A stretch of 58,518 nt of DNA from Pseudomonadota bacterium (lineage in GTDB: Bacteria; CALINM01). The translations under genes were made by a program, and so were the position numbers. The stretch is from positions 1 to 58,518 of the forward strand of contig JAOABK010000004.1 of the NCBI GenBank assembly GCA_026418415.1, written 5' to 3'. The first letter of the stretch is position 1. Each line of letters begins with the position of its first letter. Below the pieces are notes generated by a model. The model was given only the letters and a program-made list of their open reading frames with translations, was not told the DNA's origin and did no database searches. Positions 1 through 58,518 of the stretch are shown piece by piece.

Positions 1-762
1 ATCTCTACCAGTCTGCCTTGATATATTATGATAACCAAGAGAGAAGCTTAGATTTAAATTATTTTTAAAATCATAGCCTGTTTTAAAAAATAGATTATTT
101 TGATAAAAGGCATTGTTAGGCATTAATCCATCACTTTTAAGTGTACCTGCATAAAGATAATAACCGAATTGGTCTTTTTTACCCGCAAGCTGGATTCTTA
201 AATCGTTGGTCTCATTTTCCCCTATGGAATAGGATATATTGTTCTGGTTTGGTGAATCCTTTGGCTCCTTAGTGATTACATTAATTAACCCGCCAAGAGA
301 AGCACCCCATACATTGGAAGCGGGACCTTTAATAATTTCTATCCTTTCAATATGCTGAACAGGTATGCTTCCCACATCAACTGTATTATCTGAAAGATTA
401 TTTATAGGTATGCCATCAATCATAATCTTAATCTTATTTGGTTGATTACCAAGAAGAACCACAACTGCTGGAAGAGCAATTCCTCCCTGCCTTTGAATAC
501 CAATTCCAATTACCCTTTCTAAAACATCAGCCAAAGTATGTGCATTAAGAGCCCTTATCTCCTCTTTAGAAACCACTGTTACATTTTCTGGAATCTCTGT
601 TATAGGCTTTGGATATCTTGTGGAAGATACGAATAATTCTTTGTCTTCATAAAAAAGCTTTAGTAATTTAAGCTCATCTGTTGATTGGCAAAATCCCAAA
701 GAGTTACATAATATGAAGAAAATGAAAAGAACTACATTAAAATTTTTAAAAGTATATTGCAT
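1..762 (-). CDS. TonB-dependent outer-membrane receptor, N-terminal part (3' end outside window)
   Basis: The minus strand is open from an ATG at 762 to the window edge, 254 codons with no stop. Residues 1-25 form a signal peptide. A TonB-box-like stretch (ELFVSS, about residue 42) follows, then a plug domain: a segment near residues 64-90 (VSKEEIR...DVLERV), MIDGIPIN near 114-121, and the conserved IEIIKGPASNVWGA...GGLINVITK block near 141-165. Repeated aromatic residues after about 170 suit the first barrel strands. Such receptors import large or scarce ligands (siderophores, corrinoids, other metal chelates) across the outer membrane using TonB energy; the ligand here cannot be read. The gene diverges, with a 36-bp gap, from a substrate-binding protein and hybrid kinase, which suggests shared control. 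The real gene probably runs several hundred codons further left. Confidence 0.93.
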   Translation of the reverse strand, partial: MQYTFKNFNVVLFIFFILCNSLGFCQSTDELKLLKLFYEDKELFVSSTRYPKPITEIPENVTVVSKEEIRALNAHTLADVLERVIGIGIQRQGGIALPAVVVLLGNQPNKIKIMIDGIPINNLSDNTVDVGSIPVQHIERIEIIKGPASNVWGASLGGLINVITKEPKDSPNQNNISYSIGENETNDLRIQLAGKKDQFGYYLYAGTLKSDGLMPNNAFYQNNLFFKTGYDFKNNLNLSFSLGYHNISRQTGRD

Positions 763-785
763 AATCAAATGTCTTAGTATATATA
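757..785 (+). promoter_or_regulatory. possible promoter of the substrate-binding protein gene
   Basis: TTGCAT (757-762) and TATATA (780-785) are 17 bp apart; an overlapping TATAAT at 782-787 is an alternative -10. The -35 box would overlap the start codon of the divergent TonB receptor gene, so the two genes must share a very compact control region. Sequence pattern only, in AT-rich DNA where such matches are common. Confidence 0.3.
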
Positions 786-798
786 ATTAACAGATTTT

Positions 799-1701
799 AT
801 GAATTTGTCCAGACCTTTTATGTCATATTTTAAGTTTTTTTTATTTTTTCTCATTTTTTGTGCATTACCTTCCTTTGCGCATTCTGTAGACCTCGTAATT
901 ATTCAAAGCACAATTATTCAGCCCTATGAAAGATTGGTAAAAAGTATTAAAGAAAATTATCCAGATGAATTTAAAAGATTTATTTTGACTGAATATACAG
1001 GAAAAGATCTTATAGGTGACATTAGAGATGCTAATCCATCTATAATAGTTACCATAGGAAGTGACGCACTAAAATTAGCAGAAAAAAATTTTGAAAATTT
1101 ACCTATCATATCTTTGATGATCCCTCAAACTAATACCTTTAAGAAAAATGTAATCAATATACCAATGATACTCGAACTTGAAAGGCAACTAACGATTATT
1201 AATAATTTCATGCCCAAAATTAGAAGCATTGGAATAATTTATAGTGAATCCTTTTTACCACAAATATTGAAAGCTAAGGAGGTAGCAAATATACTTGGTG
1301 TAAATTTAATTACCATTAAAATACACAGCAATAAGGAGGTACCAAAAGCCCTAAATGAATTGAAAAACAGGATTGATGCCTTATGGTTAATACCAGACTT
1401 TGATGTCCTTATCCCTGAGACAACTGAGTTTTTCTACCTCTTTTCCATAGAAAATCAAAAACCCCTTCTTACCTTTTCTTCTAAGTATGTTTATCAGGGA
1501 GCTCTTATGTCAATTGAGACTGATGTGCCTTCAATGGGGAAACTTACTGTATCAATCATTGAACAAATTATTGCTGGTAAAAAACCAACCGCTTCGATGA
1601 TTTCACCAAGACCTTTAGTAACCATAAACGGCAAAATTGCAAAAAAAATGGGAATAATTTTTAATAAACAGGCAATTAAAGAAGCTAAAATTATAGAGTG
1701 A
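799..1701 (+). CDS. ABC-type substrate-binding protein (PF04392-like)
   Basis: A 300-residue exported protein with a signal peptide (hydrophobic core about residues 12-24, cleavage near PSFA-HS). The rest reads as a two-lobed periplasmic binding protein of the ABC_sub_bind type: VDLVIIQS at the mature N-terminus, an SIIVTIGSDAL strand, IRSIGIIYSES, and LWLIPDFDVLIPETTEFF in the second lobe. No permease or ATPase gene is nearby, so it may serve a sensor rather than a transporter. The hybrid kinase starts 7 bp downstream, probably in the same operon, and the TonB receptor diverges upstream. Start choice: ATG 799 or an in-frame ATG at 820; neither has a clear Shine-Dalgarno sequence. The ligand is unknown. 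Confidence 0.8.
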   Translation: MNLSRPFMSYFKFFLFFLIFCALPSFAHSVDLVIIQSTIIQPYERLVKSIKENYPDEFKRFILTEYTGKDLIGDIRDANPSIIVTIGSDALKLAEKNFENLPIISLMIPQTNTFKKNVINIPMILELERQLTIINNFMPKIRSIGIIYSESFLPQILKAKEVANILGVNLITIKIHSNKEVPKALNELKNRIDALWLIPDFDVLIPETTEFFYLFSIENQKPLLTFSSKYVYQGALMSIETDVPSMGKLTVSIIEQIIAGKKPTASMISPRPLVTINGKIAKKMGIIFNKQAIKEAKIIE

Positions 1702-1708
1702 AAAAGAT

Positions 1709-3658
1709 ATGATGAAATTTATTAAAAAAAGTTGGGAAAATCAGTTTAGTTTTAAGCTATTTGTTATTATAACACTTTTGTTTACCCTTTTTTCTGTTTT
1801 AGCAATCGGCATCTTTATAAACCAACAGATAAAAAATATAGAACAAAAATACATTTCTGAAGGAAAACTTTTGACCACAATTCTTGCCAATAATTCACGA
1901 CTTGGCGTGTTTGCAGAAAATGAATTTTTACTTGAAGAACCTATATCAGATATTTTAAAAACTCCAGAAGTAATTTCTGTAACCCTATATTTAGCTAATG
2001 GCAAACCTCTCAAACATTCATCAAAAAAGACAGAAGGATCTACTAAAGTAGAAAAAGATATAGATGTAACTACTATTCCCTTGATAGATAAGCCTATTAA
2101 CAAACGATATTCCTATGAATTCTGGTCACCCATATATACTACCTCTCATGAACTAATTGAACAACTATTTGTTCCCGATTTTTCAGAAAGAATCCCAAAA
2201 AAACAAAAAATAATTGGGTATGTTAAGCTTGAAATTGATAAAACAGGTCTTATTAAAAACATTCAAACATTGTTAATCAAGGGTTTTATTATATACCTTA
2301 TTTTTATAATCTTTTGGGCTATAATTATTTATAAACTGACAAAGAAGATGACATTAAGTTTAAATAATTTAGCCGATAAATTAAGCTTATTTGGAAAAGA
2401 AGGGGTATCTGAATATGTAAAAGTAGAATCAAAGGATGAAATAGGAAAAGTTGCGATGGCTTTTAATAATATGATTGATGCACTAAAGGATAGAGAAAGA
2501 GAAAAACAAGCATTAGAAGCCCAGCTAAGACAATCACAGAAATTGGAAGCCATAGGAACCCTTGCTGGTGGTATAGCCCATGATTTTAACAACGTCCTAA
2601 CCGCAATTATAAACTGTGCAACACTCATAAAAATGTATTCAAAAGATGAACAGATTAATACCTATTCAGATGTTATATTAAGAGCATCAGAAAGAGCCTC
2701 ATCTCTGACAAAAAGCTTACTTGCCTTTAGTAGAAAACAAACAGTTAAACCTCAGGTGGTTGATATAAACGCTGTCATAAAAGACTTTCAAAATATTTTA
2801 AAAAGGCTGATAATGGAAAATGTTACCTTCGAACTTAACTGTTCAGAGCACGAATTGCCTGTTAGTATTGACATAACCCAGCTTGATCAATTGATAGTTA
2901 ATCTTGTAACTAATGCCTGTGATGCAATGCCAGATGGCGGAACATTAACAATAACAACTGAATATAATAGTTCATGTGAAGATTTGCCAACCTGCGAAGT
3001 ACCATGTCCTTGCGCAGTTATAAGAGTTTCAGATACTGGGATTGGCATAGACCCAAAAATTATCGACAAAATATTTGATCCCTTTTTTACTACAAAGGAA
3101 GTTGGCAAAGGAACAGGGCTTGGACTGGCAATGGTGCACGGTATTGTAAAGCAAAATAACGGTAAGATTAAGGTGGATAGTACTCCTGGTGTGGGTACAA
3201 CATTTAGCATATACTTTCCAATATCTAAAAAAGAAGAGCAAATTGATACCAAAAAATCAGAATTTAAATTAGAGGATTTTACCCTTCTCAAAGAAAAAGC
3301 AAATATTCTCTTAGCTGAAGATGACATGGAAGTTAGAACAGTAATTTCTTCTATCTTAAAAGCCACAGGTTATAATGTTTTCATTGCAAAGGATGGAGAA
3401 GAGGCCATAGAAATATATTCAAAAAACAAAGATATAATTAATCTATCAATGCTTGATGTTATGATGCCTAAAAAAAATGGGAAACAAGTAGCTGATTTTA
3501 TAAGGTCGATAGATCCCAATGCAAAAATATTGTTTTTCTCTGGATATACCGCTGATATCCTTGATAATGTTGGATTAGATAGCTCCACAATGATTATATC
3601 AAAACCACTTGATCCAGAGGGGATACTAAAACATATTCAAAATATATTAAAAAGCTAA
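1709..3658 (+). CDS. Membrane hybrid histidine kinase with C-terminal receiver
   Basis: 649 residues. TM helix about 15-37, periplasmic sensor about 38-187 of unrecognised fold, TM helix about 190-211, HAMP about 212-262, HisKA with phospho-acceptor His291 in GGIAHDFNN, HATPase_c (N-box NLVTNACDAM, G1 DTGIGID, F-box FDPFFTTK, G2 GKGTGLGLAM), then a receiver domain (AEDD near 535-538, phospho-acceptor Asp583 in LDVMMP, KP near 625). It probably senses a periplasmic signal, perhaps through the binding protein encoded 7 bp upstream, and passes phosphate to its own receiver; no DNA-binding regulator is adjacent. Oddity: four cysteines (C423, C429, C433, C435) lie between N-box and G1 in the ATPase domain, where related kinases have none. 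Confidence 0.93.
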   Translation: MMKFIKKSWENQFSFKLFVIITLLFTLFSVLAIGIFINQQIKNIEQKYISEGKLLTTILANNSRLGVFAENEFLLEEPISDILKTPEVISVTLYLANGKPLKHSSKKTEGSTKVEKDIDVTTIPLIDKPINKRYSYEFWSPIYTTSHELIEQLFVPDFSERIPKKQKIIGYVKLEIDKTGLIKNIQTLLIKGFIIYLIFIIFWAIIIYKLTKKMTLSLNNLADKLSLFGKEGVSEYVKVESKDEIGKVAMAFNNMIDALKDREREKQALEAQLRQSQKLEAIGTLAGGIAHDFNNVLTAIINCATLIKMYSKDEQINTYSDVILRASERASSLTKSLLAFSRKQTVKPQVVDINAVIKDFQNILKRLIMENVTFELNCSEHELPVSIDITQLDQLIVNLVTNACDAMPDGGTLTITTEYNSSCEDLPTCEVPCPCAVIRVSDTGIGIDPKIIDKIFDPFFTTKEVGKGTGLGLAMVHGIVKQNNGKIKVDSTPGVGTTFSIYFPISKKEEQIDTKKSEFKLEDFTLLKEKANILLAEDDMEVRTVISSILKATGYNVFIAKDGEEAIEIYSKNKDIINLSMLDVMMPKKNGKQVADFIRSIDPNAKILFFSGYTADILDNVGLDSSTMIISKPLDPEGILKHIQNILKS

Positions 3659-3683
3659 TTTGTTTGAAAAAATTATTGACTTT

Positions 3684-3708
3684 AAATTAGATTTATGCTT
3701 TCTAATTT
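3684..3708. other. inverted repeat between kinase gene and folD
   Basis: AAATTAGA (3684-3691) is matched by TCTAATTT (3701-3708) around a 9-nt spacer, just downstream of a TTGACT (3676-3681). It could be an operator over the folD promoter or a weak AT-only terminator for the kinase. There is no T-run after it. Confidence 0.3.
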
Positions 3709-3737
3709 AGAAACAAAATAAAAACTAAGGGGGGAGT

Positions 3738-4592
3738 ATGACAGCAACAATTATCGATGGTAAAGCCTTAGCTGCACAAATCAAAGATGAAGTAAAAGCA
3801 AAGGCTGAAAGCTTCAGGAAAGAGGGAATTATTCCCAAGTTAGCGGTTGTCTTAGTTGGTGACGACCCTGCATCAGTTTTTTATGCAAGAAGTAAGGTCA
3901 AAATGGGTGCAGGCATTGGCATCGACGTGGAATTAATTGAAAAACCCTCTGACACTCCAGAGGGCGAGGTCCTTAAAATTATTGAAGAGCTTAACAACAA
4001 TCCCTATGTTCATGGTATTATGGTTGAACTTCCCTTACCTAAACACATTAACAAAGACAGGGTCATGAGCCATATTCATTATCTGAAAGATGTTGATGCT
4101 GTAACTCCAATGAACAGAGGCTACTTACTAAGCGGAGAAGAAAAGTTAGTTCCCGCAACACCACTTGCCTGTATTGAGATTTTAAAGAGAATGAACATTG
4201 ACATTGTGGGAAAAAGGGTTTGCATTATAGGTAGAGGAGAGACAGTTGGGAAACCCCTTGCAATAATGCTTATTAAAAGACATGCAACAATTACAGTATG
4301 CCACACAAAGACAAAGGACTTGCCATCAGTATCAAAACAAGCAGAAATTGTTATTGCCGCTGCGGGTAAGGCTAATTTGGTAACAGCAGATATGATTGCG
4401 CCAGGTACAGTAGTAATCGATGCTGGAATAAACGAAATTGAGCCAGGCAAATATGTCGGTGATGTAGATTTTGAGGCGGTAAAGGAAATAGCATCTTACA
4501 TTACACCCGTTCCTGGTGGTGTTGGCTCTATGACAACAACTTTGATGATGAACAATGTTTTAACTGCAATAGAATTTCAGAAAAAATCATAA
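3738..4592 (+). CDS. folD: Bifunctional methylenetetrahydrofolate dehydrogenase / methenyltetrahydrofolate cyclohydrolase
   Basis: 284 residues, normal FolD length. It interconverts 5,10-methylene-, 5,10-methenyl- and 10-formyl-tetrahydrofolate in the cytoplasm using NAD(P). Visible motifs: YARSKVKMGAGIG (folate-site Y and K), VHGIMVELPLP, KDVDAVTPMNRG, the Rossmann segment VCIIGRGETVGKPLA, and the C-terminal signature VTPVPGGVGSMT (here ITPVPGGVGSMT). A strong Shine-Dalgarno (AAGGGGGGAG) precedes ATG 3738. fchA follows after 15 bp, so the two form a one-carbon operon that links formiminotetrahydrofolate to the methylene/formyl pool. Confidence 0.97.
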   Translation: MTATIIDGKALAAQIKDEVKAKAESFRKEGIIPKLAVVLVGDDPASVFYARSKVKMGAGIGIDVELIEKPSDTPEGEVLKIIEELNNNPYVHGIMVELPLPKHINKDRVMSHIHYLKDVDAVTPMNRGYLLSGEEKLVPATPLACIEILKRMNIDIVGKRVCIIGRGETVGKPLAIMLIKRHATITVCHTKTKDLPSVSKQAEIVIAAAGKANLVTADMIAPGTVVIDAGINEIEPGKYVGDVDFEAVKEIASYITPVPGGVGSMTTTLMMNNVLTAIEFQKKS

Positions 4593-4607
4593 TTTAAGGG
4601 GGGCGAT

Positions 4608-5237
4608 ATGAGTTTATACGATAAAACTTTAAATGAATATTTAGAAGTTGCTTCTTCAAGTTCACCTACTCCAGGCGGAGGTAGTGTATCAGCAGTAGTT
4701 GCCACCTCTGCAGCAGCAATGGTATGCATGGTAGCAAACTTAACAATAGGTAAAAAGGGCTACGAAGATTGCTGGGATGCTGCAAAAGCCATATTAGAGG
4801 ATGCAAAAAAATGTATTGAAAGCCTAAAGGAATTAACAGCAAAGGATATGGCTGCCTTTGAATCCTATATGGCTGCATTTAGGCTTCCAAAAGATACAGA
4901 GGAACAAAAAAAGGCCCGTAAAGAAGCAATCCAGAAGGAAGCAAAAAATGCAACAATTATACCTCTTTCTATAGCAAAGGTCTGTCATACTATCCTTGTT
5001 CTTGCAGAAAAGCTATCCCATTTTGGTAACAAAGGCGCTATAAGTGATGTTGGCGTTGCTGCATATGTTGCTGATGGCGCTTTGAGAGCTGCAATGTTTT
5101 CTGTCGATATTAACCTCCCAACAATTGAAGATGAAGCATTTGTGAAAGAAGTGGTACAGGAAAGATGCTGTCTTTTTGCAACAGCGGAAGAACTAAAAGA
5201 GAAAACAGTAGTAAAAGTCAGGGAAAGAATGGCTTAA
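4608..5237 (+). CDS. fchA: Formimidoyltetrahydrofolate cyclodeaminase family protein
   Basis: 209 residues, the typical size of free-standing cyclodeaminases (PF04961). The family converts 5-formimidoyl-THF to 5,10-methenyl-THF plus ammonia. Family marks are the N-terminal SSSPTPGGGSVSAVVAT stretch, a helical body with KDMAAFESYM, and NKGAISDVGVAAYVADGAL near residues 143-161. A strong Shine-Dalgarno (AAGGGGGGCGAT) lies just before ATG 4608, and folD ends 15 bp upstream. The product feeds the FolD substrate pool, for example from glycine, purine or histidine breakdown; which route applies cannot be told because no formiminotransferase is in the window. A rho-independent terminator follows directly. 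Confidence 0.93.
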   Translation: MSLYDKTLNEYLEVASSSSPTPGGGSVSAVVATSAAAMVCMVANLTIGKKGYEDCWDAAKAILEDAKKCIESLKELTAKDMAAFESYMAAFRLPKDTEEQKKARKEAIQKEAKNATIIPLSIAKVCHTILVLAEKLSHFGNKGAISDVGVAAYVADGALRAAMFSVDINLPTIEDEAFVKEVVQERCCLFATAEELKEKTVVKVRERMA

Positions 5238-5242
5238 AAACT

Positions 5243-5270
5243 AAAGGGGGCGATTTTCTAAGCCCCCTTT
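5243..5270. terminator. bidirectional rho-independent terminator between fchA and the convergent RNA methyltransferase gene
   Basis: AAAGGGGGC (5243-5251) pairs with GCCCCCTTT (5262-5270) around a 10-nt loop, followed by TTCTTC on the plus strand and preceded by TTTTT-AG on the complementary reading. It ends folD-fchA; the stop codon of the opposite gene (5258-5260) lies inside the loop, so the hairpin serves both directions. Confidence 0.85.
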
Positions 5271-5992
5271 TTCTTCAGATGTTCAATATACCATCTTGTT
5301 TGCTTTAAGATTCCCATTAGAATTCTTAATTCTCTATCGCTAATTTCAAATCTATCATACAAAGACCGCAGGGCTTTCATTATTCTTGCTGGATTTATTT
5401 TATCCAAAAAACCTATTTCTGTATAAACATCTTCCATCATCTTATAAAGCCTTTCCATATTATCTTTGGTTACAACCTTTCTCGCCTTTTTTGGTCTCTC
5501 ATTCTCTAAGCGTTTAAAGATTTCCCACAAAACAATGCCAACGGCATGAGATAAATTTAAAGATGGGTATTCTGGATTTGCAGGAATAGTTAAGGTATAG
5601 GAACACAACGCTAATTCTTCATTTGACAGCCCCCTATCTTCAGGACCAAACAAAATACCCACTTTATTCTTCTCAGAAAGGGATAGAAAATTATCAAAAA
5701 AATCTAAATCAATTAGAGTAGGGGCATCTTTGTGGAACTTGCCGGTGGTTCCAATTACTACTGATAAATCACTAATTGCATCTTTAAGATTTTTATATTT
5801 TTTACCCCCTTTTATGATATCGTAGGCATGAACGGACATTTTCTTTGTCTCAAAGGTCCCTAAAATATCTCTTTTAGAAACAACCCTTAAATTTTTAAAA
5901 GAAAAATTTTTCATAATTCTTGCAATGGAACCTACATTACCTGATCTTTTAGGGTAAAGGAGTATTATGAAAATATTTTCTAAGAGATTCAA
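5258..5992 (-). CDS. SpoU/TrmH-family RNA 2'-O-methyltransferase, TrmJ-like
   Basis: 244 residues with the SPOUT trefoil-knot fold typical of TrmJ, which 2'-O-methylates position 32 in the anticodon loop of certain tRNAs using S-adenosylmethionine. Motif 1 is near the N-terminus (PKRSGNVGSIARIMKNF), motif 2 is VGILFGPEDRGLSNEEL (about 113-129), and motif 3 is PSLNLSHAVGIVLWEI (about 143-158). A C-terminal helical extension (about 175-244) is typical of TrmJ. The likely start is TTG 5992, overlapping the stop of the activase gene (TTGA), so translation is probably coupled. The exact RNA target is inferred from family only. Confidence 0.87.
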   Translation of the reverse strand: MNLLENIFIILLYPKRSGNVGSIARIMKNFSFKNLRVVSKRDILGTFETKKMSVHAYDIIKGGKKYKNLKDAISDLSVVIGTTGKFHKDAPTLIDLDFFDNFLSLSEKNKVGILFGPEDRGLSNEELALCSYTLTIPANPEYPSLNLSHAVGIVLWEIFKRLENERPKKARKVVTKDNMERLYKMMEDVYTEIGFLDKINPARIMKALRSLYDRFEISDRELRILMGILKQTRWYIEHLKKKGA

Positions 5993-8900
5993 CTTTGACC
6001 TCTCAAAATCTCCATATAGGGGACCAATTCTAAGTTTGGATTACCTGTTTTATCATAAAAGAGTGAAATAATCGGCTTGTTGTATACTTTACTAATTTCT
6101 TTAAATAAATAACTTGTTATAGTTCCTGGCATACAAAAGGTAGGAGAAGCATTAACAAGAGCTGATGCCCCCTCTTTCTCGAAAAATAAAATACCCCTTC
6201 CAATGGTTAAAATTGCTTCGCCATAGAACTCAAAGGGTAAGTATCTTTTACCACTCTCAATAACCTCCTCTATTGGAGGCTCAAAAATATCTCTAAAATA
6301 ATCTTTTGCCATTGAATAAAAATGGTGCTCCCTTTTTTTATAATAACTGCCTTTCATTTGAATTTTTAATTTATTTTTTAATTTATCAATACCACTTTTA
6401 TACTTTAATTCATTTTTCTCGATCTCCTGGGTATAGAAAAACCACTCAAGTATTGAGGAAATCATTGCTTCTCCACCTAAAAGCTCTATAGTCCTTATCA
6501 AATTATCATTTAAGAATTCATTGTTTCTCACATAGATTTCGCCAACAATTGCTATTTTAGGTTTTTTCTCTTTAAGGGTTTTTACATTAGCAAGTGACTC
6601 AAACCCTTTAATAAAACTCTTTTCATAATTATTACCATTTTCAATATCTTTCTTAATATTTCTAATAACATCCTCGTATATGTTATCAACCTCTCCCTTT
6701 TCTTTCTCATAGGGCCTGATTTTTAATACCACCTTTCTTAAAATATCGTTGATTAAAACTGCATCGAAAAGTATTTTTTGAAATTTAACTGGAAGTCCAC
6801 CATAAGCATTTTCACCAGAGGGAGAGACAATACTAACATCAAACCCAAGCTCCTTTAAGATAATATTTTGTAATAGTCCATATTGACCAAACCTACATGG
6901 ACCATTTCCTGAAGGCATAAAGTATGAAACCCTCTCTTTTCCATTTCCCTTCTTTAGTCTATAAACTATGGCACCAAGAGTAGAGTGAAAGGGTGAACAT
7001 TCATGCCCAATTGAATATTTTAAACCTTCATTAAAGCTTTCTTGATTTTCCTGCAAAACTTCTGAATCTATCCCATACCTCTTAAAGGCTGAGGCAAAGA
7101 GTTGAGCGCCCTTTACATCCATTGGAGGAACATAGATTTTATTTCCCTCTATCTCTGATGAACTTTCTTTATAAATTATCTCACTTAATTTGCCCTTTTC
7201 CTTTAATTTCATATAATTCTTAAAACTCTCTATAGCGGATTCAATTCTTGTGATATAACCTGTCGCTGAACTATGACCGTCTAACTGCAAGCTCAAAAAG
7301 GGCTTCCTTAAATTTTGCATCTCCCTAAAAAAATAATTGAGAAGAAAGGAATCTGGTCCACAGGAAAAACAACTTAAGTAAACGGGAAAAACATTTTTAT
7401 ATTTTTCAATATATTTTAAGGATGAGAGAATTACCTGTCCATAATTCCAGTAAATATGAGGGAATTTTTTGGCTACAAAATCTCTATCTAATGGCAAAAA
7501 ATCAACTGGAATGGCTTTTATTCCATAATATTCTATTGTATCAATAAAATTGTGATTTAATTTGTTGTTATATAACACATAGGGTCTTCCAAGGACAAGC
7601 ACATATATTTGATTATCCTGAATTTTTTCAAAAAACTCTTTACCCCTTTTGATCTTTTCATCCATATTTTTTCTAACTTTATCCTTTGCTTGCTTTATTG
7701 CTTCTATTACTTCATACTTCTCTATATCAAGTACCCCTTTAAAACTTCTTTTAATTTCCTCTGCCATGTTCTCTAAATTGTCCGATTCTAAAATTTTTGG
7801 ACTTATTAAATTTTTTCCATTAAATAAACTTTTTAAAATTGACGGTGATGACTGAACGTAGGGACATAAATGACATTGGGATACATTACAATTTAATTCA
7901 TTTCTCAAAAAATAGGGCATAAAGATAGGCTTATCTTTAAGATTTGAGATAGTCCCATAAGAAATAACGCAGGGTGCACATATTTCATAATAGGAGTATT
8001 GCCTGCCCACATTGTAGGCATTTCTATCAGGTTTAATGATTATAGGCTTGATTTTCAAGTTCTCTAATAGATTTTTTATAAAGTCTATCTTAATACTGTT
8101 ACCTATTATATCAGGAACATATACAGCCTCTTTATAATTGTCTTTTTCTAACTTTAATAAACTATCTCTAAAAGAAATAAAACCATTAATTCCCCTTTTT
8201 TTGGGTTTTTTGTCTTCATAATCTCTACCACATTTCATTCCCCATGCGACAACATCATTTTCTGTCTTAATTAATGAAAGGGAACAATTATTTTTACATA
8301 AATCACAAATTTCCTTATCAATATCTGTATTTTTATTACAAAAACTTAAACCTATGAAATTAGATGATTTTACTTTGTTTTCCCACAAATATATAGCACA
8401 TCCCATCGCCCCAGTGATATGACAATAGGGAGAAACAATAATCTTCTTACCCAATCTCTGTTCAAATGATGCAATTAGTGCCCTATTCCTGGCAGTTGCA
8501 CCCTGAAAATAAATCTTATCTCCTATAGTTATATTACCAACAACCTTATTTAAATAGTTATCCCTTACAGAATGTAAAACTGCTGAAGCAATCTCGTTTT
8601 TTGGAACTCCTTTTGCAATGAGCAAATCGATATCCTTTTCCATAAAAACTGTACATCTATCTGATATAGGTGGAGAAGGGCTTCCTTCAGCAAGTTCAGC
8701 AAATTTATCTATTGGTATCCCTAACTTTTCTGCCTGCTCCTCAATAAATGAACCTGTTCCTGCTGCACACACGTAATTCATGACAGAATAATAAACAATC
8801 CCATTTTTCAACTGGGTAAATTTAGAATCCTGCCCACCGATCTCAAAAATTGTATCAACTTCAGGGTCAATAAAGGTTGCTGCTTTTGCGTGTGCTGAAA

Positions 8901-10065
8901 TTTCATTTATAATAAAATCTGCACCAATAACCTTGCCGATTAAATTTCTTCCCGATCCTGTTGTAGCAGTTCCTAAAAAAACAAATTTTAGTTTATTTAT
9001 TTTTTCCATTTCTGATAAAGCTTCAAATATCCTTTTAACAGCACCAATTGGATCTGAGGATGTTTTCCGATAGATAGCAACAATAGGTTTTGCTTTTTCA
9101 TCTATCAAGCAAACCTTTGTACTTGTGGAACCTATATCAATCCCCATATAAACTTTTAAATCTGTATGCTGAGGCAGGGTATTATAAAAAATTATTTCAT
9201 TACCAATCTCATCATATGTTGTTTCAAACTTGCTAAAATCAGGATAATTCTCACTTTTAACTTCTAAAGGCGGATTTTTTAAAATAAACTTTTCTTCACC
9301 TAATAGAGCATTCATTCTGACCGATTTATCTTTCTTAATTGACCCATCCTTTACTAAGGATAGTAATCCAAAAGCAAGAGCCCATTCTGGCTCTTCACAA
9401 ATAGTTTCTAAATCATTGAACTCATCTCTAAAGGCTTTTAGAAATGTTTTATTTTTAAATACACCACCAGTAAGCAAAATTTTCCCCTCGGGTCTTTTTC
9501 CTTTAAAAAGCGCTTGTATTACGTTTTGAGCCATGCTATAGCATAGTCCTGCCGATATTTCTTCTTTGGTATATCCTTCCTGTTGTAAATGAATAAGGTC
9601 TGTTTTTGCGAAAACAGAACATCTTGTTGAAATTGCAGGTTTTATTTTAGCTTTAAGGGCCTTTTCTCCCATCTCCTCTATCGAATATCCCAATCTCTTT
9701 GCTTGTAAATCCAGAAATGAACCAGTGCCTGAGGCACAAGTAGTGTTTACCTCATGCCCTAAGTAATTGCCCTCTTCGTCCAGATTAATTATAAAATATG
9801 AACTCCCTCCCACATATACCACATGTTTTACATTACCAAAAATTCTTGCATATCTTGACAATACAAAAAAGGGATGAAAACCACCATAGTTTAGAGAATT
9901 TACACCTGTCAAATATATATCATTTATATTCAAGCCAAAACTATTTAGGATAGATAGAAAGTCCCCTTTATGGGGCTTATATTGAATTTTCTTGATTTCA
10001 TTATTCTCTAATTTTGCAATAGCAATGTAAACTGAACCTATATCAACAGCATAAAGCTCTTTCAT
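5989..10065 (-). CDS. Giant acyl-CoA dehydratase activase-like protein (two BadF/BcrA-type ATPase domains plus DUF2229 and dehydratase-like region)
   Basis: 1358 residues. Domain 1 (about 1-250) is an ASKHA ATPase: VDIGSVYIAI, TTCASGTGSFLDLQAKRLG. Domain 2 (about 303-570) is closer to classical 2-hydroxyacyl-CoA dehydratase activators: MGIDIGSTSTKVCLI, EIGGQDSKFTQ and CAAGTGSFIEEQAEKLG, whose Cys would bind a bridging [4Fe-4S] cluster. A Cys group CDLCKNNC follows near 590. The C-terminal half carries a DUF2229-like region (VLVLGRPYVLYNN, about 825) and HgdB-like stretches (SCFSCGPDSF, LDGHSSATGYITR, ECSPFHSTLGA, PSGNGPCRFGQYG). Family proteins of about 1400 residues occur in anaerobes without a settled function. 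No dehydratase subunits are adjacent. It lies 36 bp after a hybrid kinase and overlaps the RNA methyltransferase. An ATP-driven electron-transfer or self-contained radical-generating role is inference. Confidence 0.88.
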   Translation of the reverse strand: MKELYAVDIGSVYIAIAKLENNEIKKIQYKPHKGDFLSILNSFGLNINDIYLTGVNSLNYGGFHPFFVLSRYARIFGNVKHVVYVGGSSYFIINLDEEGNYLGHEVNTTCASGTGSFLDLQAKRLGYSIEEMGEKALKAKIKPAISTRCSVFAKTDLIHLQQEGYTKEEISAGLCYSMAQNVIQALFKGKRPEGKILLTGGVFKNKTFLKAFRDEFNDLETICEEPEWALAFGLLSLVKDGSIKKDKSVRMNALLGEEKFILKNPPLEVKSENYPDFSKFETTYDEIGNEIIFYNTLPQHTDLKVYMGIDIGSTSTKVCLIDEKAKPIVAIYRKTSSDPIGAVKRIFEALSEMEKINKLKFVFLGTATTGSGRNLIGKVIGADFIINEISAHAKAATFIDPEVDTIFEIGGQDSKFTQLKNGIVYYSVMNYVCAAGTGSFIEEQAEKLGIPIDKFAELAEGSPSPPISDRCTVFMEKDIDLLIAKGVPKNEIASAVLHSVRDNYLNKVVGNITIGDKIYFQGATARNRALIASFEQRLGKKIIVSPYCHITGAMGCAIYLWENKVKSSNFIGLSFCNKNTDIDKEICDLCKNNCSLSLIKTENDVVAWGMKCGRDYEDKKPKKRGINGFISFRDSLLKLEKDNYKEAVYVPDIIGNSIKIDFIKNLLENLKIKPIIIKPDRNAYNVGRQYSYYEICAPCVISYGTISNLKDKPIFMPYFLRNELNCNVSQCHLCPYVQSSPSILKSLFNGKNLISPKILESDNLENMAEEIKRSFKGVLDIEKYEVIEAIKQAKDKVRKNMDEKIKRGKEFFEKIQDNQIYVLVLGRPYVLYNNKLNHNFIDTIEYYGIKAIPVDFLPLDRDFVAKKFPHIYWNYGQVILSSLKYIEKYKNVFPVYLSCFSCGPDSFLLNYFFREMQNLRKPFLSLQLDGHSSATGYITRIESAIESFKNYMKLKEKGKLSEIIYKESSSEIEGNKIYVPPMDVKGAQLFASAFKRYGIDSEVLQENQESFNEGLKYSIGHECSPFHSTLGAIVYRLKKGNGKERVSYFMPSGNGPCRFGQYGLLQNIILKELGFDVSIVSPSGENAYGGLPVKFQKILFDAVLINDILRKVVLKIRPYEKEKGEVDNIYEDVIRNIKKDIENGNNYEKSFIKGFESLANVKTLKEKKPKIAIVGEIYVRNNEFLNDNLIRTIELLGGEAMISSILEWFFYTQEIEKNELKYKSGIDKLKNKLKIQMKGSYYKKREHHFYSMAKDYFRDIFEPPIEEVIESGKRYLPFEFYGEAILTIGRGILFFEKEGASALVNASPTFCMPGTITSYLFKEISKVYNKPIISLFYDKTGNPNLELVPYMEILRGQS

Positions 10066-10101
10066 ACAAATAAATATTATTTTATAAAATAAAAATAAGT
10101 T

Positions 10102-12477
10102 TTAAATCAATTTTTTTATTGTTTCTATTAATTTCAAAGCAGTAAAGGGTTTTTCAAGTAAAAAATAATCTTTTACAAACTCCTTTTTATCAATTAGAAC
10201 TTCTTCCGAATAACCAGACATCATTAAAAATTTAATATATGGCTTTATTAATTTTATTTTTTCTATTAGCTCTAAACCGGACATCTTAGGCATAATTATA
10301 TCTGATATTATCAATGATACGTCTTGGTTTTTCTCAAACATTTCCAAACCTATAACACCATTCTCTGCTGTTATAACTTGATATCCAGCCTGCTTAAGGG
10401 TATTAGCAATAAATTCTCTAATCATATCATCATCTTCTACCACAAGTATATTTCCTGATTCCTTCTTTGTTATAATAACATCTAACTTTTGTTTATCAAG
10501 CTCTCTCTCAATGCTTCTTGGAAAATAAATTTTAAATGTTGTACCGATACCCAACTCACTATATACCCATATGTATCCATTATTTTGTTTTACAATACCA
10601 TAAATTGTTGCAAGTCCTAAACCTGTACCTTTCCCCTTCTCTTTTGTTGTAAAAAATGGTTCAAAAAGATGGGATTTTACCTCATCATTCATACCTATTC
10701 CAGTATCTTCTACTGCAAGCATTACATATTCACCTTCTAAAACGTTTGGATGCCCTTTTATATAATCTTCGTCAAGCATTTTATTTCTGGTTTTAATTAT
10801 TATTTTTCCTCCCTTTGGCATTGCATCCCTTGCATTAACAATAAGATTCATTAATATCTGATCAATTTGTGCAGGATCAATCTTTACATTCCACAAATCT
10901 TCCTGGAGGTCTATTAGTACCTCTATATCTTCTCCGACGGTCTTGCGAATAACCTTTTCCATGTCTTTTATGTTTTCATTTATATTATGAACCACAGGTT
11001 TGGCAAACTGTTTTCTACTAAAAGCAAGAAGTTGTTTTGTAATGTTTCCTGCCTTTTCTGAAGAACTAATAATTTTTTCTAAATTTTTCTTAACCTCTTC
11101 TCTATTATCTAAGTTTAATATGGATAAATAGGCGAAACCACTTATAGCGGTAAGAAAGTTATTAAAATCATGGGCTATACCACCAGCGAGCCTTCCTACA
11201 CTTTCGAGCTTTTGAGCCTGATAATATTTATTTTCTAATTCCTTAATATAGGTTTCATCTCTAATAATTGTTAAATAAAGCTCTTCAAATTTAAAATTTC
11301 CAATATATGCACCTTGAATATCGAATATCTTTCTATTTAAACTATCTTCAATTAAGCTAAGACCTGTGGTTTCGAAAAATTTTTTATTTTCAAAAAGTTG
11401 TTTATATAAATCTTTTACCTTTACAAGATCTTCATAACCTATTCCCATTAAACTAAAGAGTTCAAAAATATTATTAATATTCTTGAACTTGCTACCAAAA
11501 ACTTCAAAAAATCTTTTATTAAGAAAGGTAATATTGCCATCATCTTTATGAATTATAACAACATTTGGTGAATTATTAAGTATTTCACCAAACATTCTCT
11601 CATTTTCTAAAGTTACCCTATATATTTGTCTATCTTTGTAATATTTGATTCCCACTATGGCAATAATAAAGATTAAACCTAAAAAGGAAAAATTTATAAA
11701 AATCATCTTTTCAATATCCGGATAATTACGTATTTCCGGCCAAAATTTTAGAAGATTATCAATATATTTTTCCTTTTTAAGTTTTATCAATGTTGAATTA
11801 ATTCTTTCGAAAAGGTCTTTTTTATTTTTATTTATCGCAAAAGCAATTTTATCCTTAGTAATAAGTTTTGGGTTATCAAACATTCCCTTAACAAAAAAGA
11901 TCTTTCCTCTATAGTGTTTTACCATTAAAAAGTGGGTATTTATATAGTCATTTAGCACAAAATTGACACGTTTGTTTATTAAAGCTTCAATAGATTCTTC
12001 TGTTGATTCAAAACTTATCACTTCGCAGTTTTGATATTTTGAACATAATCTTTGAGCTAATTTCTCACCCGTAGCATTCTTTTTAACCCCTATCTTTTTA
12101 TTTGATAAATCAGATATGTCACCTTCAAAATTTATGGCACTTACAAATATTAGACCTGTCTTTAAATAAGATTCTGTAAAGTCAACTATCTTTTTTCTTT
12201 CATCTGTTACATAAATTGCTCCTACTCCGACATCTGCTTCTCCATTAGAAACCATCTCAAGAACTTTAGGAAAGGGAACTATTTCGAGTGAATATCTATA
12301 CCCATTTAACTCACATACCTTATCAAGCAGGTCTATATCAAAGCCAACAATTTTACCATCTTTATAATACACAAAGGGCTCATAAATAGAAGCAACTACT
12401 TTGATATTCTCAAGACCAAAACTGCTTTTAGATAAAAAAAACAAAAAAAAGAACATGCAGAATAAGAGCTTTTTCAT
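10102..12477 (-). CDS. Hybrid histidine kinase with periplasmic solute-binding (SBP_bac_3) sensor, PAS and receiver
   Basis: 791 residues. Signal peptide about 1-20; SBP_bac_3 amino-acid-binding-type domain about 23-245 (VASIYEPFVYYKDGKIVGFDIDL, ADVGVGAIYVTDERKKIVDFTESY); TM about 257-277; PAS about 288-405; HisKA with His436 in GGIAHDFNN; HATPase_c (NLIVNARDAM, DTGIGM, FEPFFTTKEKGKGTGLGLA); receiver with VVEDDD, Asp726 in SDIIMP and KP near 774. It probably senses an amino-acid-like or other small periplasmic ligand and signals through its own receiver; no separate response regulator is adjacent. It sits 55 bp after acylphosphatase and 36 bp before the activase gene on the same strand, so it may be a late member of the aroF-tol transcript. 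Confidence 0.93.
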   Translation of the reverse strand: MKKLLFCMFFFLFFLSKSSFGLENIKVVASIYEPFVYYKDGKIVGFDIDLLDKVCELNGYRYSLEIVPFPKVLEMVSNGEADVGVGAIYVTDERKKIVDFTESYLKTGLIFVSAINFEGDISDLSNKKIGVKKNATGEKLAQRLCSKYQNCEVISFESTEESIEALINKRVNFVLNDYINTHFLMVKHYRGKIFFVKGMFDNPKLITKDKIAFAINKNKKDLFERINSTLIKLKKEKYIDNLLKFWPEIRNYPDIEKMIFINFSFLGLIFIIAIVGIKYYKDRQIYRVTLENERMFGEILNNSPNVVIIHKDDGNITFLNKRFFEVFGSKFKNINNIFELFSLMGIGYEDLVKVKDLYKQLFENKKFFETTGLSLIEDSLNRKIFDIQGAYIGNFKFEELYLTIIRDETYIKELENKYYQAQKLESVGRLAGGIAHDFNNFLTAISGFAYLSILNLDNREEVKKNLEKIISSSEKAGNITKQLLAFSRKQFAKPVVHNINENIKDMEKVIRKTVGEDIEVLIDLQEDLWNVKIDPAQIDQILMNLIVNARDAMPKGGKIIIKTRNKMLDEDYIKGHPNVLEGEYVMLAVEDTGIGMNDEVKSHLFEPFFTTKEKGKGTGLGLATIYGIVKQNNGYIWVYSELGIGTTFKIYFPRSIERELDKQKLDVIITKKESGNILVVEDDDMIREFIANTLKQAGYQVITAENGVIGLEMFEKNQDVSLIISDIIMPKMSGLELIEKIKLIKPYIKFLMMSGYSEEVLIDKKEFVKDYFLLEKPFTALKLIETIKKLI

Positions 12478-12532
12478 ATATCACTGAGAAGATTTTATAC
12501 CCATTAGATGAATTGTCAACTAATGTGAAAAA

Positions 12533-12805
12533 TCAATACAATACTTTAAAGGATGCAAACTCATTTAAAAATTGTTCTTCAAAGACCTCAACCTTGCTCA
12601 CGATCGCATTCGGTGGTCCAATATGACACCAATTTATTATTTTTTCTAATGCATCTTCATCTCCTTCAATAACAGCTTCTACTCGTCCATCGGGAAGATT
12701 TTTTACCCAGCCTTTTACACCCAATTTAATCGCCTCACTTAACATCGACTGCCTATACCAAACCCCCTGTACCTTACCATAAATAAAAAGGTGATACCTC
12801 TTCAT
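12533..12805 (-). CDS. acyP: Acylphosphatase
   Basis: 90 residues, normal for the family, which hydrolyses acyl phosphates to carboxylate and phosphate in the cytoplasm. The phosphate-binding signature [12 protein letters not shown] holds the catalytic Arg (about residue 18), and [19 protein letters not shown] holds the catalytic Asn (about residue 36). It begins 5 bp after the stop of cpoB and is the last gene of the tol-pal group. A link with Tol-Pal is not known; co-transcription is inferred from spacing. Confidence 0.95.
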
Positions 12806-12810
12806 CTTAT

Positions 12811-13707
12811 CTATCTCTTCTTTACTCTTTTCCTTGCTTCTTGAGCTTCTTGGGTATTTGGGAATCTTGATATAAGCTCTTTTAAAGCGCCCTCAGCCTC
12901 TTTTTGCATACCAAGATTTTCTAAAGAAAGTGCAACTTTATAAAGGGCCGAAGGCACTTTATCCGCCTGTGGAAAATCAATAACTATTCTATGAAAATAC
13001 GTAAGCGCTTCATTAAACTTTTTTTGAGCATAATAGGACTCCCCTATCCAATACAAAGCATTATCTGTTAATGCATCTTGAGGATAAATTACAACAAACT
13101 GTTCAAAGGAATTTATAGCATTTTCATAATCCCCCTTATTATAAAAATCAAGGGCTTCATCATAAAGTTGTTGTTTTGGCTTTGCCTCAACCTTTGCTTG
13201 AAGCTTTAGAGTTTCTTCCTGCTTCTTCTCTAATTCCTTTATTTTTTCTTTTAAATATGAAATATCTGATGTTAAATTTTTGAAAACTGCTAAATCTTTT
13301 TTTAAGTCTTCCAAGTCCTTAGAAATACCTATAATCTGTCCATTCATCCTTTGTATAAACTCACTTTGCATCTTGAAGAAGCTTTCTGCATTTTTAAAGC
13401 TTTCCTTTGTTTCAAGCTTATAGTTTTCAAATTCACCCTTAAGTTTAGTCAAAGAAAAATCAATTTCATCAATCCTTACATTTGTATCCGCAAAACTCTT
13501 CCTTAGGTTATCATGAAGCTCATCTAACCTTGCTGTAGTTGACTTTAATTGTCCTGCTTCAGTTGTCAAAAAAGTGGATGTATTTCTAAAATCTTTGTCC
13601 AACTGAAAAGTCTGTCTCTGTAAGACTAAAAACTCTTCTTTCGTGACAAAATAACCACAACCATTAAATAATAATAGGAAAAAATAGAGTATTAATATTC
13701 TTTTCAT
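12811..13707 (-). CDS. cpoB: Tol-Pal system protein CpoB/YbgF-like, predicted lipoprotein
   Basis: 298 residues. The N-terminus [18 protein letters not shown] carries a lipobox with Cys17, so the protein is probably lipid-anchored, unlike soluble E. coli CpoB. A long coiled coil spans about 30-165. Three TPR-like repeats follow from about 173 to 298 ([54 protein letters not shown]), as in the CpoB C-terminal domain that links cell-wall synthesis to outer-membrane constriction. It overlaps pal by 4 bp and precedes acyP by 5 bp. The order tolA-like, tolB, pal, cpoB is the standard order of the locus. Confidence 0.9.
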
Positions 13708-14306
13708 TTTATTCTCTTAAACTCACATCTTCTATTCTTTGCCCATGCAGACTCATTTTGTTCATTTATTAAAGGTCTATCTTCACCATAACTAATTGTT
13801 TCTATTCTTTTCTCATCTATACCTAAATCAACAAGATACTTCTTTGCTGATTCAGCCCTTCTCATTCCCAATTGCAAATTATACTCCCTTGTTCCTCTCT
13901 CATCACAATGCCCTTCTATGAGAATTCTTATATCTGGATTTGCTTTTAAATATTCAGCAATCTCTTTCAAAACTGAAACATACTCCTTCTTTATGTCATA
14001 TTTATCAAAATCAAAATGAATCATTTTAGATAATACTCCATCTTCTTTCGCTGTTTCTAATGTAGGAGTTTGAGCCTGAGCAATCATGGTTGGCGTAACT
14101 TCTTCTACCTTAGCTTTTTTAGGTTCTTCTTTTTGTTGTATCTGAGCTTCTTGGAGCTTCATTTCAGGAGCCTTTTGCTCTTTTGGGACTACCTGTTCCT
14201 GTTGCACCGGTTTAATGTCAGCCTGAGGTGGCTGTGAAACTACCTTTTGTTTTGCACAAGCTGAAAATAAAACTAAAACACACAAAATTAACAAAACTTT
14301 TCTCAT
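13704..14306 (-). CDS. pal: Peptidoglycan-associated lipoprotein Pal
   Basis: 200 residues. Lipoprotein signal MRKVLLILCVLVLFSAC with lipobox Cys17; a low-complexity Gln/Lys/Glu/Pro linker about 20-80; then an OmpA_C-like peptidoglycan-binding domain (IHFDFDKYDIKKE, IEGHCDERGTREYNLQLGMRRAES) with the Asp and Arg residues that bind diaminopimelate. It tethers the outer membrane to peptidoglycan and interacts with TolB and TolA. A good Shine-Dalgarno (GGGAGGTAAGAT) precedes the ATG. It starts 11 bp after tolB and overlaps cpoB by 4 bp. Confidence 0.96.
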   Translation of the reverse strand: MRKVLLILCVLVLFSACAKQKVVSQPPQADIKPVQQEQVVPKEQKAPEMKLQEAQIQQKEEPKKAKVEEVTPTMIAQAQTPTLETAKEDGVLSKMIHFDFDKYDIKKEYVSVLKEIAEYLKANPDIRILIEGHCDERGTREYNLQLGMRRAESAKKYLVDLGIDEKRIETISYGEDRPLINEQNESAWAKNRRCEFKRIK

Positions 14307-14317
14307 ATCTTACCTCC

Positions 14318-15493
14318 CTATTCAATATTTAAATAACTTATTATAGCTGGTAAAGTAAATAATTTTACATACCTCAATGTGGCAATATCAATCAAATATA
14401 CACTCGAACTATTGACATCCTTTGAAAGAGCAAAAATAAACCTTTCATTTTTTGACCAATGGGGATCATCGAAACCTTTTTCAATTGGGGTTAGCAAAGC
14501 AAAATCAGATCCGTCAATAGAGGATGCAAATATTTTATTAATCCCAGAAACCATCGCCACATAAACAAAGTGAGTCCCAGTAGGGGCAAAGGATGGTGAA
14601 GTTGAATAATTATGTTTATAAGTCAATCTTTTTACTTTTTTATTTTCAATGTCATATAAAAAGATTTGGGGACTGCCATATTCATCAGAGACAAAGGAGA
14701 TGTTATTTTTAATAAATGTCTTAACAGGGGTAGCTAAACGTGCCTTACTGGAATATATAGGTTCCAATCTTTTATCATTGATTGAGTAGACGAATATCTT
14801 TGAAATTTTTCCATCATAACTGGTAAAAAAAATTTTCGTCCCCTCTTCTGAAAAGCTACCCGCCACATTAAGACCCTTTGAAGAATATATTGGAATATCG
14901 TCTAAATTCTTTAAATCAATTAACCTAAGAGATGTACCTCCTGTTTTAAAGTATCTTGTATAAACTACATAATTTCTCTGAGGAGAGATCTTAGGCGCTA
15001 TTGAATCAGTAAGATTATCAGTTAACTTTCTTATTTTTTTCCCTGAAATATCTGATAGGAAAATTTGTCTCACCCCATTCCAGTTCATTGAAAATACTAA
15101 ATTGCTTGAAAATATACCACTTGAGTGTGTCATTTTCTCAAATATCATATCTGCTAATCTAATTGCAGTATTAATATTATCTTCTGCTTTTTTTATTTCA
15201 TAGGTTATCATTTCCTGAGTTTTTAAAAAAAGCAAATTAACGTTAATATTATCTCCCCTCTTTTCAAATGATAATGAGTTATCCGCCGAATCAATATCAT
15301 CAACAAGCACTATATTAGGCATAAGTTGTATATAATGGGTCAAAGTATTGGCAAATTCAATATTTTTAGTCTTTTGATTAGAGATATGTAGCTTGAAAGG
15401 TCTTAAATTAGGGTTTGATATCTCTATTGTTAATGAATAAGCAAAGGATACTGATAAAATAAAAGATATAAAAAAGAAAGTTACCTTTTTCAC
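14318..15493 (-). CDS. tolB: Tol-Pal system beta-propeller protein TolB
   Basis: 391 residues with a signal peptide (about 1-19), an N-terminal alpha/beta domain (about 20-130) and a C-terminal beta-propeller built of repeated SDISGKKIRKLTDN, SPQRNYVVYTRY, GSFSEEGTKIFFTS, SFAPTGTHFVYVA and HWSKNERFIFAL units, as in TolB. It acts in the periplasm, shuttling between Pal and TolA. The predicted start is GTG 15493 without a clear Shine-Dalgarno. An 83-bp gap separates it from the TolA-like gene and 11 bp from pal. Overall identity to known TolB looks low, but context and architecture agree. Confidence 0.88.
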   Translation of the reverse strand: MKKVTFFFISFILSVSFAYSLTIEISNPNLRPFKLHISNQKTKNIEFANTLTHYIQLMPNIVLVDDIDSADNSLSFEKRGDNINVNLLFLKTQEMITYEIKKAEDNINTAIRLADMIFEKMTHSSGIFSSNLVFSMNWNGVRQIFLSDISGKKIRKLTDNLTDSIAPKISPQRNYVVYTRYFKTGGTSLRLIDLKNLDDIPIYSSKGLNVAGSFSEEGTKIFFTSYDGKISKIFVYSINDKRLEPIYSSKARLATPVKTFIKNNISFVSDEYGSPQIFLYDIENKKVKRLTYKHNYSTSPSFAPTGTHFVYVAMVSGINKIFASSIDGSDFALLTPIEKGFDDPHWSKNERFIFALSKDVNSSSVYLIDIATLRYVKLFTLPAIISYLNIE

Positions 15494-15576
15494 GTAAAAA
15501 ATAATACATTATTTTATTTGTTTTTTCAAGAGTATAAGATATTGAAAATACTTAATAACTAAAAGAGTCGGGATTG

Positions 15577-16383
15577 TTATAGTCTAAAGATGATAGTAAT
15601 TTTAGCATTTTCGAAAGGCGTGGGGAATAAATTTTTAGGAGGTGGTAAAAAAGGAAAGCTTTTCCTAATAGCTTCTTTTATCGAAGCATCATAAAGACTG
15701 TTGCCTGAACTATTTTTTAGCCTGTAATTTTTTAATGAACCATTAATATCAATTTCTATTTCTACCTCAACAGGTTTATTCCCATATTTTATAGCAAGGT
15801 CTTCTGGTACACTCCAATGATTTCTTATAACTGTTTGCATCTTTCTTGAATATAGAAATACTTCCTTTTCGTCCTCATTTCCTATATTGCTTCCAATTTT
15901 TTCAGCTTTTTTATCCTCCTCGATACTTTTACTTTTTGAAACTTCTATAGGTTTAATATCTTCCTTTTTTTTAGGGGTTGTTAAATTTGCCACTTTTTCG
16001 CGCCAAGAGGTATCTATCTTTTCCTGTGTCCTGTATTTCCATCCAAAATCACTCTCATTATCTGTTTCCTTAGCTATTACAGGTGCGTCTGGAATAGCCT
16101 TTTTTCTATCATTAATCTTTTCAGTTTTGGAATCTTCAATTTGTTTCTTAACCTCACTAACTTCTGGGATTGGTAAATATTGAGCCCTTCCAACTAAAAT
16201 AACCTCTTCTCTCATTACCTGTGGCTTTTTGCCTAAAAGATTCATAAAAACAATTACTACAATAGACAAAAAAACATAAAAGAATAAGCTGATAAAAAAG
16301 GACTTCCAAAAAAGCCTTCTTTGCTTTCTTCTTAAAAGGGTTTCAAAAAAGATAAACTTACTGCTATCCTGATAGCTAATCAA
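15577..16383 (-). CDS. TolA/TonB-like energy-transducer protein
   Basis: 268 residues. A basic N-terminus is followed by one TM helix (about 28-48, FISLFFYVFLSIVVIVF), a charged, Lys/Glu/Ser-rich periplasmic linker (about 50-180) and a TonB_C-type domain (about 185-268: VIRNHWSVPEDL, EVEIEIDINGSL, SLYDASIKEAIRKSFPFLPPP). Position just before tolB argues for TolA, which uses the proton-motive force through TolQR to act on Pal/TolB at division sites. It starts 8 bp after aroF, with a TTG at 16383 as the likely start. No tolQ or tolR lies upstream; aroF occupies that place. Confidence 0.8.
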   Translation of the reverse strand: MISYQDSSKFIFFETLLRRKQRRLFWKSFFISLFFYVFLSIVVIVFMNLLGKKPQVMREEVILVGRAQYLPIPEVSEVKKQIEDSKTEKINDRKKAIPDAPVIAKETDNESDFGWKYRTQEKIDTSWREKVANLTTPKKKEDIKPIEVSKSKSIEEDKKAEKIGSNIGNEDEKEVFLYSRKMQTVIRNHWSVPEDLAIKYGNKPVEVEIEIDINGSLKNYRLKNSSGNSLYDASIKEAIRKSFPFLPPPKNLFPTPFENAKITIIFRL

Positions 16384-16391
16384 TATATTTA

Positions 16392-17408
16392 TTATAATTT
16401 TTTCTCACTAAATTTTGCAAGTTCACATAGTTTTTTTACAACTTTTTCAAAATCCTCTACTCTTAATGATTGAGGTCCATCGCATAATGCCTTTTCTGGT
16501 TCTGGATGCACTTCGATGATTAGACCATCCGTTCCACAAGCCATTGCCGCATAACAAAGAGGTGGAACTAAATTTCTTGCTCCAGTAGCATGTGAAGGAT
16601 CAATAATTATTGGCAAATGTGACAACTCTTTTATTACAGGTACTGCAGAAATATCAAGTGTGTTTCTTGTTGCTGTTTCAAAGGTTCTAATACCTCTTTC
16701 ACACAACACAAGGTCTTTGCATCCCTCTGATAAAATATATTCTGCTGACATAAGGAATTCTTGAATTGTAGTTGCCATACCTCTTTTAAGAAGGACTGGT
16801 TTGCCAAATTTTCCAGCCTTTTTCAAAAGAGCAAAATTCTGAACATTTCTGGCACCAATCTGAAGCATATCAGCATATTCGCCCACTAATGCCACGTCTT
16901 CGGGATTAATCACTTCTGTGACAAAGGGCAGTCCCGACTCTTTCCTTGCCTTGGCGAGTAATTTTAATCCCTCCTTTTCTAATCCCTGGAAGGCGTAGGG
17001 CGAGGTTCTTGGTTTAAAAGCCCCGCCCCTTAACATATGGGCACCAGCCTCTTTAACCTTTATAGCGGTATTAACTATTTGTTTTTCTGATTCTACAGAA
17101 CAAGGACCTGCAATTATTCCAAAATACTCTCCTCCAAATTTTGCCCCCTTTACATCAACAATTGTTGGATCCTTTTTAAACTCTCTACTTGCAAGCTTAT
17201 AGGGCTTTAGTATTGGCACAACCTTTTCCACACAAGAAAGCGCCTCTAAAGCTTGAAGCTTATATTTACCCCTTTCATCACCCACTGCTCCCACAACAGT
17301 TCTTTCAACCCCCACTATTGTGTGTGGTTTAAATCCTAATTCTTTTACCTTCTTTTCAACCGTCTTTACATCCTCTTTGCTACAGCCTGGTTTTAAAACA
17401 ATAATCAT
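16392..17408 (-). CDS. aroF: 3-deoxy-7-phosphoheptulonate (DAHP) synthase, AroF type with N-terminal regulatory domain
   Basis: 338 residues from ATG 17408, which I prefer to an upstream in-frame start because AAGGAGGT sits just before it. It condenses phosphoenolpyruvate and erythrose-4-phosphate, the first step of the shikimate pathway. Residues 1-70 resemble the ferredoxin-like regulatory domain of class I-beta enzymes (MIIVLKPGCSKEDVKTVEK); the TIM barrel follows with GPCSVESEKQI, RGGAFKPRTSPYAFQG, LQIGARNVQNF, KRGMATTIQEF, CERGIRTFE and IIDPSHATGARNLV. The gene is preceded by a strong promoter, a structured leader and an attenuator-type terminator, so transcription is probably regulated by premature termination. 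The TolA-like gene starts 8 bp downstream. Confidence 0.96.
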   Translation of the reverse strand: MIIVLKPGCSKEDVKTVEKKVKELGFKPHTIVGVERTVVGAVGDERGKYKLQALEALSCVEKVVPILKPYKLASREFKKDPTIVDVKGAKFGGEYFGIIAGPCSVESEKQIVNTAIKVKEAGAHMLRGGAFKPRTSPYAFQGLEKEGLKLLAKARKESGLPFVTEVINPEDVALVGEYADMLQIGARNVQNFALLKKAGKFGKPVLLKRGMATTIQEFLMSAEYILSEGCKDLVLCERGIRTFETATRNTLDISAVPVIKELSHLPIIIDPSHATGARNLVPPLCYAAMACGTDGLIIEVHPEPEKALCDGPQSLRVEDFEKVVKKLCELAKFSEKKL

Positions 17409-17436
17409 AAGACCTCCTTTTTGAGTAATTAAAAAT

Positions 17437-17476
17437 AAAAAAGCCACAGAAGCTTAAGCGCCACTGTGGCTTTTTT
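17437..17476 (-). terminator. attenuator hairpin in the aroF leader
   Basis: A 13-bp perfect stem (AAAAAAGCCACAG at 17437-17449 with CTGTGGCTTTTTT at 17464-17476) and a 14-nt loop. Read on the minus strand it ends in TTTTTTATTTTT and lies 28 bp before the aroF start codon, downstream of the leader promoter: the arrangement of a transcription attenuator. The ascending arm contains the self-complementary GCCACAGTGGC, so alternative pairings are possible. Confidence 0.8.
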
Positions 17477-17503
17477 ATTTTTTATATCTATAAATTTATA
17501 AAA

Positions 17504-17596
17504 TTATGCAAAAACCATCAGCGGCACTCCCTGAGCAGAGCTTAAATTGCTAAATCGAATAAATCGAAAGGATTTATAAGTGCCTTGCTGATGCAT
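17504..17596 (-). CDS. possible 30-codon leader peptide upstream of aroF (Phe/Tyr codons)
   Basis: A short ORF runs from ATG 17596 to TAA 17504, coding for MHQQGTYKSFRFIRFSNLSS followed by ten more residues. One Tyr and three Phe codons fall within nine codons (7-15), which suits attenuation of a DAHP synthase gene by aromatic amino-acid supply. There is no Shine-Dalgarno, and the predicted transcription start coincides with the ATG, so it would have to be translated as a leaderless ORF. The same stretch also folds into a strong stem, so it may be untranslated structured RNA instead. Confidence 0.4.
   Translation of the reverse strand: MHQQGTYKSFRFIRFSNLSSAQGVPLMVFA
17516..17593 (-). ncRNA. 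structured leader RNA of aroF (riboswitch-like or attenuation leader), class unknown
   Basis: On the minus strand CATCAGC (17593-17587) and GGCACT (17584-17579), separated by a 2-nt AA bulge, pair with AGTGCC-GCTGATG (17528-17516), a 13-bp closing stem. Inside is a second hairpin, ATAAATC/GATTTAT (17577-17571 with 17565-17559, loop CTTTC), and a weaker third, AGCA/TGCT (17551-17548 with 17537-17534). This gives a three-way-junction outline starting almost at the 5' end of the predicted transcript. I do not recognise TPP, SAM, T-box, c-di-GMP, glycine or THF riboswitch cores in it. A terminator hairpin follows 40 nt downstream. Confidence 0.6.
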
Positions 17597-17602
17597 ATTT
17601 AA

Positions 17603-17630
17603 ATTATACATAAATAAAACCAATGGTCAA
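17603..17630 (-). promoter_or_regulatory. sigma-70-type promoter of aroF leader
   Basis: On the minus strand TTGACC (17630-17625), a 16-bp spacer and a perfect TATAAT (17608-17603). The start of transcription would fall near 17596, at the first base of the leader stem and of the small leader ORF. Confidence 0.75.
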
Positions 17631-17638
17631 ATTAAAAA

Positions 17639-20325
<2,687 letters not shown>

Positions 20326-20333
<8 letters not shown>

Positions 20334-20787
20334 TATTTTAAATAGATTTTACCTTCTATGGGCAACAGGTTTTTTTACAGGGTTTATCCCAAAAGCCCCA
20401 GGTACAATTGGTTCCTTAGTTGGTATTTTATTATTTTTATTGATAAACTTCTTGGAAATTAAGATTCAAATTCTAATATTTCTTTTATATTTCCTAATTT
20501 CTCTTAAATCTGTTGCCTATACAATACGTTATTTTAATAAAAACGATCCTTCAGAGGTTAATTGTGATGAAATAATCGGTATCTGGATTGCCCTTCTTTT
20601 CTTTCAGCCCAAAACACTAATTATAATTTTAGCTTTCATATTTTTTAGGACCTTTGACATTCTAAAACCTTTTCCAGTGAGGAATTTCGAAAATTTTCAC
20701 GGTCCCTTTGGAGTAATTGCAGATGATATAGTTGCTGGTTTATTAACAAAGGGGGTTGTATGGTTGATTATGAAAATCTTTTATTAA
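20326..20787 (+). CDS. pgpA: Phosphatidylglycerophosphatase A
   Basis: About 153 residues from GTG 20326, which fits family length; a longer reading from 20266 would add a segment unlike the family. It dephosphorylates phosphatidylglycerol phosphate in the inner membrane. Visible: ATGFFTGFIPKAPGTIGSLVGILL at the N-terminus (read in two parts, GFIPKAPGTIGS being the signature), CDEIIGIW (acidic catalytic stretch) and FFRTFDILKPFPVRNFEN, plus several hydrophobic helices. It overlaps both the preceding DUF3047 gene and the following pncC. The pgsA gene that makes its substrate is elsewhere in the window (46812). Confidence 0.92.
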
Positions 20788-21257
20788 AAAGTGAAAAATT
20801 AGGCAAGATTTTGCGTGAAAGGAACAAAAAAATAGCCTTCGCTGAATCTTGTACCGGGGGCCTTCTTTCCTCAATAATAACTGAGATACCAGGAAGCTCT
20901 GATTATTTTGAAAGAGCCTATATAACATATTCAAATCAAGCAAAAATTGAAATGCTGGGGGTTAATAAAGACGTTATTGAAAAATTTGGAGCAGTAAGTT
21001 ATGAATGTGCAAAAGAGATGGTTGAAAAATTAAAAAAATTATCACTCTGTGATATCTGTGTATCCATCACTGGTATTGCTGGTCCAACAGGTGGAACGAT
21101 GGAAAAACCTGTAGGCTTAGTCTACACTGGATTCTTTATTGATAATGAACTTTTTATTGAAAAAAATTTTTTTAATGGATTAAGACAGGAAGTAAGATAC
21201 TCAACTATTGATTTTGTGTTAAATTTTTTACTTAAAAAACTTAGTTCCATAGGCTAA
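20760..21257 (+). CDS. pncC: Nicotinamide-nucleotide amidohydrolase (CinA C-terminal domain family)
   Basis: 165 residues, a stand-alone CinA C-terminal domain that deamidates nicotinamide mononucleotide to nicotinate mononucleotide, recycling NMN. This fits the nearby ligA, whose reaction releases NMN. Motifs: AFAESCTGGLLSSIITEIPGSS (catalytic Ser in ESCTGG), ITYSNQAKIEMLGV, and SITGIAGPTGGT...KPVGLVYTGF. An AAAGGGGG Shine-Dalgarno precedes the ATG, which lies inside the last 28 bp of pgpA. thpR follows after 3 bp. Confidence 0.93.
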   Translation: MVDYENLLLKSEKLGKILRERNKKIAFAESCTGGLLSSIITEIPGSSDYFERAYITYSNQAKIEMLGVNKDVIEKFGAVSYECAKEMVEKLKKLSLCDICVSITGIAGPTGGTMEKPVGLVYTGFFIDNELFIEKNFFNGLRQEVRYSTIDFVLNFLLKKLSSIG

Positions 21258-21260
21258 TTT

Positions 21261-21839
21261 ATGGAAAGATTACGATTATTTTTAGCTATCGACATCTACG
21301 AATCCCAAATTGAAAAAATTAAGATTGTACAAAAAAAATTAGAAGAGCTTTTTCCAGAAATAAAATGGACCAAACCAGAAACATGGCATCTTACGATTAA
21401 ATTCTTTGGCGAGACAAACAAAGATAAACTAAATAATATTATAGAGATATGCAAAACTGTATTTCGTAAATATAGCAATTTCGATATAACATTAAAAGAC
21501 ATATCCGCATTCCCAAATTTGAGAATGCCAAGGGTAATATTTATTGACACTCAGATACCAGAAATATTGCATCAAATTCATGAAGAGTTAGAGAAAAAAT
21601 TTGAAGATTTAGGGTTTAAAAGGGAAGATAGAAAATTTCATCCCCATTTAACATTAGCGCGCATTAAAGACGTAAAAGTTTTTCTTAAGCATAATCAACA
21701 AAAAATTGAAAACATAAAGGAAATAGGAAAAGAAATATACTATAACCTAAAAGTTAATGAAATAGTTTTATATCAAAGCATATTGAGTAAAGAAGGACCT
21801 AAATATTTAAAACTTGCTAAATTTAAACTTTCAGATTGA
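21261..21839 (+). CDS. thpR: RNA 2',3'-cyclic phosphodiesterase (LigT/ThpR family)
   Basis: 192 residues, the family length. The two catalytic HxTx motifs are present: TWHLTIKFFG (about residues 39-48) and FHPHLTLARI (about 125-134). The family hydrolyses 2',3'-cyclic ends of RNA to 2'-phosphates. It completes the ligA-DUF3047-pgpA-pncC-thpR run, a combination (pgpA, pncC, thpR) often seen in proteobacteria. The last 9 bp overlap the convergent cytochrome gene. Confidence 0.93.
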   Translation: MERLRLFLAIDIYESQIEKIKIVQKKLEELFPEIKWTKPETWHLTIKFFGETNKDKLNNIIEICKTVFRKYSNFDITLKDISAFPNLRMPRVIFIDTQIPEILHQIHEELEKKFEDLGFKREDRKFHPHLTLARIKDVKVFLKHNQQKIENIKEIGKEIYYNLKVNEIVLYQSILSKEGPKYLKLAKFKLSD

Positions 21840-22055
21840 ATGGCATTTTTTACAACGGGCATCTTCAGTTCTGATATTTTTTAGTTCTTCAAGTGTCTTC
21901 CTTTTCTCAAGTTTGTGGCAGGTAAAGCAGTTTTTATTATCAAGGGCTTTATGCATATCCACCATTTTTTGGTTCTTGCTATGACACACATTACAGGCAA
22001 CACCATAGGAATATAAAACGAAGAAAATAAAAAAACCTGCAAAAAGTACCTTCAT
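21831..22055 (-). CDS. Small periplasmic triheme c-type cytochrome
   Basis: 74 residues: signal peptide about 1-20 (LFAGFFIFFVLYSYGVA) and three CXXCH haem sites in the mature 54 residues (CNVCH, CFTCH, CKKCH), with an extra His near 34 that may be an axial ligand. This is smaller than the roughly 70-residue mature c7 cytochromes of Geobacter, which also have three haems. It probably carries electrons in the periplasm. No redox partner is adjacent; the larger cytochromes are at 49.5-52.4 kb. Confidence 0.9.
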   Translation of the reverse strand: MKVLFAGFFIFFVLYSYGVACNVCHSKNQKMVDMHKALDNKNCFTCHKLEKRKTLEELKNIRTEDARCKKCHSI

Positions 22056-22112
22056 ATTTTGATGATATCAAGTTTCTAAGAAACAAGAATTGACTTAAAT
22101 CAATTCCTAAAA

Positions 22113-22325
22113 TTATTTTTCAAACTCTTCTTTAGCCTTTTTTAATGCTTCAATAACCTGATTTATAAGATCTGGAGCTATTGTTATTCCCTTTTTGGTT
22201 GGTTTCCACTCCATATCATCGTCCATAAAATAAACTCTTAAATCGACATATTTTTTCTTTTTAAACTCTGATATAGTTATCATAATCTTTTCCATTGGAT
22301 TTTTTTCAATCTCAGCAAGAATCAT
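22113..22325 (-). CDS. PC4/p15-like DNA-binding protein
   Basis: 70 residues. KKYVDLRVYFMDDDMEWKPTKKGITI is a KKYVDLR-type beta strand followed by a PTKKGI turn and an amphipathic C-terminal helix (about 52-69). This is the pattern of the PC4 transcription-coactivator fold (PF02229), known in bacteria as single-stranded DNA-binding dimers such as YdbC. A good Shine-Dalgarno (AAGGAG) precedes ATG 22325. Residues 1-15 may be an extension; an internal ATG (residue 16) is possible. It lies 13 bp after the exported protein gene on the same strand. Confidence 0.8.
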   Translation of the reverse strand: MILAEIEKNPMEKIMITISEFKKKKYVDLRVYFMDDDMEWKPTKKGITIAPDLINQVIEALKKAKEEFEK

Positions 22326-22338
22326 AAAAACTCCTTTT

Positions 22339-22860
22339 TTAAAAGCCCTGTGGTTTATTTTTTGTTTTTATATCTTGTTCTTTTGGTCTATTATCTTTCA
22401 CCATTTTATCAAGTTCTTTATTTACAATCATTAAAGTACCAATAATCGCGGACCTGTCATAAATAAGACTTATCTTTACCTTTTCACCATCCCAAAAATA
22501 CTCGTCATAATAAAGCCTTGGTTTTTCTCCCCTGCCAAAGTTTTCAAAACATGCCCTCTTTAACTCCTCAAAATCGGTAAAAAACATAGTTTGAGCGATG
22601 ACAGCATAAAATTTATTTTCGAAAAAACCATAATAAAGAGCATCTAAATTCGCATTTCCAATGGTCATATTATCCTTTTTTTTCTTATAAAGTTTAATTC
22701 CGGTTTTTGGATCGACTTTTACAAACTCCATGTCCTTTAGCTGACTTATATCAGTGCCCCAAACTATCCCTCGAAAGCCATCGGGTTCATTCTCAAAACT
22801 ATATGCCTGTAAAGCATAAAGAAACAAACATAGAGTTATAAGAAATAAGACTTTTTTCAT
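22339..22860 (-). CDS. Exported protein of unknown function
   Basis: 173 residues from ATG 22860 (MKKVLFLITLCLFLYALQA signal peptide). A longer in-frame reading would run into the tRNA gene upstream and is rejected. The mature part starts FENEPDGFRGIVWGTDISQL, a pattern (phenylalanine/glycine, then WGT) seen in many short periplasmic proteins of delta-proteobacteria-like bacteria, then LYKKKKDN, YGFFENKFYAVIAQT and a C-terminal IIGTLMIVNKEL strand. I know no function. It follows the tRNA by 52 bp and precedes the PC4-like gene by 13 bp. Confidence 0.75.
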   Translation of the reverse strand: MKKVLFLITLCLFLYALQAYSFENEPDGFRGIVWGTDISQLKDMEFVKVDPKTGIKLYKKKKDNMTIGNANLDALYYGFFENKFYAVIAQTMFFTDFEELKRACFENFGRGEKPRLYYDEYFWDGEKVKISLIYDRSAIIGTLMIVNKELDKMVKDNRPKEQDIKTKNKPQGF

Positions 22861-22912
22861 AAGTAAAGGATATTTGAAATGGTAATAATTGTCAAGAAAA
22901 CATGAATAAAAA

Positions 22913-22986
22913 TGGCGGCACAGGGATTCGAACCCCGGACACTGCGGATATGAGCCGCATGCTCTGACCACCTGAGCTATGCCGCC
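22913..22986 (-). tRNA. tRNA-Met (CAU), elongator type
   Basis: A complete 74-nt cloverleaf on the minus strand: acceptor GGCGGCA/TGCCGCC, D arm GCTC...GAGC, anticodon stem TGCGG/CCGCA with loop CTCATAT (anticodon CAT), variable loop GTGTC, T arm CGGGG-TTCGAAT-CCCTG and discriminator A. The 3' CCA is not encoded (TTT follows). The three G:C pairs of the initiator anticodon stem and the 1-72 mismatch are absent, so it is an elongator; a tRNA-Ile2 with lysidine cannot be excluded from sequence but is less likely. Confidence 0.95.
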
Positions 22987-23056
22987 ATGAGATATTTATC
23001 ATAAAAAGTTTTAATACCATAAGTCAATAATTTTCTTAAAAATAAAAAGCTATTTG

Positions 23057-23085
23057 TTGCATTTATCTCATATAAACTTTATACT
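23057..23085 (+). promoter_or_regulatory. promoter of the MoxR/VWA operon
   Basis: TTGCAT (23057-23062), 17-bp spacer, TATACT (23080-23085). Transcription would start near 23092, one base before the ATG at 23093, so the mRNA is probably leaderless and the longer reading frame from 23054 is not used. Confidence 0.5.
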
Positions 23086-23092
23086 AAAATTC

Positions 23093-23926
23093 ATGGATAT
23101 CATAAAAAACTTAATTTATCGCGGCAGTTCAAACTATGTAGCCTCACAAGAATTAATTGACGCAGTTAACATAGCAATTCAGTTAGAAAAACCACTTATA
23201 ATAAGAGGGGAACCGGGAACAGGAAAAACAATGCTTGCAAAAAGCATAGCAGAATCCCTTGAATTGCCCTTTTTTGTTTGGCATATAAAATCTACAACCA
23301 AGGCAAAAGATGGCCTTTATTTTTATGATACAGTTCAAAGGTTAAACGATGCCCGCTTTCATGATAAAGATATTTCAGATATAAAACAATATATCAAATA
23401 TGGAAAATTAGCTGAGGCATTTCTTGCCGATAAGAAAGCGGTTTTACTAATTGATGAAATAGATAAAGCTGACATCGAATTCCCAAATGACTTATTAAAT
23501 GAGCTTGATGAGATGAGCTTTTATATACCCGAAACTAAAGAGACAATAATCGCTAAAAATAGACCAATAGTAATTATAACTAGCAATTCTGAAAAGGATT
23601 TGCCAGACGCATTTTTAAGACGCTGTGTATTTCACTATATTGCATTTCCTGATTATGATCTTATGAAAAAGATAGTAAATGTTCACTTTCCAAATATACA
23701 CAAAGAACTTTTAGAAAAAGCTCTTAATATCTTTTATGAAATTAGAAATCTTAAAGATTTAAGAAAAAAACCCTCTACGAGTGAATTAATCGATTGGATT
23801 AAAATTCTCATCTTATCTGCCTATGATATAGATAAGATTACTTTAAAAAATATTCCATTTGTCGGCGCTCTTATAAAGAAAGAGCAAGATTTAGAGCAGT
23901 TTAATAAATTAATACGTTTTAGATAA
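23093..23926 (+). CDS. MoxR-type AAA+ ATPase
   Basis: 277 residues from ATG 23093. Walker A GEPGTGKT (about 39-46), Walker B VLLIDEIDKAD (about 118-128), sensor 1 PIVIITSNSEKDLP, arginine finger region DAFLRRCVFHYIAFP, then a lid domain. MoxR ATPases act as chaperones that assemble or activate metal-dependent or VWA-carrying complexes. The next gene, 2 bp downstream, encodes a VWA protein, the standard partner. No metallo-enzyme target lies beside the pair. The start is chosen because the promoter -10 overlaps the upstream alternative. Confidence 0.92.
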   Translation: MDIIKNLIYRGSSNYVASQELIDAVNIAIQLEKPLIIRGEPGTGKTMLAKSIAESLELPFFVWHIKSTTKAKDGLYFYDTVQRLNDARFHDKDISDIKQYIKYGKLAEAFLADKKAVLLIDEIDKADIEFPNDLLNELDEMSFYIPETKETIIAKNRPIVIITSNSEKDLPDAFLRRCVFHYIAFPDYDLMKKIVNVHFPNIHKELLEKALNIFYEIRNLKDLRKKPSTSELIDWIKILILSAYDIDKITLKNIPFVGALIKKEQDLEQFNKLIRFR

Positions 23927-23928
23927 AA

Positions 23929-25083
23929 ATGAGTCTTTTAGCATTTTTCTACATTTTAAGAAAAAATGACATTCCCGTTACTACAAAAGAGTGGTTTGAT
24001 TTTTACAATCTTTTGAAATCTCACCAAATAAATAATCTTGACGAGTTTTATTACAAAGGTAGATCCGTTTTGGTTAAATCGGAAAAACTTTATGATGCCT
24101 ATGATAAATCTTACATTGAATTTACAACCTCTAATATAGATATTACAGAACGCCTAACAGAAATTTTAGATTTTTTTGATAATGACACATTTCCAAATCT
24201 TAATGAATTCCTCACTGACGAAACCTTAGAAGAAATAATAAAACGTTTTAACGAAAGATTTGAAAATCAGAAGGAAAAGCATACGGGCGGTGGCAGACAT
24301 ATTGGACAAAAGGGATACTCCCCTTTTGGAAATAGCGGAGCCAAAAGAGATGGGATAAGATTAGGTGGAAGTAGTACTCATAACAATGCTTTCTACGTAG
24401 CTACTGAGAGGAAATTTAAAAATTTAAGAGAAGATGTAAATATAGATGAGAGAAATATCGCCCTTGCTTTAAAAAAATTAAGACATTTTCAACACATTGG
24501 CATCGAAGAAGAAGTATCATTAGATGAAACTATTGACGCTACTGCAAAAAATTTTGGAGATATTGAAATAATATTTAAAAGAAACCGAATTAATAATATT
24601 AAGCTTCTATTGTTTATAGATAATGGTGGCTCAATGGAGCCCTATCGTGAAAGGGTTGAAAAACTTTTTTCGATTGCTAAAAATCTTAGGTACTTTAAAG
24701 ATTTTAAACATTTCTATTTTCACAATTGTATATATGACAATCTTTACACAGATACAGAATTATGGAAATCTATCCCCACATACAAAGTTCTACAAGAATT
24801 TGATGGGGATTGGAAAGTTATTATCATTGGAGATGCTTTAATGTCACCCTATGAATTATATAATTCCTTTCAATTTATTTACAGATTGGAAAGGACTGGA
24901 ACAACTGGTATTGAATGGCTTAATACATTAAACAAACACTTTAGAAAAGCAATCTGGCTAAATCCAATTTCCCAAGTCCAATGGCAACATCAAACAGTCA
25001 AAGCAATAAAAAATATCTTCCCAATGTTTCCACTAACTGTGGAAGGATTAGAAGAGGGGATAAAAGTTCTCTTAAAGAATTGA
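23929..25083 (+). CDS. VWA-domain protein, MoxR partner (CoxE/YehP-like)
   Basis: 384 residues. Residues 1-110 are helical; a Gly-rich stretch follows at about 120-155 (GGGRHIGQKGYSPFGNSG); then the VWA domain, about 225-370. The MIDAS begins FIDNGGSMEPYRERV with Asp231; the motif reads D-x-G-x-S, where the canonical first Ser of DxSxS is Gly, a variant I recall in this subfamily. The second MIDAS Asp is probably in IIIGDALMSPYEL. It works with the MoxR ATPase encoded 2 bp upstream. A hairpin at 25089-25107 follows the gene. The target complex is unknown. Confidence 0.85.
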   Translation: MSLLAFFYILRKNDIPVTTKEWFDFYNLLKSHQINNLDEFYYKGRSVLVKSEKLYDAYDKSYIEFTTSNIDITERLTEILDFFDNDTFPNLNEFLTDETLEEIIKRFNERFENQKEKHTGGGRHIGQKGYSPFGNSGAKRDGIRLGGSSTHNNAFYVATERKFKNLREDVNIDERNIALALKKLRHFQHIGIEEEVSLDETIDATAKNFGDIEIIFKRNRINNIKLLLFIDNGGSMEPYRERVEKLFSIAKNLRYFKDFKHFYFHNCIYDNLYTDTELWKSIPTYKVLQEFDGDWKVIIIGDALMSPYELYNSFQFIYRLERTGTTGIEWLNTLNKHFRKAIWLNPISQVQWQHQTVKAIKNIFPMFPLTVEGLEEGIKVLLKN

Positions 25084-25088
25084 TAAAA

Positions 25089-25107
25089 GGGGACTTTTAA
25101 TGTCCCC
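25089..25107 (-). terminator. terminator of the Lys-rich small gene (minus strand)
   Basis: GGGGAC (25089-25094) pairs with GTCCCC (25102-25107) around a 7-nt loop; on the minus strand CTTTTATC follows the stem, giving a T-run. It lies 32 bp downstream of the stop of the 47-codon gene at 25139-25282 and just after the convergent VWA gene. On the plus strand there is no T-run. Confidence 0.6.
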
Positions 25108-25138
25108 CAATAACACGCTAACTTAGCAGAACACTAAA

Positions 25139-25282
25139 TTATTTCTTTTTAGCAGTTGACTTTGAAGCTGTTGTTTTCTTAGTAGTCTTGCAGCAGGAGG
25201 ATTTTGCGGTTGCTTTCTTTTCGCTTGCTTTCTCTGCCGATTTTGCTGTTGTTTTTGTTGCTGTTTTTTTGGTTGTAGCCAT
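25139..25282 (-). CDS. 47-residue Lys/Ala/Thr-rich (histone H1-like) protein with Cys-Cys
   Basis: An ORF of 48 codons from ATG 25282 to TAA 25139 with an excellent Shine-Dalgarno (AGGAGGG, 7-nt spacing). The protein begins MATTKKTATKTTAKSAEKAS, contains KSSCCKTTKKTT (Cys30-Cys31) and ends STAKKK. The repeated K-T/A-K pattern resembles histone-H1-like and HU-tail sequences that bind DNA through Lys side chains. The vicinal cysteines are unusual for such proteins and could bind metal or form a disulfide. Nearby longer reading frames on the same strand lack a Shine-Dalgarno and are shadows. A promoter (25333-25361) and a terminator (25089-25107) frame it as a monocistronic gene. Confidence 0.8.
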   Translation of the reverse strand: MATTKKTATKTTAKSAEKASEKKATAKSSCCKTTKKTTASKSTAKKK

Positions 25283-25332
25283 TTTTTAGCCCTCCTTTTT
25301 TTTTGAGCCCAAAATATTGTGGCTCTTTTAAG

Positions 25333-25361
25333 CAAATATCACAATATATAGTATTTGTCAA
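25333..25361 (-). promoter_or_regulatory. promoter of the Lys-rich small gene
   Basis: On the minus strand TTGACA (25361-25356), 17-bp spacer and TATTTG (25338-25333). It lies 50 bp upstream of the ATG. The -35 is perfect; the -10 is weak. Confidence 0.5.
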
Positions 25362-25379
25362 TAAAAATATGAAAAAAAA

Positions 25380-25407
25380 TTGCATAAGGAAATTTTAATG
25401 CTAAAAT
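25380..25407 (+). promoter_or_regulatory. possible promoter of the SAP-like gene
   Basis: TTGCAT (25380-25385), 16-bp spacer, TAAAAT (25402-25407), 19 bp before the ATG at 25427. Confidence 0.4.
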
Positions 25408-25426
25408 TTATTCAGGAGGTTATAAA

Positions 25427-25627
25427 ATGGATATGAAAAAGGTCAGAGAAATTGCAAAAGAAAGGGGTGTAAAGATACCCTTCGGCGCAAAAAAAGTCGA
25501 CGCAATTAGAATGATTCAGAGGGCTGAGGGTAATTTTGACTGTTTTGGAAGAGCTCATGATGGTTATTGTGATCAAGAAGGTTGTCTGTGGAGAGATGAT
25601 TGTCTAACAGTAACTCAGCCTTTATAA
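25427..25627 (+). CDS. Small SAP-like domain protein with C-terminal Cys cluster
   Basis: 66 residues. Residues 1-32 (MKKVREIAKERGVKIPFGAK then KVDAIRMIQRAEG) match the helix-extended-loop-helix SAP pattern, often DNA-binding. The C-terminal half has four Cys (FDCFGRAHDGYCDQEGCLWRDDC) suitable for metal binding. A strong AGGAGG precedes ATG 25427 with 7-nt spacing. Similar small SAP proteins are seen in Geobacter-like genomes without known function. A radical SAM gene follows after 28 bp. Confidence 0.75.
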   Translation: MDMKKVREIAKERGVKIPFGAKKVDAIRMIQRAEGNFDCFGRAHDGYCDQEGCLWRDDCLTVTQPL

Positions 25628-25655
25628 AGGAAGTAAAAAATATTATAATTTTTTT

Positions 25656-26789
25656 GTGAATGTTAAAACTGAGATAGGTCCTATAAGACCACCGAGTGAA
25701 TCTCATAGCCTTCTTCTTCGATTTAGCAGAAACTGTCCGTGGAATAAGTGTCTTTTTTGTCCAGTATATAAAAAGGAAAAATTTTCTCTTAGACCTTTTA
25801 ATGAATTGAAAAAAGAAATACTCTTTCTTTCTTCGTTAAATAAAAAAATAAAAAATCTTTTACATTCACAAAGCATATCTGAACTTAGCTTGAATTTAAG
25901 TAAGTATTTTAAATACGAGGAAATTTCAGATGCAAGAAGATTATTACACTGGCTCTATCATGGCGAATATACTGTTTTTATTCAAGATGCTGATCCTCTC
26001 TTTAGAAAAAAAGAAGAGATTATCGAGTTGATTAGCTTATTAAAATCAGAATTTCCAGAAATAAAAAGAATTACAAGTTATGCACGGGCACGCACAATTA
26101 AAAGATTTAGTATCTCAGATTTAGAACAATTAAGGCAATCTGGATTAAATAGAATACATATGGGGCTTGAATCTGGCAGTAAAGAGGTACTAAATTTCGT
26201 ATGCAAAGGGTTGGAACCATCTGATATAATTGAAGCCTGTGAAAAATTAAGTGTTGCTCACATAGAAACCTCTCTATACGTAATGCCAGGACTTGGTGGA
26301 AAAGAATTTAGTAAATTACATGTTAGCGAAACAATTAAAGTAATTAATCAGTCAAAACCCAATTTTTTAAGAATAAGAACACTGGGACTAAATCCTAGTA
26401 TGCCACTATATCAGTTATATAAAGAAGGTAAATTCTTGGCACCATCAGAAAAAGAGATTGTATTAGAAGTAAAGGATATAATTGAAGGGATAACAGTAGC
26501 AGTAAAATTCTATTCAGATCATAATCTAAACTTGCTCATGGAAATAAATGGATCACTGCCAGAAGACAGAGTAAAGATGTTAAATAAAATTGAAAAATTT
26601 CTAAATTTAGATAAAGAAAAAATGGATCTCTTTATTCTTGCGAGAAGACTAAACAAAGTCTTCGATTTAAGTGAATTTTTAGCATTTGAAAAGGATGAAT
26701 ATTTACAAGAAGTTTACGAAAAGATAAAGTTTATTCCAGATGAAGAAAAAGAAAGCCTTTTTTTAGAGCTTAGATCACAAAATCTATAG
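25656..26789 (+). CDS. Radical SAM protein
   Basis: 377 residues, GTG start at 25656. The [4Fe-4S]/SAM site is in the unusual spacing CPWNKCLFC (C-X4-C-X2-C, about residues 25-33). Downstream are the radical SAM barrel features FIQDADPLF, ITSYARARTIKRF, LNRIHMGLESGSKEVLNFVCKG, and SLYVMPGLGGK, which place it near the Elp3/HemN-like B12-independent group. The substrate is unknown; similar proteins carrying NCPWN-type motifs are widespread in anaerobes. No partner gene suggests a pathway. The Shine-Dalgarno is weak. Confidence 0.85.
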   Translation: MNVKTEIGPIRPPSESHSLLLRFSRNCPWNKCLFCPVYKKEKFSLRPFNELKKEILFLSSLNKKIKNLLHSQSISELSLNLSKYFKYEEISDARRLLHWLYHGEYTVFIQDADPLFRKKEEIIELISLLKSEFPEIKRITSYARARTIKRFSISDLEQLRQSGLNRIHMGLESGSKEVLNFVCKGLEPSDIIEACEKLSVAHIETSLYVMPGLGGKEFSKLHVSETIKVINQSKPNFLRIRTLGLNPSMPLYQLYKEGKFLAPSEKEIVLEVKDIIEGITVAVKFYSDHNLNLLMEINGSLPEDRVKMLNKIEKFLNLDKEKMDLFILARRLNKVFDLSEFLAFEKDEYLQEVYEKIKFIPDEEKESLFLELRSQNL

Positions 26790-26795
26790 CCTCTC

Positions 26796-26823
26796 TTGAC
26801 AATACAACATCCAGTGGTATATT
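26796..26823 (+). promoter_or_regulatory. promoter of the dodecin gene
   Basis: TTGACA (26796-26801), 16-bp spacer, TATATT (26818-26823), 46 bp before the dodecin ATG. Confidence 0.6.
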
Positions 26824-26869
26824 TGAATTACCCATAATGGGATAAATACATAAAAAGAAGGAGGTCGTT

Positions 26870-27073
26870 ATGCCAGTTGCAAGAGTTACAGAAATTATAG
26901 CAGGTTCAAAAAAAAGCTTTGACGACGCAGTAAAAGTAGGTTTTGAGAGAGCAACAAAAACCTTAAGAGGTATTACTGGTTTTAAAGTTAAAGAGATGAA
27001 AGCAAGTGTCGAAAAGAACAAGATTGTTGAATATCGTGTAAAAATGGATGTGATTTTTCTTCTTGAAGATTAG
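26870..27073 (+). CDS. Dodecin-family flavin-binding protein
   Basis: 67 residues, the normal dodecin size. Visible: VARVTEIIAGSKKSFDDAVKVG (first strand and helix), GITGFKVKEMKASVEKNKI and VEYRVKMDVIFLLED (strands 2 and 3). Dodecins form hollow dodecamers that store or buffer flavins, or CoA-FMN in some bacteria. The flavin-stacking Trp of archaeal dodecins is not seen here (FKVKE at that strand). An AAGGAGGT Shine-Dalgarno precedes the ATG, and the gene has its own promoter and hairpin. Confidence 0.93.
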   Translation: MPVARVTEIIAGSKKSFDDAVKVGFERATKTLRGITGFKVKEMKASVEKNKIVEYRVKMDVIFLLED

Positions 27074-27123
27074 TTGATATATTTTTTAATCAAAATTCTT
27101 AGTAAATAATTTTTCAATCAAAA

Positions 27124-27153
27124 AGAGACTTTTGCAATCTCGCAAAGGTCTCT
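27124..27153 (+). terminator. hairpin downstream of dodecin
   Basis: AGAGAC-T-TTTGC (27124-27135) pairs with GCAAA-G-GTCTCT (27142-27153), 12 pairs with one T-G wobble, 6-nt loop. Only AATTCTC follows, so it is a weak rho-independent terminator or an mRNA 3' stabiliser. Confidence 0.5.
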
Positions 27154-27167
27154 AATTCTCAATATTA

Positions 27168-27196
27168 TTGACAATTAAAGAAAGCATGCTTAAATT
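27168..27196 (+). promoter_or_regulatory. promoter of hsp20
   Basis: TTGACA (27168-27173), 17-bp spacer, TAAATT (27191-27196). I see no CIRCE or sigma-32 consensus, so heat control, if any, is not explained by this element. Confidence 0.5.
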
Positions 27197-27247
27197 TTTA
27201 TCAGAGGTAAATCAGCAGAAAATAAACTTAGAAAGGAGGGGATGAAT

Positions 27248-27694
27248 ATGGCACTCATGAGATGGGAACCTACTTTCAAAGGATTAACAGAATTAAAAAA
27301 TGAAATGGATCGTATTTTCGAGAGCTTCTTTGGGGAGAGATTCCCTACATTTAAAGAGGAAATTGGTCTAACCCCTGCAATCGAGGTCAGTGAAACAGAT
27401 AATGAAATAATAGTTAAAGCTGCAATTCCTGGTGTAGACAAAAAAGATCTTAATATTAGCATATTGGACAACAATCTTATAATTAAAGGCGAAGTAAAGA
27501 GAGAAAAGGAAGAGAAAAAGAAAAATTACTACAGACAGGAAATTGCTTACGGTAGCTTTTCAAGGACAATACCTCTTCCTGCAGAAGTAAAGGTTGATGA
27601 AGTAAAAGCCAATATGAAGAATGGTGTTGTGACTATTACAATTCCTAAGAGTGAAAAAGCAAAGGCAAAAGAAATTACAATTAATGTTGAATAA
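27248..27694 (+). CDS. Small heat-shock protein, Hsp20 family
   Basis: 148 residues from ATG 27248, which is better spaced from AAGGAGGGG than the ATG at 27242. N-terminal region MALMRWEP...LTELKNEMDRIFESFF is typical; the alpha-crystallin domain spans about 42-135 (TPAIEVSETDNEIIVKAAIPGVDKKDLNI read in parts, DNNLIIKGEVKREKEEK, YGSFSRTIPLPAEV, ANMKNGVVTITIPK), with an A-x-x-I C-terminal tail (AKAKEITINVE). ATP-independent chaperone that holds unfolding proteins. Monocistronic, with its own promoter and downstream hairpin. Confidence 0.96.
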   Translation: MALMRWEPTFKGLTELKNEMDRIFESFFGERFPTFKEEIGLTPAIEVSETDNEIIVKAAIPGVDKKDLNISILDNNLIIKGEVKREKEEKKKNYYRQEIAYGSFSRTIPLPAEVKVDEVKANMKNGVVTITIPKSEKAKAKEITINVE

Positions 27695-27706
27695 TTATGG
27701 TTCTTC

Positions 27707-27727
27707 TTGTGGGGTTTTCTACCCCAC
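27707..27727. terminator. hairpin between hsp20 and envC-like gene
   Basis: TGTGGGG (27707-27713) pairs with CCCCACA (27721-27727) around a 7-nt loop, in the convergent gap. No clear T-run on either strand (TATTGT or AGAAGAA follow), so efficiency is uncertain. Confidence 0.5.
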
Positions 27728-27783
27728 ATATTGTAATTGTAAAGAAAAATATCTAAGTTTTAATAAATATTAAATCTGCTGAT

Positions 27784-28893
27784 TTACCTCAGCCAGAGCT
27801 CTGGATTTAGGGGTTTATTCTTCTCCCTAATTTCAAAATACAACGTTGGGAAATCATATATACTCGCGGACTTTGTAACATAACCAATTATTTCTCCTTT
27901 CTTAACCTCATCGCCACGATTTTTAGTCACCTTTGAAAGCCTTCCATAGACGGTATAAAAACTTTTACCATGACTAATTATACATATATTTCCTAATCCT
28001 TTGATCCACCCTTCATAAACTAATTTACCATCATCTACAGCTCTTACAGCTGCACCATCAGCAGCGGATATCTCAACACCCTTTCTAGTAAATTTTGCAC
28101 CCTTTACATCACCTTCTTCAACACCAAAATGTCCAACAATTTCACCTTTTACTGGATAAGGTAATACTCTTTTTTCTAAACCTCTGCCCTCATATTCTGG
28201 AGCTTCTTCTGCCTTTTTTATTAAAGATTCAAGCCTTCTTAGCGCTTCTTCGGCTTTTTTTAAATTTCTTATATGTATATTCTTCTCTTTTATAGTTTTC
28301 CCAAGCAGTTCCTTCTGTCTTCTTTCAAGAATCTCCTGCTCTTTTTTAGCTTCATCGAGTTCTTTTTGGACTAATATTAACTCTTTTCTCTTCTTTTCTG
28401 TTGAACTTATATTAATATCAAGATTATTTTTTTGCTCCTGTAATCTTTCAATCAAGCGCTTATCATATTTGAAAATGCTTGTCATATAATTCTCGAACAT
28501 TAAATTTTCCTCAAAATTGAATGTTGGAATATCATTTTTCAAAAGATAAGTCTTGTGCCATAAAATAATTCTTTTTTCAATCTCTCTTTTATATCCATTA
28601 ATCCTCGCAATTATCTTATTCTTCTCCCCTTCTAATTGTAAAAGCTCTTTCTCAACTCTTTTCTTGCTTATTTCAATATTTTTGATCCTGTCTTTCAATT
28701 CCTTAAGCTTTTTTCTTATCTCTCCTAATGACATAGTTAGGTACTTTTCTGTGTAAGTAAGCTCTTCAATCTGTTTTTTTTCAATCTGAATCTTTCTTTT
28801 TAGTTCTTCCATCGCCTCTTTGTCAGTATTGCTTGCAAGAATCGGATCATAAATAAATAGAAAGATTAGTAATATTGAAAAGAAAAATCTCAT
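27784..28893 (-). CDS. EnvC-like murein hydrolase activator (coiled coil + degenerate LytM/M23)
   Basis: 369 residues: signal peptide about 1-20, long coiled coil about 24-235 (rich in KKQIEELT, KELKDRIKNIE, LEGEKNKI), LytM/M23 domain about 248-369. The zinc-ligand positions of active M23 enzymes are changed: the HxGxD site reads RKGVEIS and the YxHL site reads YGRLS, so it should activate amidases rather than cut peptidoglycan itself, as EnvC does. It follows ftsE-ftsX by 2 bp, matching the FtsEX-EnvC pathway, where ATP hydrolysis by FtsE moves FtsX and the coiled coil. Confidence 0.9.
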   Translation of the reverse strand: MRFFFSILLIFLFIYDPILASNTDKEAMEELKRKIQIEKKQIEELTYTEKYLTMSLGEIRKKLKELKDRIKNIEISKKRVEKELLQLEGEKNKIIARINGYKREIEKRIILWHKTYLLKNDIPTFNFEENLMFENYMTSIFKYDKRLIERLQEQKNNLDINISSTEKKRKELILVQKELDEAKKEQEILERRQKELLGKTIKEKNIHIRNLKKAEEALRRLESLIKKAEEAPEYEGRGLEKRVLPYPVKGEIVGHFGVEEGDVKGAKFTRKGVEISAADGAAVRAVDDGKLVYEGWIKGLGNICIISHGKSFYTVYGRLSKVTKNRGDEVKKGEIIGYVTKSASIYDFPTLYFEIREKNKPLNPELWLR

Positions 28894-28895
28894 AA

Positions 28896-29753
28896 TTATA
28901 TTTTTTTTCTACTTGGTATATTGCTTAACCCGCCTATGATAGATGTGAAAACAATAAAAATTGCATAAAAAGAAAGCGGTAATAACTGAAAACTAACATC
29001 AAGCCTTTCTAATTCATATTTCAAGATAAAAAATACATAATTTGTGGTTAAAACAGCGATTAGAGCGCATATAAAAGATTCTAAAAAGCCTTCGACAACA
29101 AAGGGAGTTATGATGAATTTTCTGCTTGCACCTAACATTTTTAGCAACATAATGTTATCATTATATTTATTTAACATAATCTGCGCCATCATTCTCAAAG
29201 ATAAAAGAATAACAATAAAAATTAAAGAAACACCTATAACAAATATTTTATATAATAAATCTTTTATGGCGACAACATTACCTATATATTTTTCTGTTGT
29301 ATCGAACCATTCAATAGATGAAATCCTTTTTAATTTTTCCCCAATTTGTTCTAAATAAATCTTTTCTGTAAAATCAGATTTAATATTAATTTCAAGAGTT
29401 GCTGGCAAAGGATTTGTTTCGAGAGTTGCTAAAATATCACTCTCTTTACCAAGACTTTTTTTTAATATTTTCAAACCTTCATCTGGTTTGATTAATTTGA
29501 TAGCATTTACTTCAGGCCAATTTTGGATTGTATTTTTAATCTTTGCTATTTCTTCTTTAGAAATACCATTTCTTAAAAAAGCATAAAAGGTTACCTTAGA
29601 GCCTAATTTAGAAAAATATATATTTGTATTTAAAAAAATGGCTGTCAATATCAAAAAAATCGAATAAAGAAAAAATTGCAAAAAACCATTTAAAATTCTT
29701 ATATTCAATCTATTTTTGTATAGTATATTAAAAACTTTGAGGCTGTTTTTCAT
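28896..29753 (-). CDS. ftsX: Cell-division protein FtsX
   Basis: 285 residues with four TM segments: about 22-44 (FLQFFLYSIFLILTAIFL), about 165-188, about 213-235 and about 255-278, and a periplasmic domain about 47-160 (TFYAFLRNGISKEEI, LPATLEINIKSDF), the usual FtsX layout. With FtsE it transmits a division signal across the membrane to the EnvC-type activator encoded directly downstream. It overlaps ftsE by 26 bp. The cytoplasmic loop NDNIMLLKMLGASRKFI carries the coupling-helix motif typical for FtsX-type permeases. Confidence 0.93.
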   Translation of the reverse strand: MKNSLKVFNILYKNRLNIRILNGFLQFFLYSIFLILTAIFLNTNIYFSKLGSKVTFYAFLRNGISKEEIAKIKNTIQNWPEVNAIKLIKPDEGLKILKKSLGKESDILATLETNPLPATLEINIKSDFTEKIYLEQIGEKLKRISSIEWFDTTEKYIGNVVAIKDLLYKIFVIGVSLIFIVILLSLRMMAQIMLNKYNDNIMLLKMLGASRKFIITPFVVEGFLESFICALIAVLTTNYVFFILKYELERLDVSFQLLPLSFYAIFIVFTSIIGGLSNIPSRKKI

Positions 29754-30396
29754 TCTCTTCTAATAACCTGCCATTCTTTATTGTATAAAACTTTATGCCA
29801 AATTTCTCAGGAATATTATGGCTAATTGCAGTAGAAATGACAGTTACTCCAGAATTGGCTTTATTTTGAAAAAACCTAATCCATTTCTCAGTGTCTTCTT
29901 TATGCAAATATTTAAATGGTTCATCAGCCAACACTATCAAGGGTTCTATTATGAATGCCCTTAAAAGATTTAATTTTTGCTTTTCACTTGATGAAAGGGT
30001 TTTTACTAACGATAGAGGATTTAGTTCTGTCATATCATGAATATAATCATCTATAGATTTACTTAGATCCCTTTTATTTCTTATATACAACGGGATTAAA
30101 AGATTCTCCCTAACAGTTAACTCTTCAAAAAAACTAAGTGGATGAAAGGCATATCCTACCTTTGCTCTAATTTGAAACAATTTTTTTCTATCATCAGGTA
30201 AGGTATAATCCAATATCTGTAATTTCCCTGACGTAGGTAAGAGTTCTCCATATATTAGATTTAAAAAAGTAGTTTTATACTCAGAAGTTGAACCACAGAT
30301 AAAAACAAAACTACCCTTCTCTATATTAAGATTTATGTTTTTTAAACCATTTGTTTTACCTGGGTATACGTAGGTCAGGTCATCAAATCTGACCAT
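29728..30396 (-). CDS. ftsE: FtsE-like ABC ATPase with degenerate ATP-binding motifs
   Basis: 222 residues. Position before ftsX and the overall ABC fold (VRFDDLTYVYPG, ELTVRENLLIPLYI, LADEPFKYL) identify FtsE. The Walker A, however, reads GSTSEYKTT (35-43): Lys41 remains but the Gly before it is Tyr40. The Q-loop position is His85 (GYAFHPLSFF), the signature LSGGQ is LSSSEKQ (134-140), and the H-loop His is absent or displaced (STAISH, His193). Only Walker B (LIVLADEP, 153-160) is intact. ATP hydrolysis may therefore be slow or lost. It overlaps both the 93-residue gene upstream and ftsX downstream. Confidence 0.88.
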   Translation of the reverse strand: MVRFDDLTYVYPGKTNGLKNINLNIEKGSFVFICGSTSEYKTTFLNLIYGELLPTSGKLQILDYTLPDDRKKLFQIRAKVGYAFHPLSFFEELTVRENLLIPLYIRNKRDLSKSIDDYIHDMTELNPLSLVKTLSSSEKQKLNLLRAFIIEPLIVLADEPFKYLHKEDTEKWIRFFQNKANSGVTVISTAISHNIPEKFGIKFYTIKNGRLLEENEKQPQSF

Positions 30397-30664
30397 TACA
30401 GATTTCCCTTATTTTATCATCGAACAAGCCATTTTTAAGTTCTAATAGCATCTTTTTATGTTGAGAATCAATAAGATCTTTAACAATATCTTTTAAGTCA
30501 GGGCTCCCCTTTGCATCTCCATAGTAAGTTTTTTTAGTGGCTATTATAGTTCCCTTTAAATAGAGATGAGTAACAACTGTATAACTAATTTTGCCAGTAT
30601 CCTCTGTTTGAATATGAAATACCAAATCTTTGTATTTAAAATTATGATTTAAGCCAGGTAACAT
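30383..30664 (-). CDS. Conserved small protein of unknown function at head of ftsEX operon
   Basis: 93 residues, no signal peptide or TM helix. Pattern: LPGLNHNFKYKDLVFHIQTEDTG near the start, VVTHLYLKGTIIATKKTYY, and a C-terminal helix DIVKDLIDSQHKKMLLELKNGLFDD. I recall similar small proteins (NHNI..G...HVQTED, HLF..GTI.A..K..Y) in delta-proteobacteria-like genomes without a named function. It overlaps the ftsE start by 14 bp, so translation is probably coupled and a role beside FtsEX is possible. Confidence 0.75.
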   Translation of the reverse strand: MLPGLNHNFKYKDLVFHIQTEDTGKISYTVVTHLYLKGTIIATKKTYYGDAKGSPDLKDIVKDLIDSQHKKMLLELKNGLFDDKIREICNGQI

Positions 30665-30770
30665 ATTTCAATTATACAAATTTATAACTTTTTAAAGCAA
30701 CTTTATTTAGACTTTTATAAATAAAAAAAATAACATATAATCAATTAATAAATTTTTTGGAGTTTGTTTT

Positions 30771-31130
30771 ATGACAAAAGAACAATTAGAACACATAAAA
30801 AAAATACTAAATGATTGGAAAAATGAGATCCTTGAATCACAAAGAAAAGCTGTTCAGGAAATGTCTAAGGAAGGGGAAGAACAAGTTTTTCCAGATCCTA
30901 CTGATAGAGCCACCTATGAAGAAGACAGAGCAAGATTGCTAAAAATCAAGGATAGAGAATTAAAATTGCTCCATAAAATAGAAGATACTCTGAAAAGAAT
31001 TGAGTCAGGTGAATACGGTATTTGTAAAGAATGCGGTTCTGAAATACCCTTTGAAAGGCTACTTGCAAGGCCAGTTACTGATCTTTGTATTGAGTGTAAA
31101 ACTGAGCAGGAAGAGAAAGAGAAAGAATGA
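30771..31130 (+). CDS. DksA/TraR-family zinc-finger protein
   Basis: 119 residues. N-terminal coiled coil with the acidic tip motif DPTDRA (about residues 42-47, the DxxDxA pattern that reaches the RNA-polymerase secondary channel), then a Cys4 zinc finger CKECGSEIPFERLLARP...CIEC (about 84-110). DksA proteins tune transcription with ppGpp. TTTTTTGGAG is the Shine-Dalgarno region. The gene opens a run of 14 close-set plus-strand genes and overlaps pyk by 4 bp (ATGA). Confidence 0.93.
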   Translation: MTKEQLEHIKKILNDWKNEILESQRKAVQEMSKEGEEQVFPDPTDRATYEEDRARLLKIKDRELKLLHKIEDTLKRIESGEYGICKECGSEIPFERLLARPVTDLCIECKTEQEEKEKE

Positions 31131-32578
31131 GAAAAACAAAGATTGTTGCCACTCTATCTTCAAAAATACCCTATAATACCCTTAAAGAGATGGCTAAAAT
31201 CTTTGATTGTGCTAGAATAAATCTATCGCATGGAACATTTGACGATTATAAAAATATAGTAGTCTCTATAAGAAAAATTGAAAAAGAATTAAATAAGTAT
31301 ATCCCAATACTCTTTGATCTATCGGGACCTAAAATAAGAGTAACCACTATCAATAATATTAGTTCAATAAATAGGGGTGATAAAATAATTTTGTCGAAGG
31401 CTCCTTCTGAAGGGACTATTACCATTAACTTTCCAGAAATAATTGATTGTTTACATGAAGGACAAAGGGTTTACATAGATGACGGTAAAATTAGATTCAA
31501 AGTTAAAGAAGTTAAAAAAGATAAAGTTATTCTTGAAGCTTTAACAAAGGGGATAATAAGCCTGAAAAAAGGGGTAAATTTTCCGGACACAAGCTTGCCT
31601 TTACCATCATTAACTGAAAAAGATATAAAGGATATTAAAATTATAAAAGAATTAGAGGGTGATTTCGTTGCTCTATCATTTGTAAGACATAAAAATGATA
31701 TACTTGAACTTAGAGAAGAACTAAATAAAAATAAACTTGACATTCCAATTATTGCAAAGGTTGAGCGTCCAGAAGCAATACCGATTTTAGATGAAATAGT
31801 TGATGTATCTGATGGGGTAATGGTTGCTCGAGGTGACTTGGGAGTTGAATTATCTTTAGAAAAAGTGCCAATTATTCAAAAAAGAATCATTGAATTATGT
31901 AAAGAAAAGGGAAAACCGGTAATAGTGGCAACACAGATATTAGAGACTATGGTAGATAAACCAGAGCCCACAAGAGCTGAAGTTTCAGATATTGCTAATG
32001 CAATTTTTGATGGTTGTGATGCTTTAATGCTCTCTGGAGAGACCGCTTATGGACAGTATCCCATTGAAGCATTAAAAGTTCTCGATTCAGTCTCAAAAGA
32101 GACAGAATTGCATATTAAAGAGCAAAAAATAATATCCATTGAAAATTATCGTTTTTTAAAGGGAGACCCAACCTCAGCAATTGCTTTTTCAGCGGTTAAT
32201 ACCGCATTAAATTTAAACGCAAAAGCAATTGTTTGTCTTACTGTCAGTGGACAAACTGCTTCTTTAATATCAAAATTTAGATCTAAAAAACCAGTTTACG
32301 CAGTATCTTACAAAACTTCTACTCTTCGTAAAGTTTGCCTTTTCTATGGAGTTCAGCCTTTAAAGGTCAAAAAAAGCGATAACACTGATGATCTAATGTA
32401 TGAGATGGAGAGAGCAGTTTTACTACAGGCAAAACTAAAAGAAAGCGATCTTATCATAATGACTATTGGACTGCCTGTTGCAAAAGAAGGTAACACAAAT
32501 ATTATGAAAATCCATAACTTAGGTGGTTACTTGCCATATAAATCAAGACATTTGCCAAAAAAAAAGATAAAGGTATAA
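31127..32578 (+). CDS. pyk: Pyruvate kinase
   Basis: 483 residues, family length. It makes pyruvate and ATP from phosphoenolpyruvate and ADP. Motifs: MRKTKIVATLSS at the start, CARINLSHGTFDDY, PILFDLSGPKIRV, the active-site loop IPIIAKVERPEAI (catalytic Lys), VMVARGDLGVEL, GKPVIVATQILETMVDKPEPTRAEV (in parts) and the C-terminal domain from about 350. Start ATG 31127 overlaps the dksA-like gene; galT follows after 18 bp. Confidence 0.97.
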   Translation: MRKTKIVATLSSKIPYNTLKEMAKIFDCARINLSHGTFDDYKNIVVSIRKIEKELNKYIPILFDLSGPKIRVTTINNISSINRGDKIILSKAPSEGTITINFPEIIDCLHEGQRVYIDDGKIRFKVKEVKKDKVILEALTKGIISLKKGVNFPDTSLPLPSLTEKDIKDIKIIKELEGDFVALSFVRHKNDILELREELNKNKLDIPIIAKVERPEAIPILDEIVDVSDGVMVARGDLGVELSLEKVPIIQKRIIELCKEKGKPVIVATQILETMVDKPEPTRAEVSDIANAIFDGCDALMLSGETAYGQYPIEALKVLDSVSKETELHIKEQKIISIENYRFLKGDPTSAIAFSAVNTALNLNAKAIVCLTVSGQTASLISKFRSKKPVYAVSYKTSTLRKVCLFYGVQPLKVKKSDNTDDLMYEMERAVLLQAKLKESDLIIMTIGLPVAKEGNTNIMKIHNLGGYLPYKSRHLPKKKIKV

Positions 32579-32596
32579 TTGCCATAGGGAGGTTTT

Positions 32597-33589
32597 ATGC
32601 CAGAACTTAGAAAGGACCCTGTTGCAAATAGATGGGTTATTATATCTTCAGAGAGAGCACAAAGGCCTCACGCCTTTGTGACACCAAAGGTAGAAAAAAA
32701 GGTGGGCTTCTGCCCTTTTGACTATGGGAATGAGCATATTACACCCAATGAAATACTTGCTATTAGACCTTTTGGTACACCAAAAAATTCTCCTAATTGG
32801 ACATTAAGGGTGGTGCCAAACAAATTTCCTGCCCTAAGAATTGAAGGTGACTTAAATAGAGAGGGAGATGGAGTTTACGATAAGATGAACGGGATAGGAG
32901 CTCACGAAGTAATAATAGAAACACCAAATCATGATGATACCCTTTCTACAATAGATATAAAAAAATTTCGCGATGTACTTTGGGCTTACAAAGAAAGAAT
33001 GAACGATTTGAAAAGAGACATTAGATTTAAATACGTTCTTGTTTTTAAAAATCACGGTGAACAGGCTGGTGCATCACTTAGCCATTCACATTCACAACTC
33101 ATTGCTTTGCCAATAGTACCAAAAAGAGTACTTGAAGAAATCGAGAGCTGTAGTAGATATTACAATTTTAAAGAGAGATGTCTAATCTGTGATATTGTTA
33201 GACAAGAAATTCAACAAGGGGAAAGGTTAGTTGCAGAAAATAAAGATTTTTTAGCCTTCTGCCCCTATGCACCAAGATTTCCCTTTGAGGTATGGTTATT
33301 ACCAAAAAAACACGAAAGTTCCTATGAAAAAATAGATGATTCTTTGCTTGAAAGTTTAGCAAACCTTTTCAAAATTGTATTACAACGCCTTGATGTTGTT
33401 CTTGAAGAACCTCCATATAATTTTGTTTTACATACCGCTCCTTTTACTGATATTCATAGCAATTACTACCATTGGCATTTTGAAATAATACCAAAGTTAA
33501 CTAAAGTAGCGGGTTTTGAATGGGGATCTGGATTCTACATTAACCCAACACCACCTGAAGAAGCAGCAAAATACCTAAGGGAATTATAA
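32597..33589 (+). CDS. galT: Galactose-1-phosphate uridylyltransferase family (HIT superfamily)
   Basis: 330 residues. N-terminal MPELRKDPVANRWVIISSERAQRP (in parts) is the hallmark of bacterial GalT. The nucleophile motif is SHSHSQLIALP (HSHSQ for HPHPQ) near 160-168; C-terminal HWHFEIIPK is the second His motif. Cys pair CLICD near 195. In this setting, beside pyk and glgA and with no galactose genes, the natural substrate may be another sugar-1-phosphate, as for the ADP-sugar-specific members of the family. AGGGAGG precedes the ATG. Confidence 0.9.
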   Translation: MPELRKDPVANRWVIISSERAQRPHAFVTPKVEKKVGFCPFDYGNEHITPNEILAIRPFGTPKNSPNWTLRVVPNKFPALRIEGDLNREGDGVYDKMNGIGAHEVIIETPNHDDTLSTIDIKKFRDVLWAYKERMNDLKRDIRFKYVLVFKNHGEQAGASLSHSHSQLIALPIVPKRVLEEIESCSRYYNFKERCLICDIVRQEIQQGERLVAENKDFLAFCPYAPRFPFEVWLLPKKHESSYEKIDDSLLESLANLFKIVLQRLDVVLEEPPYNFVLHTAPFTDIHSNYYHWHFEIIPKLTKVAGFEWGSGFYINPTPPEEAAKYLREL

Positions 33590-33602
33590 AGGGGCATAAA
33601 AC

Positions 33603-35030
33603 ATGAAAGTACTTTTTGCTTCCTCAGAAGTCTTCCCTTTTTCAAAAACCGGTGGACTGGCAGATGTATCAGGTGCTCTTCCACTTGCCTTGAGTAAACT
33701 AAACGTTGAAATATCTGTAATCACTCCTCTTTATAAATGTGTTAAAGATAGATTTTCTATGGAAGATCCCAATATAACCTTTGATATCCCAATTTCATCG
33801 AAAACTGAAAAAGCCACACTAAAAAAGCTCACCTACAAAAATGTCCCTATTTTTTTTGTAGAAAATGACAATTATTTTTACCGTGATGGACTATATACAG
33901 ATGGTAATAGAGACTATCAAGATAATGCAGAAAGGTTCATTTTTTTCTCGAAAGCCATTACAGAGTTTGCTATATCAAATAACTTCGATATTGTTCATCT
34001 CAACGACTGGCAAACTGCATTGACATCTGTTTTTCTTAAGAAAGTATACGAATGGAATGGTAAGATAGTCCTAACAATACATAATTTAGGATATCAGGGT
34101 ATTTTCTGGGCCTACGATATGCACCTTACTAACTTAAGTTGGGAATATTTTAATCCAAATCTTTTAGAGTTTTGGGGCAATATTAACTTTCTTAAAGGTG
34201 GAATATATACCGCTGATGCAATAACAACAGTCAGCCCACGTTATGCTGAAGAAATTCTTAATGAAGAGTTTGGTTTTGGCTTAGATGGTGTTTTAAGGGA
34301 TGTTAAGCACAAAATTCATGGGATACTCAATGGTATAGATTATGAAGAATGGTCACCTGAAACTGATAAATTTATAATTAAAAACTTCGATTATAATACA
34401 GTAACAGAAGCTAAGAAGGAATGTAAGAAAGATTTATTAAATTCCTATGGGCTCGGTGAAGATATTAAAAAACCAGCATTTGGAATAATATCGAGAATGG
34501 TTATTCAAAAAGGATGGGATATAATAATTCAGTCTCTAGAGAATTTGCTGGAAGATGATATTTATATAGTAGCTTTAGGTTCGGGTGAAAAAGAATATGA
34601 AGAAAAATTAAAGGAACTCCAAGAGAAATATAAAAACAAATTAGGTGTTAAAATAGGATATGATAACGGTTTAGCCCATAAAATAGAAGCAGGTGCTGAC
34701 TTTTTCATTATGCCATCAAAATATGAACCCTGCGGATTAAATCAAATGATTAGTTTTAAATACGGAACTATACCTATTATCAATCCAGTAGGTGGTCTTT
34801 ATGATACTGTCGTAGATATAGACGATAGAAAAAATGGCAATGGAATAAGAATGAAAAACTACTCTACCGATGAGCTAATAAACTCAATTAGAAGAGCTCA
34901 AAGGTTATTCAAAAATCCTTTAGAACTTTCAAGAATAAGAAAAAAAATAATGAAACTCGATTATTCATGGACATCTTCTGCAATGAAATACTTAGAGCTG
35001 TATAGGAGACTATTAGAAAATGAATTTTGA
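33603..35030 (+). CDS. glgA: Glycogen synthase (GT5)
   Basis: 475 residues, normal for bacterial GlgA, which adds glucose from ADP-glucose to glycogen. N-terminal VLFASSEVFPFSKTGGLADV carries the KTGGL nucleotide-sugar motif; HLNDWQTALTSVF and HNLGYQGIFWAYD follow; the C-terminal Rossmann domain has GIISRMVIQKGWD and the E-X7-E motif in MPSKYEPCGLNQMISF. It starts 13 bp after galT and its last codons overlap the following kinase gene by 11 bp. Confidence 0.96.
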   Translation: MKVLFASSEVFPFSKTGGLADVSGALPLALSKLNVEISVITPLYKCVKDRFSMEDPNITFDIPISSKTEKATLKKLTYKNVPIFFVENDNYFYRDGLYTDGNRDYQDNAERFIFFSKAITEFAISNNFDIVHLNDWQTALTSVFLKKVYEWNGKIVLTIHNLGYQGIFWAYDMHLTNLSWEYFNPNLLEFWGNINFLKGGIYTADAITTVSPRYAEEILNEEFGFGLDGVLRDVKHKIHGILNGIDYEEWSPETDKFIIKNFDYNTVTEAKKECKKDLLNSYGLGEDIKKPAFGIISRMVIQKGWDIIIQSLENLLEDDIYIVALGSGEKEYEEKLKELQEKYKNKLGVKIGYDNGLAHKIEAGADFFIMPSKYEPCGLNQMISFKYGTIPIINPVGGLYDTVVDIDDRKNGNGIRMKNYSTDELINSIRRAQRLFKNPLELSRIRKKIMKLDYSWTSSAMKYLELYRRLLENEF

Positions 35031-37254
35031 AGCTATTTTAAAATTTTTAGAGGATTTTCATAGAGATTTTTATATAGAAAATAAAATCGAGGCGATTAAG
35101 AGTCTTTTAAAATCAACAAACATCAATTTTGCTTACTTAATTATAAATAAACAACCACTTGAAATACACAAAATAATAGATGAAAATTCAAATTTAATAT
35201 TAGCTGATTTAGAAAACAATATTAATAAAGAAGTTTTTCAAATATCTGAAAATGAAAAAAAAATAGACATATACAATATACAAATAAGTGATGAACAAAA
35301 TGTATATGGATGGCTACTAATTTCTCCTAATTTAGAATTAACAGAGTTTACAAAAGTTTTAAAAGCAGAATTAACATGTTATTTAAAACAAACACTGATT
35401 AATCAGACATATTTAAAAAAGGCCCATCAATTAGAAACCATTTGTCTTCTTTCTGAAAAAGTTAGTAATTTTTATGATTTAAAACACTTGCTTGATATAG
35501 TTACAGAATATGTGACAAAAGCTTTAAACTCAAAAGGAACAGTAATAAGGCTTGTTAACAGAAATAGCAATTTATTAGAAGTTATGTCAGAGTATGGGCT
35601 TGATGATATAAGCATTAGGCGTTACGGTATAAAACCAGGTGATGGTATATCCGGTGAAGTATGGAGTACCAAAAAACCACGCCTCGTAATACCTGATACT
35701 GAAGAGTCAAAAAAACTTCTTGATTCAAAATTAAAAATAAGATCCTTAATTTGTGTCCCTCTTATTTTTGAAAATGAGGTTACAGGAACATTAAGTGTAT
35801 ATGAAAAGCTATCTGATAAACCCTTCGAGGAAGAAGACAAAATCTTCTTAGAAGTAATAGCAGGGCTTGTTTCTCCTCTTATTGCTTATTCAGAAGCATT
35901 AGAAAGAGAACAAAATTTAACAAAACAAATTGTAAAAAATTTGGAAAACCTTCATATAATTACAGAATTAAATAAAATTATTATGCAACCAAGAAAAATT
36001 GATGAACTTTTATTCTTAATATTAACAGCCCTTACCTTTGGAAAAGATATTGGTTTTAATAGAGCTGGGCTTTTCATGTACAATGCTCAAACAGGTACTT
36101 TTCAAGGCATGATCGGTGTTGGATGTGAACATGAATATGAGATACAAGTTTGGGAAAAACTGCCTGATATGACAACTGTTCAATGGCTTGAATTGATAGA
36201 GAAAAACAAAATCAAAAATGAATCAACTTTTAATAACACTATAAGACAGGTAAGATTTGACATTAGCGATTTCCCAATTATTATTCAAATTTTACGATCT
36301 GGTTCTGTCTATGTATCAATGATACATGAAAGAGACATTATTAAAGAAAAACTTCACGTTGAAGAATATGCTCTTGTCCCTCTCATGGGAAAAGAAGACT
36401 TATTGGGAATGCTTTATGTGGATAATAAATTCAATAAAAAACCAATTGATGAAAATTATATAAGACTATTACAAACCTTTGCATCCCAAGCTGCATTAGC
36501 AATTGAAAATTCAAGATTATATAGTGAAATTACAAACGCAAATGAGCTTTTAAAAACAGCAAAGCAAGAGCTCTTAGTAAAAGAAAAGTTGGCAACAGTG
36601 GGTGAAATGCTCACCACATTAGCGCATGAAATAAGAAATCCCCTAACTGCTATAGGCGGTTTTGCAAATATAATCTCAAAAAAAACTGAAAATCCAACAG
36701 TTAGAGAACTCGCTGAAAAAATTTATGTTCACGCAAGTAAAATGGACAACATGTTTAGAGAGTTCTTATTATTAGCCAAACACAATACTTTAAGTTATTT
36801 AAGCATAGATATAAATGAAATAATATTAGATTGTATTGAAAATTTTGATTACCCAAACTTAAAAAACATATCCTTTGTTTTTAATAAAACAGATAACTTA
36901 ATTGTAAATGTTGATAAAAATATGATAAAGGTGGTAATAAACAATCTTTTAAAAAACGCGATACAGGCAATGCCTAAGGGTGGTAAAATTATAATAGAAA
37001 CAAAAAAAGAAAATAGCTATGCTGTTATATGTGTAGAAGATGAGGGGCATGGTATTCCAAGTGATGTTTTACCAAATATCTTTGATCCCTTTTACACCAC
37101 TAAGTTTAATGGTTTTGGGATTGGTTTATCAATAAGTTATAAAATTATAAAACAGCATGATGGAATTATTTATGCAGAGAACAAAGAAAGTGGAGGTGCT
37201 AAATTTACTGTAAAACTACCACTTTCAACAAAAGAGGAGGCACAAAATGAGTAA
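35020..37254 (+). CDS. Soluble histidine kinase with tandem GAF domains
   Basis: 744 residues, no TM helix. N-terminal segment about 1-130 of unknown fold; GAF 1 about 140-290 (GTVIRLVNRNSNLLEV, GDGISGEVWSTKKP, SLICVPLIFENEVTGTL); GAF 2 about 305-505 (FNRAGLFMYN, ALVPLMGKEDLLGMLYVDN); HisKA with His536 in LAHEIRNPLTAIGG; HATPase_c (NNLLKNAIQAM, VEDEGHGIP, FDPFYTTK, GFGIGLSI). The receiver protein encoded next, overlapping by 8 bp, is the obvious phospho-acceptor. GAF ligands cannot be told (small molecules, redox or light are possible). Confidence 0.93.
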   Translation: MNFEAILKFLEDFHRDFYIENKIEAIKSLLKSTNINFAYLIINKQPLEIHKIIDENSNLILADLENNINKEVFQISENEKKIDIYNIQISDEQNVYGWLLISPNLELTEFTKVLKAELTCYLKQTLINQTYLKKAHQLETICLLSEKVSNFYDLKHLLDIVTEYVTKALNSKGTVIRLVNRNSNLLEVMSEYGLDDISIRRYGIKPGDGISGEVWSTKKPRLVIPDTEESKKLLDSKLKIRSLICVPLIFENEVTGTLSVYEKLSDKPFEEEDKIFLEVIAGLVSPLIAYSEALEREQNLTKQIVKNLENLHIITELNKIIMQPRKIDELLFLILTALTFGKDIGFNRAGLFMYNAQTGTFQGMIGVGCEHEYEIQVWEKLPDMTTVQWLELIEKNKIKNESTFNNTIRQVRFDISDFPIIIQILRSGSVYVSMIHERDIIKEKLHVEEYALVPLMGKEDLLGMLYVDNKFNKKPIDENYIRLLQTFASQAALAIENSRLYSEITNANELLKTAKQELLVKEKLATVGEMLTTLAHEIRNPLTAIGGFANIISKKTENPTVRELAEKIYVHASKMDNMFREFLLLAKHNTLSYLSIDINEIILDCIENFDYPNLKNISFVFNKTDNLIVNVDKNMIKVVINNLLKNAIQAMPKGGKIIIETKKENSYAVICVEDEGHGIPSDVLPNIFDPFYTTKFNGFGIGLSISYKIIKQHDGIIYAENKESGGAKFTVKLPLSTKEEAQNE

Positions 37255-37609
37255 AAGAATCCTTATTGCTGATGATGAAGAAAACATAAGAACCCTTTAT
37301 AAGATTGAATTAGAGGAGGCAGGATATATTGTAGATTTAGCGAGTAATGGTAAAGAGGCTGTTGATAAAGTAAAGGAAAACATCCCAGATCTTATTATAC
37401 TTGATATAAAAATGCCAGTTATGGATGGTATAGAAGCCTTACATACTATAAGACAGATTCCAGAATGTAAAAATATACCCATAATACTTTTTACAGCATA
37501 TGGTGAATATCAACAGGATTTTACAACATGGGCCTCTGATGCGTATATAGTTAAAAGCCATGATATGACTGAACTTAAACAAACAATAGAACAACTTTTA
37601 AAAAAATAA
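37247..37609 (+). CDS. Single-domain response regulator (receiver only)
   Basis: 120 residues. Acidic pair in LIADDEEN (Asp9-Asp10), phospho-acceptor Asp53 in LDIKMPVMDG, Thr in LFTAYGE and Lys in YIVKSHD; the usual KP is KS, so the loop after the Lys may be arranged differently. No output domain, so it should act by protein contact or as a phosphorelay step, for example toward the REC-GGDEF protein two genes downstream. Its start overlaps the GAF kinase stop. Confidence 0.94.
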   Translation: MSKRILIADDEENIRTLYKIELEEAGYIVDLASNGKEAVDKVKENIPDLIILDIKMPVMDGIEALHTIRQIPECKNIPIILFTAYGEYQQDFTTWASDAYIVKSHDMTELKQTIEQLLKK

Positions 37610-37610
37610 T

Positions 37611-38594
37611 ATGTTTGAAAAAACTAAAATTGTTGAACTTGCAATGTATCTACCTCTACCTTACGTTGGGGCTTTTTTTGCAAATTTTGGAGCTAATGTA
37701 ACAAAAATAGAACATCCAGATGGTGGTGATCCTTTAAAGAATCTTGATTTTAATGTTTATAAAACTCTAAATAAAAAAAAACACATAGAATATTTGAACA
37801 TAAAGGACAATAATAATAAAAACAAGCTTTTAGACATTGTTAGCAACGCAGATATAGTTTTAAATGGATTTAAACCCACTTTTTTAAAAAAATATGGTTT
37901 AGATTATGAAACAGTTAAGCAAATAAATCCCTCAATAATTTATATTTCTCTTTATGCATTTGAAAAAAACACCCCTTTAGAAAACAAAGCAGGACATGAT
38001 TTGAATTTTGTCAGTCTATCAGGTATAATGAATGCTTCAAAAATAGTACATACCCCTTTTCCATTTCAAATGGCTGATATGGTGGGGGCTCTATGGGCTA
38101 TAATAGGATGTTTATATATGTTAGAAAAAAGAAGGATTTCAGGAAGTGGTGGAAAAATTGATTTGTCATTGTTTAGAGCCTGTCTATCTTTTTTCCCCTT
38201 TTTCTATTTTTGCGAAGATAATGGGAAAATAAATGAAGGATTATTATATGGAAATTATGCCTGCTATAATGTTTACAAATGCAAGGATAACAGGTATATT
38301 GCTGTAGGAAGTATAGAAGAAAAATTTTTCAAAAGACTTCTCACACTTTTAGACATAGTCTTTGATGAGAAATCATTATATAAAAGAGAGGAACAGCAAA
38401 ATTTAATAAAACGACTGGAAGATAAATTTATAACCCAACCCAGTGACTACTGGATAGACTTTTTTAAAGAAGAAGATATTTGCATAACTCCTGTATTAGA
38501 CAAAAAAGAGGTTCTTAAAATGTTATCAAATTGGGTTATTGGTAGAAATTTAGAAGATTTTCTACTGTTTCCCTTTTATAATAAACAGGAATGA
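37611..38594 (+). CDS. Class III CoA-transferase-like (CaiB/BaiF) protein lacking the catalytic Asp
   Basis: 327 residues, shorter than the roughly 380-430 of active enzymes. Family features: VVELAMYLPLPYVG-like start (IVELAMYLPLPYVGAFFANFGANVTKIEHP, read in parts), DIVLNGFKPTFLKKYGLDYETVKQINPSIIYISLYAF (in parts), GHDLNFVSLSG and ADMVGALWAIIGCLYML. At the position of the formyl-CoA transferase catalytic Asp (the SMxDA motif) this protein has SLFRA, with Arg189. It is 1 bp after the receiver gene and 3 bp before a REC-GGDEF gene, a signalling setting unusual for this family. It may bind acyl-CoA without transfer, or act as a racemase-like relic. Confidence 0.82.
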   Translation: MFEKTKIVELAMYLPLPYVGAFFANFGANVTKIEHPDGGDPLKNLDFNVYKTLNKKKHIEYLNIKDNNNKNKLLDIVSNADIVLNGFKPTFLKKYGLDYETVKQINPSIIYISLYAFEKNTPLENKAGHDLNFVSLSGIMNASKIVHTPFPFQMADMVGALWAIIGCLYMLEKRRISGSGGKIDLSLFRACLSFFPFFYFCEDNGKINEGLLYGNYACYNVYKCKDNRYIAVGSIEEKFFKRLLTLLDIVFDEKSLYKREEQQNLIKRLEDKFITQPSDYWIDFFKEEDICITPVLDKKEVLKMLSNWVIGRNLEDFLLFPFYNKQE

Positions 38595-38597
38595 TTT

Positions 38598-39962
38598 ATG
38601 AAACCTAAAATTTTAATTGTTGACGATGATAGGCTTTTTTTAGAACAATGCCTCGACATTCTTGTTGATCTCGATGCTGAACTATTAATTGCATCAAGTG
38701 GTACTGAAGCATTTGAAATTATCTCAGAAAAAAATATAGACCTGATTATACTTGATTTAATACTGAAAGATATGAATGGAGAAGAAGTATTAGATAAGGT
38801 AAAGAAAAAACATCCAGATATTGACTTCATAATTGTTACTGGTTATGCAACGGTAGAATCTGTAATAAATCTTATGAAAAAGGGGATTTTAGATTTCATT
38901 AAAAAGCCTTTAGTTCCAGAAGAGTTTAAATTTTCAATACTCAAATGTTTAAAACAAAGAGAAATTATTCAAGAAAACAAAAAACTTAAAGAATATCTCT
39001 TCCTCTATGATTTAGGAAAGATTATTACTTCCTCTTTAGAACTGTCTAAGGTTTATGATAATATTCTTGTAGCACTCACAAACTATTTACCAAATACTGG
39101 CATTATAATCTACAATGCTGATGTTACTGATTTTTTAGAAGTGAAAGCCTTTTCTGGTTTTGACAGAAATCAGATGTTCGAATTAAAAGAATTAATTTTA
39201 GAATTTATAAAGGACAGCTTACAAATTAATGAATCTGACAAAATATTAGAATTTTCAACTAAAAGCATTTTGAAAAATATTCAAACAAATTATAACAATC
39301 TCTACATACTACCAATACAGAATATTTCAAAAAAAAACGGTTATATTTTGCTCTTTACAGACAGCCTGTCCCAAGATAAACAAGAAGGGCTTTTATTGCT
39401 TCAAAAACATATAAAAATTGGCATCGAAAATGCTTTAAGATATCTTAACGCCCAAGAATTAGCATACATAGATGATCTAACAAAGGCTTATAACATTCGT
39501 TATCTTTATGTTTCTTTAGATAACGAACTAAAAAGAGCAGAGAGATTTGGTACAAATGTGTCAATCCTATTTATTGACCTTGACTTCTTTAAAAATGTTA
39601 ATGATCAATATGGTCATCTTGTGGGTAGTAAATTATTAATAGAGTTTACAAATGAAATAAAAAAATGTGTTAGAGGAATAGATACCGTTATAAGATATGG
39701 CGGAGATGAATTCATAGTTATATGTACTGAAACAGATGTTGAATTAGCTAAGAAGGTCGCAGAAAGGTTAAGAAGAAGGACTGAGGAGTGTGAATTTCTA
39801 AAGAAAGAAGGATACTCAATACACATAACATGTTCAATCGGTATAGCTACTTATCCTACCCATGGCACAACAAAAACTGAATTAATAGATCTCGCAGATA
39901 AAGCTATGTATAGAGGGAAAGAAATTTCAAGAAATATTGTCTGTGTTGCTGAGAAAGGATAA
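38598..39962 (+). CDS. Response regulator with GGDEF output (diguanylate cyclase)
   Basis: 454 residues. Receiver about 1-120 (LIVDDDRLF, Asp53 in LDLILKDMNG, VTGYAT, KKPLVP); a middle GAF-like region about 135-285; GGDEF domain about 295-450. The active site is intact: GGDEF at 368-372, metal-binding FIDLDFFKNVND, and an inhibitory I-site RGID (359-362) five residues before it. So it should make cyclic di-GMP, with product inhibition. Likely controlled by phosphorylation from the GAF kinase three genes upstream. hisS follows after 3 bp. Confidence 0.95.
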   Translation: MKPKILIVDDDRLFLEQCLDILVDLDAELLIASSGTEAFEIISEKNIDLIILDLILKDMNGEEVLDKVKKKHPDIDFIIVTGYATVESVINLMKKGILDFIKKPLVPEEFKFSILKCLKQREIIQENKKLKEYLFLYDLGKIITSSLELSKVYDNILVALTNYLPNTGIIIYNADVTDFLEVKAFSGFDRNQMFELKELILEFIKDSLQINESDKILEFSTKSILKNIQTNYNNLYILPIQNISKKNGYILLFTDSLSQDKQEGLLLLQKHIKIGIENALRYLNAQELAYIDDLTKAYNIRYLYVSLDNELKRAERFGTNVSILFIDLDFFKNVNDQYGHLVGSKLLIEFTNEIKKCVRGIDTVIRYGGDEFIVICTETDVELAKKVAERLRRRTEECEFLKKEGYSIHITCSIGIATYPTHGTTKTELIDLADKAMYRGKEISRNIVCVAEKG

Positions 39963-39965
39963 ACA

Positions 39966-41207
39966 ATGATTAATTCAGTTAGAGGCTTTAAAGATATTTA
40001 TGGGAAAGAAGCTAAGGTCTGGGAAAAATTAGAAAAAAGATTAAGGGAATCTTTTTCATTGTGGGGTTTTGAAGAAGTAAGGCTTCCAATACTCGAAAAA
40101 ACAGAACTCTTTCAAAGAAGCATTGGAGATACTACTGATATTGTCGAGAAAGAGATGTACACATTTCTTGATAAAAGCAATGAGTCCGTTACAATGCGCC
40201 CTGAAGGCACAGCTTCTATAATTAGATTTTTGAACGAACATAAACTCTATGGTCCAGACAAGATTTTGAAATTTTTCTACATAGGCCCTATGTTTAGATA
40301 CGAGCGACCACAAAAAGGAAGACTCAGACAGTTTAATCAGGCAGGGGTAGAACTATTAGGAGATTCAACCCCTTATGCAGAATTTGAAGTGCTTTCACTT
40401 ATGGATAATTTTTTAGAAAGTATTGGAATCAAAGATAGAATGTTATTTTTAAACAATTTAGGTTGCCCACTCTGTAGACAACAGTACAGAAAAACCTTGT
40501 TGGAATACCTTGAACAAAACCACAATTTATGTGAAGATTGTATTAGAAGGAAAAATACAAATCCTCTTAGAGTTCTTGATTGTAAATCTGAAACATGCAA
40601 AGAAACAATAAAAAATTCACCTAAAATATTAGATTTTATTTGTGAAAACTGTAAAAACCATATGGCAAAATTAGAAGAGTTATTAAAAATGTGCAAAATC
40701 CAATATCAAATAGATCCATATATTGTAAGAGGACTTGATTATTATGTAAAAACAGTTTTTGAAGTACATGCAAAGGGCCTTGGATCTCAAAGCGCAATAC
40801 TTGCTGGTGGTAGATATGATAACCTTTCTAAAGACTTAGGTGGATACGATATCCCTGCTGTTGGATGGGCATTAGGAATAGAAAGAACTGTTTTACTATT
40901 GCCAGAAAACTTTATTGAAGAAGAGTATTTGGATATCTTTTTCATTTATTTCAATGAAAGAGCAGAAAAAATAATTTTGCCTCCTCTAAATAACCTTAGA
41001 AAGAAGGGCATAAAAGTTTCTTATGATCCATCTAAGGGAAGTTTAAAAAGTAAAATGAGAAAAGCGGACAAATTAAAAAGCAGGTATGTTGTTATATTAG
41101 GAGATGATGAGATTAGTAATGGAGTATTTATTCTAAAGAATATGAATTTGGGTAAACAAATTACATTGCCCCTTGAAAAATTAGAAAACCTTGAAAAGGA
41201 GATTTAA
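39966..41207 (+). CDS. hisS: Histidyl-tRNA synthetase
   Basis: 413 residues, typical. Class II motifs: SVRGFKDIYGKEAK near the N-terminus, TMRPEGTASIIR, motif 2 PMFRYERPQKGRLRQFNQAG, the His-A loop RGLDYYVKTVFEV, AGGRYDNLSKDLGG and motif 3 GWALGIERTVLL; anticodon-binding domain from about 325. Two Cys-rich segments (CPLC, CEDC, CKSETC, CENC at about 172-240), which many HisRS proteins have. aspS begins 2 bp downstream, a common order. Confidence 0.97.
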   Translation: MINSVRGFKDIYGKEAKVWEKLEKRLRESFSLWGFEEVRLPILEKTELFQRSIGDTTDIVEKEMYTFLDKSNESVTMRPEGTASIIRFLNEHKLYGPDKILKFFYIGPMFRYERPQKGRLRQFNQAGVELLGDSTPYAEFEVLSLMDNFLESIGIKDRMLFLNNLGCPLCRQQYRKTLLEYLEQNHNLCEDCIRRKNTNPLRVLDCKSETCKETIKNSPKILDFICENCKNHMAKLEELLKMCKIQYQIDPYIVRGLDYYVKTVFEVHAKGLGSQSAILAGGRYDNLSKDLGGYDIPAVGWALGIERTVLLLPENFIEEEYLDIFFIYFNERAEKIILPPLNNLRKKGIKVSYDPSKGSLKSKMRKADKLKSRYVVILGDDEISNGVFILKNMNLGKQITLPLEKLENLEKEI

Positions 41208-41209
41208 AG

Positions 41210-42997
41210 ATGGATTTATTAGGAGACTGGAGAAGAACTGATTATTGTGGAAACTTTACTACAAAAGACATAGGTAGAGAAATAATCCTTACAGGGTGGG
41301 TATTTAGGAGAAGAGATCATGGAGGAATTATATTTATTGATTTAAGAGACAGAGAGGGTATAATACAAATCGTCTTTGATCCAGCATTTGACAAACTCGC
41401 CCATGAAAAAGCAAATAACATAAGACTTGAATACGTAATAGCGGTTAAAGGTACTGTAAGAAGAAGACCTGAAGGCACAGAAAATCCAGATTTGAAAACT
41501 GGTGAAATTGAAGTAATTGTAAAGGAACTTAAGATTCTTAGCGAATCCCAACCACTACCCTTTTCATTAGAACCCTTAGAGTTACAAAAAGTATCTGAAA
41601 CTATAAGAATGAAATATAGGTATTTAGATATAAGAAGTGACAGAATGAAAGAAGGTTTGATATTCCGACACAAAGCTACACAATTAATAAGAAGTTATCT
41701 TAACTCTAAAGGCTTTTTTGAAATTGAAACACCAATGCTGACAAAAAGTACACCGGAAGGTGCAAGAGATTTCTTAGTGCCAAGTAGATTAAATCCTGGT
41801 TGTTTTTTTGCTCTTCCCCAGTCCCCACAACTTTTCAAACAAATTCTAATGGTGGGTGGCATTGATAAGTATTATCAGATTGTCAGATGCTTTAGGGATG
41901 AAGATTTAAGAGCAGATAGGCAACCAGAATTTACTCAGGTTGATATCGAAATGTCTTTTATTAACAAAGAAGACATAATGAATTTGATTGAAAACATGAT
42001 CGCCAAACTCTTCTATGAATTGCTCGAAATAGATATACAAACTCCAATTCCTGTTTTAAGTTATGATGTGGCGATGAATCAATACGGTACTGATGCACCA
42101 GATACACGATTTGACTTAAAGATAAAGGACGTAACAGAATGTGTTAAAAACTCACAGTTCAAAGTCTTTAGTGATACAATAAGTTCAGGTGGAATGATTG
42201 GTTGTATAAATCTTAAAAATCTCCCCCTTTCAAGGAAAGACCTTGACGAGCTTATTGAAACATCAAAAGAACTCGGAGCCAAGGGACTATTATGGGTAAA
42301 AATCCAGCCCGATGGATGGCAATCACCAGCAGCAAAATTTATAACAGATCAAGAAAAAAAAGAAATAGAGCAAAGACTTGAGGCAGAAAGCGGTGACATT
42401 TTAATATTTGTTGCTGATAAGAAAAAAACTACGCTTTTTGTTTTGGGCAAAATTAGACTTCTTCTTGGGAAAAAATATAATTTATATAACGATAGGGAAT
42501 TCAAATTGTTATGGGTAATCGACTTTCCCCTTTTTGAATATGACGAAGATGAAAACAGAATCGTATCAGTTCATCATCCCTTTACAATGCCCAAAGATGA
42601 AGATTTGAGTTTACTCGAAACAGATCCACTTGCAGTTAAAGCTAAAGCATATGATATAGTTTTAAATGGCACTGAAATAGGTGGTGGAAGTCTTAGAATT
42701 TATAATATGAAACTCCAGCAAAAAATCTTTGATATTATTGGGCTTACAAAAGAAGAAGCAGAAAATAAATTTGGTTTTTTTCTTGAGGCATTGAATTTTG
42801 GTGCACCACCACATGGTGGAATTGCATTAGGTCTTGATAGACTACTTGCTCTAATGTTAAAAAGAGAATCAATAAGAGATGTAATTGCATTCCCAAAAAC
42901 TCAAAAGGGCACTTGCCCTTTAACAGATGCTCCTTCCTTCGTTGATGATAATCAATTAAGAGAACTATTTATAAAAAGGGTATTGCCAAAACAATGA
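41210..42997 (+). CDS. aspS: Aspartyl-tRNA synthetase (possibly non-discriminating)
   Basis: 595 residues, bacterial type with GAD insertion. N-terminal OB anticodon-binding domain has GWVFRRRDHGGIIFIDLRDREG (in parts), then FLVPSRLNPGCFFALPQSPQLFKQ, motif 2 RCFRDEDLRADRQPEFTQ and motif 3 GIALGLDRLLALM. His in RRDHGG and Gly in RRPEGTENP match residues that mark non-discriminating enzymes which also charge tRNA-Asn; E. coli has RRDLGS there. Confirmation would need gatCAB and absence of asnS in the genome. The next gene overlaps the stop by 4 bp. Confidence 0.97.
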   Translation: MDLLGDWRRTDYCGNFTTKDIGREIILTGWVFRRRDHGGIIFIDLRDREGIIQIVFDPAFDKLAHEKANNIRLEYVIAVKGTVRRRPEGTENPDLKTGEIEVIVKELKILSESQPLPFSLEPLELQKVSETIRMKYRYLDIRSDRMKEGLIFRHKATQLIRSYLNSKGFFEIETPMLTKSTPEGARDFLVPSRLNPGCFFALPQSPQLFKQILMVGGIDKYYQIVRCFRDEDLRADRQPEFTQVDIEMSFINKEDIMNLIENMIAKLFYELLEIDIQTPIPVLSYDVAMNQYGTDAPDTRFDLKIKDVTECVKNSQFKVFSDTISSGGMIGCINLKNLPLSRKDLDELIETSKELGAKGLLWVKIQPDGWQSPAAKFITDQEKKEIEQRLEAESGDILIFVADKKKTTLFVLGKIRLLLGKKYNLYNDREFKLLWVIDFPLFEYDEDENRIVSVHHPFTMPKDEDLSLLETDPLAVKAKAYDIVLNGTEIGGGSLRIYNMKLQQKIFDIIGLTKEEAENKFGFFLEALNFGAPPHGGIALGLDRLLALMLKRESIRDVIAFPKTQKGTCPLTDAPSFVDDNQLRELFIKRVLPKQ

Positions 42998-43776
42998 GAA
43001 AAATTTTAATTTGTTTTTTTTTAGTTCTTTTTAGTTGTGCTCCTTTTCCAAAGGAAGAAATTGCTAAAACTAAATTGGAAATTGAAGGATTATATTATGC
43101 AGATTTACCAAAATATCTGCCACAAGATTGGTTATTACTAAAAGAACTTTGGCAGAAATTAGAAGAAGTTGAGCAGATAAAAAATAGAGAAGAAGCATAT
43201 AGACTAAACTACTACATTAATTATAAGATTTCACAGATTGAAGAAAAACTTAATGCAAAAAAAAGGGAGGAAGAAGAGAAAATAAGACAAGCAAAAATTC
43301 TCCTTGAAGAAGCCAAAAGAGAAGAAGAAAAAAAAGAAGAACTAAAAGACACTTCTTCAAGTGAGGTAAAAAAAAGTGAAATCACAATGGAAGAACAGCA
43401 GGAGCAAAAAAAAATTGCAAGCCTACCAAAACAAAAAAAAACTTTAGAAGATATACGATATAAGATTGAAAAAAGATTACCAAGTTTTTATACTGTTAAA
43501 GAAGAAGATACATTAGAAAAGATTGCTGAACTACCGTTTATTTATAATGATAAATATTACTGGCCACTGATTTATAAATATAATCGTGACCAGATAAGTA
43601 ACCCTAAAAGGCTGTATAAAGGGCAGATATTGAAGATACCAAGGAATATAACTATGGATGAAATTTATAAAGCAAGGGAAGATGCAGGAGCTATTTCCCC
43701 AAAAAATATTCCAAAGAGGGCTTATACCCCTGATAAATATAAACAGATAGTTAATGAATTATTAATGGAGGAATAA
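42994..43776 (+). CDS. LysM-domain lipoprotein
   Basis: 260 residues. Lipoprotein signal MRKILICFFLVLFSCAPFP with lipobox Cys15. A charged, coiled-coil-like region spans about 55-155 (KREEEEKIRQAKILLEEAKRE in parts). LysM domain about 166-212 (FYTVKEEDTLEKIAELPFIYND, LKIPRNITM), which binds peptidoglycan glycan chains. Probably an outer-membrane lipoprotein that touches the cell wall. It overlaps aspS by 4 bp and precedes the TIM-barrel enzyme gene by 2 bp. Confidence 0.88.
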   Translation: MRKILICFFLVLFSCAPFPKEEIAKTKLEIEGLYYADLPKYLPQDWLLLKELWQKLEEVEQIKNREEAYRLNYYINYKISQIEEKLNAKKREEEEKIRQAKILLEEAKREEEKKEELKDTSSSEVKKSEITMEEQQEQKKIASLPKQKKTLEDIRYKIEKRLPSFYTVKEEDTLEKIAELPFIYNDKYYWPLIYKYNRDQISNPKRLYKGQILKIPRNITMDEIYKAREDAGAISPKNIPKRAYTPDKYKQIVNELLMEE

Positions 43777-43778
43777 AA

Positions 43779-45596
43779 GTGATTAAATGGGATTCAAAAA
43801 GAAACTCCTATATGAGCTCTCGCACTAATAAACGCACCTTATCTAAAGTAGATAATCCTGAAAATCCAAATCTACTAAGAGATATATTTCCCTATGTAAG
43901 CGTTGGAAAACAGATCTATAATAATCGTGTTGCTCTATTAGACATACCTGAAGATATCTTTATTACAGATACAACATTTCGGGACGGTCAGCAAGCAAGA
44001 CCTCCATACACTGTAAAACAAATTGTTGATATATATACAATGTTACATAGATTGGCTGGTGATTCAGGTATAATCAGGCAATCGGAATTTTTTCTTTACA
44101 GTGATAAAGATAAAGAAGCGGTAAGAAAATGTTTAGAGCTCGATTATAGATACCCGGAAATAACAGCTTGGGTAAGGGCAAATAGTGATGATCTAAAGTT
44201 AGTTAAAAATTTTGGCATAAAGGAAACAGGAATTTTAACATCTGTTTCTGACTATCACATTTATCTAAAATTAGGATGGGATAGAAAAAAGGCTCTTGAA
44301 AATTATTTATCCATTATTAAAGAGGCTCTTTCACTGGGCATTAAACCAAGATGTCATTTTGAAGATATTACAAGAGCAGATTTTTATGGATTTGTAATTC
44401 CTTTTGTAATTAAGATTAAAGAGCTTTCAGAAGAATCTGGTATAGATATTAAGATAAGATTGTGTGATACCCTTGGCTACGGGTTGCCTTTTCCACAAGC
44501 ATCAATACCAAGAGGAATCCCCCAGATGATACAATTGCTTAAAGAAGAAACAGGCATATCTTCAGAAGAATTAGAATGGCATGGACATAATGATTTTCAT
44601 AAAGCCCTTGTCAACGGTGTTAGTGCATGGTTATATGGATGCAGTTCAGTAAATGGAAGCCTCTTGGGATTTGGTGAAAGAACTGGAAACCCTCCGATTG
44701 AGGCATTAATTTTTGAGTATCTTTCCCTAAGGGAATCACAGGATATTGATACAACAATTATAACTGAATTAGCCCATTATTTTGAAAAAGAATTAGGATT
44801 CAAAATACCTCCCAACTATCCCTTTATTGGAGAATCATTTAATGCAACTTCTGCGGGAATTCATGCAGATGGTGTTATTAAAAATGAAGAGATATACAAC
44901 ATTTTTGATACAAAAAAATTACTGAATAGACCTATAAAAGTAACTATTACTGACAAATCTGGAGTTGCTGGCGTTGCTTACTGGGTAAATCAACGATTAG
45001 GACTTACAGGAGACCAAAAAATTGACAAAAGACATCCTAGTTTGCTAAAAATACACTCTTGGATAGAGAAACAGTATCAAGAAGGAAGAACAACTTCCAT
45101 ATCCGATGACGAAATGGAAAAACTTTGCAGGAAATATTTGCCTGAGCTTTTCGTATCTGAGTTTGATAGGATTAAGCTTAAAGCAAAAGAAATGGTTTCT
45201 CATTTGATACAAGATTTAATAGAGCTACCAGAAATAAAGTCTATGGATCCACATAAGCAAGAAGAAGCTCTTAAAAACTTTGTACAGGAAAATCCCTTCG
45301 TTCAGTTTGCATATATTACAGATAAAGAGGGCATTAAGATAACAAGAAATATCACGCAAGTTGAAGATAAACCGAAATACGAAAAAATAGGTTACCATGA
45401 AGATTTTTCAGATAGAGAGTGGTTCATAGAACCAGTAAAGACGGGCAAAATTTTTGTTACCGATCTTTATACATCAAGAATAACAGGAGCCTTATGTGTT
45501 ACAGTTTCAGCACCAATAAGAAACGAGAAAGAAGAAATAGTGGGAGTAATTGGTCTTGATATAAAATTTGATTATCTTGCAAAAACCGAAGATTAA
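43779..45596 (+). CDS. DRE-TIM metallolyase, (Re)-citrate synthase / homocitrate synthase-like, with C-terminal Cache-like domain
   Basis: 605 residues from GTG 43779 with ATGGAGGA Shine-Dalgarno. The barrel (about 60-340) has DTTFRDGQQARPP (Asp64-Asp69), HFEDITRADFY and WHGHNDFHKA with metal ligands His268 and His270, then GLGERTGN-type LLGFGERTGNPP. The TFRDGQQ form and the icd gene 13 bp downstream suggest a (Re)-citrate synthase, as in some anaerobes, though 2-isopropylmalate- or homocitrate-synthase activity is possible. Residues about 500-600 are unlike the LeuA regulatory domain and read as a PDC/Cache sensor fold: VQFAYITDKEGIKITRN, DFSDREWFIEPVKTGKIFV and SAPIRNEKEEIVGVIGLDI. Such sensor domains are normally periplasmic; here no signal peptide exists, so it is cytoplasmic. 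Confidence 0.8.
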   Translation: MIKWDSKRNSYMSSRTNKRTLSKVDNPENPNLLRDIFPYVSVGKQIYNNRVALLDIPEDIFITDTTFRDGQQARPPYTVKQIVDIYTMLHRLAGDSGIIRQSEFFLYSDKDKEAVRKCLELDYRYPEITAWVRANSDDLKLVKNFGIKETGILTSVSDYHIYLKLGWDRKKALENYLSIIKEALSLGIKPRCHFEDITRADFYGFVIPFVIKIKELSEESGIDIKIRLCDTLGYGLPFPQASIPRGIPQMIQLLKEETGISSEELEWHGHNDFHKALVNGVSAWLYGCSSVNGSLLGFGERTGNPPIEALIFEYLSLRESQDIDTTIITELAHYFEKELGFKIPPNYPFIGESFNATSAGIHADGVIKNEEIYNIFDTKKLLNRPIKVTITDKSGVAGVAYWVNQRLGLTGDQKIDKRHPSLLKIHSWIEKQYQEGRTTSISDDEMEKLCRKYLPELFVSEFDRIKLKAKEMVSHLIQDLIELPEIKSMDPHKQEEALKNFVQENPFVQFAYITDKEGIKITRNITQVEDKPKYEKIGYHEDFSDREWFIEPVKTGKIFVTDLYTSRITGALCVTVSAPIRNEKEEIVGVIGLDIKFDYLAKTED

Positions 45597-45609
45597 GGAG
45601 GAAGAATAG

Positions 45610-46815
45610 ATGTTTGATGAGAAGTCAAAAATAAAATTTGAAAACAATAATTTAATAGTTCCCGATACTCCTTATATTGTTTTCATAGAAGGTGATGGAA
45701 CAGGTCCAGATATATGGAGAGCATCACAACTTGTATTTGATTCTGCAGTAAAAAAAGTCTATGAAAATAAAAGAAAAATACAATGGGTTGAAGCATTAGC
45801 AGGAGAAAAAGCTTTTAAAGAGACTGGAAAATGGTTGCCTGAAAAGACTTTAGAATTAATAAGAGAATTGAGGGTCGGCATAAAAGGACCTTTAACAACT
45901 CCAGTAGGCAAAGGAATAAGAAGTATAAACGTAGCATTAAGACAGGAATTAGATCTATACGCTTGTATAAGGCCTGTTCGTTATTTCGATGGTGTTCCTT
46001 CACCAATAAAACACCCAGAAAAGGTCGATTTTGTCATATTTAGAGAAAATACAGAGGACTTATACGCAGGTATTGAATGGCAGGCGGAAACACCAGAGGC
46101 AAAAAAGGTATCAGAATTTCTTTTTAAAGAATTTGGCAAAAAGCTTCCTGATACTGTGGGAATTGGCATAAAGCCGATCAGTAAATTTGCTACAGAGAGG
46201 CTTACAAGAATGGCTCTAAAATATGCAATCAAAAATAAAAAGAATGTTGTAACCTTTGTGCACAAAGGAAACATAATGAAATTTACAGAGGGTGCTTTTA
46301 AAAACTGGGGTGTCGAGTGCGCAAAAAACGAATTTAGAGAATACATTGTACTTGAAGAAGAAAATTTATCTAAAGAGGGCAAAATTCTTGTTAATGACAG
46401 GATTGCAGATGCTATGTTTCAACAAATAATATTAAGACCAGATGAATATAAAGTTATTGTGACGCCAAACTTAAATGGTGATTATCTATCAGATGCTGCA
46501 GCAGCACTGGTTGGCGGTTTAGGAATGGCACCAGGGGCAAATATTGGTGATGGTTATGCAGTATTTGAAGCTACCCATGGTACTGCACCCAAATATGCAA
46601 ATTTAGACAAAGTTAATCCCTCTTCAGTTATACTATCTGGTGTCATGATGTTTGAATATTTAGGATGGAATGAAGTAGCAAATATTATTATTAGAGCTAT
46701 TGAGAAAACTATAAAAAATAAAACTGTGACCTATGATTTAGCAAGGCAGATGGAGGGTGCTAAGGAACTTAAGTGTTCTGAATTTGGACAGGCAATAGTT
46801 GACAATATGGAATGA
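45610..46815 (+). CDS. icd: NADP-dependent isocitrate dehydrogenase
   Basis: 401 residues. Converts isocitrate to 2-oxoglutarate. The active-site Ser is in [46 protein letters not shown] and [17 protein letters not shown] are present. The Lys-Tyr pair in APKY matches the NADP+-specific E. coli enzyme. AAGGAGGAAG precedes the ATG. Adjacent to the citrate-synthase-like gene (13 bp upstream), which fits a short TCA segment. pgsA overlaps the stop by 4 bp. Confidence 0.97.
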
Positions 46816-47351
46816 TAATTAATGTTCCTAATATAGTTACATTACTCAGACTATTAGTTTTGCCCTTTTTTATCCATGAAGTCTTAACAGAAGACTACTA
46901 TAATGCCTATTTACTTTTTTTATTAGGAAGTATAACTGATTTCCTTGATGGTTTTTTGGCGAGGTTGTTAAACCAGAAAACCACATTTGGCTCTTTTTTT
47001 GACCCAATTGTAGATAAGATTTTTCTATTATCCTCAATTATTGTATTAACAATTAAAGGCTTACTGCCTGAATACTTTTGTTATACCATATTAATACGAG
47101 ACACTCTTGTAATCACAGGTACTTTCTTTTTTGTTATTAATGGTAGGATTAAAGATTTACAACCTAACAAATCAGGTAAATTTCTTATATTTTTAGAATT
47201 TTTAATAGTACTGTTAGTTTTGTATAGCAAAAATTTTATTTTTAAAGGGCAAGATATTTATCTGAAAATTTTAGTTCTATTGGCTATTGTTTATGCAATT
47301 GTATCACTATTTTCTTACGCAAAGAACGTAATAATAAAAAAGGGGGCTTAA
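46812..47351 (+). CDS. pgsA: CDP-diacylglycerol-glycerol-3-phosphate 3-phosphatidyltransferase
   Basis: 179 residues, inner-membrane, several TM helices. The CDP-alcohol phosphotransferase signature D-x2-DG-x2-AR-x8-G-x3-D-x3-D is complete in [20 protein letters not shown] and the following DPIVDK (about residues 37-63). It makes phosphatidylglycerol phosphate, the substrate of PgpA (20326). N-terminal [18 protein letters not shown] is typical. Last gene of the 14-gene run; a terminator follows that mainly serves the opposite strand. Confidence 0.95.
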
Positions 47352-47359
47352 AGCCCCCT
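47341..47359 (-). terminator. terminator at convergent pgsA / nrfD-like boundary
   Basis: AGGGGGC (47341-47347) pairs with GCCCCCT (47353-47359), 5-nt loop TTAAA. On the minus strand TTTTTTATT follows, a strong terminator for the nrfD-like operon. On the plus strand CTATATAA follows, weaker; it overlaps the pgsA stop codon. Confidence 0.8.
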
Positions 47360-47367
47360 CTATATAA

Positions 47368-48588
47368 CTAATTGCTTGTCTCTTTATTATATTTAAGTCT
47401 ACCAGTTTCGATACCAACAACAAGTTTAGAAAAAATTGTGAATAGAAGTAAACCAAGGGCAAAAACTCCTAAAGAAACAATCATCTCTACAAAAGTAGGT
47501 GTATACTCGTGAATTTCTCCTAAAACCCCAGGGATAAAGCCAGGAGTTATAAAAGCATGCCCCTTTTCAATCCATACAGCAATAAATATTAAAACACAGC
47601 CAACATTAAGTAACTTTATACTTCTTATATTTCTTAAGGATATGAATATCAAGAATGCTGTGATGTCAAGCACAATAGCAGTCCAAATCCATGGTACCAT
47701 TTTGTTGTGACCATGTAAACCTTGCATAAGATACTCCATAGGAGCCATATGAACAGATCCTGTATAGTATTCCTTAAATACCTCAGCTCCAAAAAGGAAC
47801 AAATTAAAGAACATAGCATATGCCATAATTTCAGCTATTTTAAATAAAGCCACATCTTGAACCTTTATACCGCCATATCTTCTAATTATCTGCAATGCTA
47901 TTATCATTAAAGAAGGACCTGAACAAAATGCTGAGGCAAGAAATCTTGGAGCAAGAATCGCTGAATTCCAAAATGGCCTTGCACCTAAACCATTGAAAAT
48001 AAAGGCTGTTACTGTATGAATGCTAATAGCAAAAGGTATTGATATCAAAATTAGAGGAACATAGAATTTCTTGTTTGGATGCTCTCCTGTATAACCTTTA
48101 TAAATTAAATATAAAGCAATAACGATGTTCAATATCATATATCCATTAAGAACCACAACATCCCAGGAAAGCATTGATACAGGTAAATTTAATATTCCGC
48201 CCATAAAGGGAAGAAGATGCCAGAATCTATCAGCACGCCCAACATCTACCATAATTGAACCTAAAACCATAACGATAGCTGAAAAGGCCATAATTTCTCC
48301 GTATATCGCTATCTCTTTTATCGCTTGAAAATGATATACATAGGCTGGAATTACAAGTAAAACAGCCGCTGCAGCAACACCAACAAAAAAAGCAAAATTA
48401 CCAATATAAATTGGCCAAACAACATGTTGTTCTAAACTACCATATCCTAATTCTTTTGTAAATTCATGATAATATCCCCAAGCACCTAATAGAATTAGAA
48501 ATATTAAAAATCCTACCCATGCATAATAGGGTAAGCTACCTTTTATTATTTCTTTTATGGCATCCTTAATAAAGCTTAATATTTTCAT
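47368..48588 (-). CDS. NrfD/PsrC-type quinone-interacting membrane subunit
   Basis: 406 residues, about ten TM helices, family NrfD/PsrC (DsrP-, HybB- and DmsC-like). Visible: WVGFLIFLILLGAWGYYHEF, LEQHVVWPIYIGNFAFFVGVAAAAVLL (in parts), LGSIMVDVGRADRFWHLLPF and WDVVVLNGYMILN. It should pass electrons between menaquinol and the ferredoxin-like subunit encoded 18 bp upstream. Last gene of a three-gene operon (cytochrome, ferredoxin, NrfD). A GAGGAGTGAGGTT Shine-Dalgarno precedes it. Confidence 0.93.
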   Translation of the reverse strand: MKILSFIKDAIKEIIKGSLPYYAWVGFLIFLILLGAWGYYHEFTKELGYGSLEQHVVWPIYIGNFAFFVGVAAAAVLLVIPAYVYHFQAIKEIAIYGEIMAFSAIVMVLGSIMVDVGRADRFWHLLPFMGGILNLPVSMLSWDVVVLNGYMILNIVIALYLIYKGYTGEHPNKKFYVPLILISIPFAISIHTVTAFIFNGLGARPFWNSAILAPRFLASAFCSGPSLMIIALQIIRRYGGIKVQDVALFKIAEIMAYAMFFNLFLFGAEVFKEYYTGSVHMAPMEYLMQGLHGHNKMVPWIWTAIVLDITAFLIFISLRNIRSIKLLNVGCVLIFIAVWIEKGHAFITPGFIPGVLGEIHEYTPTFVEMIVSLGVFALGLLLFTIFSKLVVGIETGRLKYNKETSN

Positions 48589-48606
48589 AACCTCACTCCT
48601 CTCTAA

Positions 48607-49518
48607 TTAATCATGGAAAAAGTAGTAAAATCTTGGAATTGTATTTAAATCCTGTTTAAAAATAAATACCCTTTTATTGTCTATAACCTGTCTAATTTCA
48701 TCTTCTGGGTCGAGCAAATTACCAAACTTTCTCGCTCCTACAGGACAGGCTTCTAAGCAAGCAGGATACTTCCCCTCTCTTGATCTTTGAATACAAAATG
48801 TGCATTTTTCAACAACATTCATTGGTCTTGGTCTATTACCTAAATAATGAACTGTTGTGTTTATCTCATTCTCAGGAATGACAGGTTCTCCTCTATTAAA
48901 TCTTCTACCAAAGTAGGGACAAGCTGACATGCAATATTTACACCCTATACACCAGTTATAATCTACCACAACTATTCCATCCGGCTCAGTCCATGTTGCC
49001 TTGATAGGACAGGCTTTAACGCATGGTGCTTTTTTGCACTGCTGACATTGAACAGGAAAGTAGAAATAGCCTGGCTCAGGTACTAAAGCTGGTTCATAAT
49101 AATGTTCTGATTTTTCAACGTCAAACTCACCATTTTTCATTCTTAATACTCTGATATACTGTATCTGGGGCTTTCTTGAAAGATTATTTTCTTTGACACA
49201 AGCATATACACATCTTCTACATCCAATACATTTAGAAAGATTTAATGCATATCCAAATTCAACATTTTGCATAGCGTCTGAAATTTTAACTTTAAATTCT
49301 TTTTTGTACTTTTCCTTATATTTTTGTTCAAGTCTTTTAACAAGTTTTTCCTTTTCTTCTTTAGTCATAAGCTTAAAATGTTTTTGGAAATACTCTTCCC
49401 AATCAATTTTTGCATCACTCTCTTTGGCTGCAAATGGAGCAAGGGCAGCTGCAACGCCTGTTGCAAAGAGTTTAATTAGCTTTCTTCTATTAACAAATTT
49501 CTCTTTAAAATCTATCAT
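48607..49518 (-). CDS. Tat-exported four-cluster ferredoxin subunit (NrfC/DsrO/HybA-like)
   Basis: 303 residues. N-terminus has a twin-arginine signal (VNRRKLIKLFATGVAAAL) so the folded Fe-S protein is exported. Four [4Fe-4S] motifs: CIGCRRCVYAC (about 97-107), CQQCKKAPCVKACP, CIGCKYCMSAC and CTFCIQRSREGKYPACLEAC. Residues about 30-90 form a charged linker (EEYFQKHFKLMTKEEKEKL). It should relay electrons between the cytochrome (22 bp upstream) and the NrfD-like subunit (18 bp downstream). AAGGAGGTATTAATAA precedes the start. Position and motifs match the NrfC/DsrO group. Confidence 0.94.
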   Translation of the reverse strand: MIDFKEKFVNRRKLIKLFATGVAAALAPFAAKESDAKIDWEEYFQKHFKLMTKEEKEKLVKRLEQKYKEKYKKEFKVKISDAMQNVEFGYALNLSKCIGCRRCVYACVKENNLSRKPQIQYIRVLRMKNGEFDVEKSEHYYEPALVPEPGYFYFPVQCQQCKKAPCVKACPIKATWTEPDGIVVVDYNWCIGCKYCMSACPYFGRRFNRGEPVIPENEINTTVHYLGNRPRPMNVVEKCTFCIQRSREGKYPACLEACPVGARKFGNLLDPEDEIRQVIDNKRVFIFKQDLNTIPRFYYFFHD

Positions 49519-49540
49519 TTATTAATACCTCCTTATTATT

Positions 49541-50035
49541 TTAATGAGTAGTAGCTTTATCTGGTCTCACAGGGGCTGGCTCAGGCTTCATTGCTTTAAA
49601 CCTTGGGCTGTGTGGATCATGACAATGAACACAAAGTAAGTACTGCTTCTCACCTTTCCAATTACCAATTCTTTTTCCATGAATACCCTTTTGCCAATCG
49701 TTATACACGTTTCCATGACATTGTCCACAAAGCCTATAGGATTCCTGAAACTTAACATATTCACCATTGGAAAGCTTCAATCTATCTAAATTCCTTTCAT
49801 CATGGCAATCATAACACCACCTATCACCATGGTTTTCAATTTTTATGTTTTGATGCATCTCTTTAAGTGCTCTCTTCTTTTTATTTCTTTCTAAACCTTC
49901 ATGACAGTTCATACAAGGAAAAATTCCAGGTGAAAGTGGAGGATAAGGAACTGGATATTCTTTCTTCGCAAAAACATTTTTATAAACAAACAAGAATAAA
50001 AATAATAAAAAAAGTAATTTAGTTTTCCGTAACAT
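49541..50035 (-). CDS. Periplasmic tetrahaem c-type cytochrome
   Basis: 164 residues, signal peptide about 1-23 (KLLFLLFLFLFVYKNVFA). Four CXXCH haem sites (CMNCH, CYDCH, CGQCH, CVHCH) and several extra His as axial ligands. First gene of the operon with the ferredoxin and NrfD-like genes, so it is the periplasmic electron entry or exit of that complex. The C-terminus PAPVRPDKATTH is proline-rich. AAAGGAGGAAG precedes the ATG. It diverges from the large NapC-like cytochrome across 225 bp of AT-rich DNA. Confidence 0.93.
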   Translation of the reverse strand: MLRKTKLLFLLFLFLFVYKNVFAKKEYPVPYPPLSPGIFPCMNCHEGLERNKKKRALKEMHQNIKIENHGDRWCYDCHDERNLDRLKLSNGEYVKFQESYRLCGQCHGNVYNDWQKGIHGKRIGNWKGEKQYLLCVHCHDPHSPRFKAMKPEPAPVRPDKATTH

Positions 50036-50193
50036 TAAACTTCCTCCTTTAGTTACCTTAAAAAATCAAACTCTTAAATTTTAAAAAAATAATGAAAAAA
50101 CATCAATGATTTAAAAATTATTTTTATTTAATTATTTTTTTTTATTTTTTTGAAAACTTGAAAGCTTTTTTTACAAGATTAATAAGTTTTAAT

Positions 50194-50223
50194 TTGACTA
50201 TTGTTTATTTTTTTTAATAAGAT
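50194..50223 (+). promoter_or_regulatory. possible promoter of the NapC-like cytochrome gene
   Basis: TTGACT (50194-50199), 18-bp spacer, TAAGAT (50218-50223), 37 bp before the ATG. The remainder of the 225-bp divergent gap (50036-50260) is very AT-rich with T- and A-tracts; I see no FNR, NarL or other operator I can name. Confidence 0.4.
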
Positions 50224-50260
50224 TATCTTAATTAATTTTTTTTATATTTAGGGGGTATCT

Positions 50261-52390
50261 ATGACCGATGAGCAGAAAGATTTTGAAAAGAAGAATGGAT
50301 TCTTTAGAGAACTATTTCAGATGCTTAGATATTTTGGAAGATCTTTATATGACATAGTTAAAAAGGGCATTAAGGAGCACAAAAGAGGAATTACAATTTT
50401 TTTAGTAGTTTTTGGTTTCTTTTTTATTCTTGCATCCTATGGTTTATTGAAGTTTACAGAAACTGCCTTCTTTTGTGGCTCTTGCCATAACATGAAGCCA
50501 TATATTGAGTCATGGAAAGCATCTTCTCACAAGCATGTTAAGTGCGTTGACTGTCATTATAAACCTGGGTTCATCAATCATTTAAAAGGCAAATGGCGCG
50601 ATGGACAAGTTTCTCTTGTCTATGTTATATCAGGTAAAACACCACCAAGGACTCATGCTCAAATTGATGATGAAAGCTGTCTGCAATGTCATAAAAAAGA
50701 AACATTAAATACTCCAATATTATTTAAAAACGTAGTATTTAACCACAAAAACCACCTTGACCAACTAAAGAGAGAGAAGAAACTTAGATGTACCACATGC
50801 CATGGACAAATGGTTCAGGGAGAGCATATTATAGTTCAGGAAGTAGAATGCTTTGTTTGCCATTTTTACAGTGCTGGTGTAGAACAAGAAAAAAAAGAAG
50901 CCTATTCTGAATGCACAGTTTGTCACTTCGAAGCAAAAGGTGAACTTAAAGTAGCTGACTTTATATTTAATCATAAGGGTTATATAAAAAGAGGAATCTC
51001 TTGTGAAAAATGTCATACAAACGTTATTCAAGGTGATGGACGTTTAAAAGAGAATACTTGTCTCCAATGTCATGAAAAAAGAGAATTTTTAGAGACCCAA
51101 TACAAACCAGAATATTTACATAGAATTCACGTAACTGAATATAAAGTCGAATGTATAACCTGTCATTCGGTTATTAAACATGAAATCGTTAAACCCCATT
51201 ACAGATCCACAGTGCCCAATGAATGCACACAATGTCACAAAGCTCAAGATCATCATGATGATGTAGTAAATATGTACATAGGTAAGGGAGCTAAATTCGT
51301 TGAAGATACACCAAATAGAAAGGCATCATTGAACATGGATTGTAGTATGTGTCATGATGCGAATAGAGACAAAAGCACTATACCAGCAAAATGTAAGGGA
51401 TGTCATGGTAATTTTACAGATAACATGGTTGAAAGATGGAACAGAATCTTAAAAGAAAAATTAGATGAATTACAAAAAGATATTAATATAACAAGAGCCT
51501 CAATTGAGGGGAAAAAGGTTCCTTCAAAACTAAAAAGAAAGGTTGAAGAAGCTTTATATAATTACAGTTTCATTGTTAATGGACACGGTACTCACAATAT
51601 AATCTATACTCTAAAAATTATAGAAGCAACTAAAAATGTCCTTAAAGAAGTACGTGCTAAAGTAAACAATGAACCAGCAACTTATACAAGTTTTAAGCTC
51701 TCTTGTAGTTATGCCTGTCACGGTAATATTAAAGAAAGAAAAGTCCAATTCGGTTCTGTTACCTTCCCTCACGAAGTCCATGCAGAAAACGATGATTCTT
51801 GTCTAAATTGTCATTCCAAATATGATAACCATGGTAAAACGATAATGAAAGGATGTAGTTCCTGTCATCATGGAGAAGGTATGGGCAAGGTAACATGTCA
51901 AGACTGTCATCGAAATGAAGTAAATATGTTCAAAGGAGAGGGTGTATCTGGATTGCCAGCTATGAGAAGCCCCAAATTTAGCAAAGTTAAGTGCACAGAC
52001 TGCCATGCATCAATAAAAACAGGCTCACATAACTTACAGTCTATAAAAGCTACTTGCTCTAAGTGTCATAAGAAGGGACAATATGAAACAAAAGTAGAAG
52101 AGTGGGCAAAACAAAATAAAGAGCTAAAAGTAAAGTATAATAAAATACTAAATGAACTTGACAAAGAAATCATTGCCATAGAGTCAAAGGAAGGCAAACA
52201 CTATGTCCCGCTGAGAAAAATACATGATGAGCTCACAGAAGATATACATTTCTTAACCTTGGGTGGCTATAACCACAACTTTAACTACAGCAAAGCGATT
52301 ATTGAAAAGATAGATAAGAATATTGAAAAACTTAAGAAAATACTTGCCGATAAAAAGGCTGGCAAGATAATCAAACTCTATGATATGTAA
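50261..52390 (+). CDS. NapC/NrfH-like membrane-anchored multihaem cytochrome (about 18 haems)
   Basis: 709 residues. One N-terminal TM helix (about 44-66) followed by the NapC/NrfH motif CGSCHNMKPYIESWKASSHK and CVDCHYKPGF. I count 17 CXXCH sites and one CX3CH (CSYACH, residues 482-487). Two haem-poor helical segments, about 390-475 and about 605-709, each contain a similar HN..Y...II pattern (His445-Asn446 in GTHNIIYTLKII; His672-Asn673 in NHNFNYSKAII), so the periplasmic part looks internally duplicated, reminiscent of the C-terminal helices of NrfA-like nitrite reductases. It probably oxidises menaquinol and passes electrons outward or to a reductase. A strong terminator follows. Confidence 0.93.
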   Translation: MTDEQKDFEKKNGFFRELFQMLRYFGRSLYDIVKKGIKEHKRGITIFLVVFGFFFILASYGLLKFTETAFFCGSCHNMKPYIESWKASSHKHVKCVDCHYKPGFINHLKGKWRDGQVSLVYVISGKTPPRTHAQIDDESCLQCHKKETLNTPILFKNVVFNHKNHLDQLKREKKLRCTTCHGQMVQGEHIIVQEVECFVCHFYSAGVEQEKKEAYSECTVCHFEAKGELKVADFIFNHKGYIKRGISCEKCHTNVIQGDGRLKENTCLQCHEKREFLETQYKPEYLHRIHVTEYKVECITCHSVIKHEIVKPHYRSTVPNECTQCHKAQDHHDDVVNMYIGKGAKFVEDTPNRKASLNMDCSMCHDANRDKSTIPAKCKGCHGNFTDNMVERWNRILKEKLDELQKDINITRASIEGKKVPSKLKRKVEEALYNYSFIVNGHGTHNIIYTLKIIEATKNVLKEVRAKVNNEPATYTSFKLSCSYACHGNIKERKVQFGSVTFPHEVHAENDDSCLNCHSKYDNHGKTIMKGCSSCHHGEGMGKVTCQDCHRNEVNMFKGEGVSGLPAMRSPKFSKVKCTDCHASIKTGSHNLQSIKATCSKCHKKGQYETKVEEWAKQNKELKVKYNKILNELDKEIIAIESKEGKHYVPLRKIHDELTEDIHFLTLGGYNHNFNYSKAIIEKIDKNIEKLKKILADKKAGKIIKLYDM

Positions 52391-52412
52391 CTAAATTTTT
52401 AATTTTGTGCAT

Positions 52413-52445
52413 AAAAGGGGTAAGCAGATTATGCTTACCCCTTTT
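52413..52445 (+). terminator. rho-independent terminator of the multihaem cytochrome gene
   Basis: A 14-bp perfect stem (AAAAGGGGTAAGCA at 52413-52426 with TGCTTACCCCTTTT at 52432-52445), 5-nt loop, followed by TTATTTTAT. It separates the cytochrome from the DUF3108-type gene. Confidence 0.92.
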
Positions 52446-52475
52446 TTATTTTATAAAATAGTTATACAATTAATT

Positions 52476-53255
52476 ATGCTAAATAAAATCCTTTTTAAAC
52501 CTCTACTTTTTTTAGTCCAACTACTGCTCTTATTTATATCACTAAATAATTCGCATGCATCATCACTAACCGCCTGTTATGATGTAAAAGTTTTTTTCTT
52601 TAAAGTAGGAGAATCCTGTATAACATATAGCCTTATTAACAAAAACTTATTAAGAATAAACAGTCATATGAAAACTGTGAATATAGGAAGCTTAGCAAAG
52701 AGAATTTATGATTACGGATCATCGGAAGCTAATTTAGATCATTTTTCTCCTCAAAAGTTTGTCTTTCATCAAGAAGAGGGGACATTTAAAAGGTACCAGG
52801 AGTATATTTTTAAAGAGGACAAAATTTATGTTACTGAGAGAAAATTCAAAAAACTCTCTTCTGAAATTGAAAAAGAAGAAAATAAAATATATAAACATTC
52901 AGGAGAATTTGACCCCTATATAGCGGCCCTATTTCTCTTCAAAAATTTTAAAAATATTCAATCAGGTATTATACCTATCTTTTATGATGATAGGTTTTAT
53001 AGAATCCCTTGGCAAGTTTTAGAGAAGATAACAATTAAAACTTCAAATGGTGAAGCAAAATGTCAAAAAGTCATAATCAAACCACAAATAAAAGGAAAAG
53101 GTTTACTACAGCCTAAAGGAGAATGGTTTCTTTATATCGATGAAGATACCCTTATACCTCTAAAAATGGAAATTGGCTTTATTATCGGAAGTGTTAAGGT
53201 AGAATTGGTAAATATTGAGGGAGATAAAAAACTTTTAACTAATTTAAAATATTAG
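52476..53255 (+). CDS. Exported DUF3108-type protein
   Basis: 259 residues from ATG 52476; a longer reading frame from 52407 is rejected because it would span the terminator. Signal peptide about 1-28 (FLVQLLLLFISLNNSHA). The body has the DUF3108 pattern: ACYDVKVFFFKVGESCITYSL, GSLAKRIYDYGSSEANLDHF, FHQEEGTFKRYQEYIF, EFDPYIAALFLFKNFK, and C-terminal PKGEWFLYIDEDTLIPLKMEI. The family is found in periplasmic proteins of Gram-negatives without a settled role. It converges with the kinase gene with an 8-bp gap. Confidence 0.8.
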   Translation: MLNKILFKPLLFLVQLLLLFISLNNSHASSLTACYDVKVFFFKVGESCITYSLINKNLLRINSHMKTVNIGSLAKRIYDYGSSEANLDHFSPQKFVFHQEEGTFKRYQEYIFKEDKIYVTERKFKKLSSEIEKEENKIYKHSGEFDPYIAALFLFKNFKNIQSGIIPIFYDDRFYRIPWQVLEKITIKTSNGEAKCQKVIIKPQIKGKGLLQPKGEWFLYIDEDTLIPLKMEIGFIIGSVKVELVNIEGDKKLLTNLKY

Positions 53256-53263
53256 GAAAATAA

Positions 53264-54724
53264 TTAGTACTTGGATAGAGGCAATTTGATTATAACTGTT
53301 GTTCCCTTATTTTCCTTAGAACTTAATTGTATTTCTCCTCCCATCTCTTCAATAAAACTTTTTGATATAGCTAACCCTATACCTGTACCATCCTTTTTTG
53401 TAGAGAAAAATAAATCGAATACCTTATTTTGTAATTCTTCAGGAATACCTATTCCAGTATCATTTATCTTAACAACACCTTTTTCATCTTCCCTCATTAA
53501 CTCAACAGTTAATTCACCCCCTTCGGGCATAGCCTGTACTGCATTTAAGATTACATTTACCAGCACTTGATGTAGCTTTTCTTCATCGGCTAAAACATAT
53601 ATATCCTCTGGCTTAAAATCGATAATAATTTTTTTGAATATCTTTTGTAAAGAAAAATTTTCCAAGAGATTTTTTAAGAATTCAGATAGCTTAATCTCTT
53701 TAATCTTACTCTCCTTTGATCTGGCAAAATCTAATAAACTTCTTATAATTCGCTTAATTCTTAAAGATTCTTTTATAATCACTTCTACATCTTTCCTTAT
53801 AGAGCTATCCTTTGGTAATTCATCAAGAATTAGTTCTGCATGACCTATGATAATACCCAATGGATTATCTATTTCATGAGACATACCAGCAGAAATCTTA
53901 CCTAAAGCAGCCATTTTCTCATAATTTAATACTTGTCTCTGCAAGAAAAGCACTTCATTTAAGGCATTTTCTAAATTTTTATTTCTTAACATTAGTTCTT
54001 CATGTTTATTCTTTATCCTTTCAGCCATTATCCGAATCAAATCACCAAGCTCTCTAAACTCATCTTCTAAATTTGGTATGTCTATATTATAATTTCCATC
54101 TTTTATAGAATTAGCTTTTGCCTTTAAAATTTCTATAGGTATGGTAATCTTTCTTACAAAAAAATAGGAAAAAACCAAAATTAAAGAAAAGGCTATTATT
54201 GCACTCGCAAGAAAAGCAAGATTTATATTAAAAATCTGTCTTTCTAAAGCAGGGAAGTGAATAATATACTGAATTATAAACCTTGTTTGCCCAGGCGAAG
54301 TATAGGGTATTAAGATATCAAAGCTCTTTTTACCATCCCTTTGAATTATCTTATAGAGTACTTCATCAATATTTCTTTTGTAATCGGAAATATTAAATAC
54401 TTCAATTTCCTTTTTGCCAAATTGATAGATTATTTTGCCATTATTATCCACTATACCAATGTAATCTATCTCAAAATTACTAACAAGAACCTTCCTAAGT
54501 TCTGTCTCAATATGTTCTCTGCCAAATCCCCTTCCAAAAGTCCTTATTACATCTTGGCTTAAAAATTTTAAACTTTTTACTGCATCCCTCAACAAATAAT
54601 CACTCCAAAACTTCCTCTCGATAAATGAGAGAACAAAAAACAAAAAAGATATCAGGATTAAATAGAACAGACTTTGAAAAAAGAGTAACTTTTTGAAAAA
54701 CCCTTTAGATTTAAACAATTTCAT
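53264..54724 (-). CDS. Membrane sensor histidine kinase
   Basis: 486 residues. TM about 13-34, periplasmic sensor about 35-165 (IDYIGIVDNNGKIIYQFGKK suggests a PAS/Cache-like fold), TM about 168-190, HAMP about 190-245, coiled coil, HisKA with His in GMSHEIDNPLGI, HATPase_c (NVILNAVQAMPEGG, DTGIGIP, FDLFFSTKKDGTGIGLAI). No response regulator is adjacent, so it must act on one encoded elsewhere. It overlaps resB by 14 bp, so the two are translated together, possibly linking cytochrome maturation with a redox or envelope signal. Confidence 0.92.
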   Translation of the reverse strand: MKLFKSKGFFKKLLFFQSLFYLILISFLFFVLSFIERKFWSDYLLRDAVKSLKFLSQDVIRTFGRGFGREHIETELRKVLVSNFEIDYIGIVDNNGKIIYQFGKKEIEVFNISDYKRNIDEVLYKIIQRDGKKSFDILIPYTSPGQTRFIIQYIIHFPALERQIFNINLAFLASAIIAFSLILVFSYFFVRKITIPIEILKAKANSIKDGNYNIDIPNLEDEFRELGDLIRIMAERIKNKHEELMLRNKNLENALNEVLFLQRQVLNYEKMAALGKISAGMSHEIDNPLGIIIGHAELILDELPKDSSIRKDVEVIIKESLRIKRIIRSLLDFARSKESKIKEIKLSEFLKNLLENFSLQKIFKKIIIDFKPEDIYVLADEEKLHQVLVNVILNAVQAMPEGGELTVELMREDEKGVVKINDTGIGIPEELQNKVFDLFFSTKKDGTGIGLAISKSFIEEMGGEIQLSSKENKGTTVIIKLPLSKY

Positions 54725-55871
54725 AGGATTTTATTTTTTCAATTAAATAAAAATTTCTTTTTTCTTTCCAAATGTAAACATCAAAACCCATCTCATTTTC
54801 CCTCAACTTTACAAATACCTCATCTACAAAGGGATATACAAAAAGTGTTAGAACTATTAGAAAACATAATACCCATATAATGGTTAATAATGGCTCATAA
54901 GTAATCTGAAGCCCCACATAGGGAAAACCAAATTCATCCCTATTAATGTCAACTAAATAAACTTTATAACCCTTAAAATTTAGAGGATTATTGATACTTA
55001 TTATCTTATTCGTAGTATTACCATCTCTATCATTTATAGTCAAATCAGCATAAAACTGCTTAGGCAAGGGATCTATATAGGCTAAAAATTTTATTTTAAA
55101 AGCATTATCCTTTCCTGAGTACTCATTTTCAAAGGGCCCAACCTCTAAATTGTTATCTATTAATGTAAAGATTATGCTTCTTTTTTCTATAATTCCCTTC
55201 AAGATTCTTAACTTCAACCCGTCATAATTTATTATATCTCCTTCCTTAGTAACAAATTCCCTTTTATTCGAATTCTTTAAATCTTCTATCTCAATCTTTA
55301 GAGGCATAGGATAATATTCTATTTTTGTTGCATTAACAAAAATATAAAAGGGTAATACAACATCTTTTTTTTCATTCCAATCGAAACATATATCTGTTCC
55401 TCTTTTTTCATGAACATTTACAGTTCCCAAAAACCCTAAATAGGAAGATAAACCTGCAGTTAATATAAAACTTATTATTAATATGTGAAGTGTTAAAATT
55501 GCATAGGTCCTCAATAGACCTTTAAAAACAAGATAACCACCATCTACTTTTTTAATTTTAAATCCCCTGTTAGTAAAAAGTTCTAATATATCTTTTCTAA
55601 CGGTGTATATTCTTTCTTGTCCAAATTTTCCTCTTTGTAAGGCAAAGAAAACTTTTATTATTCTGAAATAGGTACAATAGGCAATGTTAATAGATAAAAT
55701 TATTAATAATCCTATGTACAAAGGGGTTTTATATAAATTAAAATCATAGGGAGTTTTTGCAGGGAAAATTGTACCATATATAGAAATAACTCCAATAGAA
55801 ATCATAAATATTATTGCATATTTTGGAGATTTCAATATTGAATCAATTAAAGTAAGAGTTTTTTTCAACAT
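54711..55871 (-). CDS. resB: ResB-like cytochrome c biogenesis protein
   Basis: 386 residues, with TM helices about 16-34, 48-66, 120-142 and about 330-350, and a large periplasmic domain about 145-325. Pattern: LKSPKYAIIFMISIGVISIYGTIFP (in parts), GLLRTYAILTLHILIISF, FNLYKTPLYIGLLIILSIN, and INNPLNFKGYKVYLVDINRDE, typical of the ResB/CcsB family of system II cytochrome c maturation. No CcsA/ResC gene is adjacent. It is 1 bp after uvrA and overlaps the histidine kinase downstream. Many multihaem cytochromes in the window would need such a system. Confidence 0.87.
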   Translation of the reverse strand: MLKKTLTLIDSILKSPKYAIIFMISIGVISIYGTIFPAKTPYDFNLYKTPLYIGLLIILSINIAYCTYFRIIKVFFALQRGKFGQERIYTVRKDILELFTNRGFKIKKVDGGYLVFKGLLRTYAILTLHILIISFILTAGLSSYLGFLGTVNVHEKRGTDICFDWNEKKDVVLPFYIFVNATKIEYYPMPLKIEIEDLKNSNKREFVTKEGDIINYDGLKLRILKGIIEKRSIIFTLIDNNLEVGPFENEYSGKDNAFKIKFLAYIDPLPKQFYADLTINDRDGNTTNKIISINNPLNFKGYKVYLVDINRDEFGFPYVGLQITYEPLLTIIWVLCFLIVLTLFVYPFVDEVFVKLRENEMGFDVYIWKEKRNFYLIEKIKSYEIV

Positions 55872-55872
55872 A

Positions 55873-58518
55873 TCAACTGTTTTTTAAAATCCTATTTAAA
55901 TATTGTCCTGTATAAGAATTTGGATTATTGGCTACATCCTCAGGAGTTCCCTCTGCAATTATATACCCACCCCTATCTCCACCTTCTGGGCCTAAATCAA
56001 TTATCCAATCAGCAGATTTAATAACATCTAAATTGTGTTCGATAACAATAACAGTATTACCCATATCAACAAGTTTCTGTAGTAAAAAAAGTAGTTTTTT
56101 TATGTCATCAAAATGAAGTCCAGTGGTTGGTTCATCAAGGATATAGAGTGTTTTGCCAGTAGATCTTTTCACCAGTTCTTTAGCAAGCTTGACCCTCTGG
56201 GCTTCCCCTCCTGATAGTGTAGTGGCAGGCTGTCCCAATTTTATATACCCGAGACCTACCTCCTCTAAAATTCTAAGCATTTCAGAAATTTTAGGATAAT
56301 TTGAAAAAAATGTATGCGCTTCAGTAACAGTCATCATCAAAACTTCATAAATATTTCTACCCTTATACGTTATTTCAAGGGTCTCTTTGTTATATTTCTT
56401 TCCATTACACTCCTCACATAGTACATAAACATCAGGCAAAAAATGCATTTCTACTTTAACATAGCCTTCTCCATTACAATATTGGCATCTTCCTTCGTTT
56501 ACATTGAATGAAAACCTTCCAGCCCTGTAACCCCTCAACTTTGCTTCGGGAATCATCGCAAAAACTTCTCTTATGGGAGTAAATACACCAGTATATGTAG
56601 CAGGATTACTTCTAGGCGTTCTGCCTATTGGAGACTGATCGACATCAATCACCTTATCTATGTATTCAAGACCTGATATTTTTTCATAATTACCCGGTTG
56701 TTCTGAGGAGCCGTACAATCTCCTTGAACAAGCTCTATATAGGGTATCAATAATTAGACTACTTTTTCCAGAACCAGAAACACCAGTCACACAAATAAAT
56801 GTTTCTAATGGAAATTTAACAGTTATGTTTTTCAAGTTATTTGATTTTGCACCGTATAGAACTAAATATTTGCCTTTTGGCTTTCTCCTTGTTTTTGGAA
56901 CAGTAATGCTTTTTTTACCTGACAGATATTGACCTGTTAAAGAATTTTGATTATTTATTATTTGTTCGGGTGTGCCTTCAGCAATAACTTTTCCTCCATG
57001 CTCACCCGCTCCAGGACCAAGATCAATAACCCAATCGGCAGTTCTTATAGTTTCTTCATCATGTTCTACAACAAGCAGAGTATTACCCATATCTCTTAGA
57101 TTTTTTAATGTATTAATTAATCTTGTATTATCTCGTGGGTGCAGTCCTATGCTTGGCTCATCGAGTACATATAAAACTCCGCTCAGTTTCGAACCAATTT
57201 GAGTAGCTAAATTAATTCTCTGAGATTCACCCCCAGAAAGGCTTGAGGCACTTCTATTTAGCGTTAAATAAGTTAATCCTACATCCGTAAGAAAGCCCAG
57301 TCTGTTTCTTATCTCTTTTAAAATCCTTTCTGCTATAACTGCTTCACTACCAGTAAACTTCAAATTATTAAAAAAATCGAAAGCCTTCTCGACGGTCATC
57401 TCAGTAATATCTGAAATTGAACATCCATTTATTTTTACAGAAAGGATTTCTTTTTTAAGTCTTTTGCCTTTACAGGCTGGACAAACACCCTCACCCATAA
57501 AACTCTCATAGAAAGCTTTTTCTTCTTCATAAACGGCTCTTTTATAATTTTCCTGCAACCACGGTATCACTCCAATAAATTGTGGGATATTTATAGCTAA
57601 TCTTGTATCCGAAGATGCGGACTTACCATATAAAATAAATCTTTTCATCTCCTCTGGTAGTTTATTAAAAGGAAGCTCTAAAGAAACCTTAAAATATGAA
57701 GCAATCTTTCGTAAAGACTCAATAAATCTTATTGTTCCATTTTTATTAGTCCAAGGTGTTATAGCCCCTTGATTTATTGATAATTCATCGTTCTTTATTA
57801 CAAGTTGGGGATCGAAAAATTTCAATACCCCTAATCCATCACAGGTATCACAGGCACCATAGGGATTATTGAAAGAAAATAATCTTGGTGATATTTCCAT
57901 AAATGTATAGCCACACTTATTACAAGCAAAATTTTTGTTGAAAATAAACCTTTCTCCTTCAATAACATCTATAGCAACTACACCATTACTTAATTTAACA
58001 GCCATTTCTACTGAATCTGCAACCCTACTTCTTACCCCATTTTTAATAACTATTCTATCTATAACGATATCAATGTCATGTTTAACCTGCTTATTTAATT
58101 CAGGAACTTCAGAAATGTTATAAACAACTCCATCAATCTTAACCCTTGAAAAACCATGTTTTTTATAAAGTTCGAGTTCTTTTTTATATTCACCTTTCCT
58201 ACCCCTAACTACAGGAGAAGAAATCATGATTTTCGTTCCCTCGGGAAATTTCATAACTTCATCTATCATATTACTAACTGACATTGCAGTTATAGGAATA
58301 TCACAATTGGGACAATAGGCCTTACCAACCCTTGCAAAGAGCAATCTAAGATAATCATAAATTTCTGTGACTGTAGCAACTGTTGAGCGGGGATTTTTAC
58401 TTATTGTTTTCTGCTCTATTGCGATTGCTGGAGAAAGACCTTCGATAAAATCAACATCCGGTTTCTCCATTAATTCAAGAAACTGTCTTGCATATGCTGA
58501 TAAAGATTCAACATATCT
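55873..58518 (-). CDS. uvrA: Excinuclease ABC subunit A (5' end outside window)
   Basis: 881 codons to the right edge with no stop; the true start lies beyond, about 60-70 codons more, judged from the usual 940-residue length. The reading frame enters as RYVESLSAYARQFLELMEKP, well-known in UvrA. UvrA scans DNA for damage with UvrB. Visible: first zinc site CPNC, zinc module CNKCGYTF...CDTCDGLG, signature LSGGESQRINLATQ, VLDEPSIGLHPRDN, second Walker A GVSGSGKSSLI, second zinc module CQYCNGEGY...CEECNGKKY, LSGGEAQRVKLA and LDEPTTGLHFDDI. The first Walker A is outside the window. resB follows by 1 bp. Confidence 0.98.
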   Translation of the reverse strand, partial: RYVESLSAYARQFLELMEKPDVDFIEGLSPAIAIEQKTISKNPRSTVATVTEIYDYLRLLFARVGKAYCPNCDIPITAMSVSNMIDEVMKFPEGTKIMISSPVVRGRKGEYKKELELYKKHGFSRVKIDGVVYNISEVPELNKQVKHDIDIVIDRIVIKNGVRSRVADSVEMAVKLSNGVVAIDVIEGERFIFNKNFACNKCGYTFMEISPRLFSFNNPYGACDTCDGLGVLKFFDPQLVIKNDELSINQGAITPWTNKNGTIRFIESLRKIASYFKVSLELPFNKLPEEMKRFILYGKSASSDTRLAINIPQFIGVIPWLQENYKRAVYEEEKAFYESFMGEGVCPACKGKRLKKEILSVKINGCSISDITEMTVEKAFDFFNNLKFTGSEAVIAERILKEIRNRLGFLTDVGLTYLTLNRSASSLSGGESQRINLATQIGSKLSGVLYVLDEPSIGLHPRDNTRLINTLKNLRDMGNTLLVVEHDEETIRTADWVIDLGPGAGEHGGKVIAEGTPEQIINNQNSLTGQYLSGKKSITVPKTRRKPKGKYLVLYGAKSNNLKNITVKFPLETFICVTGVSGSGKSSLIIDTLYRACSRRLYGSSEQPGNYEKISGLEYIDKVIDVDQSPIGRTPRSNPATYTGVFTPIREVFAMIPEAKLRGYRAGRFSFNVNEGRCQYCNGEGYVKVEMHFLPDVYVLCEECNGKKYNKETLEITYKGRNIYEVLMMTVTEAHTFFSNYPKISEMLRILEEVGLGYIKLGQPATTLSGGEAQRVKLAKELVKRSTGKTLYILDEPTTGLHFDDIKKLLFLLQKLVDMGNTVIVIEHNLDVIKSADWIIDLGPEGGDRGGYIIAEGTPEDVANNPNSYTGQYLNRILKNS

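Follow-up and report, generated by a model that had tools for sequence, protein, structure and literature searches.

A putative phenylalanine-sensing, ribosome-mediated attenuator with an apparently leaderless leader peptide upstream of the DAHP synthase gene aroF

The arrangement of the region upstream of aroF strongly suggests that this gene is preceded by a ribosome-mediated transcription attenuator, which senses charged tRNA-Phe and perhaps also Tyr. The gene encodes DAHP synthase, the first enzyme of aromatic biosynthesis, and was found in a 58,518-nucleotide stretch of DNA, called here the window. From a promoter, a leader ORF, mutually exclusive pairings, a terminator and their conservation, all present in the sequence, we infer a leaderless start, the stalling of the ribosome, the signal and the direction of the response. 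The initial annotation had assigned the region to no recognised class. This was wrong, because the leader has the parts of a classical 1:2 / 2:3 / 3:4 ribosome-mediated attenuator. Of the two readings offered at that time, Phe attenuation is now supported by in-frame Phe codons conserved in three genomes and by a strong competing antiterminator. The features are listed in Table 1.

Table 1. Elements of the aroF leader in the window and loci with comparable leaders in other groups
Feature	Positions	Strand	Remarks
-35 box TTGACC	17625..17630	minus	Counterparts TTGACT in G001 (L002) and TTGACA in G002 (L003)
-10 box TATAAT	17603..17608	minus	Predicted transcription start 6-7 nt downstream
Leader ORF, 30 codons, MHQQGTYKSFRFIRFSNLSSAQGVPLMVFA	17504..17596	minus	Apparently leaderless; L002 and L003 have corresponding ORFs whose start geometry is the same
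Arm 1	17579..17593	minus	Pairs with arm 2
Conserved putative stall stretch CGATTTATTCGATTTAGC, Arg-Phe-Ile-Arg-Phe-Ser	17549..17566	minus	Rare CGA codons before Phe codons
Arm 2	17510..17531	minus	Pairs with arm 1 or, alternatively, arm 3
Arm 3	17456..17476	minus	5' arm of the terminator; pairs with arm 2 in the antiterminator
Arm 4	17437..17454	minus	3' arm of the intrinsic terminator, with T-run
aroF	16392..17408	minus	DAHP synthase with N-terminal ferredoxin-like domain; putative controlled gene
Geobacter-type scan positives			L039, L040, L044, L045, L047, L048
Mostly Verrucomicrobia-labelled scan positives			L104, L108, L110, L111, L112, L114

The leader is located on the minus strand between aroF and a divergent ligA-like gene, the translation of which reads as an NAD-dependent DNA ligase. 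Its promoter is composed of TTGACC, a 16-nt spacer and TATAAT, matching the consensus at 11 of 12 positions, and both boxes are found where the TATAAT promoter had been proposed. The ATG of the leader ORF at 17596 follows the -10 box by 6 nt, and a TAA ends the ORF at 17504. One Tyr and three Phe codons had been reported among nine codons of this 30-codon ORF, and they are indeed present in codons 7-15. The ORF had also been said to begin exactly at the predicted transcription start; the ATG lies at this start or within one base of it. The distance from the -10 box to the ATG is 6 nt in the window genome and 7 nt in each of two relatives, all 5' ends being predictions. The leader ORF is thus apparently leaderless, with the 5' end of the mRNA probably at the start codon. 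That the ORF is open is in itself little proof, because a mononucleotide-shuffled leader ORF remains open 18% of the time.

The comparison covered the three available genomes of the phylum to which the window belongs, so small a number that the earlier label Deferribacterota is doubtful: the window genome (G000), one of the same genus (G001, locus L002) and one of the same family (G002, locus L003). All three share the same layout, in which a promoter with its -10 box is followed after 6-7 nt by an ATG, a Phe-rich mini-ORF, a long stem, a terminator and aroF. The leader peptides are MHQQGTYKSFRFIRFSNLSSAQGVPLMVFA in the window genome and MHQHGTCFYMRFIRFSLFFILCGVPLMVFA and MLQKTVCTSIFIRFSRFSK in the same-genus and same-family relatives, respectively. 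An attenuator is expected to have a short leader ORF with its start and stop before the terminator, a cluster of codons for an amino acid of the pathway, and a controlled gene belonging to that pathway. Such an ORF, with at least three Phe codons within nine, is found in all three genomes, and the target is DAHP synthase. The in-frame Phe codons, the conservation of which the initial annotation had proposed to check, are kept in every case.

The 18-nt stretch CGATTTATTCGATTTAGC is identical in the same-genus relative, is matched at 17 of 18 positions in the same-family genome, and is in frame in all three; as a mismatch-free pattern, it has no other occurrence across the three genomes. It encodes R-F-I-R-F-S in the two congeneric genomes and R-F-S-R-F-S in the third. 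Between the two genomes of one genus, codons 7-10 and 17-22 are all changed, whereas codons 11-16, which form this stretch, and the codons of the stem arms are conserved with the exception of codon 4. In the same-family genome the letters of the arms of stem 1:2 differ, yet their pairing is kept. Both the pairing arms and the Phe stretch are therefore maintained, a pattern that an attenuator, but not an aptamer, would be expected to show. The formal covariation signal is weak, because only three genomes are compared and two of them, belonging to one genus, have near-identical arms.

Each of the three leader ORFs has two Arg codons. These six codons are without exception CGA, with a Phe codon TTT directly after each. 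In the long ORFs of the window's contig, CGA accounts for 2.6% of the Arg codons. The six codons are not independent, given the close relationship of two of the genomes. A CGA before a Phe codon may lengthen the stall. The preservation of the R-F-I-R-F-S stretch even at wobble positions, while the neighbouring codons have diverged, could also be understood if the nascent R-F-x-R-F-S peptide arrested the ribosome together with a small-molecule signal, as in TnaC, rather than through simple starvation for tRNA-Phe. Such an arrest is improbable: Phe codons and rare CGA codons account for the conservation more simply, the Phe content outside the motif varies, and the Geobacter-type and Verrucomicrobia counterparts described below are rich in aromatic residues but do not have the motif.

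The predicted antiterminator formed by arms 2 and 3 is the key piece that was absent from the initial annotation. In the window genome it comprises 19 bp with one bulge and has an energy of -27.3 kcal/mol (-27.4 kcal/mol in the same-genus relative), compared with -20.6 kcal/mol for the competing helix 1:2 and -23.4/-25.7 kcal/mol for 3:4. In both of these genomes, arm 2 was subjected to 500 dinucleotide shuffles, and no equally good 2:3 pairing resulted. When the RNA downstream of a presumed stalled ribosome is folded without arms 1 and 4, the 2:3 helix is predicted to form. The mutually exclusive pairings 2:3 and 3:4, also expected of an attenuator, are thus found in both genomes of the genus and in a weaker form in the same-family genome. 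There, the strict test of arm 2 against arm 3 is not significant (z -0.8). Only once the target was lengthened into arm 4 did an alternative turn up, a split helix of 12 bp with an energy of -15.8 kcal/mol that reaches into arm 4 and was at least matched by 16 of 1000 shuffles. The stop codon of the leader lies just past arm 2 in the two congeneric genomes, and therefore a ribosome at the end of the peptide would occupy this arm; in the same-family genome the stop codon is about 10 nt before arm 2.

By combining these observations, it is possible to propose how the attenuator operates. The first transcribed base would be the A of the leader ATG or lie within one base of it, and the ribosome would hence load onto a leaderless mRNA. 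When Phe-tRNA is scarce, the ribosome would stall at CGA-TTT..CGA-TTT, between arms 1 and 2, which would leave arm 2 to pair with arm 3 as the antiterminator and allow RNA polymerase to proceed into aroF. When Phe-tRNA is ample, the ribosome would reach the TAA past arm 2 and cover this arm, the 3:4 terminator would form, and aroF would be off. If no translation takes place, 1:2 and 3:4 would both form and aroF would likewise be off. Among the points against an attenuator is the position of the ribosome: if stalled at codons 12 or 15, it would leave most of arm 1 behind it and not under it. Timing and the strain in the 47-nt loop must therefore account for any blocking of 1:2.

The predicted fold of the whole leader has an energy of -57.9 kcal/mol (z -5.9), and none of 200 shuffles was equally stable. 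Two elements appear in its minimum-energy form, the 13-bp stem (7 + 6 bp, interrupted by an AA bulge) and the terminator hairpin, each in the place given to it earlier; the gap between them is about 33 nt and not 40 nt as had been thought. A contact that had been suggested between the loops of hairpin 3 and the terminator is possible in terms of base pairing; as the sister species lacks a loop equivalent to that of hairpin 3, however, the contact is probably incidental.

The initial annotation had also considered a riboswitch-like aptamer. On this reading, an aromatic metabolite would be bound by the 13-bp stem together with the two hairpins inside it, and the terminator would serve as the expression platform. 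The 5' domain of the window sequence does fold as a closed multi-branched element; folded alone, it is less exceptional (z -1.85) than the whole leader. Its inner hairpins, however, are kept neither in the sister species nor in the same-family genome, little is conserved beyond the stem arms, the terminator and the Phe codons, and the conserved letters of the loop are these same in-frame codons. The comparison with Rfam that had been proposed gave no match to a known unrelated class, and no credible RNA family was found for the leader at gathering or permissive thresholds. Neither a T-box nor any Rfam riboswitch scores above the gathering cut-off, the whole window matching only a tRNA. The Rfam Phe_leader model (RF01859) matched at 24.9 and 23.6 bits, below its cut-off of 55, the better match being on the opposite strand. 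An aptamer is thus very improbable. Hardly credible is a plain early terminator or a small RNA made from the leader promoter without regulated switching, since, strong as the terminator is and able as the leader may be to build up as a short RNA, the 19-bp antiterminator of two species and the in-frame Phe codons of three would be left unexplained.

In all three genomes, a second copy of the DAHP synthase gene (L117, L118, L119) is situated just downstream of the prephenate dehydratase gene pheA (L129-L131) and an aminotransferase-like gene. A leader of the aroF type is absent upstream of the other DAHP synthase copies in these genomes. The regions upstream of pheA, pheS, ilvB and trpE are mostly intra-operon and no comparable leader was seen in them; no convincing leaderless leader was found upstream of ilvB and trpE. 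The genes leuA and hisG were located in addition, the upstream comparison covering the four genes named before.

The closest precedent for the Phe attenuator proposed here is aroR-aroF of Corynebacterium glutamicum, in which a leader peptide containing Phe-Tyr-Phe precedes the DAHP synthase gene (PMC4046766) and, according to a review, read-through rises on Phe limitation (PMC11802643). It belongs to an unrelated organism and has Phe-Tyr-Phe in place of R-F-x-R-F-S, a comparison based on the published description of the peptide. The Phe leaders of Escherichia coli carry a ribosome binding site, unlike the apparently leaderless ORF of aroF. Two of them, pheL-pheA and pheM-pheST, resemble the aroF leader in their Phe codons, alternative hairpins and intrinsic terminator (PMC11802643) but control different target genes. 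The predicted start resembles that of the trpL RNA of Sinorhizobium meliloti, whose first nucleotides are the ATG of the leader peptide (PMC7298713); trpL, however, attenuates trpE(G) in response to Trp and belongs to an Alphaproteobacterium. Before their own case in Firmicutes, leader-peptide systems were, to the knowledge of Naville and Gautheret (2010), unknown outside Proteobacteria and Actinobacteria (PMC2965389). No earlier description of the aroF leader in this lineage was found in the open-licence literature. As far as this literature was searched, the attenuator is new for the lineage and ordinary in kind, its uncommon features being the probable leaderless start and the rare-codon stretch. 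A phylum sampled by three genomes gains with it a putative Phe-sensing attenuator of the first step of aromatic biosynthesis, and this leader offers a simple system for studying how rare codons tune a stall. Should the leaderless starts prove real, attenuators that begin in this way do without a Shine-Dalgarno sequence, which bears on how first-round ribosomes catch RNA polymerase.

The regions upstream of 101 DAHP synthase genes were scanned for promoter-like -35 and -10 boxes with an aromatic-rich mini-ORF 5-10 nt further on. Fourteen were positive, whereas 50 mononucleotide shuffles gave 0.62 on average and 3 at most; this is an enrichment and not a probability, because the loci within groups are related, the shuffle ignores dinucleotides and the Geobacter-type -10 boxes are weak. 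The positives are the two genomes of the window's genus, six Geobacter-type loci and six mostly Verrucomicrobia-labelled loci (Table 1). Such ORFs are also present, outside the cut-offs of the scan, in L041 (Geobacter-type) and in the same-family genome (L003). In the Geobacter-type leaders arm 2 pairs with arm 3 (GUCCACCC with GGGUGGAC), two positions being changed on both sides in L039, and the Verrucomicrobia leaders have a comparable alternative helix. Common descent is not claimed, because the sequences of the groups look unrelated; the leaders of the two other groups apparently arose independently. It is tempting to speculate that leaderless, aromatic-rich leader peptides repeatedly control DAHP synthase across phyla, ribosome loading being coupled to the transcript's first nucleotides, and that in the window's lineage either the rare CGA before Phe or the nascent R-F-x-R-F-S peptide tunes the stall. 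This generalisation is tentative, and the balance tilts somewhat against it.

The Verrucomicrobia-type leader peptides (L104, L108, L110-L112, L114) start with GTG and mix Phe, Tyr and Trp codons (FFGYFSGWYWFTS), which suggests a general aromatic sensor. In the Geobacter-type aroF leaders (L039-L048), a second hairpin with a T-run follows the attenuator terminator, and these leaders may thus have two tandem terminators.
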